Assembly (NCBI RefSeq): GCF_000151665.1
Contig: NW_013171867.1
Coordinates: 64,946 to 128,945 of the forward strand
Origin: Blastocystis hominis
Taxonomy: Eukaryota; Sar; Bigyra; Opalinata; Blastocystidae
Length of the DNA: 64,000 nt
Direction of reading: 5' to 3'
The position numbers and the translations under genes were made by a program. The notes beneath the pieces are model-generated. The model was not told the DNA's origin. It did not search any database and saw only the letters and a list, made by a program, of their open reading frames with translations. Below, in pieces: positions 1-64,000 of the stretch (its first letter is position 1; every line of letters begins with the position of its first letter).

Positions 1-1098
1 ACAGTCCATTTCTTGATGACACATTCTGATAATTTCTTTTAGAGGAACAATCGTTTCAATTCTCTCTCCTTTATTATAAAATCCGTCAAATATCACATTT
101 CCAGACTCATCATATTCTGTTCCTCTGTACTGGCGATTACTGTTCTCAAAATGTCCATCGTACCAAATTCTTCGAGGCTCATCAAAAATAGTGCATCTTC
201 CTATATATGATTTTTCTATTCCTTCCCTCCATTCACTGATTCGACTGATCTCGCCTTTTTCATCATAGAAGTAGCAAATCCCTTCTATTCTACAAATATC
301 ATCTCGTTGAGTAATGCTAATCAGTCTCCCGCCTTCATCATATTCCTTCCAATATCCTGGCATTTCTTTTAGAGGAACAATACTCTCAACTTTCTTTCCG
401 TGGTCATAAAAGCCGTCAAATCTTGTATTGCCATCCTCATCATTTTCAACTCCTCGACCTTGAAAAGTACCTTTTTCATAACGTCCCTTATACCAAATTC
501 TTCGAGGCTCGTCAAATATCTCGCAGTATCCAGTATCTGACATTTCTTTACCTTCTTTCCATTCACTGATTCGATTGATCTCGCCTTTTTTATCATAGAA
601 GTAACAAATCCCTTCATTTCTACCATAATCATCTCGCCCAGTAACACTAATCAGTCTCCCATCTTTATCATATTCTGTCCAAAATCCTGGCATTTCTTTT
701 AGAGGAACAATCGTTTCAATTCTTTCCCCTTTTTCATAAAAGCCGTCAAATAACACTTTTCCAAACTCATCGTACTCTGTACCTTTCCATTGACGATATC
801 CGTCCTCCAAAGTCCCTTTAAACCACAGTATACCTTCACTATCGTACAGTTTGCACGGGCCACTGGCTGTTCCGTTCTGAAAATATAATTCCGCTATTTT
901 TATGTGTTCCCCTTTGTAAACATATGCAAGGCCATGTATATCCCACTTATTCATAGGTGTTTCAATTTGATAAGCTTGATTAGAATGCTGTATTGAAAGT
1001 CTCCAGAAACCATTGTTTCTTTCCATTAAATGAAAGGGAAACAGCGATCCTGTGATTCTAGTATTCCAAGGATGAATATCCCGTTTTGCCATATACAT
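1..1098 (-). CDS. Repeat protein of the MORN/YwqK type, partial
   Basis: An uninterrupted frame runs from an ATG at 1098-1096 off the left edge, giving at least 366 residues; the C-terminus is outside the window. After a unique N-terminal stretch of about 85 residues the protein is built of about 110-residue repeats. Their DNA copies lie 330 bp apart (same block at 41-50, 371-380, 701-710) and are close to identical. Each repeat carries short motifs such as GEISRISEWREG, DEPRRIWY and FDGFY, resembling bacterial YwqK-like and MORN repeats (tyrosine/glycine-rich beta hairpins used in binding). No catalytic motif is seen. The high DNA identity between repeats suggests recent expansion. The specific role is unknown. 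Confidence 0.6.
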   Translation of the reverse strand, partial: MYMAKRDIHPWNTRITGSLFPFHLMERNNGFWRLSIQHSNQAYQIETPMNKWDIHGLAYVYKGEHIKIAELYFQNGTASGPCKLYDSEGILWFKGTLEDGYRQWKGTEYDEFGKVLFDGFYEKGERIETIVPLKEMPGFWTEYDKDGRLISVTGRDDYGRNEGICYFYDKKGEINRISEWKEGKEMSDTGYCEIFDEPRRIWYKGRYEKGTFQGRGVENDEDGNTRFDGFYDHGKKVESIVPLKEMPGYWKEYDEGGRLISITQRDDICRIEGICYFYDEKGEISRISEWREGIEKSYIGRCTIFDEPRRIWYDGHFENSNRQYRGTEYDESGNVIFDGFYNKGERIETIVPLKEIIRMCHQEMDC

Positions 1099-1841
1099 AA
1101 AATTTGTGGTTTAACATTGTCAGTTTAGATTTCTTCCTATTTGTGTTTATGAAAAATAGCAATACTATGATTTTTATTTATGCTGCTTAATAATACTTTG
1201 TTATATACACATACTAAGGGGTACTCAATGAAGTATCTGTTCTTTAGCCGAAGTCAAATTGTTGGATGTTTCATAATAAGAGGAGTATATCCATGGCATT
1301 ATTACTCAAAACTAGATGTGAGACGATGCTGCGTATTTTGGTTAATCAGCTGTGTTTCTCATTATCCTTATCTAAAACAACAAGAATTCATTGTATATTG
1401 TATAAATGGCTTGATCATCTGTTAGTTGCCAAATATAGTCATATCAACTGCAGTGGCATTCTTAAACTCCTTTGTAAACCTATTTTGAGCAGTTAGCTCA
1501 TAAAACTTGTTTTCTCCTATTCTGTTCATTTTCCGTATTTTGTTTTGATTTTTGTGTTATCCAGTATAATGAGATTCCGACATTAGTACGTGTGTTCACA
1601 CATCGACCTACCTTATACAAGAACTTCTCTTGAAATGATGTAGCAATGCATTAATTGGTTTCCACTCTATGTTTATTACAAAATAAGATATAAAATGTGG
1701 TATTAACAAGTATGTAACGAGGTTTATTCTGAATAGAAATTATGGAAATGCAATATTTGTGTCCATTTCTTCTATACGAAAAAGAATCACTTTTATATCT
1801 GTTATTCAAAATAGCACTCCCTGTCTGAAATAGAAAGCAAA
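1099..1841. other. Intergenic, no gene recognised
   Basis: AT-rich divergent interval between the repeat protein (-) and tRNase Z (+). Short open frames occur on both strands, but none has a family motif or a splice-supported extension. It presumably holds both promoters. Confidence 0.5.
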
Positions 1842-4690
1842 ATGAAAATATCATTAACAAGTCTTTGTACTGGTTATGGAGATCTTGATTCAGAATTTAT
1901 CCTAGATTCAGATTCTTCCAGGTACAATTAAATACGGTCATTCCATGTAGAATACTCTTTAATGTTCGTGATGGGACACAACGACTTTGTGCTGAGCATT
2001 CTCTACGTCTCTCTAGGTTAAAGGTTGTATTTATTTCTCGATTATCGGTTGATACTCTTGGGGGTCTTCCTGGTATGGTTATGCGTGTGTATATTTAACT
2101 ATTTAGGAATGATCCTTTCGATATATGATATGGGAGTCCGCGAATTAGTCATTTATGGACCTGAGGGCATCTGCTCATACATAGAATCTATCCAACTATT
2201 TATCACCAGGTATCCTGTTTTTTCATACCAATTTTAAAGAGTCGATCTGCGATTGACGGTTGTTGAGGTAGAGGCAGATATCCCGGTGGTGGAACTTCAT
2301 AAGGGTCTTAGCGTTCGTCCTTTTATGTTGTCCTCAGGAAATTCTAGTTATACTCGAGAGGAAGTGCACCTGGCAGGTATTCACAGATTGTTGATGGCAT
2401 GCTAGATTATATGGATCTATCGTTTTCCCGCATTTGTCGAAAAGTACCTGTATTGGACTCTGAAATATCCTATTTAATTGATATTCCCTCTATAAAGGGC
2501 AAGTTTCGTCCAGACTTGGCTATCCGTCTGGGGGTTCCAAGAGTAACAACGAAAAAGGATTTCTGATGTAGGGAGAGATGTTCCGAACTCTGTGTGAGGG
2601 TGGTTCCGTGAAGGTAGGAAGTAGGATAATTACCAGCGACATGGTAATGGATCCTCCTTCACGTGGTCCTTCTGTGTTGCTGCTCAATATTCATCAATTG
2701 AAACTATTAGCAAGATTCGAGTCATCTCCTCTTCAAGAATTGATTCGCTCTTCGTTTAAATTTCGTTTCTTCTCGATTTTAGGGATGTTCTTTCTGCAGT
2801 GTATTTGAACTGTCCCTCCGCGATCGCCAAGCAAATTGAAACGCCAGCTTCCGTGGAACGAGTCGTTCTTCCTGACTCGCACTTATATTACCCTGTTGTT
2901 CATACAGCCAGCACAATTGTATGCTCGCATTTACGAATGATTTTCCCTTTGCTTTTCCCAGAGATCGCTGTTTCGCCGATGTTGCCCTATGGAGATTGTC
3001 ACTATATGGTATTTCTTTCGAGGAGAATGTAGTGTAGCAATGCAGAGAATGCTTTTCGCTCGCTCCTTTTAAGCCACATACCTTTTTGCCCCCTCCTCCA
3101 CCTGAGTTTATTACGCAGCTGACAGATGAGGAGAAAGAGTTGGGCGCAAAGGTGGCGGCGACATTCGAAGAGGCTAAACCGACGAATATTCCGGGCTCGC
3201 TTCTCTTTCTGGGAACTGGTTCGGCAGTACCTTCCAAGTATCGAAACGGTAAGGTTGGTGTGGATTGCCGATTGTCTAGTAAGTTCGATGCTTCTTGAAC
3301 TTCCTTCCGGCGAGTTTGCTCTTTTAGATTGTGGCGAGGGAATGATGGTGCAGCTGTTGCGCTTGTATCCGACGACGTGGAAGTCGATTCTTCTGCGTCT
3401 ACGTTTCGTGATCATAAGCCATTCTCATGCTGATCACCATCTTGGGCTTCCTCTGCTGCTCCGTTATTATAGAATGGCGCGAAACGGACAGCAAGATGGA
3501 GTAGAGACAGTGGATGGAATGGATGAAGTGGATGGAATGAGTGGAGTGGATGAAGTGAATGGAATGGATGGAATGAACGCATTGAATGAATTGAATGGTA
3601 TGGATGAAAATAACCATTTCACTGGAGTGGATAGAGAGAGCAAAATGCGTGAGTTGAAGACATCGAAAGAGCCAATTCACAGTGACTCTACGAATCAATC
3701 CATTCAATCAGACACTCCGCACACATCTCCGATTTTGGATAACACGCCAAATTCGAGCACGTGTTTTAGCTCCGAGAACACTCCTAACTCGATTCATTCC
3801 ATCTCATCCAACACATCTCGTTCGTCAACCCACTCTCCTGACCTCCCAAGTCGCATGTTTTCTGAAAAACGAATTCAGCAAGCTGATAATCGCCTTCTTA
3901 TTTTCGGTCCTCCTCGAGTTGGCGTGTTTTTACACCATTTAGCACACTTGATTCCTTCTCTCAACGCCTCCTTCCATTTCGTTTCCCTTCAACTTCCGAA
4001 CGCTCCCTTTTACATCCCTCCCGATTGCCACACTCCTTCCATCGTCACGTCCGCGGCGACCGCCACGTTTCCGATCCCTCGCGGGGTTTCGGTTACCCAA
4101 ACTCCGCGTGGAAGCCTGCAAATTGCTTTTCCTTCAGGAGTTCTCACCGTGTTTCCAGTACTGTCGTGAGACGGCTTTGATTTACAGGTATTGCACACTG
4201 ACGACTCGGTAGCGACGTTGCTACAGACAAACAAACTGACCCTTCTTTATACAGGCGATGGAAGACCTGCTTTCGATGCCTATAAATATCTACCCGACGG
4301 AACTGTAGACTTCAAATGAAATGAGCTACTTGATAGAAAATCGATATTCTAGTAAATGAAAGCACCTTTACAAAGGAACACCTAGATGCGGCGATTGCCA
4401 AGAACCATTGCACAATGGAGGAAGCAATCGAGGTTGGAAAGATGCTAAATGTCAGATACACAATTCTCACGCACTTTTCGCAGAGATATCCTAAAAACGT
4501 TAACCACGATCAAGGAGCACGGAATGAAGAGATATCGACAGTAACTTTGCAGGAACGCGCAGGAAGTTACAAAACGTTTGTGTGTGCTCACGATTTGATG
4601 AAGATCAAATTTGATCATTTGGATGCCATATGTCAGCTGCGAGAAGACATAGAAGCCTGTTTTGTAGATGAAGATGATTCTTTCTCTTTT
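1842..4690 (+). CDS. ELAC2: tRNase Z, long form
   Basis: Endonuclease that trims the 3' trailer of pre-tRNAs. Start at 1842 gives MKISLTSLCTGYGDLDSEF. About ten introns of 24-34 nt must be removed, for example 2083-2116 and 3249-3279. The N-terminal half has the degenerate domain (GTQRLCAEH, LGGLPG, YGPEG). The C-terminal half has FLGTGSAVPSKYRN, the catalytic HSHADHHLG at about 3420-3446, and later GDGRPAF and THFSQRYPK. A low-complexity acidic/Ser-Thr insertion (about 3485-3880) splits the catalytic domain. The frame stays open to TAG 4805-4807, but the next gene starts at 4785, so the mRNA probably ends near 4685-4695 before a TGTTTAAA. That end is inferred. Confidence 0.88.
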
Positions 4691-4784
4691 TGTTTAAAAT
4701 GGAACTTTTCATATACCAGGGAGTTACATTTTCACGTGCGTATGGTTGTTTTACGTATTATTATTATTACAGGTCTTTTACTTG

Positions 4785-6474
4785 ATGAGTTCAGATTATA
4801 TATTTAGCCAGATTAGAGAATCCTCGGATGTAGGTGTTTTTTCGATCGTTTAGGGATAGTGGTGTGAATCGGGGTATGAGGGTCTCTGCCTTGATGTTAT
4901 TGATAAATATTGGTGGGGAGTACTCATTGAGGTAATTATCTTCTTTATCACTTTCTCGATCATTGGAAATGTTTTTCTGTTGCTTTTTTTCGATCTTAGT
5001 TGTGCGATGAATTTTTAGTTCCTAGTCTTGAAATTATGAGTGTCAAGCTGAAGCTTAAGGAAGATGTAGCTGGAGCTTCGTTTTTAGCCTTTGGTGCCTC
5101 GGCCCCTGAAATTGTCATTAGCATTATTACCACAATCCAGGGAGGTGACAACGTGGATCTTGGTGTTGGATCCATCATTGGGTAGTTCTCTTATATTGCC
5201 CAATCAGGCATAGATCTGGAATGATTGGATTGATGCTAATTCCTGGTGTTTGCGGACTTGCTACAAAGCGTGATTTGGAGTTGAAACGTCGTCCTCTGAC
5301 GCGAGACGTTATTTTCTATTTGTTTTCTCTTGCCGGACTGGTTTATTTCCTCTGGGATGGAACGATCTACCCCCTGGAAGGAATTTATCTGATGCTCATC
5401 TATGTTATCTACATTGCCATCCTTATCTTCGCCCCCATGGTTCGCCGTCAATACCGAATCAAGAAGAATGTATTTGTGATGCGTCTCGTTTCCCCTAGTT
5501 AATCGACCCGAACGTTACGACATCGTTTATCACTCAGGAAGGGATGGACAGCGACGACGAGCGAGCGTATGAACCAATTGACGAGCGAGCGGATCTTACT
5601 CAGGACATCGCGATGGAAGTGGCTTGGAACCCCATCGATTCAAACGTTCCGCTGTCTCCGATGCTTCGTGTCCGCGCTTCCATTTCGAGTTTTTGATTTT
5701 TGCTGCGATTTCATCTAGGATTTTTGTCGAAGGTGGGATCTGTGTACCGCTCGTACATCGAGTTCCCTATTTCCTGGTTCTTTAGCCACGTGATTCCCAA
5801 ATGCGAGCACGGTTTTGCTAGCGATCGCTCTCTGATTTGCAGGAACATCCACCGAGAATCTCTTTGTAATCACATTCCTTTTGTCGATCTTCTGGGTGGC
5901 CTTGGTGACGTTTGTGATGAGCGCAGTGTGCCAACGTTGGGTTGCTTTAGTGGAGAATCTGGGCATGATATCCTTTAATATATTTCTTTTATTTTGATTT
6001 TTTGAATTTCCAAGTCGAAAAGAATCCTTAACTGCACTCTCCTAGTGTGGGAACGCTCGTGGGAATGGTGCTCATCGGTCTTGGAGCGTCCATTGCTGAT
6101 GTGATGCAGTGCTACACCGTGTCGCGAAAAGGCTATGGATCGATGGCTATCTCGAATAGCGTGGGATCCCAAATTCTTAACATCTGTGTGGGTCTGGGAT
6201 TGCCGTGGACGATTAAGGGATTCTCTTCGCATCAACCGGTCCACATCCCTGGATTCGACATCGTGTCCAAGGCGGGATTTTTGCTTGGATTTGGATCGCT
6301 GGTGCTCATCGGAATCACTCTCGGACCTGCTCTGATTTACAGAGAGAACAAATGCCGTTTGGGAAAGTAGGATTGGAGATTGTGTTTAAGGGGCGTAGTG
6401 GAAAAGGACTTCTCATGACACTCATTTATGTCCTGTGTATTGCCGTTTATTCCGTAGCCACGCTTTCCGCTTGA
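4785..6474 (+). CDS. SLC24: K+-dependent Na+/Ca2+ exchanger
   Basis: Membrane cation antiporter of the NCKX/CaCA family. Spliced protein is about 460 residues. The first alpha repeat reads LVPSLE then GASFLAFGASAPEI and GVGSIIGSG. The second reads GTLVGMVLIGLGASIADV and NSVGSQILNICVGLGLPW. A hydrophilic acidic loop lies between. Six short U2-type introns fit (about 5190-5220, 5469-5498, 5688-5717 and others). One intron, 5968-6037, has no GT-AG parse and is U12-type (AT-AC); removing it gives LGMSPSVGTLVG. A final 32-nt intron near 6368 leads to a last TM and TGA 6472-6474, where the T is followed by four bases and then TGTTTGTT, so the mRNA stop is probably made by polyadenylation. Confidence 0.88.
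5968..6037 (+). other. U12-type AT-AC intron in the NCKX gene
   Basis: The donor ATATCCTTT starts right after codon ATG 5965-5967. The branch-like TCCTTAAC is at 6025-6032 and the intron ends AC at 6036-6037 (70 nt). No GT donor is available that keeps the frame. Splicing here rebuilds the conserved second alpha repeat. Confidence 0.8.
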
Positions 6475-6476
6475 CC

Positions 6477-6484
6477 TGTTTGTT
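6477..6484 (+). terminator. Poly(A) motif TGTTTGTT of the NCKX gene
   Basis: Exact Blastocystis-type downstream motif. The last codon position T (6472) precedes it by four bases (GACC). Cleavage there would turn T into TAA and leave the genomic TGA out of the mRNA. Confidence 0.7.
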
Positions 6485-6550
6485 AAAATCACTTTTTGTA
6501 CTCGCAGCTCGGATCCATATTCCGTTGTTCCTAGGTCTGCATTAACTGTA

Positions 6551-8149
6551 ATGGATGGATATAGTATCAGTATCACAACAAGTGCAGTTACTAAGACTCC
6601 TTCCCTGAAACAATTGTTATCGTCCTTTCCGTACCATGTCTTGTCCTTTCTTGATATATCCTTCTGTGCAATTTGCTTCTTTTGCTCAGTTCCTTAAGTC
6701 TGTAGATTCCATCAATTCTCTCGATTGCAAACGCCTTTCCTGACATGAAGGCCGTTGTCTTCGATGACTTATTATGGAAATACCTCATAATGCGAGACTT
6801 TTATCCATGTTGCTACCTTGCAATGTTTTCTATTTTAGGCAAGAGGGTTTGGGATGTGCTGAATCAAGAGAATGCTCCTATGATAGATCTGTATTCTCAA
6901 GTGTACGCTGTTCTGTACTGTTATGATTTTAGAAAATGTCAACGAAAGATATTGCTTATGCAGCTAACAAAGGAAAACAGAGTGATTGAAGAGACGAATG
7001 ACTTGCTTGTATTTCTCTGGCTGCAATCTGATCGATAGAGAGCTCGCGAGCGATTGAGAATAGTCTATTTAGTTGTAAATATTATCTTCTCCTGGCTCTC
7101 TCTTCCCTACTTGGGCATTCTCCAAGTCGTCATGCTTTTTCTCTACTACCAGGGAATCGTTTTTGCTTGATTGCTGGCTTCCTGTTAGATTTCAAGTTTA
7201 TCCCTCGCCTTCCTTCCACTCTTCTTGATTTTGCTCATTCTGATATGTGATATTATCCTCAACTTCATTGCTTGGCTCGTCAGCACTCTGCACATCGAAA
7301 CAAGCGTCCTTTCTCAACAGTGGGAGAACATGGGATTCACCTTCGTCAAATTTACTTACGAAAAGCTCTACCAGGATCGGACGCATGGCTTCTTCTGGAT
7401 ATTTACAATCATGATATCCCTCTTCTGTTTTGTACTGTTTTTGGGTCTCCGTGTGGATCAGTGTATGTCCTATTGCCTGTTTACACGTGTAGTCATTTCT
7501 TGGTCCTGGATGTGGGTATTTCTACCCCTATGGATCGCCTTAGTGGCTGTGTTTCGCTCTGTTCCGGTTGCAAACTGGAGTGCTGAGTAGGATTGTATTA
7601 ACGTACTAAACATCGTAGAGCCTTTTTTGTATACAAGGTGATTTTGTTCCTATTTGGACTTCCCATAGCCCTGTTCACCGTTCTGTTGATGCTCAAGCTT
7701 CAGTGGTTTCCACATCTACAGTTAGTTGTGGTCTTTACGCCTCTTTGGTTTATGGATTGTGGGTGAGGTCTCTGTGTGCTATTGTAGTGACTCTGACTGT
7801 CTTTGTTCTGGGTCCTACCGTGGCAGAGTTCGTTCGGCAGTCCGTTTTGAGGAATATTCGGGGAATTCTTGATGTAAGGCTGGCGAAGAGGTCGGATGTG
7901 TAGACATTGGACCTCTTCGGGTTTTACTCGTTCGTCGTATTTCCGAAAATCGTGCTGGAGTTTCTCTATTGCGCGAAAGAATACTTCTCGAATGTGTCTG
8001 TTTCCTTTTCCTGTATTCCACTTATTGTAATTATGGTAGATCGTTGCGAATCTCGTTGATTCTAGATTTATACTTGCGTCATTACCACATCGGTCTGTTT
8101 TAGCTCCTTTCATTTTCATCAGCGTGTCTTTTCGTTTTATTCAGAGTAG
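6551..8149 (+). CDS. F-box protein with C-terminal TMEM185-like membrane domain
   Basis: The N-terminus has an F-box: FPYHVLSFLDIPSILSIANA after removal of a U12-type intron (6656-6705). DDLLWKYLIMRDF follows, as in F-box/LRR proteins. After 30-nt introns the frame continues into at least seven hydrophobic segments. Pairs such as LRVDQ...WVFLPLWIAL and MLKLQW...VFTPLWFM resemble the LxLD/PLWI pattern of the TMEM185/fragile-X-F family. F-box proteins recruit substrates to SCF ubiquitin ligases; a membrane-anchored version would act on a membrane. About eight introns are needed. TAG 8147-8149 is followed at four bases from its T by TGTTTGTA. The fusion rests on a continuous spliced frame; two adjacent genes remain possible. 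Confidence 0.6.
6656..6705 (+). other. U12-type AT-AG intron in the F-box gene
   Basis: Donor ATATCCTTCT begins after GAT 6653-6655. A U12-like branch site TTCCTTAAG lies near 6690-6698 and the intron ends TGTAG at 6705 (50 nt). It restores the F-box core FLDIPSIL. The GT-AG alternatives shift the frame into a stop. Confidence 0.75.
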
Positions 8150-8151
8150 TG

Positions 8152-8159
8152 TGTTTGTA
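8152..8159 (+). terminator. Poly(A) motif TGTTTGTA of the F-box gene
   Basis: It lies four bases after the T of the stop codon at 8147, the same spacing as in the neighbouring NCKX gene. Confidence 0.6.
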
Positions 8160-8243
8160 GAAAACATCTTAAAAAAGAGTAAACAACATTGAATAGAAAG
8201 CAATTGAATTAATGAGCACCAGTCTATTCATAAGAGTATCGAA

Positions 8244-9935
8244 TCATAACAAAACCTCGATCAAAAAATAGAGAGAACAAAACATAACAAACATACCCAA
8301 GATGGTTCCGATCGCCACATTCTATCTTTTAGCCTTTTTCACAGTACATACTTTGGGTGTGGTATATTCTAGTGATGCTGGAATCAGCTCATAAATGCTG
8401 AGAATAACCATAATGCCTGCTACGATCGCATTCATGATCGCCATGAATGTTGTTGTGAGATATTCACTAAAAAGGAGTCCGAAGACAATGGCAGCAAGTG
8501 GTTCACAGATGGATGATATTAAGCAAAGCTTGATAGCCTGCCATTTACTACACTGTTATTCAGGTCCACCGTGTGCACTTTTTTGTACTAACATAGATAG
8601 GCAGTGCGACTGCGATTCCCTCAGGAATATTATGAATAGCGATAGCGATAGCCACAACAAGTCCTCTTCCTGTGCAATGCAGAAGATAATCCCACGAAAA
8701 CAAGGATGGAGGTTCCACAGCACAGACGCCTACAACGGTCGCATTAAAAACAACGAGCCCTTCAGGGAGATTATGAAGAGAAATGCCCAAAGCAGTGACT
8801 AAGCCTGTCATTTCCAAGCTGTGAGAGTTGGAAGAGTCACTGGACGAGTGTTCAATTTCAGGAATGCATTGCGTTAACAAGAGGAAAAGAATCATTCCCA
8901 TAAACATCTATGTATAAAAAGCACATGTATATTCTATGTACAGCAATATTTGCTTTTAACATTCCATTTTCTCCTAAGTCGATTTGTGCATGGACCATAA
9001 TGTCCATAAATGAGATCTACAAAGTTACAAACATGAATCCAAACAATTACATATAGCATAATTCCTGCAGAGAAGGAAAGCATAAAGCCGAGTATTTTAG
9101 GAGATGGAGGATAGACAAAAACGACAAAAGCTCCACCAAGTGTAGCAGCAAGAGCCGATATAGTTGTAAGGAAAACAGCAAGATAAGGATGTTTATATTC
9201 ATCAGGAATAGCTGAAAACTCTGAATCAGAATTGTGATTGTGATTGTGATTGTGATTGTGATTGTGATTGTGATTGTGATTGTGATTGTGGTTGTGGTTG
9301 TGATGATGGGAGTGATGATCAAAGTTGTGGGAAAGATCAGAAGGTGCATCACTATTATGTTGGCTTGAATCTTGGCTATTAGAAGAGGTTACAGTCTTGT
9401 GCTCAGGACACAATTCCTTCTCTTTATCATTTGTATCTTCGAGAGGTACTTCATTTGTATCTTCTTTTGGTTTCAAATATTCGTCAGTTGATTCTTCTCT
9501 ATCATTTGTCTCTTCAGGAACTATTTCACTTGATTCTTCAGGAACTATTTCATTTGTTCCTTCGGGAACTATTTCACTTGATTCTTCAGGAACTATTTCA
9601 TTTGTTCCTTCGGGAACTACTTCATTTGTCTCTTCAGGAACTATTTCATTTGTTCCTTCGGGAACTACTTCATTTGTCTCTTCAGGAACTATTTCATTTG
9701 TTCCTTCGGGAACTATTTCACTTGATTCTTCAGGAACTATTTCATTTGTCTCTTCAGGAACTATTTCATTCGCCTCTCCTTCAGAAACGGATGTTTCCTG
9801 ATCCAAGATTACGCGCTCTTCCACAACGTTTTCTGGCAAAACTTCTACTTCTACAGGAAGGTTCTTGACCGACTGGTCTGGAATCAATTCCTTTTCCCCT
9901 TCTTGATAGCTATTCTCCGTTTCTTGATTTTGCAT
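8244..9935 (-). CDS. SLC39: ZIP-family zinc/iron transporter
   Basis: Moves Zn2+ or Fe2+ into the cytosol. Start ATG is 9935-9933. A long hydrophilic N-terminus holds about ten copies of TNEIVPEE/SSEIVPEG, then a His-Asn run encoded near 9232-9310 that could bind metal. The membrane domain follows: FSAGIMLYISF, then GISLHNLPEGLVVF and AIAIHNIPEGIAVALP, the two HxxPEG motifs that form the binuclear metal site in TM4/TM5, then the ELIPAS motif. Four introns of 30-34 nt are removed, including one at about 8305-8334 that exposes the last TM. Stop TGA is at 8246-8244. A TGTTTGTT on this strand (8286-8293) falls inside the last exon; cleavage there would not create a stop. Confidence 0.88.
9232..9310 (-). 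repeat. CAATCA hexanucleotide run coding His-Asn
   Basis: Perfect tandem GATTGT on the + strand, about ten copies, encodes alternating His and Asn in the ZIP N-terminal domain. It is prone to length change. Confidence 0.85.
9500..9775 (-). repeat. Tandem 24/27-bp acidic repeat in the ZIP gene
   Basis: Near-identical units encode EIVPEETN, EIVPEESS or EIVPEGTN. The opposite strand is also open across this stretch, as expected of a short-period repeat. Confidence 0.8.
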
Positions 9936-9939
9936 ATTT

Positions 9940-10290
9940 CTATATAGTACAAGATATACTCCCATACGAATCCTTTTTCGGGAGTTCAGCCAAATAAAAC
10001 TCCTTATCCTCAATCTCAATGTCTCTTATGTCAATACCTTTTTGCTGTACATAATTGAGTTAATCAAATCATACCCTCAAATAATCAATAAAAGGAATGC
10101 CATTTACACGAAGAATATGTCCATGGCTATCCACCTCAGTATAATCATCAACTATTTCTACTGGTTTTGCCCATAGTAAAAATAGCATAATGAAAAACAG
10201 GCAATATGTCATGCACCGGAATACTAGTATTTGATCCTTCACATACAAATTCGTACTTCGCTTACAAACAATGTTCATATCCCTTGCCAT
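9940..10290 (-). CDS. Small single-span membrane protein, unrecognised
   Basis: Start ATG 10290 gives MARDMNIVCKRSTN, a hydrophobic segment (CLFFIMLFLLW) around residues 30-45, then a polar tail with a VNGIPFIDYL motif. A 30-nt intron (about 10046-10075) joins to QKGIDIRDIEIEDKEF and stop TAG 9942-9940, about 106 residues. The next gene's ATG lies only four bases downstream. No family is recognised; it could be an ER or secretory-pathway component. Confidence 0.5.
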
Positions 10291-10489
10291 CTAAACCTTC
10301 TAAATCTAAAATAATAATGTTGTTGTTTTCTTTTTTTTTTCGTTTGTGTACCGCAGTATCGTAATTTACTGCCTCAGGTAGGTTTTATAAACACAACAAG
10401 AAGATCAAATTAAAGCTTTTAGACAAATTTGGGTTCATTTTCTGTGTTGTACCATTGTAACTCAACGCTAAGAAGGAATTATAGTCAAT

Positions 10490-10705
10490 ATGTCTGAATA
10501 TGAACGATTTTCCCTTGCAATACGTCTGATCGGTTAGTTTCTCTTATTTGCAGATAATTTGGACCAACAAGTCAAACAACTTCGAGAGTGCCATACCAAA
10601 TTACTAACAAACGTGAGATCGATCTCCATGATAGAGGAATATTCTAATTTCTTCGAAAAAGAGGAGGAAAATAATAGAGATAGAAGCATTCCTCAATCTT
10701 TATAA
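10490..10705 (+). CDS. Small coiled-coil protein, unrecognised
   Basis: ATG at 10490. A 30-nt intron (from GTCTGATCGG to TTTGCAG) joins MSEYERFSLAI to a helical heptad-like stretch, HNLDQQVKQLRECHTKLL, and an acidic tail; about 61 residues, stop TAA 10703-10705. Size and pattern recall small Mediator or tethering subunits, but nothing decisive is visible. Confidence 0.4.
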
Positions 10706-10941
10706 GGCGAAGTGCATAATTACCTATTTTAAGTTGTCCTATGTCTATATGAGTCAATGCTTGTTTTTAAACATCTTTTCATTTTTATTATAATCCAAAA
10801 TCGGTCATAAGAGTATATATCAATTATAACCTGTTTTGTCCTATTTATAGAATAATTTTTGTATACAATAGCGTATATATATTCAGTCATGTCGTAGTAT
10901 TGCTTGTTTCTTCAAATTCTACTCGTTTTGTTGTGTGAATT

Positions 10942-11787
10942 ATGGCTATTGGTAAGTAACTTTGTATGAACTTTTGCTTGCTTGTCAATGGCTATTTCCA
11001 GAGTTCTAACCGATTTCTAGGCAAGTCTCAAAAGAAAATCAGTAAGAAGGGAAAGGGAAAGAAGGTGATTGATACCATGGCTAAGAAGGAGTGGTACGAC
11101 GTGCGTGCCCCGAACCAGTTCCTGGTGCGTGATGTGTGCAAGACGCTCGTGTCTCGTACTTCGGGATTGAAAATCGCTTCGGAAGGTCTGAAGGGACGTA
11201 TTTTCGAGGCCAATCTGGGCGATCTGAGCAAGAACGAGGAGCAGGGTTACCGCAAGATCAAGCTGCGAGTGGAGGACGTACAGGGAGACAAGTGCATCAC
11301 CCTCTTCTACGGAATGGACATCACCCGCGACAAGCTGGGTTCTCTGATCAAGAAGTGGAAGACTCTGATCGAGTGCAACGTGGAGGTGTCTACCACCGAC
11401 GGTTACAAGCTGCGTCTGTTCTGCATCGCGTTCACCCGCAAGCAGGACAACCAGAACAAGAAGACTTGCTACGCGCAGGCCTCTCAGATCCACCGCATTC
11501 GTGCGAAGATGGTGGAGATCATCACGGACGAGGTGTCGAAGTGCGATCTTGCGACGCTGGTTCCGAAGCTGTGCATGGAGTCGATCGGTGCTCGCATTCA
11601 GAAGGAGTGCAACAAGATCTATCCTCTGGAGAACACGCTGATCCGCAAGGTGAAGATGATCAAGTCGCCCAAGATCGATACGGTGAAGCTGATGGAGCAG
11701 CACGCCGATGTCGTGAAGAAGGAGGAAGAGGGCGTGAAGGTGGAGGAGACTGTGGCTCCCATGGCTGGATCGGGAGGTCGTCTGTAA
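10942..11787 (+). CDS. RPS3A: 40S ribosomal protein eS1 (S3a)
   Basis: Structural protein of the small ribosomal subunit. ATG at 10942 codes MAIG, then a 69-nt intron (10952-11020), much longer than the usual 31. The main exon reads KSQKKISKKGKGKKVIDTM and KKEWYDVRAPNQF, with FCIAFTRKQ, YAQASQIHRIRAKM and a Lys/Glu-rich tail, about 258 residues as in other eukaryotes. Codon use is strongly biased toward C/G-ending codons, consistent with high expression. TAA is 11785-11787 and the poly(A) motif TGTTTGTT is at 11817-11824. Confidence 0.96.
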
Positions 11788-11816
11788 GGTAATAGAACAC
11801 ACAACAATTTCGGAAG

Positions 11817-11824
11817 TGTTTGTT
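11817..11824 (+). terminator. Poly(A) motif TGTTTGTT of RPS3A
   Basis: Exact motif 30 bases after the encoded TAA; here the stop codon is ordinary and a short 3' UTR is left. Confidence 0.7.
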
Positions 11825-12245
11825 TGGTGAACATGTATTTTCACTTTTAAATGGACAATGATACGAAAAAGATAAAGTGTGTATTGTATTTAGGTGGGTA
11901 GAGTAGGTGGTTGTCTGATTCGTTACACTTTGGAGATTGTTTAGGATATAAGAATAGGAGGGAGTAATCGAGAATAAACTCTCCGAAAAGAAATCTGAGC
12001 TAGGTTATATAATGGTCAACAGATATTTATGTTTATGTTTTTTATATGAGATTAGTATTCTAACAAGGATCTGATTCAGTGTTGTAGTTTCGATTTGAAA
12101 AAGTATCTTAGGATCTATTGTAAGAGAGCTCAATAGACAACGATATCTGTCCGACCAGACAAATACTACTGTCTATTTTCTCTCAATAACTGTAAAATAT
12201 GAATTCACTCACATTAAGAAAACAGAAATTGTTCACAAATATGAA
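11825..12245. other. Convergent intergenic interval
   Basis: AT-rich stretch between RPS3A (+) and the IST1-like gene (-). No coding frame, RNA fold or repeat was recognised. Confidence 0.5.
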
Positions 12246-13401
12246 TCATGTTTGTGTAAAAAAACACAAATAAATCTTCTCCTCTTTCGCAACTTCAGGT
12301 TGTTCTTCTTTAGCCATGGCTGGACTTTTATCAGACTCTTCCGGAGGTATTTCAGAGTCCGTTTCATTCATGGGCTTTACTTTTTTCACCTTCGCCACAT
12401 CAGCTTCCTGCTTCTTCTCTTTTTTGGCTTGCTTCTTCTTCTTCTTCTTCTTTTCTTCCTCCGAATCCGATCCCGAATCCGATCCCGAATCCGAAGTCAC
12501 TGAATCAGTGTCATTCGAATACTCCTCCTCATCTTCATTCGAATCAGAATCAGAATCAGAATCAGAATCAGAATCGCTCTCATCCTGGACCTTACTCGAG
12601 CGCCGACTACTCTTAGATTTCTTAGCAGGCTTCTTCGCACTCATGTTGGCGAGCGCACTGGGGATATCCGTTATCGTGCTTACAAGAGCAGAACCAGAAT
12701 TCTTCAGCAGCTGCTTTTCTTCCTTTTCGCGCTTCTTGCTCAAGCTAGAAAGATCCTTAGAGCGGTCCTTGATTTCATCCTTCGAAGGCTTGTAATTCAA
12801 AGACTGATACACACCATCATCTACGCCCTTGTGCTTTTGCTGAATACGCTCCACATACTTATCCCCGAATTTAAATGCAATTTGCGCAGTAAAACGCTGG
12901 AAAGAGGGCATTCCATAGAAACAAGTAAAATACACGATTGAGGCAATGGCAGAACTAAGTTCTTCAGGCACTTCAGTTTCCTTAATAATAGTTTTCACAT
13001 TCTTTTGCACAGATTTCACCAGAGGGACTAACTTGTCAAAGGCAGAGCATCTCTCTTCCAGCGAAATAACCTCTCTTGTCCATTCTCGCAATTTTTCCTT
13101 ATCACCACGTTTAAAAGTGTGATATGCTTCCTCTAATGCATGATCTAATTTTTCTTTCACATGCAAATACTCCTGCAAATTATTTACAAAGAATAGGCAA
13201 TACAGAAATCATATCCTTTGTTAAGGCTGCGGTCTGATTAGTGAACTCCTTTTTGTTCCATCCCTTCACTCCAAGCTTCCAAAGGGGAATCTTCTTTACC
13301 AAATAGGCAGGGTCAGGTACTATAGATTATCTTCGGATCGCTTTTATACTTGAAGCCTTAATCGCCTTTTCTGTACGATTAACAAACAATTGGGCAAACA
13401 T
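12246..13401 (-). CDS. IST1: IST1-like ESCRT-associated protein
   Basis: Two 30-31 nt introns join MFAQLFVNRTEKAIKAS to the main exon. The helical N-terminal domain (about 200 residues) has EVPEELSSAIASIVYF and MPSFQRFTAQIAFKFGDKYV, resembling the IST1 pattern (elpvelreaiasliya, then an LPELxxLRxxFxxKYG block). IST1 regulates Vps4 and ESCRT-III membrane remodelling. The C-terminus is Lys/Ser/Asp-Glu-rich with SD repeats and then a KKKKKK stretch. The genomic stop is 12248-12246. An alternative end near 12271, ahead of a TGTTTTTT motif, would give UAA by polyadenylation after EEKI. The family call is moderate; another ESCRT-type helical protein is possible. Confidence 0.55.
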
Positions 13402-13809
13402 AAGGTGAATATGATACAAAACACACAAAACACAAGTACAGTGTGAGTGTGGACATAATTATCAAAGGACTGTTAGTATTATAGATAATGTTGAATATCG
13501 AAAGTGATTATTTTATCTATTAGAACCATCGTCTGATGGAACTATGCCAAGTTAATAATATATAGAATAAAAGAAAAATAGTGTTTCCATTACCATCTTT
13601 TGATATTCCTCTTTATTTGACGCATTTTTCATAAGAATATGGATCTGATATTAAGAGCACGTTAAAAAGCAGGTTTACCATTATCGATAGTGTTCAATGC
13701 CTCTTAGGTGGTGCATGCTTTGCACACATCATTCTCTGGTATTCTCTTTCGTATTTCATTGATTAATTCGAATAATCTCCTATTTACGCGTCTTCTTTCT
13801 ACTATTCAA
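13402..13809. other. Intergenic, no feature recognised
   Basis: AT-rich divergent spacer with many stops in all frames; presumably the promoters of the flanking genes. Confidence 0.5.
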
Positions 13810-14152
13810 ATGGAGGTATGAACACTAATGTTAGAGAGCAATCCAAATCGTTTTATAAAATGGTTTCACCCTGTTTTTTGGGTACCTTCTGCTTTTAATC
13901 ATTTTCCGGCTGGATATTTGTCAATGATCTATTTCTCCATTTTGCTTTTTTCCTTCCATTACTTGCTTTTATTCTTTTATTTTTCGGTCTTTATTGGCAT
14001 GTAAGAGTTGTAGTAAAATGGTCAAAGATACTTATAGCCCCTTTTTTGAGTGTAACAGTGTATTATCTTCTTTTGCTATATTTCTTACTACTGTAGCGCT
14101 TTCGTTTCAGAGACATTTTAGCAGATTATCGTTTTTTATTGTTCGAGTCTGA
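13810..14152 (+). CDS. Small multi-span membrane protein, tentative
   Basis: Removing a 21-nt intron after ATG GAG and a 38-nt intron near 14000 gives about 95 residues: MESNPNRFIKWFHPVFW, two or three very hydrophobic stretches (SMIYFSILLFSFHYLLLFFY; SSFAIFLTTVALSF), stop TGA 14150-14152. No family is recognised and no poly(A) motif lies near the stop. It is supported only by the clean spliced frame. Confidence 0.35.
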
Positions 14153-14156
14153 CTTT

Positions 14157-14224
14157 CTATCTATCTATCTATTTATTCATTCATTCATTTAGATAGATAG
14201 ATAGATAGATAGATGGATGGATGA
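14157..14224. repeat. (CTAT)n - (TTCA)n - (AGAT)n microsatellite hairpin
   Basis: Four CTAT units, about four ATTC units and six AGAT/GGAT units. The outer blocks are reverse complements and can pair with the 18-nt centre as loop. Confidence 0.85.
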
Positions 14225-14608
14225 ATTAAGTGTTTCTGGAATATCTGATACACGGTTTCGAAACAATAGCTATCTTCATTTCGGCAGGTCATTGTCAATC
14301 CATATATTGGAAGATAGCTTCGTATTGTATGTATTTAAAACAGCATTAGGCCAGCATTCTCCAATTACTAAGTTCTCTGGAGTTGAAAAGGAGTTTATAG
14401 TTTAGATAATTGCCATTTAATTTGTCATTTCTTCAAGCAAATGACAAATTAAAACAAGCATACATATATAAATAATAACTTCAGTGCTATTCATCTACAT
14501 CGATTACACCAAATATCTGTTTTATCGCAGAATAATGAATCTACAAATACAAACTATCGTATTTTCTGTATCACTAGACAGGATAGTTCCGGTATTCACA
14601 TTTGTTTC

Positions 14609-14616
14609 ATCAAACA
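14609..14616 (-). terminator. Poly(A) motif TGTTTGAT of the CENP-B-like gene
   Basis: Reads TGG T, then GATG, then the motif on the minus strand: the same four-base spacing as elsewhere. The stop T is probably the last transcribed base. Confidence 0.55.
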
Positions 14617-14618
14617 CA

Positions 14619-15677
14619 TCACCATGTTTTCCCTTCTTTTTCTACCATGAATTTGAGAGTCTTCATAACATTGTCTAGCTCTTTGCTCATGATCGGAACA
14701 AAATACGGGTTATCCTTATAGGTTTTCTCCAGAAGGGAAAACAGTACAGAACGGTAATCGCGCTTATCTAATCATTAGAATTCAAAAAAGAAAAAGAAAA
14801 ACCGCCAATGGAGCTTAGATAGTTCTGCAACTTCACTAAAGTAGTATCCGCAATCTCTTCTTTCGCCTATTTGGTAAATTACGGTTCTAGAACTACTGCC
14901 TTCTTGGAAGGGGATGAAGTTACGGAGTGTTTCCTTTTATGAGCACTTTGAGGCAAATTCGAATCATCCAAAGGAGTCATTGAAGGTCTCTTTTTGCTTC
15001 CAGACTTTGCGGATTGTGCTGTATTTTGGCCATCTTGAGGAGCAGTCGCTACCAATGTCGATTTGCTTGGAACTGTAGGAGTCACATCTTCGCTCGTGGT
15101 AGAACACTCATACGGGGTATTCTTTTCCTCGATGAGAGAATTCCTTTCCAGAGTAGACAAGTCAAGGAATAAGGAAACATCCGAAGAAACTAATGAGCAC
15201 AAACAACCAATCATTACTTGGGGTACTGCCCTTATTTGAGCTGGACTTTTTGTCCTTTTGCTTAATAATCGATACATCATCTTTTACTCCCTTTAATATA
15301 TTACTAGCCCATGAAGTACTAAACACGTATAATGATTCGTCTAATTTGTGCTTGCGAACCTGCTCCCAGGCCTTTTCAATCACAAAAGCTTCCGTCACCA
15401 TCTTCTCGTTGGCACGAGCTTCTTCCACTTTATACATCACTTCAGTCGATATCGAAAACACTTTGCTGCTCTTCTTCCCGTAAGGCTGATTACTCATGAT
15501 TGCATCGCGATTACTCAAAATGGTAGATATTGTAGAATTGCTGACCGTCTTCTTCGTTCGCTTGTAATACTCCTCGGCGATGTCCGCGATCTTATACTCA
15601 GGGTGATTCTCTTTGATCGTAATTATTTCCTTCTTCTCGTGTGGACTTAATACCACCCGCTTCCTCCCCTGTGGCAT
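14619..15677 (-). CDS. CENP-B/Tc5-type helix-turn-helix DNA-binding protein
   Basis: Starts MPQGRKRVVLSPHEKKEI. The first HTH (ADIAEEYYKRTKKTVSNSTI, then ILSNRD) matches the CENP-B N-terminal domain. A second region, VEEARANEKMVTEAFVIEKA to FSTSWASNILKGVK, matches the Tc5/CENP-B second HTH. No DDE transposase core follows. Instead there is a Ser/Thr/Lys-rich linker and a helical C-terminus (KELDNVMKTLKFM). Introns of 28, 30 and 35 nt are needed near 15210, 14872 and 14790. The stop TGA 14621-14619 sits four bases before a TGTTTGAT on this strand. This looks like a domesticated transposon-derived protein or a centromere/chromatin factor; the target DNA is unknown. Confidence 0.6.
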
Positions 15678-15844
15678 GGTGATCGAAATATATATGCCTT
15701 ATGCCACACAATATGTGTGTGTACACAGTGAGCCAACAGCATTTCTAACCCTAAAGTGAATAATCACAAGATCGGGAAAACCCATAATGAATATATTGGA
15801 TTTTTTCTTGGTCCTTATATAGTTCGAGGTAGGAAAGCACTTGC

Positions 15845-16143
15845 TGGGTTGAGTCGCGTCAACTTGTCACCCGAGCGGGAGTAGGTTGGCAGGAGGTGTA
15901 AGGTCCTTTGGGTGTTTGTTTGGACTGTCAGTGACTTGCCCAGTTGGCTTTGGTGGTTAACGTGGGGTTCTCTTAGGAATTCGAGAATGCCATGTTACTA
16001 GGGAATGGGGTACCGCTGGAGGCTGGCAACAGAGCACAGAAAACCCATCGTCACTTGAGCCAACTGGATTACGGGTCTATATGACATCCTTACAAAGTCC
16101 TTAGGAAGGTTTGCATCCACTGTTAATCGATTACTTATTTTTT
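15845..16143 (+). ncRNA. Signal recognition particle RNA (7SL), probable
   Basis: A GC-rich stretch between genes folds as expected for SRP RNA. Long helix 5: AAGG 15900/CCTT 16099, CTTTG 15906-15910/CAAAG 16093-16097, TGTCA 15926-15930/TGACA 16082-16086, CCAGTTGGCT 15940-15949/AGCCAACTGG 16058-16067. Helix 6: AACGTGG/CCATGTT and TTCTC/GAGAA with a GGAA tetraloop at 15976-15979. Helix 8: GGGGTACCG, then CTG-GCAA-CAG and AGAGCA near 16023-16036, and ACCC, close to the universal GGAAACGGAGCA element. TATATA at 15816-15821 and a T6 run at 16138-16143 suit pol III. The exact 5' end is inferred. Confidence 0.75.
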
Positions 16144-16175
16144 ATATTACTTTAGTTTTAATTCTTTTGCTGAAC

Positions 16176-19100
16176 ATGGATGAGTTAACCATGAAGAGGA
16201 TAGAACGTTTGTTTTCATTCCTGCAAAGTATCGCTGCTGTTTCACGTTGTCTCTATAGGTTCTACCCCTTCTACTGAACCTGCCAAGCAGCAACTGCGAC
16301 GATTGGCGTCTGTAAATATTGCGAATGCTGAACAGATGCTAACTCTGGTAAAAGAAATCATTGACTTTATAAAACATAGGTAAAACGATATATGATATCT
16401 CCATGCTATGAAGAGCGTGTTGCTGCTGCAATCATGTTGGATGAAGCAGTTTCTGATTTTCCTGATTTTCAAATATCTGTATCTGATTATTCGTTACCTA
16501 TCGAGTGGGAAAATATTAGCGCACGATCGATTCGGAGGTTGCAGAGTTGGTTGTCAAGTGATTGTTGTGTATTCCTTTATCAGGTTTATTGTTATTGTAG
16601 ATTGACGATCTTGACCAAGTTAAAGTGGGAGAGTCTCTTCAATCAAAGCTAAGAGCGGTTATAGAGGATGAAGTTGATAAAGATGTGAATGATGTCGAAG
16701 TATTACAAGAGGCCAATAATCTATATGATATCGGTATGCTGTTTTGTTATTGGCTCTATTGTAGAACCAGTATCGGGTTTAGTGGGTGTTCATTCTGGTT
16801 CGACTTCCAGTTCAAAGTCTGATGCAGTTAACAAACCAAAGCAGATAGCAGTAAGCATTCCTGATTCACAAATATCTTCTACCATTACAGATTCAGTAAC
16901 ATCTTCTACTATTACAGATTCACAAACATCTTCTACTATTACAGATTCAGGAATACCTTCTACGATTCCAGACTTAAATGCACATTCACCTAATTCCTTG
17001 CCAGCAATCAAATTACTGACAGATAACTCACTCAGTTCTCACTGGGTCAACTCTTGCTTGGCTTCATTTCACCTGGATGATTCCTCTTTATCTTCGCTGT
17101 TCCTCTCCTCTTTACAATGGTTTTTATAAACTCTCAATTCCACTTTAGCTGTGTAAACGTGTCTTGGGAATACCGGCACGGTGGCTTTAGCATTTTAGCT
17201 GTCTTTCTACGGCGTTACAAACTTGAACCAAATGTATTATTTCTTTTTTCTCTTTCCATCAGGTATTATTGCTGATTCTATTCGTCGTTGTCATAGTTTT
17301 CTTTAGTGATATTTTCTTTGATGCATCATTTGATTTGTATCGTGTTCCTGTGCGTGAGACAGCCTGTGAATGCCTAACGCAACTGACTCTTGTTCCTTTG
17401 TGCCAATGTAAGTTAGACCAGATCATTTTTCAGCTTCACAGTCGCCATGATTGGAATCCAGCAGAAGAGTGGATATGGTTGTATGATCTAGCCCTTGCCA
17501 CACAAGCCATAAATCATCACACACCTGCAGTTATTGACATGGCTTTAGAATGGTTTCGAAAAGGAGATTATGCCACTCAAGGAATAACAGGAAACCTTAT
17601 CTGTAATTGGCTACATGATGATGCTTCCATTTTGCCAAATAACAAACTGGATGAACTAGGAGAGTTCATTGTCCAACAGCTGTGTTCTCATAACTTTTTG
17701 TCAGAATGGAATTGTGCTCTAAAGTCATATTTTATTATCCTTTCCCATGTACTTCCCAAGGAAAACGCAAGGTGGCAGGATGTCGTTAATTGTATGATAG
17801 CTTTCATTACTCTAATTTTCAGACATGCAAAGCAGCCTATTCAAAGAGAGAAGAGAATCATCCTTTTTAACCTTAATAGCCTTCTACTCGCTTTATCATT
17901 CCGCTTTTGTGAGAGAAGCAGTTTATCAATGTATTCAACATCTAGCCCCATACTATCCTACTGATGAAAGTGTGGTGCAGCTTTTAATGGATGCGTTTAT
18001 TTGCGAGGATGCCATTCGACTTCCCTCTGCCTTTCAAGCCCTACTTTCAGTCCTTAAACCCCATCAAAGTACGTCTCAATGGGAACTCCGTCTTGTCCCG
18101 AAATTACATTCAGGGAACCGACTTATTGATGATTTACAATTGAAAGGAATTCTTCCCTTTTCTGGTAATGTCATCGATAGTAGTGGATGGTGTTTTATCC
18201 AACAACGAAACAAGGCGAACAAAGATCTATGCTTACTTTGTTATTGTCTTCTACATGCAATATGGGGGACCAACATTCAGCGCGAAACTGACTTTACCAC
18301 AAAACAAATGTTACTTTTATGTGAACGAAACGAGATTTTAGAATGGGTATGTTCTATCCTTATAAATGATCACGTCTCTATTCCACATTGCAGTATATTA
18401 AGCCATTCTAAAGATACACAAACTACTTTCAACCCTTCTAAAAATGATGTTGATCAGTGCTTGCATAATGATAGTGAGTTAAGACTCATAAAAAAGTCTG
18501 TCGTTTCAATCGTGAAGCATTATCCAGATTTAAGTGACGAGTTGGTCCCAAAGTTAGATATATCTCCAATTGAACATTTAGTTCAATTGATTAATGAGAA
18601 AATAACTCAAAATCTGTCAGAAGATGGTCTTGGTTTTTTAGGTATAACTCACTCTGTAGATATGATTTCGCTTATCCTGTTACAAAAACATGTTAGGCAA
18701 TATGTTGAAAGAAAGAATGAAATCATCCAAAGTATTAACATGCAACATAAAGTGGAAAGCTACTTATTTACCTTAAATCAGTATTATGATTGTGCCAATA
18801 GCGGAGATAAGTCATATCTCAAGACTGTGTTATCAGAATTCCATCATGTTCTCCCTAATTTATCATCCTTTTTGTTTACTCTTGTATGTTGCTCAGTTCC
18901 ACTTTTATCTTCTGTAATATCCTCTCGCATTTTGTCAAATGTGTGCCGCATTCCATCCGAAACAAATTGTTTGCGTGCAGTTACAATTCTGCTAAAGCGC
19001 CTTTCCAGGACGGACCAGTGTCAGCATGTTCAAAAAGCACTCAGCGAGTTAATTCTTCGTGGGTTAGAAGGGACCGAACAAGACCAAATAAAAAGTATTT

Positions 19101-21347
19101 TTGTCCTGAAAGCAGAGATTCGGGGATTCGAAGATAACTCGTTTGTACGCCAAGACCTTATTAAGGTGATTGATTATGTTTGTGATACTTGTCCTGTATT
19201 AAGTGACACACATCCAGTCATTACAGAATTGCAACAATGTATTACAGATAGTAATAGTATTCCTTCTCTCTCACAGCACATTTGTGATATATTGTTAGAA
19301 GGAAAATCTGCATCATCCATAGTCCACTCTGTGGATCTATTACTTGCATTATATCAACATTCATCCATTCTTCTTGACAATTTATATCAGCTGTTGCTTG
19401 GAGTTAACACACGATTCTCTTCCTCTAACTCAAATATATATGTTCATTCACGATTGCTGCGAATTCTCTCTATTTCGTACTCTTTTGAGGGGTTAGAGCC
19501 CACATCTGAAGACAGGGAAAAATCAAAAAGTTGGGAATCGGCTCGAAAAGAATATGAATTATTTAGTCATCGTATTCCATTTTTATTCCGTTCAATGATT
19601 GTAGGCTTTGATCACTATTCTCTACCTTTCACTCCCCTCGTTCCGTTACGTTCGTCCTTTCCCTTTATTTTCGTTGAATTATAGGTACCAAATGGAAGGA
19701 ATTAAATGGTTACTGCGCAACTGTATGGTGGGAATCTCTTCTGGAGGAATTCTGGGTGATGAAATGGGATTAGGAAAAACCATTCAAGCAGCTATTGCCG
19801 TTCTATGCTGCGACGAGGACTATCCTAGTTTAATTGTCACTCCTAAGAGTTTAATGCTCAATTGGAAAATGGAAATCCAAAAATTCATTCCAGCTGATTC
19901 TGTGAATGTTGTCTTGTATTTTGATCCATGAAATCATATGAATCTCGTAGATTCAGCCCAACATCTTCAACGCACGATCAAGTGATTGAACACATTACAT
20001 CTGCAAGTAACTCAAAAACGCTAGTAATAACCTCTTATCCCATTATTCGCAATGAACTCACTAAGAATCGTTCACTATTATCTATTCACTTTTCGTGTTG
20101 TGTGCTAGACGAGGGGCATTTCATTCGGAATCATACTTCACAACTTCATCAAGCGATTTGTAAAGTTCAAGCTAATCATCGAATTGTCCTCTCGGGAACA
20201 CCGATCCAGAATTGTTTGGAAGATATTTACGCCATTTTCCAGTTTATTGCCCCAAGCTATTTTGGGGAGTACGATCATTTCTATGATTATTACATTAAAC
20301 CGATCGCACAGGCATACCACAGAAAGAACCGGACACTAACAACGCGCGCGAATGAACGAATCGAAGCGCTAAATCAGGCAGTTCGTCCCTTCTTGCTAAG
20401 GCGAACAAAGGATGATGTGCATCTAGAATTACCGGAGAAAATCATCTCTGATGTTTTGTGTCCTATGACAGAATGTCAGGACTCTGTGTACGGATTATAC
20501 TTATATATATTTATATAATGTAGTTTGAAAACGTTTCGACAGTGGATCAATTCTCAACTAGCTGATGAAACAGCGAGAAATCAAATTTTACAGCAAAGTA
20601 TCGCTATAGCGACTCACCCTGCTCTTTGCTCTTTTTTAGAATCATTCTAGTATATACTTCATTCTAAGCTCTTTATGTGCGTTGTAGTCTATCTCCCTTT
20701 ATATCGAATAAGCTCCAAAGTTATTCTTGCTCAGGAAAACTTGTTGCGCTAAAGTTTTTAATCGAGAAGTTTTTATGCATGGGGGAATTTGCCGAATCAA
20801 ACGAGACGGCATCTCGTTGCAAAATAGTCATTTTTTCGCAAAAGCCGAGATGTCTGGAGATCATTGCGTCGCAACTTTTAGATCTCTATTCGAATATCCA
20901 TTTTCTAACAGTCACTAGTGAGCTATGTGCCGAAAAGAGAATGGAATATGTGGAGCACTTCCAAACTGATAATGAAATCTCTATTCTCTTGGCTACCACA
21001 GGAATTTGTGGACATGGCTTTTCACTCACAGCTGCCAGTGTTGTCATTTTAGTTGATCATAACTTTAACCCTTATGTGGACGTCCAGGCGATTGATCGAT
21101 GCCATAGGATTGGACAAAAGAATGCAGTGATGGTATATCGCTTAGTCAGCAATGAGCCCAACGAAGAAAGGCTTATGAAGTACTGTTATGCATTCAATTA
21201 TAACCCTTTAGTTTACAAAGGTTTAAGGAATTTATCGCTACAACCATCATTAAGACGGACAAAAGGGATAGAGAGAAATCGGCAGTGATAAGTGAGTTAG
21301 CGAGTCAGCTCAATACTGATTGTCAGAAAAAAGTAAAAACTAGTTGA
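16176..21347 (+). CDS. BTAF1: TATA-binding-protein-associated Snf2 ATPase (Mot1/BTAF1)
   Basis: Removes TBP from DNA using ATP. The N-terminal half is HEAT-repeat (DTR-like NISPCYEERVAAAI..., RVPVRETACECL). The ATPase domain begins at SYQMEGIKWLLRN with Walker A DEMGLGKT (about 19760), the DEGH box typical of this subfamily (about 20107), SGTPIQN, and motif VI QAIDRCHRIGQK (about 21085). About twelve introns of 29-40 nt are needed. One junction (17258-17320) does not give a clean frame between EPN and DIFFDASF and may reflect a missed intron or a frameshift. The end is LQRFKEFIATTIIK to TGA 21345-21347, with TGTTTGTA at 21361. Confidence 0.92.
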
Positions 21348-21360
21348 AATAATGTACTTT

Positions 21361-21368
21361 TGTTTGTA
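21361..21368 (+). terminator. Poly(A) motif TGTTTGTA of BTAF1
   Basis: Lies 14 bases after the BTAF1 stop and 22 bases before the next start codon. Confidence 0.6.
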
Positions 21369-21389
21369 ATATATACTAGTTTTTACTCA

Positions 21390-22053
21390 ATGGAAACTTC
21401 ATCGGTGGAATTAGATAATTTACTTGTGTCTATTCTGCAAGATTGTTATCAGTATATATCTCTAAAGAAAGAGTTCTACGACATCTTTTCTGATGTGAAT
21501 ATATGATGATGGGTTAACACTTAGGGCGTTTTTGATATGTCTGCTGACTCGATATTGAAAGGAACTATGTCCTTTACCAATGTTAGTGCTATAATGGAAT
21601 TAAAGCCATGCTTTATACTGTATTTTTGGTAACATTTTAATATTTATAGAAAAGAAAACGGAGAAAATTGTCTCATCACAACCCCTACCCCAAATGCGAT
21701 TGGTACGGGAGCCAGAAGTGATACAAAGACTTCAGAAGATGAGCTTCGTCAGCGGAAATCGAAAGTGCAAGATTCAGAGAAGAGTGGGGAAGACTGGGAG
21801 GAGCCAATGGCTTCGGATGATATTCAACTACAAAAGAAGATTGAGGAATATAAAAAGGACCCTCTGTGCTTACTATCAGCCTTTCCTACTCCTCGTCAGC
21901 GAAAAGCACAGAAGACTATTCGAAAGAGTACATTTGAAAGTGTGATTGTTCTAATATTAATTAGGTCTCTCCAAGTTAGCAGAGTTGTGCACATTACAAA
22001 GAAAACTGGAATCTAGTATCGCGTATTATGAGAGTTTGTGTCATCAGAATTGA
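21390..22053 (+). CDS. CCDC115: CCDC115/Vma22-like V-ATPase assembly factor
   Basis: Starts METSSVELDNLLVSILQD, an N-terminal helix with the spacing of Vma22/CCDC115 proteins. A charged linker follows, then DPLCLLSAFPTPRQRKAQKT, matching the family's DPLxWFGxLxPxxLRxAQ motif, and a C-terminal coiled coil (LAELCTLQRKLESSIAYY). Introns of 30, 30 and 25 nt are removed. Vma22 works in the ER with Vma12/Vma21 in assembling the V0 sector of the proton pump. TGA is 22051-22053 with TGTTTGTG at 22065. The assignment rests on pattern, not a catalytic motif. Confidence 0.55.
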
Positions 22054-22171
22054 ATATTTATGCATGTTTGTGAAAATGAAAGTAATGGAGAAAATAGACT
22101 CAAATTCTGGAATGCCTAAAGAGGCTATAATTTCTGTTTTTGTAAGATCTTATTAATTCTTGACTTTCACC

Positions 22172-25100
22172 ATGTTCAAGCGTATGATGAAAATTGCCCT
22201 CGGTAGCGAGGTCGACAAATCGTATATCGTTGAAGAAAAACCGGTTGCAACTGGAGGACCTCATTTTTGCTGGAGGGTAAACCCCTTTATGAAAGGAGAT
22301 TATCGTGTAGATTCATAACGCTGTTCGTAGAGCAACGAATGAAGAAGTCTCTGTGTTTTACTTCAAGGAAAGCTTTCTTACTCCAGAAGATAAACCTTTC
22401 AAGAGCGATTTCTTCTATCTATTGCATCAGGACATAAAAAAGATGACTATGTACCTACTTAGTGATGTTGTAAACGACTAGGCTTCGACATCCCTACACT
22501 CTTAAAGTCATTGAGGTTATGCCTGAAAACCCCAAGGAGATCGTTTTTGTAACGGAACGTGTGACTTGCTCCCTTGCAAACATGTGTAACAACTTTACGA
22601 ATCTGCCGGTAGATTCAATTCCGAAGAGTATTAAGGAGCGTACTCTTTCCCAGTTTGAAGTTACGTGTGGTCTTGTTGTTTTTTTGTGATCTCTTGTAAT
22701 TGGTATAGATTCATGTTTGCGAAGCTTTAATCTTTATGCATGATACCGCGAAGATGGTGCATCTGGATCTATCTCCTGAAAACATTTGGATTACTCCTGA
22801 TGGGTCTTGGAAACTGGCTGGCTTCGGATTTTCGCTTTCTCCTGATGTGGGTAGCACGCGTTATTTACTTGATTGTGGGACAGTGGTATGTTTCCTTCTC
22901 AAGTGTTGACTTTCAGCCTGCCACCCGCTATGCCGCCATTCCAGATATGAACTACTCGGCTCCTGAGCTGAGTACACAGCCTGGAAACTTCAGCACAGCG
23001 TCGGATGAATGGTCCTTAGGCTGCCTCATCTGGGAGTTATTCAGTTTGGGTGTGGAAGCAGATGGAACGACCCAAAAGTTGGTCAAGGTCGATGATGGCA
23101 ATCCGCTAACGCATGCGTACCAAGTGCAGAATCTGCAGCCTATTGCAATGGATCGGGTCCCCGAAATGCTCCACTCTTGCCTCACAGCACTATTGAGTTT
23201 GGATCCGTCACGTCGTCCCTCTGCCGCGAGAGTGAAGGATTGTCCTTATTTCAGTAGAGGACCTGTCCAAACCATGCGCCAGCTAGAGAATTTGTTGCAG
23301 ATGGATGAAGCTCATCAGAAAGATGTGTTGAAGAATCTACAGGCGTCATTGGTCCACTTCCCTACTCATCTGCTAGTCTCTATGGTAATTCCGAAGCTCG
23401 CAGAGGTTTCGAATATTACCGACTTTGCCAGTGATTTGCTTCCATGTTTGTTGTTCATTGGAAACAAAGTGGATTCGACTGTATTCAACACCAAGATTGT
23501 TCCTGCCATGATTCCTATGATCACGCTTTCGTCTCCTCCTGAATTGGTTACCCAATGTTATTCAATTCTCCTTAAACAGTTAGACATGATTCTGGAAAAG
23601 GGAGATAATACTTTCAAGAATAAGTATTTCTTGCCTATACTGGGTCGTTGCTTGAATAGTGGATACAAACAGCTTCAATTGCCTGTTCTGCAGGGTCTTG
23701 TATGAGTTTCTCTTGTTGTTTAATGTTTAGGATAGTGTCGTTAAGGCGTGTGATAAGGCACGCATTAAGGAAGTAGTAATTCCAAAGTAAACTATTCGAT
23801 TCTGTATTGAGCATTAGGATCCAAAAGGTGATTCTTGAGTCAAAGGAAATAGATCTTCGTATTTTGGGAGTTAAATGTCTTGGAGGACAGCTTGAAATCT
23901 TTACGAATAGTGAGATTCAATCAGAAATCCTCAATACGTATAAAATGGTCTCAATCCTGATTATGTCTAACTAGTAGCTCTTGGCAGAAGAACGAGATCC
24001 CCAATTAATGGTCGCAGTTACCCACTCTTACACTCTCATCGGTAAAAAGTTCGGTGTTGCGGTTATAGCCCAAACGATTCTTCCAAAGGTGACATATCTT
24101 TTAGCAGAAAAAACACTTGATGGAGAGCAATATGCTGCGATGCTTGCTGATATTGAGGAAATGTTACAGACGATTACTACGCTTCGGCAGCCTGAGTTTG
24201 CAAAGAAGGCAGAAGAAAAGGCGAAGAAAGAAGAGGAAGAAAAGAAAAAGCAGGCCCTTTTACCGCCAAAGCCACCAAAACCTCAGGAGGATATGTTTGG
24301 AGGAATGGATTCTCAGCCTGTTCCTAGTGGAGGCGATATGTTTGGAGGAATGGATTCTCAGCCTGCTACTGGTGGAGGCGATATGTTTGGAGGAATGGAC
24401 AACAAACCTGCTACTAGTGGAGGTGATATGTTTGGAGGTATGGACTCTCAGCCTGCTACTGGTGGAGGCGATATGTTTGGAGGAATGGACAGTAAACCCG
24501 CTAACGATTTTGGAGGAATGTCAATGGGCGGCGACATGTTTGGAGGAATGGATAGTAAGCCTACCAATGACTTTGGAGGCATGGATAGTAAACCCGAACC
24601 TGCTAAACCTGCCAATGACTTTGGAGGCATGTCAATGGGTGGTGATATGTTTGGAGGAATGGACAACAAACCTGCCAATGACTTTGGAGGCATGTCAATG
24701 GGCGGCGATATGTTTGGAGGCATGGATAGTAAACCTGCCAATGACTTTGGAGGCATGTCAATGGGCGGCGATATGTTTGGAGGAATGGATAGTAAGCCTA
24801 CCAATGACTTCGGAGGCATGGATAGTAAACCCGCTAATGACTTCGGAGGCATGGACAACAAGCCTGAATCTGCAAAGCCTGTTAATGACTTTGGAGGAAT
24901 GTCAATGGGTGGTGATATGTTTGGAGGAATGGATAGTAAACCCGCTAACGATTTTGGAGGAATGTCAATGGGTGGCGACATGTTCGGAGGCATGGATAGT
25001 AAGCCTACCAATGACTTCGGAGGCATGGATAGTAAACCCGAACCTGCTAAACCTGCCAATGACTTTGGAGGCATGTCAATGGGTGGTGATATGTTTGGAG

Positions 25101-25693
25101 GAATGGACAGTAAACCTACCAATGACTTTGGAGGCATAGACAACAAGCCTGAACCTGCTAAACCCGCGAGCGACTTTGGAGGCATGTCAATGGGTGGCGA
25201 CATGTTCGGAGGCATGGACAACAAGCCTGAACCTGCTAAACCTGCCAATGACTTTGGAGGAATGTCAATGGGCGGTGACATGTTCGGAGGCATGGATAGT
25301 AAACCCGCCAATGACTTTGGAGGCATGTCAATGGGCGGCGATATGTTTGGAGGAATGGACAGTAAACCCGCTAATGACTTTGGAGGAATGTCAATGGGTG
25401 GTGACATGTTCGGAGGCATGGACAACAAGCCTGAACCTGCTAAACCTGCCAATGACTTTGGAGGCATGTCAATGGGTGGCGATATGTTTGGAGGCATGGA
25501 TAGTAAACCCGCTAATGACTTCGGAGGCATGTCAATGGGCGGCGATATGTTTGGAGGCATGGATAGTAAACCCGCTAATGACTTCGGAGGCATGTCAATG
25601 GGTGGTGATATGTTTGGAGGAATGGATAGTAAGCCTACCAATGACTTCGGAGGCATGTCAATGGGCGGCGATATGTTTGGAGGAATGTTCTAG
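22172..25693 (+). CDS. SCYL2: SCY1-like pseudokinase (SCYL2/CVAK104 type)
   Basis: A kinase-like N-lobe (GGPHFCWRIHNAVRRATNEE) lacks the invariant Lys. KMVHLDLSPENI replaces HRD...N and AGFGF replaces DFG, so it is a pseudokinase. Family landmarks include MLRHPYTLKVIEV and SAPELSTQ. A HEAT-like middle follows, then a Lys/Glu coiled coil (KKAEEKAKKEEEEKKKQ). The last about 460 residues are tandem repeats of GGMSMGGDMFGGMDSKPANDF and shorter forms. SCYL2 binds clathrin and AP adaptors in trans-Golgi/endosome traffic; the repeats may supply multivalent binding (inferred). Seven introns, 30-34 nt. TAG 25691-25693, then four bases and TGTTTCTT. Confidence 0.85.
24290..25690 (+). repeat. About 63-bp tandem repeat coding GGMSMGGDMFGGMD
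   Basis: Roughly twenty units of 63 bp (21 residues) interspersed with 24-48 bp variants, with high but not perfect DNA identity. The minus strand stays open for 402 codons over the same stretch, a by-product of the repeat. Confidence 0.9.
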
Positions 25694-25697
25694 TCGG

Positions 25698-25713
25698 TGT
25701 TTCTTAACAAACA
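25698..25713. terminator. Shared bidirectional poly(A) element of SCYL2 and SRP72
   Basis: TGTTTCTTAACAAACA is an imperfect palindrome: TGTTTCTT on the plus strand serves SCYL2 (four bases after its TAG) and TGTTTGTT on the minus strand (25706-25713) serves SRP72. Confidence 0.6.
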
Positions 25714-25728
25714 AGTGGACCAATAGAT

Positions 25729-28066
25729 TTATTTGCGATTTTTCCTTCCCCTTCTGTAACGATTCAAGGACTTATCCACAACTACTTTGTGCGCAGGCTC
25801 GGGATTCTCGCTTCTTTTCTTTGCATCATACTTGTCCATTTCTGCTTGAGACACATGTTCTCCCTGTGCTCCCACTCCAGTAATGCTCACTGTGTTCTTC
25901 TTACGTCTTCGGTTGATCGTACGATCTTCCTTTGCAAGCCAGCGTTCAGGATCCAAAGTCGATGGATCACGGTATCTTCCAGTCTCCTTTAACTTCTGCA
26001 CAAACTTGGCGGTCTTTCGCAGACGTTTCTTCTTATTCAATCGATTCTTCTTCTCGGCATTCTACTATTTCATTCTAGCAAAATAAGGGGTACAATTTTC
26101 CGAACGTTTCCGATGTCCATTGCTGGCTCCGTGTTCTCTGTCTCCATAGCATTTTCTTGAATGGACGGAGTGGGTGTGTGTTTCAGATAGTCGCGCCTGC
26201 AAAGCATTTCTTCCAACTTATCCATGTCCACATTCTCTAGGATGCCAACTTCAGGCAATTGCACAGATAGACGGATCGCTTCTTCGGGAGCAGAATGAGA
26301 AGCAGCCAGCACAAGACGAGAAATAATCTCAATTCGACTTTGAGCGTCCAAAGTGGGATGCTCCAAAAGAGAACGCAGTTGGGTCGCTGCCAAGTCGTAC
26401 TGGTGGGTGTCAAAGAAGTATTTAGCAGTGGCTTGGAGAGAATCGACTTGCTGTTCTTCCGATACTGAGATTGCTGAGCTTACCATCGACTGAATCAGAC
26501 TACTATCAACAAAATGCCCAATGCCTACGTATCCACTTCTTTCTGGTCCTGAACATGGCGGCAGACAGCATAGAACAGCGACTGCAACCCCGAAGTCCGT
26601 AGCAACTCAGCAGGGCATGCGGCAATGGCAGAAAGTGCTTCCGTATAGCGACCTACAATATAGCACAAAGCTGGCGAGCAAACGTTGATTCAGCAAGGCC
26701 TGGATGAGTAACAAGCACAGATCCGAGGATGGTTTCTGCTGTATCGCCGCTTGAAGCTGTTTAATAGCTTCGTCTTCCTTGCTGTGAGAAAGAAGATCGC
26801 AGCTCTTCAGAACAGTCACACTTGCGGGGGACGAACTCTGCATTTCTTCCAGCACTCCCTCGAACTCCTTCCGCTATGACTCACTGCTTTCCAGCTCTGT
26901 TACCCGATTCAATAGGAGCAAAAGGACAGCAATGTTAAACTGGATAGCTGATCGCTGCTGCAGCGTGAGCTTCTTTATCACATCGGCAGGGAAAGACTTC
27001 AGCCTAAGTATATTACTCGCTCGCGATTCGCCATACCGCTTTAAACTATCTGCAGCTTCTTTTGAACCTCTGCATGCTGCGAGATTGCAAGTCGCAATCG
27101 AAGCAATGATCTTGCTAATACCGTGATGACTCAGCACCGCGAGGATTTCCTTCTCCGCCTCTTCGTTTTTACCACGGGCAATCTTGATAAAAGCGAGTTG
27201 AATGCGAATAGGGTCTAATTCAGGCTCATCGCTCGAATCTTCCTCCACGTCCACTTCTAATTCGCCTCCTTCACGCAGCTGTTTGCGACCCAAATGAAGA
27301 GCCTGCGTCAGCGTATTCTCAGCCTCGTCCAATCGGCCAAGATAAAGGAGGAGGGTACCGTAATTGTAGAGAACCTCATAGCTGTTGCTTGCCTAGACAT
27401 TATGATTCGAGAGAAACAAGACCTTCGATTTCTCCAAAATCATCGCTCCTTCGTCAAGATGGCCACTTAAGAGAGCCGCTGCAGATACGTTTGTTAAGTA
27501 CTCGTAACCCTCCTACCAATAATACACTCACCTTCAAAAGTCACAATGCCAGTCATCTCTTGATAGAGTTTCAAACTCTCCTCATAGTTCTCAAGACGAT
27601 AAAAAATCTGGGCCTTCAGGAGTTTGGAGTTAACATCCTCTTTTCCTCGCTTGTTCAACTGTTCAAGAGCCGCTTCGAACTATATTTACATTTCAAAATC
27701 ACCACAATACCTTCTGCTCCAAATACAAGCAATAGGCATGCTCAAGTTTGAAATCATGAGCCGAATTATTGATTACTTCAATAGCTTGATTATACTATTT
27801 GCTAATCGAAAGAAGGAACTAGCATACCTTCCCCATATTAATATAGCACACAATTTTGCATTTCTGTGCGTCAACATCATCAGGGAGAACATTAAGGACT
27901 ATGCAATAATAATAGATGGAACACAAAATACTTGAGCGGCAGGAGTCAAGAATTGATTTAGAATCATCATTACCTATAGCAGCCACTAGTTTCTTGAACA
28001 ATGGGACTGTATCGATTTTCTACATATGATCGCTAATCACAGTGAAGAGAAAACACTATCGCTCAT
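25729..28066 (-). CDS. SRP72: Signal recognition particle subunit SRP72
   Basis: TPR-containing SRP protein that joins SRP68 and binds SRP RNA. After a 35-nt intron following MSDS, the frame reads KIDTVPLFKKL. TPR-like repeats follow: DAQKCKIVCYINMGK, FEAALEQLNKRGK, VLYNYGTLLLYLGRLDEAEN. About eleven introns of 26-35 nt are removed. The C-terminus carries the conserved SRP72 RNA-binding motif: KETGRYRDPSTLDPERWLAK and a basic RRRKK cluster. About 600 residues, TAA 25731-25729. The RNA partner is probably encoded 10 kb upstream at 15845-16143. Confidence 0.88.
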
Positions 28067-28485
28067 TTAAATCAATTTCTGATAGAGGGATAACGAGAAA
28101 ATTGGAATGCTTTATTCTCCAAAAATAGTCACTATTATGATTACTCTTCCAGAGAAAACCAAAAAACGAAACAATTGTGTACATTGGTCGAATCTAAAAT
28201 CTAGAGTACTTAATTTTGGGTAACTAGAAACGTATAGCAAGTGTGTATTGACAACATGTGGGGGAAGCTGATTGCTGACAAGAGGATACTCAAATAAGTG
28301 GCAGTACTCTTCGATTTAAGTATTTTGAAAGTATGACATCATGTAGATATATCGAATTAACGCGAAACAAGTCAAATCAAACGAAATCAAATCAAATCAA
28401 AATAAAGGGGAAAAGCCAGTTTCCACTAAATAACACAAATACACTCCTCCTATCTTTTTGAGACAGATTCTTTGTTAGTGAAATT
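28067..28485. other. Divergent intergenic interval
   Basis: AT-rich promoter region between SRP72 (-) and PFKFB (+). It includes a short ATCAA repeat near 28376-28402. No gene recognised. Confidence 0.5.
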
Positions 28486-30130
28486 ATGGATACAAGTTAT
28501 GGTATGTGTCTCTCTATAGTTTGATTATCAAGGTGAGGATGCCACGTTGACTACTGGCACCTGTCGAAATATGGAATATGATATTTCTGAATTGTATAAC
28601 TTGAATGAGTCGAATCAAGGTTCCAAATTGTTAATCTGTATGATTGGTCTGAGCGGCTGCGGAAAAACGTGTGTTACTTGGAAAGCACCTGAAAATTAGT
28701 TTTGTGGCACATCGGATCCACAAATTCCTGACCTGGAAGGGTTACAATGCTAAAGTAATTTCCTGCGCTGAAGTTCGTTCAAAACATTTCCCTGAGTATG
28801 CTTCTCCATTCCCCGAGTTTTTTAATGAAGAATGCTCCAAGGTTTGAAAACGGTCTTTATTTAACTGATAGTATGTTGATTTACGTGCTAAGTGTGTTGA
28901 CCTATCTTTGCAAGAAGCAGTGGAATATCTAGAAGGTGAAGGCCAGATCGCGATCTTTGATGGTTCAAATCTTACAAAGTCCCGTCGTGAGCATATAATG
29001 AACGTTGTGAAGGAACATGTTTTCACAGAGTCGTTTGATAATGGATAGCCCATCATAAGTTCTCCAATCTGGATTGAAATGCGTCTACCAAACAATGAAA
29101 TGGTGATGAAGCGCTTCGATAAGAATAAACTACAAAGCATGGAGTACCTCGGCTATGATATGCAAAAAGCTAAAGCGGAGCACTTTAAGCGAATCACATA
29201 TCAGCGGAAAAGGTAGACTTAACTTTCCGTTCGAATTTAGTTACGATCCACTAGAAAACGATCCTTACGTCTATTGTATCGTGGAGTTTGGCGAAGGGGA
29301 CAACAAACGCTATTTGGTGAACAATATTCGAGGATATCTTCCCACCACAATCATTTCTTTTGTGATGAATCTTCACCCAGAGGCGCGTCCGATTTACTTT
29401 TCACGTCATGGCCAGTCCATGTACAACGTAGAGGATCGAATTGGCGGCGATTCTTCTCTAACCGATTATGGACTGCAATATGCGGAGAAGCTGGGGGAGC
29501 GTGTGGCTACGATCGACGAGCTTCCTCCTGACAAGCTGGTTGTGTGGACGAGCTGTCTGAAACGAACGCAGGAAACGGCGCAGTTTATTCAATGCAAGTA
29601 TCGTGTTCGCTGGCAGGCGTTGAACGAAATCGGCGGGGGTGTTTGCGAAGACATCACATACGCCGAGATGAACGAGCGATACCCCGAATTAGCGGGGCTT
29701 CGGCGTAAAAACAAGCTGACTTTCCGGTATCCGCAGTAGGTTGATTGGGTCGCGGAACGAGAAATAGAGGGGAGAGCTACATCGATATTATCGAAAGATT
29801 GCAGCCTGTTATCTTCGAATTGGAGAGAAACACGAATCCAATCATCGTCGTGTCCCATCAAGCGGTCTTGCGATGTCTTCTTGCCTATTTTATGGATATT
29901 CCTCGGAATAAGATCCCTTATATATCCTTCGAATTGCTGAGCGTTGGCTCTTAACACTTCACTATAACATCCCTTTCCATACTCTTATTCGTCTTATACC
30001 TCGAGATTGTTCCTATGATGAAGAACGAATGCCCCTTCATCCGCTGAATGTGTATGATACTATTCCAGAGCAGATGAAGGAAATGGAGGAGCAACGCCGT
30101 TCACAGAAAAAGAAACTAGCTAGTAGTTAG
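28486..30130 (+). CDS. PFKFB: 6-phosphofructo-2-kinase/fructose-2,6-bisphosphatase
   Basis: Bifunctional enzyme that makes and destroys fructose 2,6-bisphosphate, the glycolysis regulator. The kinase half has Walker A GLSGCGKT, then GYNAKVISCAEVR and FDGSNLTKSRREHI. The bisphosphatase half has the catalytic RHGQS (about 29403), LKRTQETA, NEIGGGVCEDITYAEM and SHQAVLRCL. The two halves are linked by VNNIRGYLPTTII. Introns of 28-32 nt occur, plus one U12-type AT-AC intron at 29922-29962 whose removal gives KIPYYNIPFHTLIRLIP, collinear with the animal PY-x-x-CPLHTVLKLTP. Both active sites look intact. Stop TAG 30128-30130. Confidence 0.93.
29922..29962 (+). other. U12-type AT-AC intron in PFKFB
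   Basis: Donor ATATCCTTC directly follows codon TAT. The branch-like CTCTTAAC is at 29949-29956 and the 3' end is TTCAC (41 nt). No AG lies within reach of any GT here. Splicing gives a length-perfect match to the conserved C-terminal strand. Confidence 0.8.
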
Positions 30131-30180
30131 CTTGTAGTTGACTGGTAGTTGGCTAGTGTAGTAGAACATAACTATTTGCT

Positions 30181-30195
30181 TGTTTCTATCAAACA
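30181..30195. terminator. Shared bidirectional poly(A) element of PFKFB and HOOK
   Basis: TGTTTCTATCAAACA reads TGTTTCTA on plus (PFKFB) and TGTTTGAT on minus (HOOK). Confidence 0.55.
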
Positions 30196-32921
30196 TGACA
30201 AATTGATGAAATAAGAAGGGACAACTCCTTATACTGCTTCTCAACAGCCAATTCCTTGATTCTCTAAGCCATGATCATCACTCCAGATCCCTTTACTCTC
30301 AACTGAAGTTCAAACTGTGTAGACTTTTCTCTCAGCTTTGAGCATTCTTCCATCACTTCATTTAGCTGTTGTTCAAGAATATGCTTGTTTTGAAGAACTA
30401 CAAAGAATATTAAAATGCCGATTCGAATAGCCTACGTTGACTCTTTACCATGCTTAGCTCGCTGTTCTCATTCTCGAGGGCTTTTAACCTGTTATCTAGC
30501 GAACGAGCTATATGGCCACGATCGTTTAGAACATCCACACATCGAGTCGATTCATTCTATCAATAAGAATCTATCGCAAACCAAAAATGATACTTGACCG
30601 CTTTCATAGGATTTCAAACGACGCAACAAGTTTTCATTTTCTTTGAGCAGCATAATATATTCTTCATTCTGACTTAACGAGCTTGGCTCTGGCTGTTTCT
30701 TTTCCTAAAAACTATATAATTTCTATTCTTCCTACATGACGCAGAAGAAATACTTCGCGATTCAATTGCTTATTTTTAGTAGACAAGACTTCTCGTTCCT
30801 TTTGTGCTGTTGCTGCTGCATTGGTGGCCTCTTCCACCTTTTGTTGGAGACTGCGCAGCTGAGTTTTTCCGTATTCAATCTTCTGGTGAATGAATGAGTG
30901 CAATTCTTACCAATGAATTTTGTTTAGAAAGAGTTTGCTGCTTGCTATCCAACTCTTGTTGAAGATGCTCCAGTTGTGAAGAAAGAGTTGAGATGCGTTC
31001 ATCCATTTGAAGCTTGAACTCCGCTTGCTTCTTTTCCCAATTTGTTTTTTCCGTATAAAACTCTTCCTCCTTTTCCTTTAGTAGTCGTTCCTTTTCGAGA
31101 GCATCCTTTTCCCGCTCTTCTTTCAAGTGATTTATCGACTCACGTAAACGAGCACTCTCAGCTTGGAGTACCTGAGTCAGACTACACATAATACAAAAGA
31201 TCGAGTTAGACTTTTTCTCATTTTCCAATTTTGTTTCGTACTCCAAGCGAGCTTGACGCTCCTTATCGAAGTCCTCTTGAATATGTTGATATTCACTGTA
31301 ATTCAAACACATAATATGAAATAAAAAACGTCTCAAGCTGTCTGATCCTTTCTTTAAGACCATCATTTTGCTGAACGATCTCCAGTTTTTCTCGGACTAG
31401 GTCTCGATAACTCTATATTATATGACCAATTCTCTGAAGGATATCATACCTTTTCCAACGCCTCCATCTGTTGGCTCAAGACCGCGACTTCCGTTTTGGT
31501 TTGTTGATTTTGCTTGTCATGCTCCAAGGCATGTACACGTTCCTCCAGTTTATCTCGCTCTTCCTGAATCCTTCTCAGTTTACTTTGTCTATAGAATGAG
31601 CACGTACATTCAAATCGAAAACAGTTCGGGGTTCTTTTCTAAAAGAGGAATTAGACTGCTGTCCTCTTGATACGTGCGCTTCAAGGAAGATTCGTTCATT
31701 TCGATCATGCTCTCTTTCAAAACCTGGCGTAACCGAGATGCTTCTGCTTCGCTTCCTATCTTAGCAGCACGGAGAGTCTCATTCTCATTCACAATCTGCG
31801 AATATTTGGCTGCGAGTGTTTCGTTTGCCCTCTTTTCAGTATCAAGCTGACCCTGCAGATTCTGCATGTCGATTTGCATTTGAACAAAGTCTAATTCTGT
31901 TTTTCTTAAGCGTGCAAGTTCATTTTTTAGTTGATCAACATCTTTGCACTGTTCTTGTAGTTCTTTGGCTTTGGCTTTATACTTTTCTAATTGCATCGAA
32001 GTCTTTATTCCTTGCTCTTGTTGATGGCTCAGCGCTTCATTCTCTTGACGAAGCATTTGTAATTGAACTTGCTGCTTTTCGTAATCCTCTCGTATTGAGT
32101 CAGAGGATGCTAGCGACTGTTTCATCTTTGCGATCTCTTTCTGCATTTCTTGGATTTGTTGGATTAATTCATCGTTGCGAGAACCTTCCTCTAATAAACG
32201 ATTTTCATAATCATGCGTTTTCTGTTCCTACTATTAATCATGATTGGTTTTATTTCTTACGAGTTGCTGTTGGGATAATTCATAGTCCTTCTTCAATAGT
32301 GCTAATTGTTCCTTTATTTGGGTATTCTCATCTTCCAGAGATTGGAGTTCCTTGATCATAGCATTGTCAGGTTTATCCGTTCCACCTGAAAATTCCTCGT
32401 ATATTTTCATTAATACTGACTGGTATGATTCAGAAAGTTGGAGAATAGGAGAAATGTATCTATGTGACAGACCTAGAGTACTACTACGTTTGCGGATCAC
32501 GAGTTGCCGCAAAAATATAAAGAACCTCACAGTACTACATTAGAACGCCATAGAATCCATACTTCTAGCAATTCATCTCTGTCAACTTGCTCGTTTTGCT
32601 TTTTCTTTTCAACGAATACTTCGATCTATCATTCATATTTCATCTTTCTATGTACTCCCGTCTTTTCTTGGAGCTTAATACATAACTTGTTAAACAACTC
32701 TCTGGTCAAGGTTTCTTCTTTATAAATGGGAGTCTCACCAAATCTGTACATGAGTAGCATTAAGTAGATTAACATATTACACGAAAAAACGATCAGAGCG
32801 TCTCCTGACTGGAAATCAGTAATAGAATGAATTTCTGGATGAAAATAGTTGATCTCAATTTAAGAAAAGGACTCGTCAATACCCATGCGAGAAGAGCACT
32901 CTCTTTCAAATTCTGATCCAT
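30189..32921 (-). CDS. HOOK: HOOK-family coiled-coil motor adaptor
   Basis: The N-terminal calponin-like Hook domain reads ESALLAW, then INYFHPEIHSITDFQSGDAL, and ends with YIFAATRDPQTYISPILQL and ESYQSVLMKIYEEF, as in HOOK/GIRDIN proteins. A very long coiled coil follows, about 600 residues rich in Glu, Gln and Lys. Hook proteins link dynein to endosomal cargo. About fifteen introns of 28-44 nt are needed. The encoded TGA 30191-30189 lies inside the TGTTTGAT motif; cleavage four bases before the motif (after 30200) would produce ISSI-stop by polyadenylation, so the genomic stop is probably not in the mRNA. Confidence 0.72.
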
Positions 32922-33053
32922 TTGCTACCGCGTTCTTATCAGAATTTCGTGCTTGAAAAACTCTTTTCAATACAGCGTAGGGTTTCTCAGCTCAAAATAA
33001 TTATATATATAAAACGCTTTTCTTTTTTCTTCCTACTCTAAAAAGTGTATTCC

Positions 33054-33061
33054 AACAAACA
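33054..33061 (-). terminator. Poly(A) motif TGTTTGTT of PNP
   Basis: Four bases (ATCT) separate the predicted last transcribed T from the motif. This gene has no in-frame genomic stop before it. Confidence 0.7.
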
Positions 33062-33064
33062 AGA

Positions 33065-34155
33065 TATAAAATAGAATCTTTTCCATCAAAGACTCTTCCG
33101 ATGAACTCAATAATAAGCGAGCACAGTGTGCTCGTGCTGGCTGCAGCAGCAGCAAGTGCGTTAAAGGAACCATCCAACTGGTTTGTATCGAAAGGATATT
33201 CACTTCCTGATGAGAAGGTTCCACATAATCCGTATCATCCGGCATGACGCTCTATTTCTCACTCCAGCTTTTCTCTCTAACAATATTCGTAATCAGAGAC
33301 ACGGCAAAGACCTTGATTCCTAAGTGGCGTGCCGCCAAGACTTCATTGACCGTGCTCATCCCCGCAGCATCGCATCCAATCAGTCGGAAAAAGTGGCACT
33401 CCGCTGGGGTTTCATAGCAGGGACCCGACTGGCAGACATAAACTCCCTCCTGAAGGATCTTTTGCTGCCCTTGCGACTCCACCGTAGCGCGGAAAATCCT
33501 GCGGAGCTCGTCATCGTAGGCGTTGCAAAGCGAAGGGAAGCGAGTTCCCATCGACTCGTTATTGCGACCCACCTAACTCACACAGCACAGCCAACGATTA
33601 CCAAAGGGTTGTTGCCAGATAGACCAAGGAAACTGATGTGATCCTTGATCATCATTAAGTCGCCAACATGGAAGCTACTGTTGATTCCACCAGCAGCATT
33701 TGAGAGAATCACCATTTCGATTCCCAAAGCCTTCATAAGCGCCATTGGGATGGCTGTCTGGGCAGGTGTGTATCCCTGATAAAAGTGATATCTCTTTCCC
33801 ATGCAAACGCACGGAACTCCAGAGATAATTCCATAATAAACAGGGAATCTGTCATCTCCATCTCCGACTATGGTAAAAGCGATAAAAGAAAAGTACGATT
33901 CGAGCGATCATCCATAAGAACTTCCTTACAAAGATCCCTAAGGGAAACGTAACAAAATAGACTTACGTCAACTCAACCCGGTCTTGTAAAGTATTGCAGA
34001 GTGGACCAAGACCAGAACCACAGACGATACCTACTTTGGGAGGCTTTCCAACCACTTCCAAGCACTTTGCAGCAAGCGCCTTGCATTTTTCGAATGAATT
34101 CTACACCTTGATCAAAGATGAACTTCACTACAAAATATTCGTTTCCTTCTTCCAT
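33065..34155 (-). CDS. PNP: Purine nucleoside phosphorylase
   Basis: Phosphorolysis of purine nucleosides (salvage). The spliced frame starts MEEGNEYF; KVGIVCGSGLGPL carries the phosphate-binding glycine motif. GKRYHFYQGYTP, VILSNAAGGIN, GLSGNNPLVG, CYETPAE, GCDAAGMSTVNEVLAARH and SLITN follow in family order. Five U2-type introns of 28-31 nt, plus 33156-33199, which fits a U12-type AT-AC intron. There is no stop codon in the expected place. The frame reaches TTA T at 33066, four bases before TGTTTGTT (33061-33054), so polyadenylation would create UAA after DGKDSIL. Reading on would add an unrelated tail. Confidence 0.9.
33156..33199 (-). other. Probable U12-type AT-AC intron in PNP
   Basis: Donor ATATCCTTTC, branch-like TTCCTTTAAC, end GCAC (44 nt). 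Removal gives HQEVIAAAASTSTL, gapless against the family. A competing GT-AG parse (38 nt from GTTGGATGG) is also in frame but inserts extra residues, so this one is less certain than the others. Confidence 0.6.
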
Positions 34156-34411
34156 TATATCCAATAAATGCTCTCTACACCAATGAAAGATGGATCAACA
34201 GAGAATACGTTTCGCAATAAAGAAATATCTAGTATATCATTGAAACAGAGGTCGCTGTTATTGTTTTTTATTCTATTTCCTTGTATTACTTATAATCTCT
34301 TGTTACTAGTTCAGTGTTGTTCTGCTCTAAGAACCAACTAAGCATTGTGTAACATATCCTCTATTTATGAATCACGGAGTGTCCTAAACAGTCAGCTAAC
34401 ACTAGAAAGGC

Positions 34412-35963
34412 ATGCAATACCCTAATATCGGAGTCGTTCCTGATGTGGCGATTCCCTACGTTACTCAAGCCCAACAAACTGAGCAAGATGGTAAAGGCGA
34501 TAACCCAGATTTGAAGCAAGAAACGAAGCCCATAGACACATCTACCCAACAAGGCGGGCCTTCTCAAAGTGCAGTTGATCACAATGTTTCTGCGTATATC
34601 AGGAGTGTTCTCGTGATACATAGTCCCGAAACAATTGCAGTTCTTCAAATGAAAAGAACGCTTCTCGGAATGTTGATAGATCTTATTCGGAGGAATCACC
34701 AGATGAAATTAAAAGATATTGTGTATGAATTCCAACGAGTTTCAAGCCTAGAGAATACATTAACAAGAATAAGGAGAATTTGATTCGATTAGATGGTAGA
34801 AAGTATGTCGGATCGACGGACCGAATCGTATCGGGAGCACTGTATTCATGGAGTGAGGTCATCCCAAATAGCTATTCTTCCAATGCGTTTGTTCAAATAG
34901 GTCACAGTATTTGGTCTCTCAATAACAAAATCGCTAGCGAAGTCGAAACGGACATTTACGAGCGCTTTCTTTCTCGCGAGCGGCATCGAAAGCGAAAGCG
35001 ACGCGCGACGCGCGGCCTGCGTAGGTTTCGAGGTGGATCGTCAACGAAGGAGAGCCGTTCAATCCAATGAGTCTAACCTGCTCGCCGGAACAAATGGAAC
35101 TCTGTCTAACCCGCGTTCTTCGCGACATTCGGCAGGAATCCGGAGTGACGAAGCCGCTGGATTCTGGGTTGGTGCAGTCACATCCCTTGGGAGAGACGCC
35201 GGAAAATGGAGAAGAGGAGAAGGACGATCCATTTTCGTTTTTGCAGCAAGATCTCTTTGAGAACGCTTCCCTCCAAGATTGCGAAAATGAGATGAAAGAA
35301 AAGCTGGGAGACGAGGGATTTTGCTTTGTCATCCAGGTATCTGGCCCGAATTTCCTGTCATTCGCTTAGTTTTTCAACTTCTTCCGTGAGTATCTGACGC
35401 ATCCCACCGAAATGGCTGCGCGAACGCTCTCCAAAATTGACTCGGTTCTTCAAGAAATTCAAAACGACTCGCAGAAACCTGCGCCATCGATGGCTTCTTC
35501 CGGAATGTCAATTATGCCGCAGCCGATGAGCGTAGACATCGGCGAGTCCGGCGTTTTCGACATTTCGAAAGCGCGTCGTGCGTCTATCCAGGATACGGAT
35601 GGCCTGTTTAATGAGAGAGAACTCAATTTGAATCTGAGTATTGGACTTCCCAACGAACTGTCGAACTACAATCAAATGTCCAATATGCCGACTATCCATT
35701 GGAGCTCGCAGATGAATAAAGAGACTTCTGCACAGTAGGATTCGATTGGATAGTTTTATGCAGATCAATTCCCATCCCTTCGAACTCGCAGTCCAATCAG
35801 TACTTCTCGCTATCGATGTTTCCTTCGATGGCGGCTAATATGCCTAGTAATATGATTAGTCAGTTGAGTCATGGGATGTACGAAGTGGGGGCGACCAATA
35901 ATGATCTTGTGGAAAAAAATATCGATTCTTCAAGCCGTCCCAATGAAGAGGAGCATGCATCTT
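34412..35963 (+). CDS. Winged-helix-like nuclear protein, stop made by polyadenylation
   Basis: The N-terminus is polar. At about residues 75-150 a domain runs from MKRTLLGMLIDLIRR through LKDIVEYINKNKENLIRLDG to FVQIGHSIWSL, resembling a winged helix of the HARE-HTH/forkhead type. A basic cluster (RHRKRKRRATRG) follows, then a long low-complexity region rich in Met, Ser and Asn. Introns of about 29-33 nt lie near 34730, 35022, 35338 and 35738. The frame has no stop at its end: TCT T at 35960-35963, then TGTA, then TGTTTGTT at 35968-35975. The mRNA would read UAA. A DNA-binding regulator is plausible; the family is not established. Confidence 0.5.
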
Positions 35964-35967
35964 TGTA

Positions 35968-35975
35968 TGTTTGTT
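35968..35975 (+). terminator. Poly(A) motif TGTTTGTT of the winged-helix-like gene
   Basis: Exact motif, spaced four bases from the last T. The next genomic stop in frame is more than 120 bases further on. Confidence 0.7.
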
Positions 35976-36124
35976 GTATTAAGAATACAGTGATTGATCG
36001 TGCTGTCATACACATATCTGGAGTTGCTATTGCGGATGAAAAGCGTGTGTGCATTGGGAGAAAGTCACTGCAACTCGATTTGCAATCGTAGGGAATGTAT
36101 ATATCTCAAACAAGCAAGTCCCTT

Positions 36125-37392
36125 TTATACCTTTTTAGCAACCACATTATCATAAAATGCAATATCCTCTAAAACTTCCTTTAGTAGTTTGGGATTTCGT
36201 CCATTTTCCTTTAGAATCTCTGCCAATCTCACCAAATCATCGCGAAGGGAAAGTGGAATAAGAAGGGACTTTTGAAGGGCAGACGAATCGACTTGCGACG
36301 CGTTTTGCTGGGAGAGAGAGTTTTGATTAAGCAGGTTCTATATGGTCAAATAAAATACGAAGAATACGATCATCTTTTCTTGCTTTTCTTGCTTTTCTTG
36401 CTTCTCTCTTTCTTGCTTCTCCTTCTCTTGCTCCATTTTCACTTCCTGATGCGCTCGCTCTTGTAATTTACGATAAATCGCTTCCAACGCATCTTTCCCA
36501 CTCGGATAAGTCACCTACATTCAACCAAACGCAGCAGTCTAACATCTCCCACTTTGATTTCGGCGGGTTTCTTCGGATCAATGACTCGGGCAGAAGACGA
36601 GGCCGAAGCACTGCAAGTATTCGAAGAGAACACTTGCTCAAGATGAAGTTCGTGCTTGCAATCATCCAAAGGAGTTGGTTGCACTGCGCACTGATACTGA
36701 CTGATTTTCTGGCGTCGTAATACAACCAAAACACATGTGCATAAGACGAAAATGCTGAATGCATAAAGGATTCTCGTGTACAATGGAAGCGGCAAGAGCA
36801 GAGCTGCGAGGACCACAGCAAAAACTCCCAAGATACTACTCCAAGAAACGGAAAGATCCGGAACGTCATTCGAATATTTCTTATATAACGCCAATTCATC
36901 CGAAGACAATAAACCTTGAATCAGACAAAGCTTAAGCAATTGCAAAGAAGAGGTTCGCAACTAGACGATTTAAACCACACTATAATGCAACATTCGGACA
37001 GAGTGAAGTGGTAGGTTGTTCCAAAATCGCAAACATATAGCTTTTTAAATTTGTCACAGAATCGCGTTCACAACGATCAAACATTGCCATCTCATTTCGT
37101 AAGAGAAGGATGAGAATGTTGTTCAATAATTCATATCCATAGCATGAAGAGAAATTTCTAGTAGAGAATAATTCGATAGCATATGCAGCCGACTCGAAAA
37201 TATCACAATTGTCATTCTAGGTTTAAATCCCTCGTTATATTCTTACCACTTTATTCTCTTTGATGTTATCACTGAATTGCTTCAATTTAGAGAGAACCTC
37301 TTTCTCTTCTGTACAATTGAGGAGGAGAATGTTCAGACGAGACTACAAAGCAATAAGAAAGGATCCAATTAACATAGTAGGGCGCTTACCAT
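36125..37392 (-). CDS. Helical membrane protein, unrecognised
   Basis: ATG 37392-37390 is followed at once by a 47-nt intron, then SRLNILLLNCTEEKEVLSKL. The N-terminal half looks all-helical (ELLNNILILLLRNEMAMF). Two adjacent TM segments follow (SILGVFAVVLAALLLPLPLY; YAFSIFVLCTCVLVVL). The C-terminal half is cytosolic-like with a Lys/Glu/Gln coiled coil and a final SLRDDLVRLAEILKENG helix. Four further introns of 29-31 nt. Stop TAA 36127-36125, with TGTTTGAG downstream on this strand. No homologous family is recognised; an organelle-membrane adaptor would fit the topology. Confidence 0.5.
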
Positions 37393-38167
37393 AATAAATA
37401 TTAAAATATCTGAATAAATAACCCGCTTGGCACTACACTAAGATTCGTTTTTCAAAGAAACAAAGCAGGATAAAGTACAAACCCAAAACTGACTTAGGAA
37501 TGTTGTGGCAGTCTAAAAAAATCGACTGCGTGCAGCATTTGTTTGCTTTTGTTTGCCCTTTTCTCTCTTTGTAGACTCATAAGAAGAACAGTCTATATTT
37601 ACTCCACAATAATAGCGCCTTTCCTTTATGGGGTTCAATTTCCGTTTATATCTAGGCGATATGAGTGATATATCATTAAAGTGCGAGGCCCAGTTATCTC
37701 TTTGAATCTCTTCAGAAAAATCAGATTCCTATCCATTTAAAACAAAAACACAATATTTACAGTAAATGAAACCGCACTTGCCACTACCACCCCTCCACTA
37801 CAAATATTTGTGAGAAGAATCGCACAGAGGAAGAGAAAACCTAATTCATTAAAACACACAACAGAGACAACGAATCAACCTCATCAGCGATGTATCTCAG
37901 AAACTAAAAACACACTAGTCTAATTAAATATATATAAATCAGGTGATGTTTGACCATTCCATATCGCAAAAGTGGTTCCTTGATCCTTGATTACCAAGAC
38001 GTTAACTACACAAGCTTAAACTTGCAACAGAAAACTTGAACAGTTTATCTGGTCGAAGTGATTGTAGCTACACCCCAGATCCAACCGTCACCTATTTTTT
38101 AAATCGCAGTAGATGGTAAAGAGAAGATATTTTTCAGGCAAAGATATCTAGTATTAGTAATATATAG
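37393..38167. other. Divergent intergenic interval, may hold the first exon of the PHD gene
   Basis: AT-rich with stops in all frames. ATGGTAAAG near 38113 could be the start of the downstream PHD gene but does not splice cleanly. No tRNA, snRNA or snoRNA signature was convincing. Confidence 0.4.
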
Positions 38168-40062
38168 ACGATGACAGTGATGAAGACGCTCTTTCCCCCT
38201 CTTCTCAGCAATATATATCAAAAAGAAGCAAGACTAACAATCTAAGCAATGAAAATGCACATAGGAGCGAAAGTTCTTCATTTTTTCAGGGAAAATGCTC
38301 CGTCTGTGAAAGTAGTACTCCTCCGCTATATTCTTGCCTAAAATGCCAGCAATTGTTCCACAGTTATTGCGGCAATTTTCGGGTGGAGAGTGAAAAAACT
38401 GGAATCTGTGGAGATTGTCTTTTTTCTGTACATTTGTTGTTTCGGTACTATGCAGATCATATTAGAGTGTCCATGCTGTCACCAGCGCGGATTTAAGGGT
38501 ACTCATGGGTTACGTACACACATTGGTGGCTACTGCAAGAAGCAGCACGCCAAAGATTGGAGACAACATTTCAAAGAGTTCTTTGCTCAGCTCCAGCAAG
38601 AATTGGAGAACATTTCAAAGCGTGATATAAGTGCTTTGTCCATCATTCGTTCGCATCGACAAATGGCGAACGCCGTGGCCAAGTTTGTAAGCCATTCTTC
38701 TCTTTTCTCTTCTGACTAGTATGGTTGCACCGATGATTGCTCTTCGAAGGATGCTGCTTCGAGTAATGACTATGAAAGCCACATGACCTTGCTGGACTAC
38801 GTATTTTGTTTTCTTTCTTCGTGTTTGTAGATCAACCAGACCCAGCATACGAAAAACTCGGGAGATCGCAAGTCTGCTCGACACGTCTCCAGCACAGAGA
38901 AGTGGGTTCGATTGTTCTTTCTCATGCAGTTCTCTCTCCAATGCACGCGGCGCCTCGTCGACCTCCGCCTCCGCACAGCGCGGAAGCGGCGAGCCATCGG
39001 GTAGGCCGAAAGAGGAGGCGGGAAGCAATTATTCGCTGCGAAGACTGTCCAGCCAGTCGTCGCAGAACGGCGACGCGGCTACGAGTGGCGACGCAGCCTC
39101 CAAATTGACGCCTGCGCTGGACCGAGGGAATCTGCTGAACACGATTCTTTTGGATTGTCCGTTTTGCAAGAAGGCGGGATGCCAGGGACTGCCAGGAATC
39201 CGCACCCATCTGTGCAATTACTGCCAGAGCATCAATAAGAATTGCTGGAAGGAAGAGCGCATCGTGGGCGAGGAGGGAGCGAGTGACGAATAGAAATGTC
39301 TTCGATTCAATATCCAGAAGTACGAGAAGCTGAACAGCGTGCCTGGAGCAAATATCGAATACAACAACGCCGCGATCAGTCTTCTGAAAAAGAAGATTTT
39401 GGAGGCCGATCGCGCCAAAGATCGCGCCAAGAATCCTGCGTCCAAAACGAGCGGAGACGAAGGCAATAGTGCCGTCTCGAGCAGCAAGGCAGAGTACGAA
39501 TCACCCATTTTGACTTTGACCACCTTGTAGATCCGCACTCATTGACACAGGCCTGATGAATTCCATCACCTATGACAAGGTGTATTGCCAGCATTGCCAC
39601 GACGAAAATACTTACTGCCCTTTTTGTGGTTGCCATGTACTGCTGCTGGGAACGCTCCTTTGACAATAGACCTGCCATTACAAACACATCGCTCCGTTGT
39701 TACTCATTTGCGATAATTGTGAACGCGAACATCATCTGTATTGCATCGACCCGCCTCTGGAAACCATTTCAGATGATTCTTGGTACTGTCCGGAATGTCA
39801 GAAGAAGCTCTATAAAGAGTATATCAACAAGGACAGGAACTTCACGTTCTCTCTGCAATCTGTAAACTCGGAGACCCGAGAGGCGATCCAAACACTTCTG
39901 TCCTCTGTTCTGAGTACCACCACCAAACCCTGTGACCTTTCTTCTGTGCTGTCCTCCCTGTCAGTCCCAGAACTCCTTCAAATTCAATCTTGTATAAATA
40001 TTAATGGAGTCAAGTCACTAATTATTAGATTTTTCCACTTGTATCAATCGTCTGTTTTATAG
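38168..40062 (+). CDS. PHD-finger and C2H2-type zinc-finger nuclear protein
   Basis: The start codon is not resolved; coding is clear from 38168 (DDDSDEDALSPSS). An atypical PHD follows: CSVCESSTPPLYSCLKCQQL, then FHSYC and CGDC. Two related zinc knuckles, CPCCHQRGFKGTHGLRTHIG and CPFCKKAGCQGLPGIRTHLC, are separated by a Ser-rich linker. A C-terminal PHD follows: CQHCHDENTYCPFCGC, LLICDNCEREHHLYCID, DDSWYCPEC. Introns of 28-37 nt at about 38424, 38684, 38801, 38907, 39260, 39496 and 39630 restore every domain. PHD fingers usually read histone H3 tails, so a chromatin regulator is likely; the two paired GxxGxRTH knuckles are unfamiliar. Stop TAG 40060-40062, TGTTTGTT near 40075. Confidence 0.7.
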
Positions 40063-40356
40063 ACTTCCTCATTTATTTGTTTGTTCGAATAATTCAGTAT
40101 AATTAATGCAATTATTAATTTCACAACAATTAATACCTTTCCATTAATGAAAGTAATATTATTCAAATAGTAATCAATTCTTTTGAAATTAATTGGGAAT
40201 AATTAATATCAGTGTAATATTCTTGATGCAATAATCGATTATAATTATTTAAAAACAATTTATGCATGTTTTGTAAAATACAATCATTTCCGTATACTAT
40301 TTTCAACAAACAATCCACAAGTTGCTCATTTCTTCACTTTCAGCACAACATCAAGT
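40063..40356. other. AT-rich convergent spacer
   Basis: Dense AATTAAT/TTAATT words between 40090 and 40260. It carries TGTTTGTT for the PHD gene on plus (about 40075) and for GALE on minus (about 40305). Confidence 0.5.
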
Positions 40357-41550
<1,194 letters not shown>

Positions 41551-41700
41551 ATTCATACACTTTCGATCAAAGAAACAAAAAATGACTCCCCAAAGTCATT
41601 CGCGGTTATGCAAATGTTAGCTGATTTATCAAAAACGCAAATGATCAACAAAATGATGGAATGTTAGTATAATCTATTCTATTGTGAAAGACAAAACAGG

Positions 41701-41774
41701 TCTTCCATAGCTCAGTTGGTTAGAGCGTGCGGCTGTTAACCGCAAGGTCGACGGTTCAAGCCCGTCTGGGAGAG
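41701..41774 (+). tRNA. tRNA-Asn (GTT)
   Basis: Full cloverleaf: acceptor TCTTCCA/TGGGAGA, D arm with GCTCAGTTGGTTAGAGC, anticodon stem TGCGG/CCGCA with loop CTGTTAA and anticodon GTT at 41735-41737, T arm GACGG-TTCAAGC-CCGTC. No intron. A T-rich run follows. A box and B box are intact. Confidence 0.95.
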
Positions 41775-41803
41775 TTTCTTTTGCTCTAATAAGTTTTTTT
41801 AAT

Positions 41804-42083
41804 TCAAAACTCTTTCGTGGAGAGGACGATGCATCTCAACACTCCCCGTCCTGTAATTTAAGGTTTAGAAAGAAGAACTTTCGATTTGAATGTAGCAACA
41901 TCGGAATGAATAATCAAAGAATAGAAGGAGTTGATACAAAAATACAGTATATTTTTTTTCGGATTTTATTCCATATTCTGCCGTGATGATATCATGATTG
42001 GGTGGCAGTAACGCCTTTTCACTTTTATCACCAAATATAGTGGTTTTACAAGTAACGCCACTTTTCTTTCGCTTTTCTTCCAC
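41804..42083 (-). CDS. Small hypothetical protein, doubtful
   Basis: ATG 42083 gives MEEKRKKSGVTCKTTIFGDK and a charged stretch, then a hydrophobic part. A 28-nt intron near 41860 would extend it to TGA 41806-41804. It overlaps the putative 5' exons of the divergent CBP gene, so one of the two models must be partly wrong. No family recognised. Confidence 0.25.
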
Positions 42084-42098
42084 TAATCTGTCTGTTTA

Positions 42099-45067
42099 TT
42101 GAAAGTGGAACTTGTAAATTCAAATTCCAAAAAAGCAGAGGAAGGGAAAGCGACATTGGAATTACCGGTTTTCCCGAGCATAAGTTTTGCGGAGTTGGTT
42201 AAACATGCCATCTCTTGTCAATGTGAATTTGGTAAGTGCCCTGTTCCTGGCTGCATCGTCACGCAGAAGGTTGCCTGTTTTCTCTCTCCAATTGCAGCGA
42301 AAAGAAGAAAACGAACCGAAACGCACATCGAGAACAAGAAACGGGCTCGAACTATGATGGATATACGAAAGAATGGTTCACATTCCACGAAGAGAGACGA
42401 TTTTATTCATGTTGCTCCATCAAAAGGTGATTTCACTTTGATGCCAGTAGAATACTATCTGCCTCGTAGTGCAAGCTACAGTCCGTTATTGGATACGATG
42501 ACTCGGAACCAGCTCATAGTTTACATCAAGTATCTGAAGTCTCGGTCGTTACAGATATATTACGGCCCGTTGATTCAGCTGTTGATGCAGCACAAAGACA
42601 ACCATGGTATTTTTAACTCGCCTGTTGACCCAGATGCTGAGAACTTACCGACCTACTATTCCGTTATTTCGAAACCTATGGATTTGGGAACAATTCGAGA
42701 TCGCTTAGCCAGCGGCGAGTATCAGACTCAACGTGATATCTTGAACGATATTTCCCTGGTGTTTAAGAACGCGCAGAAGTTTAATCCCCCAACCCACTTC
42801 GTATACTTGTGTGCTTCTTCCCTAAGCAAGGTTTTCGAAAGCGAGGTAGAAAAGATCCGAACTCGCATTGAGCAGAATCGTGTGAATCAAGCCAACCATT
42901 TCTGCTCTTCTTGCCGAGGAACGCCCTGTCGAATCTGCGGCGAGAAGTGTTTGAAGTACAGTCCTCCCGTGTTTGTTTGCGATGGCGATTGCCATGAACG
43001 AATCTTGCGAAACACGACCTACTACATCATCCGTGGACAGAAAGGACGGTACTGTCAGAAGTGCTATGCAAAGAAGATCGTGGGAATGGACAAAGCGGAC
43101 CGCAAGAATCTATTCGTGAAGAAGAAGAACGACGAAGTGTTTCCGGAATCCTGGGTGCAATGTTCACGCTGCCACGAGTGGCTCCACTGTATCTGCGGCT
43201 TGGTTCATCCTCGCCAAGTCACCAACAACTACGTCTGTCCGATCTGTCTCTCGGAAGACCCGCGAAGAGAACCGAAGCCCGTCCAGGGAGCGGCTGCGAT
43301 CCCGACCTGCCCGCTGAGCGAGTACTTAACAGAACAGGTGTATCAGCGTGTGGATCAAGTGGTGCAGAAGTTGCCGAAGCGCCTTCGCCCTACGGGGGCG
43401 GCGCTATCGCAACTCAAGCAGAATCTGATCGTGCGGGTCGTGAGCAACATCACGACCTCCGTGACGGTGAAGAAGGCCATCGCGCCCCTGTTTACTCCCG
43501 ACTACTCCGACGAGCTCTCGCTGCCCTACCGGAGTAAGTGCATCGCGTTCTTCCAGCACCGCAACGGCGTGGATATTCTGCTGTTCGTGCTGTATGTCCA
43601 CGAATTCGGCGAGAATACAACGCCTGCCAATCGTCGCTGCGTGTACATTTCCTATCTGGACAGCGTCCACTTCCTCTCTCCCCGCTATCTCCGCACTCCC
43701 CTGTACCATACGCTTCTCAACGGCTATCTGGCCTATGCGAAATCGAACGGGTATTGCCGCGCACACATCTGGGCATGCCCTCCTTCGCGCGGTGATGACT
43801 ACATTTTCCCTCATCACCCCCGCGATCAGCGAACGCCCAACGCGGACCATTTGATTGGATGGTATCGCCAGTTGTTGGCGGAAGCCGTCGAGGCCGGGAT
43901 CGTGAGCCACGCCTCGTGCCAATTGGACGAGCTTCTCCATATCAACGCGGTGCGGAGCAATAATCCGGATATCAACCAGCGGCAGATTCGATGCTTTTCG
44001 ATTCGAGGGGTCGCCGAAACAGAACTCCCAGAGTCTGTTTTAGAGCGCATCCAGACGTCTCCTCTCCCCTCCTCTCCCTGCTCTTCAGACTATGAAACAG
44101 AGAATGAAAACGAAAACGAAAACGAATCCGATTTGTCTTCAGACATGTCGTCGCTCAGCACGGCCACAGCATCCATCCCTTCTGCGGACTTTACACCCCA
44201 TCCCACTGCTTCCTTGCTGCCGACCGGGTCGCTGAGCGAGCTGGAGCGCGTTCTCCTCTTGACCGTTCCTTATTTCGAGGGGGATTATCTTCCGTACGTG
44301 GGAGAGGATCTTTTGAAAGAGATCTACCAGGATAGTTTGAAGCCCAAAGTCTCTCGCAGCGTTCGCATTCATCGCCTCCTGACATCTAGACCTCTCTCTC
44401 CCACGTGTCCTCCGTCTCCTCCTCCACCAAGAACAGAGCCGAGCTTCGCGACCGAATTCTACAAGACAACATTCTACAGTTGCCTTCCGAGTTCCTTCGC
44501 AAGTATGCCAAATCCATGCTGGAGAATCCTGCTCGCTTCATGATCGTCTATCTCCGTCCCACATGTTCCTTCTGCGGTCAAATCATCGTGGGCACCGGCC
44601 TTCGCTGCGATGACTGCTTCGTGAACAGCACGCCCTTCTTCCTCTGCCAGCTCTGCGCGCAGAAGGTTCGATCGATTGACTCACTCAATTCATCGTAGCG
44701 GATCTATCACGCCCATCCCTGCTCCACCGTTCAATTCCCATCCCTACCGCCCGTCGTCGAGCGAGATCCCACCATTTCCTACCCGTTTTTAGACAAACGA
44801 CACGAGTTTCTGCGACTCTGCCAGGGCAACTTCCTTCAGTTCGATACGCTGCGGCACAGCGTGCTGTCGACTTCGATGGTCATGGAGTTCATCTTTCACA
44901 AGGTCCCAGACCCCTTTCTTGATCTGTGCGATTCCTGTGAGAAGATCCTCTATGATGAGTACTATTTGTGCAGATACAAAGACGATTATCGATTGTGCAA
45001 GGACTGCCTGGAGAGAGATGGAGGCATTCATTCCAAACATCACACAAACCATCCTAAAACTTGTTAA
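42099..45067 (+). CDS. CREBBP/EP300: CBP/p300-type histone acetyltransferase
   Basis: Transcription coactivator that acetylates histones. Domain order: Cys/His TAZ-like segment (HAISCQCEFGKCPVPGC); bromodomain near 42600-42850 (ENLPTYYSVISKPMDLGTIR); PHD (VQCSRCHEWLHCIC); KAT11 catalytic core (ISYLDSVHFLSPRYLRT, GYCRAHIWACPPSRGDDYIF, LLTVPYFEGDYLP); ZZ-type zinc fingers (CSFCGQIIVGTGLRCDDC; LCDSCEKILYDEYYLC). Introns of 29 and 33 nt lie at about 44362 and 44666. The frame has no ATG near 42099. The start is probably in small upstream exons, or is an ATG made by joining an exon ending in A to TGGAACTT at 42105. Stop TAA 45065-45067. Confidence 0.92.
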
Positions 45068-45092
45068 CATTACACCATTTGCTAAATTCTCT

Positions 45093-46578
45093 CATGTCTT
45101 TTAATTTGAAAATCGGGTCTTTTGTTTGTTTTCAAAGTTTTATGAAGGAGTCTGTGGAGTTGCCTCACTTTGTGGAGGATCGAGCGATCGACTCCGAACC
45201 TGTTTATATTGCAAAGTATTCGCACAATGGACAGCTTTTGGCTGTAGTTCACACAGACTATTCTCTCTCTATTTGGGATGCAAACGATATTCTAGTCAAT
45301 ACCTATGAACAAGCTTTTTTCACACAAAAGACGCATAGCGACCCCAACTCGGTTCACCTCGTTTTTCTTGATTGGTCTGCCAGCGATCGCTATCTCTATT
45401 TTATCGGAGACTGCGTTGGGTTTCTCATCGATATTTATGGAAGCAAGAAGGATGCGCGGAGTTTTACGTCGATTTTGATTCGTTTTAATTTATACATAGA
45501 TTTGATCAACCCTTAAATTCCTTTTCTGCTCATCCGGAGGAAGATATGTTGTGCCTTGTGACTTGTCTTGACAAACTAATCGAAGTCGATATCCAGAAAG
45601 ACACAACACGAACACTGCTCAACTACCGAGACAGATTTCGCTCTGACACAACCCGAAGAACTTCCCTTCCTTCGTATGCACAATATACTGGGTTTGACAA
45701 TCTAATCTTGCTCTGTGTGCAGGGTTATCTCTGCTTGGTAAACCAAAGCGGGGAGATCATAAACGAGTGTCTACTCAAGTTTTCGCCCCTCTTTCAGCAG
45801 CGAGTTTGCATCAACCGCGAAGACCGCACCTGCATTGTAGCGCGCCGTTCCGAGCTTTTGACCATTTCATTGCCCTCGATGGAGATTATCTCGTCCTACC
45901 GCGATTCCGTAAACGATTCTCCCTGGAAGTGTGTGGAGAGTCTTCCCTCCCAGAAGCTCGTAATGGCGATGCCAGAGAACTACGTGCTCGATGGTCCTGT
46001 GTTTTACATCATGCCTCCTGAGAACGGAGTGGACGTGGTGATCTACCGAGAGCCCAAGCAGCGCATGGCGTGGGGTCTGCTTCATCCCTCGGGAAACAGC
46101 ATTCTCTTCTGCACGGACCAGCGCGAATTGCTGCTGTATCGCAACGAGGATCGCACGATTCATTGGAACGTAGATGAGCGGCAAGCAGCCTCCTTTCTAG
46201 GGTCCCATGTATCCTTATCATTTCACGTACCTCAAGAAAAACGAGCAGGGACCGTCCACGATGGAGCCTTCTTTCGAAGCGGACTATTTCCCGATCAGTG
46301 ATCGCGGCATTGAGTTCATGCAGTGTGAGGTCCTGGGTCCAGTCCGGAAATCGGAAGGAACCGAGGATTCGAATGGAGTGCTGGGATCGAAGAGGACAAA
46401 GAGGGATGATCGTATCGACAAGGCAAGCGAACTTCATCCAATCGACTTGTTCTGTGACTGTCCAGAGAAACCGCAAGTTTTCTATATGCACCTCGTAGCG
46501 GAGGATCCAGAGCGCGCGGTGCTGCATCATGAGAACATGCTCCCTGATCCCCTTGATGATATTTACAATCGTGTGTAA
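45093..46578 (+). CDS. RBBP5: COMPASS/MLL complex WD40 subunit RbBP5 (Swd1)
   Basis: Scaffold WD40 propeller of H3K4 methyltransferase complexes. Starts MSFNLKIGSF; the first blades give KYSHNGQLLAVVHTDYSLSI and VFLDWSASDRYLYFIGD. RDSVNDSPWKCVESL and GLLHPSGNSILFCTDQRELL match the RbBP5 region before the hinge. After a 31-nt intron, YPYHFTYLKKNEQG and a DYFPI acidic segment match the activation segment/hinge. Two introns (32 and 31 nt). Stop TAA 46576-46578. The poly(A) motif at 45123-45130 within its first codons probably belongs to the CBP gene upstream. Confidence 0.78.
45123..45130 (+). terminator. TGTTTGTT inside the start of the RbBP5 gene
   Basis: Exact motif 56 bases after the CBP stop and 30 bases into the RbBP5 reading frame. 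It would give CBP a 3' UTR overlapping its neighbour. Confidence 0.45.
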
Positions 46579-46618
46579 AGTGGTTTGTTGAAATACCTGT
46601 TAAAAAGGCAGTATACAA

Positions 46619-46692
46619 GCACGCATAGCCTAATTGGATAAGGCGCTTGCCTACGGAGCAAGAGATTGTGGGTTCAAGTCCCACTGTGTGCT
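46619..46692 (+). tRNA. tRNA-Arg (ACG)
   Basis: Acceptor GCACGCA/TGTGTGC, D arm AGCCTAATTGGATAAGGCG, anticodon stem CTTGC/GCAAG with loop CTACGGA and anticodon ACG at 46653-46655, T arm TGTGGG-TTCAAGT-CCCAC. No intron. A T-rich tract follows directly. It starts 40 bases after the RbBP5 stop. Confidence 0.94.
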
Positions 46693-46927
46693 TTCTTTTT
46701 TGCTTTTATTCCTTTCCAACGACGATTCTTCGAATCCCACTTTTATATTCCACCCTTCCTCCTATTCCGGTTTCGGCCTCGTTTCGCCCAGTAGATCGCT
46801 GTATAGAATTGATCACCTTCTTTTTCAAACAATTCGTTCTTATCTTTTCTTTTTCCCCGCTTGAGTGTTTGCCATTTCAACTTTTCCTTTCCTGTTGAAG
46901 TAGCCTCCGTTTTCCTGTCTTAAGCCA

Positions 46928-48521
46928 ATGAAACCAGATAAGGCGTTTCGAAGTAATCAGCAAGTGCTTAGAAGATCGATAAACAAGAGGAATGCTATAA
47001 CGAAGCATTCGAGTTTGAAATCAGAAAAATCGACTCCAGCACCAAAGAACGATCGATTCAAAAGAAGACTCGATATCAATCAAGCGATTATTGAGGCGTT
47101 GGATGACTATACAGCGGAACATGTCGATGAGTATTCAAGGTATCAAAAAGAGCTTCTTCTTTCGCCTCCAATTTACGAGAAGAAGTCATCCAACACAGAG
47201 AAGCTGTCTTCCCAAAAGAAAACGAAAAGGACTCACAGTTTTGATATTCAGACTCACAAATCTCCTGTTCTGAGTGCAAAAAAGGCACCACCAGTTCATG
47301 ACGAGCTTCCGCCGCTGGAACCTTTGAGTTTGCGTGTAAAAGTTAAAAGTGTAGGACCAACAGGTAACAGTCGGTAATCTGTGTGTGAGGAATAGAGGAA
47401 GATTTTGTGAATCAAGCAAAAACGCTCTACCGCAATCTATTCAAGGGCGGCTCGACGCTTCCTACGAAGTCCCTATTCTCTGCAGAGCAGGAAAAAGAGC
47501 TCAAGCAACTCTTGCTCAAGATTGTTCGTTCGAACGGGTCTCTTCCCGGTACCAACGAGGAACCTGTGCTGTTCTACTTCTCAAACAGCGCGATTTCTCG
47601 CTTGCTGGACGCGCTCCGTTACGAAAACCCCTACGGTCTGAGCATTCGAAGCTCTGTTCTCGAAGCTCTGGCTCGCTACGATATGAGTTTCCATCGCTTG
47701 ATCAGTCATGGCTTGCACGAATATCTGCTCCAATACGTGATGGACGAGCGTGGTCTGCGAGACAACGACGGTTGGCCAGAGAGCGAGGTGTGAACTATAG
47801 ACGATTTCGCGACGATTCATCAGCAGATCGGCGGGATCCATCGCTATGTGATGTTGCTGCGCGTGCTGACAGACGTAGACGTGCGCAATGGCGTGAACGA
47901 TAGCTCTTTCGTCAGGACATAGCGCGCTGCGCGCCTTCCACCCCGCAGGAGTTCCAGCAATGCTTGAGCCAAGTGCAAACGCTTTTGAAGAGCGTGGAGT
48001 GTCTGCTTCGAACGCGATCGGGCGTGTCCAAATACGCGGAGCTTCTCTCGTCGGTGACGATTTCTCTGTTTTCGCTGGCTCCCTCGCAAATCCCCTCGTT
48101 TTACTCGTTTGTTTTGCAGCATTGGCCAATGTACAACTCGGAGAAAGTAGCGGTGAAGGCGGTGGGGAACGCGTAGATCGTGTCGTTCATCGACCTGCTC
48201 GAAAACCTGATGGCCTCTTCGCCTCCGCTGAATCTGACGCCCTTTTTGCGCGACATCGCTCGCAAAGTGTTCAAGAAAGTGTGTCGCGAGCTGCTCGGAA
48301 GCCACCTGGTGGTCAGCAAGCGCGCTGCGTATTTCCTGCAGAATTATTATCTCCGAAGCAACTATATCGCGATGGACGACGCCATTCTAACGACTGTGAA
48401 GAAGACGCTGAACGAGGGAAGTAGGCTTCGGAAGGGCGATCGAAGTGTAGTGGATCACTGGAACGAAGTCGTCGCGATGGCCTGCGATAAAGCATTCGAT
48501 ATGATTTTAGATGCCCTCTAG
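46928..48521 (+). CDS. PPP2R5: PP2A regulatory subunit B56 (B')
   Basis: HEAT-like targeting subunit of protein phosphatase 2A. The N-terminus is basic and disordered (KPDKAFRSNQQVLRR...). Spliced blocks include LLDALRYENPYGLSI, QIGGIHRYVMLLRV, FYSFVLQHWPMYNSEK then IVSFIDLLENLM (family [22 protein letters not shown]), SHLVVSKRAAYFLQNYYL and MDHWNEVVAMACDKAF (family KTHWNKTIHGLIYNAL). Introns: 32, 36, 38, 30 and 30 nt. Stop TAG 48519-48521. The N-terminal half is divergent. Confidence 0.75.
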
Positions 48522-48547
48522 TCATTTACTCCCATGTACAATTGGCT

Positions 48548-48563
48548 TGTTTCTTCACAAACA
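48548..48563. terminator. Shared bidirectional poly(A) element of B56 and UTP14
   Basis: TGTTTCTTCACAAACA: TGTTTCTT on plus after the B56 stop, TGTTTGTG on minus after the UTP14 stop. Confidence 0.6.
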
Positions 48564-48596
48564 CTCTATAAAAGACAAAAAACGCTTCTTGCTTGC

Positions 48597-51088
48597 TCAC
48601 TTTCGATGTCGCTTTGGCATTTTGATCGGATCGATGATCGTTCCCATGCGCGTCTTCACTTCCGGCTTCGTCAAACTCAAGAACGAGCTCTTGCTGTTCC
48701 ACTCTCTTCCCAGCGGCTTCCGCATCGCGCGTTCGTACTGTTCGCGCGACGTAAACGGGAACGGCACGCCCTCCACGCGCATCGCGCGCTCCCTTGCCTC
48801 CGCCTTTTGATTGATAATCACATGTTCCAAGTGCGAATCGCTTCGTTCCGGCATCTCCACTTCCGGCTTCGGTTCGCGGCGTCTTCGCTTCGGCTTCGGC
48901 GCATCCTATCCATCAACCCGGACCTCTGTTTCCACGATTCCAGCCCAGCTGCCCCAGCCCTCCATCTCCCAATCGTTCTGGATGTGATGTTTCTCCTTGT
49001 ACTCCTCCCTCTCTCGCTCGATCACCTCCGCCTTCGTCTCCGCGAACTCTTGCTCCGCTCCTGCATCCGCGAACGCCTGCGCCATGAGCGCTTCTTGGTC
49101 CAATTCGTCCTCGAACCCCAGGATTCCCTTCACCGGTCCCTTTCGTTTCGGTTCCGACGATTTCTCGATGATTACCACCTTCGGACCCTTGTCATCCTCC
49201 GGTTTCTCCGGTTTCCCTGGTTTCCCTGGTTTCCCTGATTCGGTGGACGGCGTTTTCTGCATGGATCCATCCTGGTTCATCCGCGCCGTTCGCTTCGCAG
49301 AGGCTCGTTCCTATCTCTGAGGTTTCCCCAGTTTCCCCACTTCCAGTCTGGCGACAGCGGCCTGCACATCCACGCCGTCCTCCTCCTTCTCCTTCTCCTT
49401 CGTCCCTCGCTCTCCATGACTCACGTTATCACGCGCTGCCGCCAGCCACGGATTCTCCCCCGCGGGTTCGTCCAGCAGCGCGTCATCCGCCTCCGATTCC
49501 CCGCGGGATCCCGCTTCGGCTTCGCTGAGATCGTCCAGCAAATGGCTTCGCGAGTCCTTCGGCTCTGCCGCGTTGTCTTGGACCGAACTGGGAATTGCCG
49601 AGTCGTCCTCGAAGAGGCTGGGAATTGCCGGAGCCTCGAAGAGCGGCTTGACGGTGATCGGGTCCTTCACCTCCAGGCTTTTCCCTTCGCGCTTCGCTCT
49701 CCGCACCACGCCGCCGCTCAGCGCTTCGCGGATCGCCGCCGCCTTCTCCGATTCCTCCTCCTCCTTCTCTGGTTTCCCCAGTTTCTCCGATTTCTCCTCT
49801 TCTGGGTCGGATTCCCGCGATTCGTGCTCGAATTCCTGGTCGAACTCCTTCTCTTCCTGCAGCGCCTGGATGAGTTTCTGCGCTTCTTGGCGGGCTTCTT
49901 CGCGTTGCCGCTGCAGCGCGCGCTTCATGAAGTCCATCCTGCGTCCCACGCCCCCTCGCTGCCCTACTGGAACACGCCGCGCTGCGTCGTCGCCGCGTCC
50001 CCGTCGATTTCCGCGAGAACCGACTGCGCCTCCCGCAGCAACGCGTCGTTCCCCGCGGTTTCCGCGTCGTCGCTCGAGGAGTCCGCGTCGTTCTCGCCTT
50101 CGATGCGTCGGCGAAGACGCTCGCCCTCGCGCAGCTGCTCGTTGATCGCTTCCTACGCTGGGATCTGCAGGGAACGCCTACGCGAGTCGCGGCGTTCGCC
50201 ATGCCGCCGTGCTGCAGCGCGCGTTTCACCCACTATACATCACGCAGAAAACCGCGGAACCCACCTTGGAGGTGTTCTTGTGCTTCAGCGACATGCGCTC
50301 TTGCACACGCTTGAGAGCGTCCTTCTCGAGGAGCTCGCGGTAGAGCTCGGGGTCGGTTTGTTTCAGCATCTAGGCGATGAATGATGATTGGACGGAGAAC
50401 AACCTCACGCTCCTCGGCTTTGCGCTTCTCCTCGGCTTTCTTGTGGATCTTTCGGTACTTCTTGCTCTTGATCTTGTTGATTCGCTTGTTTTTCTGCTCT
50501 TGGTAGAACAAGATCGACTTCATCTGGGCGAGCTCGCGATTCCGCGCTCGGACCTCTTCGACACTGAGTTTGTTCAACTCCAAGTCTTGGCTCTCCTTGT
50601 CACGCACTCCTTTCTCCTTCATTTCACTCTTCTCCAAAATCTGATTCTAACTCCAAACCTATATGCACGTACCACATCGATCTCCTTTTCTAGTTCGGTT
50701 GTTGGCTCAAACTTCGAGGCTAACGAGTTGGAGGATGTCTTGAAGCTGTTTGGAGCTGCGTCTTCAAAGCGGAGAAAGTCTTCATTTCGGTTTTTCAAAA
50801 CGATCCCTCCCCACAGAGATACTTGGCCTTTGCTTTCTTCGTATGCAACCTAGAAAAGAATCGCATTAAGAATCAAAAGGTACATTTCTTTCCAACTTTT
50901 CTCGCTGATGGCGAGGCAATGCTGCCGACACTTTTGTCTATGCAATCATTCCACTGTAACAAGCATAATACTTTTGATTTTGAAATCTGAGTCACTTTCT
51001 GTCGCAAACTACTAAACTCGGCAGAATCACCAAGTTGGCCGACGAGTGCCTCCATACTAAGTCCTTGCTCTTTCGGAGTTCCGCTCAT
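48597..51088 (-). CDS. UTP14: Small-subunit processome protein UTP14
   Basis: Component of the U3 snoRNP processome for 18S rRNA maturation; activates the helicase Dhr1. Starts MSGTPKEQGLSMEALVGQL. LWGGIVLKNRNEDFLRFED (family WDPVVLKNR) follows, then the highly basic FYQEQKNKRINKIKSKKYRK, ELLEKDALKRVQERMSLKHK, ATREAINEQLREGERL, the NPWL signature, and WEMEGWGSWAGI (family LPGWGSWAG). The C-terminus ends KMPKRHRK, TGA 48599-48597. About nine introns of 29-38 nt. The gene is GC-rich compared with neighbours, chiefly through Glu/Lys/Ala codons. Confidence 0.92.
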
Positions 51089-51177
51089 AGTGCAAACTTA
51101 AACGAATGGGACAGAATTGTTGACTTGGTCAATCGCAGACAAAAATCCCCCGAAAAATGGAATTGCAAAAGTATGGA

Positions 51178-51185
51178 AACAAACA
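51178..51185 (-). terminator. Poly(A) motif TGTTTGTT of the aspartyl aminopeptidase
   Basis: Spaced four bases from the last T of an otherwise stop-less frame. It implies the truncated gene is, or recently was, transcribed and processed normally. Confidence 0.65.
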
Positions 51186-51189
51186 ATCC

Positions 51190-52301
51190 AAAACTCTTCT
51201 CCCAGCTTCATATTCTTCTCGATCGTTCCCCACTCGCGATAGAACGCCTCGGCGATCTTCACTCCCGTCTCGATATCCTTCGTTCCGCACATCTCTCGAA
51301 TACTGTGCATCGCGAGCTGCGGAATGCCGCAATCCGCCGTGAGAACTCCGAGCTGCGTGCTGATGCGCGGTCCGACGGTCGATCCCTCCCTCATATCCTG
51401 CTTCTTGACGGAGGACTGGAGATCGAGGCGGTTCTTCTTGCAGAGATAACGCATGACGGCAGCGGAGGGAGCGGACGTCGCCATGTTCTGCGAGGCAGCG
51501 AAGGACATCACGACGCCCTTGTTGAGGATGCAGCGATGGTTGCTCTCGGTCTTGTCGCTGTACTCCGGATTGAAGGCGTGCGAGACGTCCTAGCCATCAA
51601 AGAAAAGAACAAAAAAGCGACGTAGGACAGCAAGAACGACTTGCGAATGGCCTGGCTGACGTTCGATTCGCCCGACAATTGACTGATGATCGTGCGAAGA
51701 CTCGTGCTCTCCGCGCCGGCAAGCGAAGCAGAGCCGATTTCCTCGTGGTCGAAGAGGGCGAGCACGCGAACCATGTGGTCGTCGGCGACTGGCTGCTCGA
51801 GAGACTGCAGGAATCCGTGCAGACCGCAGTAGGTCATCGAGAGATTGTCGATCTTGCCGCTGAAGATGAATTCGTCGTGGATTCCGCCGATGGTTGCGGG
51901 CTAGAAGGGATGATGCGAGACAAGAGAGAAGGTACGGTTGGATCGTAGAGATAGCAGTCCATGTCAAGAACAGATTCGGCAGAGACGCCGGCCTCCTTGC
52001 AGATCAAGTCGACGAGCTCTTTGGGGTGGCGATTGTAAATGTCCACTTCGCTCTCCTTCTCGTCCAGGGAACCAAGACCAAAGATGGGGAGAAGTTGCGT
52101 TTCCTTGTTGAACTCCACTCTGTCACCCTTTCGCTCCTTTTCATCGGAGAGATGAATGGCAAGCGATGGAATAAAGCACAAAGCTTTATGGAGATCGAAT
52201 ATCTTGGTTTCAATGCGGCCTACTTGGTAATTGTAGTGCATCTTTCGAAGAATCAGCGTGAGAGATATTTTATTCTCCTGCTGATAATAATAATATCTCA
52301 T
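51190..52301 (-). CDS. DNPEP: Aspartyl aminopeptidase (M18), 5'-truncated; stop made by polyadenylation
   Basis: Metallo-aminopeptidase. Matched blocks: CFIPSLAIHL, FNKETQLLPIFG, VLDMDCYLYDPT, DEFIFSGKIDNL (metal-bridging Asp), LFDHEEIGS (catalytic Glu and ligand), DVSHAFNPEYSDK (Asp ligand), AMHSIREM (His ligand). Introns of 35 and 32 nt. The family's N-terminal third, with the GAHTDSP His ligand and WFDRD, is absent; sequence upstream to the next gene (52302-52551) does not contain it. So this is a fragment, a pseudogene, or a radically rearranged gene. At the 3' end there is no stop: GAG TTT T (51190), GGAT, then TGTTTGTT (51185-51178), giving UAA after GEEF. Confidence 0.75.
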
Positions 52302-52551
52302 CAAATTTAAAAATTGATTTAGAATGTGCTATTTCTGATTCATTCATATTGTTTGCAATTCAGTTATAGGTTCCTACTTAAGTCAATTCGGTGACGATTT
52401 TTCATGAATAAATATCACCAATATACATTTTAACCTAAGATTCTAGCAATAGGACATAGTATTGGCAAACGAGCCAATCAACAAGAATAGCCTAGTTGAA
52501 CAAAAAGGAGAGTTTTAATGACTCTTTTACTATATAAATTATATATTATTT

Positions 52552-52920
52552 CTATGATTTTTGTTCACCACTTACAGAATTCTCATTCTGAGCTTCAGAC
52601 TCCAATTGTAATGCAATTTGTTCAAATCCACACATTTCCAATGCTTTCATAATATAGGCAGGTTGAAGTGTTGACTTCTTATGCGATTTTGCTATTTCAC
52701 ATGCTCTTTTACATTACAACCCAACAATATATGTACGCTGCTGTGATATAATGCACAAATATATTAGTGGACAACACAATTGAATCGCGTGCCTCTTTTG
52801 AAAGCTATGATAAATAGATTTCGCCATAATTACTTGATATTTATCAGATAATACTCTGCGAAATTCTTTGAGTACTATGGACGGTTGCAACGTCTCGATA
52901 TTCGTGTTTTCCTCTTCCAT
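52552..52920 (-). CDS. POLE3: Histone-fold protein, POLE3/Dr1 type
   Basis: Two introns (29 and 31 nt) yield about 102 residues: LQPSIVLKEFRRVLSDKYQ, LSKEARDSIVLSTNIFVHYI, CEIAKSHKKSTLQPAYIMKA and LEMCGFEQIALQL. This is the NF-YB-like histone fold. The SKEARxxI segment and the block after it are closest to POLE3/CHRAC17, a DNA polymerase epsilon and chromatin-remodelling subunit; Dr1 is the alternative. Start ATG 52920-52918, stop TAG 52554-52552. Confidence 0.7.
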
Positions 52921-53443
52921 ATCAGCTACAGTATGACAGTATGCTTAATATGCAAGATTCTAATCCGTTTTTGAAATGTGAGAATGACTTTGTCGTTTTG
53001 CTTTTTAGTTTATGTTTTGTATAAATGATCGAAACTAGCAATACGAATTTTCTTTTTTCAACTAATTGTTTTTCGAATGTGGTGTCAATTCATTAATTAT
53101 CAACTCATTATTTAACTATGATAATCCTAAATCTATCCGGGGCATGGTTGAGTAAATTAACTAATTATGCCAATACTGTTCATTTGAATAGAATAGCAGC
53201 TTCTACGCTTCTATTCACCTGATTACTTTTAAATGCTTCCCAACGTTAATGTCTTGTTTTGTGTGTTTTTCTTCCCATTTCCTTTGTAGCAGTCGTTACT
53301 CTATTTAACCTAAAACAAAAGCATTCTGAATAGCCTGAAAGCTATTTGTGTTTGATTACCCAGCCAATCAGGTGACGCATGTTATCCGGGAGTTTCATGA
53401 TTATTGAATGGTGAAGTAAGGCATATTTTATCACTCTATAAGA
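52921..53443. other. Divergent intergenic interval
   Basis: AT-rich promoter region between POLE3 (-) and the surface protein (+). No gene, repeat or RNA recognised. Confidence 0.5.
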
Positions 53444-55144
53444 ATGAAGACTGCTACTCTTGCTGTTTTTACTCTTGCTGTTCTTGCCTGTATTGCTCGG
53501 ACAGCTCAGGGCACCTGCACTGACGAAACTTTCGGAACTGTGGAAGATGGTGAAACCGCTTATGCTGCTTGCCCTGTTAGTCAGGACGGATACCAGTCTG
53601 CCCTTTGTACGGGTGGAAGCTATGGTGAGGCTGATGTTTCGCACTGCACCGATAGAGGTGTCACCGTGTTCTCTTATGGTATTGCTAGCGCCTCGTTCTT
53701 TGTTGGCCACACCATCATCGATATGGCCTTGAAGACTGACGGATCGATGGCCAGCTATACTATTGATCCTGCTCTTCCCGAGGGTTTGAATTTTGATTCT
53801 GCTTCTGGTGTTATTTCCGGAACTCCTTCTGTGGCTGCTGAGGCTATGCCTTACACTGTCACTGGTGTTCCTACTGCCGGAGGTTCTGGTCCTTCCACGA
53901 TGATTACGATTTCTGTGTCTGTGGTGATGTGCCCTGCCCTTGATTCGTTCCCTACCGTGGCTAGTGGTGAGACTTCTTCCTCTACCACTGCTTGCCCTGC
54001 GGGAACTCAGGGAACTGCCACTCGTCTCTGCACCGATGGTTTCTTTGGAAACATTGATACTTCGGGCTGCGTGGCGCTGGCTCCTCAGGGTCTGTCGTAC
54101 TCTGGAACCACGTCTGTTAAGCGTAACACTCCTATTGTTCTGGAGCCTCATTACCAGAACGCGGTCACTTCTTTCGAAGTGTCGAGCGGTACTCTCCCCG
54201 CTGGAGTGACTCTGTCTTCGGAAACCGGAACGATCTCCGGAGTTCCTACTGCCACTGGTTCTTCTGTTGTGACGATCCGTGCCAATGGCTCTGGTTCCTC
54301 CACCACGACTGTGTCGATCAGCGTTACTTCTGCTTCGTGCTCGGGTCTGCAGGATAAGAACGGTGGATCTGTCACCATTAATCACAACAGCCAGATTAAC
54401 TTCGACTGCGAAGAGGGTTATACTGGCACTTGGAGTTACACTTGCCAGGATGGAGTGTACAAGAACAAGTTTGAGGGTCTTTGCCAGGCCTCCAGACCCA
54501 CTCAGTTCAGCTATGCTCGTTCTACTTTCAATCTGAAGGTCGGCGAGCAGATGTACTCGGGTCGTCCTACTTGGAGTGGTGTTGCTAAGGTGTTCACCGC
54601 TACGAATTTGCCTGAGGGCTTCACGATTGATACTTCCACTGGTATCATTACGGGTTCTTCCTCCTCTGCCTATGATGTTATCCAGTCGGTCACTGTTTAT
54701 GCGATGGTGAGCGAGAGTGCTACTCCTTCTCAGAAAGCTTCTACCACTGTCTCGATTATGGTCAGCGATTACGAGTGCAGCGGAGTGACTGAGTTCGATA
54801 CCAAGAAGGTGGGAGGTACTAGCGAGTACAAGTGCCCTGAGAGCGAGGGCTACGAGGGAACGATGAAGCGAAAGTGCGTTATGGTGGACGACAACACAAG
54901 AGCGGAGTGGGCTTTGCCTGAATCTCACTGCCAGCTTAAGCCGGACTTCACTTTTGTCTATATTGGTGGTATTGTCTTCGTCGTCTGTTTGATCATCATG
55001 ATCATTGGACTGATTGTGAAGTCGAGCCGTTCGAGAACCAAGTCGCAGAAGAAGAATCTGTCCAAGACCACTTCGAAGCCTGCTCCCAAGGCCGTGCCCA
55101 AGACAGCTCCAGTCCACAAGGCTCCTGCGAAGGTCACAATTTAA
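53444..55144 (+). CDS. Single-exon type I surface protein with Ig-like repeats
   Basis: Starts with a signal peptide, MKTATLAVFTLAVLACIART, with cleavage near AQG. Three units follow, each a Cys-rich module (CPxxxxGYQSALCTGG...; CPAGTQGTATRLCTDG...; CEEGYTGTWSYTCQDG) plus a putative-Ig (He_PIG-like) domain marked by LPEGLNFDSASGVISGTP, LPAGVTLSSETGTISGVP and LPEGFTIDTSTGIITGSS. A fourth Cys module precedes one TM (IGGIVFVVCLIIMIIGLIV) and a Lys-rich cytoplasmic tail. 566 residues, no intron, TAA 55142-55144. Intronlessness among intron-rich neighbours, and a domain type common in bacteria, suggest transfer or a retrocopy. An adhesion or cell-surface role is likely. Confidence 0.8.
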   Translation: MKTATLAVFTLAVLACIARTAQGTCTDETFGTVEDGETAYAACPVSQDGYQSALCTGGSYGEADVSHCTDRGVTVFSYGIASASFFVGHTIIDMALKTDGSMASYTIDPALPEGLNFDSASGVISGTPSVAAEAMPYTVTGVPTAGGSGPSTMITISVSVVMCPALDSFPTVASGETSSSTTACPAGTQGTATRLCTDGFFGNIDTSGCVALAPQGLSYSGTTSVKRNTPIVLEPHYQNAVTSFEVSSGTLPAGVTLSSETGTISGVPTATGSSVVTIRANGSGSSTTTVSISVTSASCSGLQDKNGGSVTINHNSQINFDCEEGYTGTWSYTCQDGVYKNKFEGLCQASRPTQFSYARSTFNLKVGEQMYSGRPTWSGVAKVFTATNLPEGFTIDTSTGIITGSSSSAYDVIQSVTVYAMVSESATPSQKASTTVSIMVSDYECSGVTEFDTKKVGGTSEYKCPESEGYEGTMKRKCVMVDDNTRAEWALPESHCQLKPDFTFVYIGGIVFVVCLIIMIIGLIVKSSRSRTKSQKKNLSKTTSKPAPKAVPKTAPVHKAPAKVTI

Positions 55145-55154
55145 ATTGTGGTTG

Positions 55155-55169
55155 TGTTTGTTTCAAACA
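55155..55169. terminator. Shared bidirectional poly(A) element of the surface protein and Sec16
   Basis: TGTTTGTTTCAAACA: TGTTTGTT on plus (55155-55162) and TGTTTGAA on minus (55169-55162). The minus copy lies four bases from the T of the Sec16 stop. Confidence 0.65.
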
Positions 55170-55171
55170 GA

Positions 55172-58100
55172 TCAAAAGGTGCTAGTGTACATTGGGCGTG
55201 GTTTTGCCTTCGGTTTCGCCTTTGCCACTTTGCGATTCGGTCTTCCTACATGTTACATAGACTAATACAAGAAAGCCACCTGTCGCTGGAGGAGTCGAAG
55301 ATGGAGTAGTCGATTCTGCTTTTTGCTCGGGCATAAAAGGCATGAAAGCCTTTATTGGCGGTGCAGCGGGAGGTGCTACTTCAGCTTCGGCTTCCGTTGC
55401 AGTTGCAGTTGCAGTTGCAGTTGCAGTCTCAGCTGCGGGGTTTTCGGGTTGTTGGGCAGGCATTGGAGGTTGGGGAGGCTGCATTGCAGGCTGCGCAGGC
55501 TGTGCAGGAAGCTCAGGTTGCACAGGCGTCATGGGAGGTGGAGGTGGTGGGGCCGGAGCCTCCTCTTCCTCCGGCTCTCCCGGAATAATCCATCTTTTCT
55601 TCGCTTCATCATAGTAGGGCTTCACTTCATCCTTGGACAAATCCACTTTGTAGACCTTCTTTCCAGAATCCGAACCCCTGAAGAAGCTGAAAGAGAACCA
55701 AGAACTATGCTCTTCCTTCTTTGGCTCTTTTGCAGGCGTGCTTTCTTTTGCTGGTTTGCTGGGAGCAGGAGCAGGAGTAGGCTTAGGTTGTTCGAACGGA
55801 GTAGGAGCAGGAGCAGGTTTAGGCTGAGGCTGCTCGAACGGAGCAGGGGCAGGAGTAGGAGTAGGAGTAGGCTTAGGTTGCTCAAATGGAATCGGAGTAG
55901 GGGCAGGAATCGAAGCAGGTTGATCGAAGGGAATTGGAGCTGGAGCTGGAGTAGTTTGAGGCTGTTCAAATGGAATCGGAGCAGGAGCCGTTTGAGGTGG
56001 TTCGAATGGAGCTGGAGCTGGTTTGGTCTGTTCGAACGGAGCTGGAGCAGGAATCGAAGCAGGCTGCTCGAACGGAATGGGAGCCGGAGCAGGTTGAGGC
56101 TGCTCGAACGGAATTGGTGCAGGCTGTTCAAATGGAATGGGAGCCGGAGCCTGAATGGGCTGCTCGAACGGAGTCAAGGCAGATTCCATGCCTTGCTGCG
56201 CTGGCGGTTCCACGGTTCCCTGCGACATCGCCGGAGGCACAGGCATGGGCGTGGGCATGGGCGTGGGCGGGACATACGACACCAGATGGACGTTGTGGCG
56301 AGAGCGGCGAATGCCCGGCTGCGACCGCGCGGGCGTCGATCTCATCGCCGGTTGGCTCAACGCAGACGACGGAGGGGGCGTCAGCGGAGCCGCGGGGGAC
56401 GGAGACAAGGGGAGCGAAGGCGTGGGCGGCAAAACGGGCGGGAGATTGGGCGACATCGGCGGAGCGGAGGGCGAAAACTCCTCGACGGGAGACGTTTCAC
56501 GCGAATCCACGGCGGTCATGAGCGTATTGATTCCTTTATCCAGCGCACTGAAAAGCTGCGTAAGAATGCCTCCCTCCTTCCCCTTCTCTCTGTTCGTTAG
56601 GCCTCCCCATGACACCAACTCCTTGTCATTCTCCACGCTCTGGAAGCGATGCTCGAATTGCTCGAGTTGATTCAGCAGACTTGGGTTCTTCACGCTGTGC
56701 GACTTCACGAATTCTTTCAGTTCCACGATGTATTCGCGGCTCTGGTTTCCGCAGCCCAACTCTTCACAGCGCATCGCGTGAAGAAGCTTCAGCGAACACA
56801 GCGAGCGGCAGCGATACACCGAGTTATTCAGCGTAATGCCGAACTCGAACAGCTCCGACGCCGCCAAACACGCGTCCAACGCTTGGTTCCGCTCCACTTC
56901 GGTCGAATTCTCTTCGAAAGGAGCGTCGCTCTTTCCTTGCGACTCGATGAATGCGCCCAAGATCGAAAACGAAGGGTCGACAGTTACCGATTTGAGTTCT
57001 TTTCCGGCAAGCTACGCATCACAGCGAGTCCAAAAAGAACAACAATGTAGCAGATTTGAGCAGGGATGATGGCTTGCTTTGCACGAAGCTGATTGCCCAG
57101 CTCTTCGATCATCTCTCCGGAAGTCGTGTTCGGCACAATGGACAGAATCCCAGAAAGCATGCGCGTCCATCCTTCGACCGACGATCGATTCAGCGATCTG
57201 CGATTTGACAGCCCTGCCAATCCCCACTTTTTCGAATCCCCCAAGATCAGAGGCAGGATAATCGCGAGAGTATTGTTCTCAGGGAAAAGATGCATGGCGT
57301 ATTGCAAACAGACGGAGCGGAACGTTTCTTCGTCTTCGAGATATCCCGCCAGCATTGCTAACGACCAGATCTGATTCCTCGATGCCACGTCGATCGCTTC
57401 TTTCCGCTACGAATGAAATCCCAATCGATTTGCCACCTTTCCCGCAAGGAGTAGGTCTTGAATCGAAATCAAATCGGATGAATAGGTTTCTGGGTTCGGA
57501 TTGGGCAGCTCGTTAGGAGGCAGATCATCGGAGATGCACGCTTTGCTCATCAAGAGCGAGCATAACTTCTCAGTGGTCTTTTTTCTACATGAAAGCGCAC
57601 AAAGAAACGATTTACGATCGACCCGCATTCACCACTCCATTGCTTTCGATTAGAATCGAGAGAACGCCCCAGAGAAGCTTCCAGTCCTCGTTATTGCAGC
57701 ACGCGATTTGGCTTTGGCAATACTGAAGCGCTTTCTCGCGTTTCTTTCCCTGCGTTAGCGGTCCGGGGAAGGTTTGCAAGTCGTACAAACTCCCATCCTG
57801 TGCGTTCGGAATGCGATCCAGAGCGGATGTAGTGCAGCGATATCCACCGATACTGAAGTGCAAAGGCGCGCGGTTGCTGCTGGCCTGCTGAACATTCTTC
57901 AACGGAACGAACGGCTGGATGTGAGGCGTCGAAGGCTCCGGGAGCGAGCTCGCGGGAGGAGGAGTGAGAGAAACAGGAGACGAAACAGAAGGAGAACCAG
58001 CGGGAGGATTCTCGAAAGGAGGATTCGCAAAAGGAGGAGTCGAGATAGGCGGAAGTGACACGGGAGGAGCGACAATTGGAGGATTCTCGAAGGGAGAACT

Positions 58101-59278
58101 GGAAATGGGAGGATTCGCAAAGGGAGGATTGTCGATAGGGGGCGTCGAAATAGGAGGTGATGAGATAGGAGGAGTAGAAATAGGCGGAGTAGAAATAGGC
58201 GGACTGGATACTGGAGGATTTGCAAATGGAGGATTTTCAACAGGTGGCGGCGTAGAAATCGGAGGCGAAGATACAGGAGGAGGAAGTGTGGTGTGGGAAG
58301 CAAAGAAGCTCTCAGCACTCACGGCATCCAAGTGATCATCCGACGGCTTCGACTCTTTCAGCCCTTCCAGCACCTTATTCGAAGCAGCAATCGCTTCTTT
58401 CGTCTCCTGCATCGTCTGAGCCACGGAGAGACTCGAACTCAGCACGATCGGTTGGATCTGCTTCGACCCTTTCTTCGCACTCGCAGGCGGACCGGCCATC
58501 GCCGATTTCGCCACTGGCTCCACCGGTTCTTGCATTGGCGTTGTGGGAACATACTGCTGAATCCGGCGCGATCGCTGCTTCTCTTGCTTCTCTTGCTTCA
58601 CTGGCTCTGGAGTCGACGTTATGGGTGTGGATGCGGGCGTGGAGGGAGGAATATACAACGGGACCAATCTCTACACAACAAGCTACCTCAGAAAGGGTAC
58701 ATTCTTCGTGGGTTCCTTCGGCTTCGGAGCTGCAGGCGCTGGTTCTTCGACGGGCATTTGAGAAAATGAGTTCACCTTAGGGGCTGTTGCGGGCATGAAC
58801 GGAACAATTTTAGAATTGCGCGTAAATGGTTTTACAGTAGACGTTGAAGGTTCTGGCAGAGACGAAGTCGGCAGACTGGGTTGTCTACTGTGTCCCGCCT
58901 GAACTGCGTTATTTGATGGAATTACAACTGGTTTGTAGCTCTTTACATAGGGGGCTTTCACCTTTGATGATGATTGGTTACTTTCCAGAGTAGATGACGA
59001 AGGAGGAGTGGCTGAAGGCATGAACGGATGTCCACTGGTACTCTATATTATAAATAAACAGGAAAAGATAAGATACTCGAGTAATAGCAGGTGCGGAGTG
59101 ACTTAACGGTGTAAAAGGCTTAGCATGATTTCCATGTTGCAGGTGTGAGGATGGCTGACTGAATGGAGATTTGACATGCTGAGATGCTGGTTGCTATACA
59201 GGGTTAGATCATCTCTCTCGACAATAGTTTTCCACCATTTCATTCGTGAAGATATCACAAAACACTTACTTGATTCAT
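55172..59278 (-). CDS. SEC16: ER exit site scaffold Sec16
   Basis: Organises COPII vesicle budding. Starts MNQ, then a 76-nt intron. A long Pro/Ser-rich N-terminus includes SPPISTPPIS-type repeats. The conserved central domain starts HFSIGGYRCTT and DLQTFPGPLTQGKKREKALQ, then an alpha-solenoid: LLAGKRKEAIDVASRNQIWS, LAGYLEDEETFR, GWTRMLSGILSIVPN, ICYILAGKELKSV, as in the Sec16 ACE1/Sec31-binding region. The C-terminal half has APAPIPFEQP repeats and a short basic tail. Introns of 30-34 nt elsewhere. TGA 55174-55172, whose T is four bases before TGTTTGAA. Confidence 0.82.
55750..56200 (-). repeat. Pro-rich repeat (APxPIPFEQP) in Sec16
   Basis: About fifteen degenerate units of 27-45 bp. The opposite strand remains open over most of it. 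Confidence 0.8.
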
Positions 59279-59628
59279 ATTTACTAAGAATAATTCTTAG
59301 ATTCAACAAGTCTGAGATTCCCCATCATCCTGGAACCAAGTTTTGATTAAAGTTATTTTCTGTGACACACTCATTTATAATTTCATTCAAATCAAATGAT
59401 TTAGAGAGTTTTCGAAACAGATCATTTCTGTAATTGGAGTTGAACAGAAGTTTATCATAACTAACCGCGATATCATCACAAGATATTTCCAAAAAATGTG
59501 ATTTGTTATCTGAAACAAGCGTTTTGTAGTGTATAAAAAACAAGCGGCAAAAATCGAAATAAAAACGCGGGATTCATTTTGAACCTTTCACACTTCTCTT
59601 CACGAATCCGATTTAATACATACAAATA
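59279..59628. other. Divergent interval with an unassigned minus-strand frame
   Basis: Between Sec16 (-) and the coiled-coil gene (+). A minus frame (59543-59325) reads coding-like (CDDIAVSYDKLLF, FRKLSKSFDLNEII) but has no usable ATG, and no intron that links it to one. Confidence 0.4.
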
Positions 59629-60354
59629 ATGAGCCATTTTGGATCGTCTGTGAACAAGTATACACAGTAAGTCAATTCATCGTTCTTTGATAATAGGGCT
59701 GATGAGAATGTCAACGTACTCCCATCGTCTCGGAAAAGACAGGTAAAAATTGTTTGAGGTGTATCTCCTGTAGAATCACGATGATTATGAAGCTGGGTTT
59801 CAAACGATGTTGACAGCAAAGAAAACACAGATTCAGCCCTTTACGTCCATAAACCAAACACAAAGCGCAAGTAAAGAAGAAAAACCAGTACCTGAGACCA
59901 TTGATGTATTTTTTATTGTATTTATCTAATTTCGCAGATACGCCAGAAGGATGATACTTATTATGAAGTGATTTCGTGGTTTTCAATTGATTCTATAGGG
60001 ATTGGAGAATAAGCTCAACGATTTAGTGAATGTGGTGACGAATTTGACTAATATGGTGGAGGAAATGCATAGTCATATGGTGAAGGGAGAAGATGCTATT
60101 TCACAGGTGATTCAGGAACTACTCGAACAGAAAGATAGAGAGAATAAGTTAAGCGAGGCTGCAAGAGAGTTGTTTGCTGTCAACGATCAGGTAAGTTTTT
60201 AGTGTGGTAAATCATTGTATCAGCTTACCCAAGAAAATGAGAGTTATAAAAAGGAAATCACCGAGCTACGCAATATTCTGAAGGAATATGTATGATGTTT
60301 GCTCGTTTTTCTAATGTCTAGGAAATCTTAGATCAATGTCTTAAACAAGAATAG
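59629..60354 (+). CDS. Coiled-coil protein, unrecognised
   Basis: MSHFGSSVNKYTQ, then six exons joined by introns of 30-33 nt give about 180 residues. The first half is polar; the second is a continuous coiled coil (GLENKLNDLVNVVTNLTNMV; ELFAVNDQLTQENESYKKEI). TAG 60352-60354; TGTTTGTA at about 60410 lies within the convergent neighbour. No family recognised. Confidence 0.55.
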
Positions 60355-60383
60355 CTTTAACACACATATTATCAACATATTTG

Positions 60384-60982
60384 TTACACTCCTTCTCGCT
60401 TTACACCTTTTTGTTTGTAGTTATCAATCTCTCTCATCAGAATCGCGCTCCATTCATTCCGTTTTTGGACGATCGTCTACATCACACCTCAGTGAAACGA
60501 TCCTACTTTATATTCATCGTAGACCTCTTCTTCGGTTTTGCCTTCGGCCATTTTGAGATAGGAGTCAACTAATTCACCATCCTGCTCTTCCTTCTCTTTT
60601 GGCATAAAAGCACCGAGTTTGTCTTTTACTAACTATTAAACAGCGCACTTGAACGTTTACCATCACCTCCTCTTTCAGCAGGCTCGATAATGTAATTGTG
60701 TAAACCAACTGCTGCCTACACGTTCATCATAAAGAAATAAAATCACTCTATCATCTAGTTTCAGTAGATTCTCAGCAGCTTCTCCAAATGCGTTTGCTAC
60801 AGTGTCCCTTAAATTAAAATATATATTTATATAGAGTACCACTTTCTAACTTCCAGCCCATTCTCAATTCGGTCGATGGACTTTAGTAGTAGATTCACTG
60901 CATAGGATATGTAAGATGGACCACTTTGATCATCTTGCCTCTCGCTAAACTACTCTTCATGACCTACATACAAGAGTACCAT
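60384..60982 (-). CDS. Small helical protein, unrecognised
   Basis: An ATG at 60982-60980 is followed at once by a 30-nt intron. The spliced frame then reads FSERQDDQSGPSYISYAVNL, SIDRIENGLEDTVANAFGEA, LLKLDDRAAVGLHNYIIEPA, GKTEEEVYDEYKTIVQKRNE, ending KGVKREGV, TAA 60386-60384. Introns 30-43 nt. Mostly helical, about 135 residues; it could be a subunit of a helical-bundle complex. The start is tentative. Confidence 0.45.
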
Positions 60983-61108
60983 TTCGGCAGAATTTACTGA
61001 GAACACACAGCAAACAGTAGATGAATTGAAATCTCTCAAATGAAGCTAATTCTAAGGAACTCTAGTCATTTTTATACACATCACTTAACCAGCAAGGGAA
61101 TCTTTGTG

Positions 61109-61794
61109 ATGGACGCGAGCACGAAGAAGTCTAGATTCTATACAGCTGGAGAAATCAAAGCTTCGGAGACTGTTTTTCTTTTTTGGGTAATTCATCCCTA
61201 GCATGGAGGATTTGAGGAGAGAAGTATTATGAACCCAGACCCAATGTATATTCCCAATGCCCCCGTTCAAGAACGCATGTACAAAGTTTGGAGTTTCGCT
61301 GATTCGCTAGATCTCTTTATGAACAACTGGAAAATAATAAAAAGCGAGAACAAGACGAATTAGCCGAACGGCGAAAACTAATGTATGGAGTACGTCCCAT
61401 GGATGATGAAGAATGCAAAGATTACCAGCAAATGGAAATTGCTCGACGAAATCGTGAAAAACAGAATCGTGAACGTGTAGAACGCGAAACGAAAGCTTTC
61501 CGTTGTTTTTTATGATTTGTTTTTATACTAGAACTCATGCAGGAAAGAGCGATGATCGAGGAAGTCGAGGAAGAAACAAAGTATGCAATCGTTCTTGTTG
61601 GATGAAGGAGTAGATTGGGTGAACTCACCTTTGGAGGCCAATTAAAGACCGAATCCAAGAAAGACCCGCTTCCTTCTGCCTCCTTCACGATAGTAGCCAA
61701 ACCCAAGAAGGCTACAAAGAAGGTTCCCTTGAAGAAGAAGAAGAAAGCAGAGAAAGCACCTCTCAATCTTCTCAGTTATGGCACAGAAGATTAA
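61109..61794 (+). CDS. PSME3IP1: NIP30/PSME3IP1-domain protein
   Basis: Spliced N-terminus KKSRFYTAGEIKASETH, then SLYEQLENNKKREQDELAER, KLMYGVRPMDDEECKDYQQM and RNREKQNRERVERETKAFQ match the N-terminal NIP30 domain (family [20 protein letters not shown] and RGLDEDETNFLDEV). The human protein binds proteasome activator PSME3/REGgamma. Introns 30, 32, 30 and 33 nt. A Lys-rich C-terminus ends LLSYGTED, TAA 61792-61794. Confidence 0.75.
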
Positions 61795-61878
61795 AAGAGT
61801 CGTACAAATTATAATTATAATGATAATAATAATATCGCTCTTTGTTCCAACAAACACAAGGTCGATCGCGCGAACGCC

Positions 61879-62874
61879 TTACAAATTTCCAGGCATCACA
61901 TCTCTCTCAAATCTTCCGGATGGAGGCGGCATCGTCTGCTTGTAGAAGTTGCCGCGACGTCCCCAGCTTTGTCCCTTCTGGAAGCTGGCTCGGTTCTGTC
62001 CATAGTTCGGAGCGGAGTTCTCTACGCCTCAACCCACGCCCCAGCACGCACGATAGCGATAATTCTTGCGATTCTCGCGGTTTCGCTCATCCAGCGAGCG
62101 TCTGCCGAACGTTTCTTCGTCTCGTCCGCGATAATGACGGCCCAGAATCATCTCTCTCTCCTCACTTCGCTCCTGCAGACTATCGAAAAAGTCGTCCTTC
62201 TTGTAAGCAGGCGAGGAAGACTCGATTGCCTCCACGTCCTTCTCCAGCTTCTTGTTTGACTCCTCGAAATCGAAATCGTTGTTTATTGGCTCTTCCAGGG
62301 GATCTGGAATGCCTCCAGGCATATTGCGGTAGTAATTCTATATTGACAACAGAACCCATTCCAATACGCCTTGGTAAAAGTCGCGATTCGCAGGTCTTTG
62401 CATGGGCATCGGAGCGTTCTATGCATCATAAAAAGCGGTTTAAGAATAATACCATCGGACCTTTCGGCATAACATTGCCAGACATTTCAGAAGACTATCA
62501 ATAACAAGAATCAAACACAGCAAACCATAGCAGCGGGAGTCTGGTCCGCGATACTAGGGTCGAAGAAACTATACTAACCATATAACGAAAATCAAAAATA
62601 GACTTGGGGAATAAGGCTGATCGTTTGAATACCAGACCTGTTGAAAGAGATGACAGGTTTGATATCCACCACTACACCAATGAACACTTCACACTTGCGA
62701 TCCTCTGTTCCGAATATTCTCACTAAAATAATGAGATCACCAGATAGTGATACCGTTTTTCAGAGTAATCGTATCGTTATTAATCATGTAAATTGTACCT
62801 TCATAACGAATGTTCGCAGTCGAAATGAGTGATGCAATTTTACCAATATACTGGCTACTTGAATTTGTCGCCAT
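61879..62874 (-). CDS. LSM14: LSM14/Scd6 mRNA decapping and translation regulator
   Basis: Starts MATNSSSQYIGKIASLISTA, then NIRYEGTIYMINNDTITLKN and VRIFGTEDRK, the LSM14-type LSm domain. Later blocks are the FDF motif (NNDFDFEESNKKLEK), the FFD box (YKKDDFFDSL), the TFG box (EETFGRRSLDER) and a short Arg/Gly tail. This is the P-body protein that binds Dhh1/DDX6 and represses translation. Introns about 30-35 nt; exons between 62500 and 62680 are only partly resolved. TAA 61881-61879, TGTTTGTT on this strand at 61856-61849. Confidence 0.85.
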
Positions 62875-63138
62875 TCGTAGATACCAACTAAATCAAGATA
62901 CTTCTTATATGAGGCAGTTTTCCAAAAGATGTATAGTAATTAACGTTATTGATAATTATAAAGCGGAAAGAAACTAGGTGGCTTGACAAATAGTAGCGAT
63001 TGTCCTCTGTTGATTCATGGTTTTTCATGAAGATGACCGTTTCGTCAAGCATAAAAGGTTACACGCGAAATTGAAAAAACGCCCCGATTTTTGGATTATT
63101 AGGACTACGGGAGAGGAGGAACCTTATTATTTGTTTAT
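62875..63138. other. Divergent promoter interval
   Basis: AT-rich, with no frame or RNA recognised, between LSM14 (-) and the ABC transporter (+). Confidence 0.5.
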
Positions 63139-64000
63139 ATGTCGGAAACAACCACAAAGAAAAAGTTGAACTACGTAGTGTGGTTGACTGTTTAGGCTGC
63201 CCCCTCCATCCTACGAGGAACAATCTGGCTTTTTGTCGAAAATATTTTTTATGTGGCTTAACCCTATTTTGAAGCTGGGAAGCAAACGAGCGTTGGAACC
63301 GGAAGATTTACCTATGTTATCGTAAATATTATTCTCTTTAGCTTATGTATAGCAAAGTTGACCAGTCGGAGAATATTTTTGGCAAGGTGACAGCGGCTTG
63401 GGAAAACTCCAAACAAACAAAGTAGCTATTTTGCCATCATTCAACATAGACCGAGCGTTTTCAAGAGCATGGCACGTGCCTTTGGACTCCCTTTTCTGTT
63501 TGCCGCCTTCTTGAAGTTGATTCACGACATTTGTCAGTTCATCGGACCGATTATGTTACGCCAAATGATTGCTTTTCTCAACGATAAGGATGCAGAGATT
63601 GTACACTTCCCAAACATTGGATGATGGTTAGTCGGATGGATACATGTATTGTGCGATCTTGTTTTTCTCTGCCCTCCTTCAAAGTCTCTGCCTTCGAAAC
63701 TACTTCTACCTCTGCTTCCGAACTGGACTCCGTCTTCGTTCAAGCTGCGTGACGATGGTGTACAACAAATCTCTGCGTCTCAGCGCCGCCTCTCGCGCGC
63801 TGTACAACCAAGGCGAGATCATGAATCTGATGGAAGTGGATAGTCAGAAGTTCCAGGACATCACTTCGTATCTCCAAACGATTTGGTCGGGTCCCTTCCA
63901 GATCGTGGGATCCGTGATTCTCCTCTGGCTGCAGCTTCAATGGGCCACGATCGGAGGCGTCGTCGTGATTCTCCTGATGATCCCGTTCTCTCGCTTGATC
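63139..64000 (+). CDS. ABCC: ABCC/MRP-type ABC transporter, N-terminal part
   Basis: Starts MSETTTKKK; 31, 31, 28 and 30-nt introns lead to LPPPSYEEQSGFLSKIFFMW and LNPILKLGSKRALEPEDLP, the classic ABCC start. TMD1 follows: GLPFLFAAFLKLIHDICQFI, GPIMLRQMIAFLND, NYFYLCFRTGLRLRSSCVTM, KSLRLSA, QGEIMNLMEVDSQKFQDI and TSYLQTIWSGPFQIVGSVIL. The ATP-binding domains lie beyond the right edge. ABCC proteins export organic anions and glutathione conjugates; substrate not predictable. The last part of the exon is GC-rich. Confidence 0.88.

Follow-up and report, generated by a model that had tools for sequence, protein, structure and literature searches.

The locus considered here raises the question of whether a 70-nt stretch with AT-AC ends, lying in a gene otherwise interrupted by very short U2-type introns, belongs to the minor spliceosome, and of what is to be made of a branch site so close to its 3' end. 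It lies in 64,000 nt of Blastocystis hominis DNA, called the window below, to which all bare positions refer. The signals, the reading frame, the homology, the snRNA genes and the spacing statistics are shown by the sequence itself; that the minor spliceosome performs the excision, and why the spacing is so short, are what we infer. Our reading, to which we assign a probability of about 0.92, is that 5968-6037 would be a U12-type AT-AC intron of a Blastocystis nuclear Na+/Ca2+ exchanger gene, and that the minor spliceosome would join 5967 to 6038.

The exchanger gene and its probable AT-AC intron

The host gene, encoding an NCKX-like Na+/Ca2+(K+) exchanger, extends over 4785..6474 (+) from ATG to TGA, with eight introns and a product of 468 aa whose N-terminal start is putative. 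In the gene model, seven of the introns are of the U2-type GT-AG class, all on the + strand: 4830..4859 (30 nt), 4971..4999 (29 nt), 5182..5213 (32 nt), 5470..5498 (29 nt), 5689..5718 (30 nt), 5812..5842 (31 nt) and 6367..6398 (32 nt). The preliminary description had spoken of 31-nt U2 introns, which is only approximate as to length, since the seven measure 29-32 nt. The Pfam family Na_Ca_ex (PF01699) matches the spliced 468-aa product at two places, with 134.8 bits. The top three relatives of this product are a pair of named Blastocystis proteins, one of which goes by the name of sodium potassium calcium exchanger, and an ENA protein without a name that is nearly identical to this exchanger. 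Identity to the Blastocystis protein relatives is 64-69%, which, along with the intron sizes, points to Blastocystis as the source. Together, the domain and the relatives support an NCKX-like gene, as proposed earlier. In addition, the stretch 6472-6484 (+) begins with the TGA stop of the exchanger and, two bases further on, has TGTTTGTT, which we take to be the motif of the Blastocystis polyadenylation signal.

The eighth intron, 5968..6037 (+), is 70 nt long, in phase 0, and is recognized from its signals, the gene model and the orthologues. When it is kept, the frame shifts and a stop follows after nine codons; when it is excised, the conserved protein is restored, as judged from the gene model, Pfam and the orthologues. 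The stretch reads ATATCCTTT...AATCCTTAACTGCAC. Its 5' splice site, ATATCCTTT at 5968..5976 (+), agrees with the U12-type donor RTATCCTT, and its branch site, ATCCTTAAC at 6024..6032 (+), agrees with TTCCTTRAY, matching TTCCTTAAC at 8/9 positions. Donor and branch site are given as the defining features of U12-type introns in a review (PMC3584512). Within the branch site, the branch-like TCCTTAAC occupies 6025-6032 and the branch A is taken as 6031, so that the 3' splice site AC at 6036..6037 (+) falls 6 nt past it. The coordinates first proposed for this intron are thus exact, with donor, branch site and AC all in place. The donor ATATCCTT, the branch site TCCTTAAC and the AC end are shared with canonical AT-AC U12-type introns elsewhere, as these are described in PMC2831892. 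The one departure is the distance between branch site and 3' end, which according to the same review is optimal at 11-13 nt (PMC3584512); that optimum is the one of other lineages, and the distance is 6 nt in this intron and mostly 6-7 nt in this genome.

Choice of junction and evidence from orthologues

The preliminary description held that only this splice restores the conserved alpha-2 repeat, which is too strong. Enumeration of five terminal classes (GT-AG, GC-AG, GA-AG, AT-AC and AT-AG), with donors at 5880-6034 and acceptors up to 6109, yields 46 splice pairs that leave the frame open, and one of them scores slightly better than the AT-AC junction. This competitor is a 79-nt GA-AG intron, 5967-6045, which would be removed by the major spliceosome and whose AG lies 14 nt past the branch-like A. 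It was weighed because of its Pfam score, which for the C-terminal part of the protein is 56.5 bits against 51.6 bits for AT-AC (4.9 better); it is also in frame, giving a product three residues shorter with GIVGTLVG, and rare GA-AG introns are known in Blastocystis (PMC5608401). However, its donor would be off by one base from the strong ATATCCTTT; it would also ignore the AC and delete the residues SPS where the orthologues P0001 and P0002 code SPA[VI], and the 6-nt spacing, which it would circumvent, is nothing unusual in this genome. Disfavoured by the orthologues, the GA-AG junction is in our view highly improbable.

The orthologues, compared as protein records rather than as DNA junctions, bear on the AT-AC junction to different degrees. 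The protein P0001, from Blastocystis sp. NMH, agrees with what the AT-AC junction predicts, reading QMGYSPAVGTLVG where the window gene gives NLGMSPSVGTLVG after AT-AC splicing. P0002, from ST4, codes SPAIGTLVG at the region of the AT-AC junction, but its gene model is odd just upstream of these residues and gives the junction itself no confirmation. A third, ST4-like record from ENA (P0003), with 342 aa encoded on a 1052-nt contig, is the same as P0002 up to the junction region and then ends in GLGYISFVHLII, which fits a read-through of ATATCCTTT at the same codon. Since a contig of 1052 nt leaves no room for introns, P0003 is probably derived from a transcript. Its reading into a stretch compatible with ATATCCTTT therefore suggests that the orthologous intron is present in the ST4-like strain and can be retained.

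Minor-spliceosome RNAs and proteins

A U12-type intron calls for its own machinery, and the preliminary description took a working U11/U12 and U4atac/U6atac system to be implied. Rfam models, run on the window's own 18.7-Mb genome and on 14 control genomes, bear this out for the RNA genes: U6atac (61.6 bits), U12 (64.6) and U11 (49.5) each exceed their family cut-off, a U4atac candidate reaches 42.0 bits, under its cut-off of 53, and the four models have zero matches in the 14 control genomes. Energies computed without a shuffled control indicate that U4atac and U6atac could form a long duplex (-35.9 kcal/mol), that the U11 RNA of this genome could base-pair through its 5' end with six positions of the donor (-5.2 kcal/mol), and that the branch-recognition stretch of U12 could pair with the branch region (-7.7). 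Accepting the AT-AC reading, U11 would pair with AUAUCCUUU, and U12 would pair with AUCCUUAAC in such a way that the branch A (6031) stays free; once U4atac/U6atac/U5 have joined, the minor spliceosome would ligate 5967 to 6038, the AC that it uses lying just 6 nt from the branch A.

The U6atac RNA deserves separate mention. The AAGGA of U6atac pairs with the 5' splice site. The sole U6atac gene found (L001:1501-1617 (-), G000:C4:154865-154981) has a TATA-like box upstream and a T run at its end. Its positions 12-16 are GCCGA instead of the AAGGA of the family consensus, its sequence being UGAGCCGAGAGAAGG against UGAAAGGAGAGAAGG for the consensus. When folded with the donor, its first 23 bases yield -4.1 kcal/mol through a different stretch, compared with -6.4 for the consensus (both without shuffled control). 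A second copy with a normal element was not seen among the 67 matches listed (<=3 mismatches; 189 in the backward control), and among those listed an unbroken GAGAGAAGGTTAGC occurs in the known copy alone. The GCCGA could reflect either real remodelling or a sequence error. This unusual element, together with the fact that intron class is not set by terminal dinucleotides alone (PMC3584512), would be compatible with removal of the AT-AC intron by the major spliceosome, but the donor and branch site are near-perfect U12-type signals for which the U11 and U12 of this very genome could serve as pairing partners, so that a U2-type AT-AC intron hardly comes into consideration.

As for the 20K-65K proteins of the implied system, neither of two family searches confirmed one. 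The match to the U11-48K zinc finger (PF05253) was rejected, as it sits in a frame that resembles Trm13 in its motifs; one control genome out of 14, that of an archaeon, gave a match in this search too. The PDCD7/59K family (PF16021) has zero matches here and in all 14 control genomes and is, being silent in every genome, uninformative. Minor-spliceosome proteins have been reported for ST1 and ST7 (PMC5608401).

U12-like introns in the genome and the spacing of branch site and 3' end

The preliminary description presented U12-type introns as apparently undescribed in Blastocystis, where they had in fact been described already (Gentekaki 2017, PMC5608401; Larue & Roy 2023, PMC10639083). For ST1, the former reports 346 U12-type introns along with the full set of four snRNAs and seven of the proteins, and it places U12-type introns and components in ST7 as well. 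As far as that account describes them, these introns show no categorical difference from 5968-6037, with which they share AT-AC termini, U2 introns of ~30 nt and the four minor snRNAs. The latter counts 253 minor introns in ST1, of which 196/253 are AT-AC and 124/253 phase 0, with a median of 39 bp, and notes for B. hominis putative minor introns and the loss of 11/12 aligned ones (PMC10639083). In this regard, 5968-6037 resembles the ST1 minor introns in its AT-AC ends and its phase 0 but is longer (70 nt). As the U12 class is known in Blastocystis, a single further intron matters little.

In our pattern searches of the 18.7-Mb genome, RTATCCTT-N8-38-CCTTRAY has 39 matches against 9 for the backward pattern, and the strict form ATATCCTT-N8-38-TCCTTAAC has 3 against 0. 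For RTATCCTT-N39-69-CCTTRAY, the range in which 5968-6037 falls, the excess is weak, with 15 matches against 10. From the two backward controls (9 and 10 in 18.7 Mb), about 0.07 chance matches would be expected per 64 kb. The looser ATAT..TCCTTRAC..AC shows no excess, with 23 matches and 23 in the backward control. The idea of relaxing donor positions +7/+8 to suit the odd U6atac was dropped, translations of 11 looser-pattern sites being undecisive.

Splicing was judged by Pfam on 20 peptides other than that of 5968-6037, drawn from 31 junction peptides of which it is one; they cover short and long gaps and had been chosen beforehand for their long frames and for an AC/AG at 6-7 nt. A domain crosses the junction in 11 of them, the family lies elsewhere in 2, and there is none in 7. 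The crossing domains are dihydroorotate dehydrogenase, copine, LSM12, two amino-acid transporters, protein kinase, ERAP1_C, IP_trans, MA3, thioredoxin and DUF747, with the protein kinase and ERAP1_C matches under curated cut-offs. For 9/11 of these junctions, the frame would be lost with any other AC/AG within 3-15 nt. Because of the preselection, the 20 peptides confirm introns, but they give no independent estimate of the spacing.

That estimate comes from the pattern matches themselves. An AC or AG stands 6-7 nt past the branch A in 30/39 short-gap matches (AC 19, AG 11) and in 9/15 long-gap matches, compared with 30/123 background motifs (Fisher p = 6.5e-9 vs 30/39), the background consisting of the 123 CCTTRAY motifs in the window and loci L001-L090 that have no RTATCC nearby upstream. 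At 10-15 nt past the branch A, short-gap matches show no AC peak (0-2 per position); AG at 12 nt is somewhat raised (6/39 vs 4/123), so a few introns may have longer spacing. The preliminary description had put the branch A only about 6 nt from the end, shorter than usual; the distance is as given, whereas the oddity disappears, since 6-7 nt is commonest among the U12-like matches and the spacing of 5968-6037 is ordinary in this genome.

What looks less familiar than the U12 class itself is this Blastocystis spacing, about half the usual distance. We found no statement on it in the open-licence papers searched, although the sequence logo in Fig 1 of PMC5608401 may show it. Common to most U12-like matches, the short spacing probably reflects the general compaction of introns in the lineage. 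A further-reaching proposal, that the Blastocystis minor spliceosome has been remodelled, with a near-fixed 6-7-nt spacing and a U6atac 5'-splice-site helix largely lost, so that donors would be chosen mainly by U11, is one that we regard as rather doubtful. Of more consequence than the single intron, the spacing would show how short a distance from the branch point is enough for cutting by a minor spliceosome, and could serve as a rule for annotating Blastocystis minor introns. In this respect, intronIC takes its branch-site region from -55 to -5 from the intron end (PMC7367187), and the 2023 survey ran it at defaults (PMC10639083). With a region ending at -5, that survey may partly miss or under-score introns with 6-nt spacing, and a standard classifier of this kind may undercount them. 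The published ST1 counts differ, at 346 vs 253.

Within the window, a second AT-AC intron, of 44 nt, is probable at 33156..33199 (-), where the gene is one for a purine nucleoside phosphorylase (PNP_UDP_1), with its AC 5 nt past the branch A. The spliced product matches Pfam over residues 1-97 (50.0 bits), across the junction at residue 79, and the unspliced one over residues 1-55 (46.9 bits), so that splicing gains only 3.1 bits. A relaxed scan of the window gave 30 matches, a number that 20 first-order Markov sequences can also reach (mean 19.65, range 14-32), and the five further matches inspected contained no clear U12 intron. Of the three or four such introns initially proposed for the window, 5968-6037 therefore has support, and 33156-33199 (-) has it less firmly. 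An SRP RNA gene is also found in the window, at 15843-16127 (+) (Plant_SRP family, 109.8 bits).

Beyond the genome itself, pattern scans picked up 48 stretches in viral and 2 in bacterial contigs; there was no orthologous DNA in the viral contigs, and a plasmid search gave no match. Two of the candidate sites, L031 (G000:C24:406174-406225) and L033 (G000:C36:474754-474791), are AT-AC introns in two amino-acid transporter genes, apparently at the same codon (DIIFF|VGGF and DVLSF|IGNF), which suggests that the intron predates the duplication. Some candidate sites come in pairs on different contigs, identical or nearly so, at L059/L081 (C1, C40) and L011/L025 (C1, C15), and these pairs are perhaps segmental duplications.
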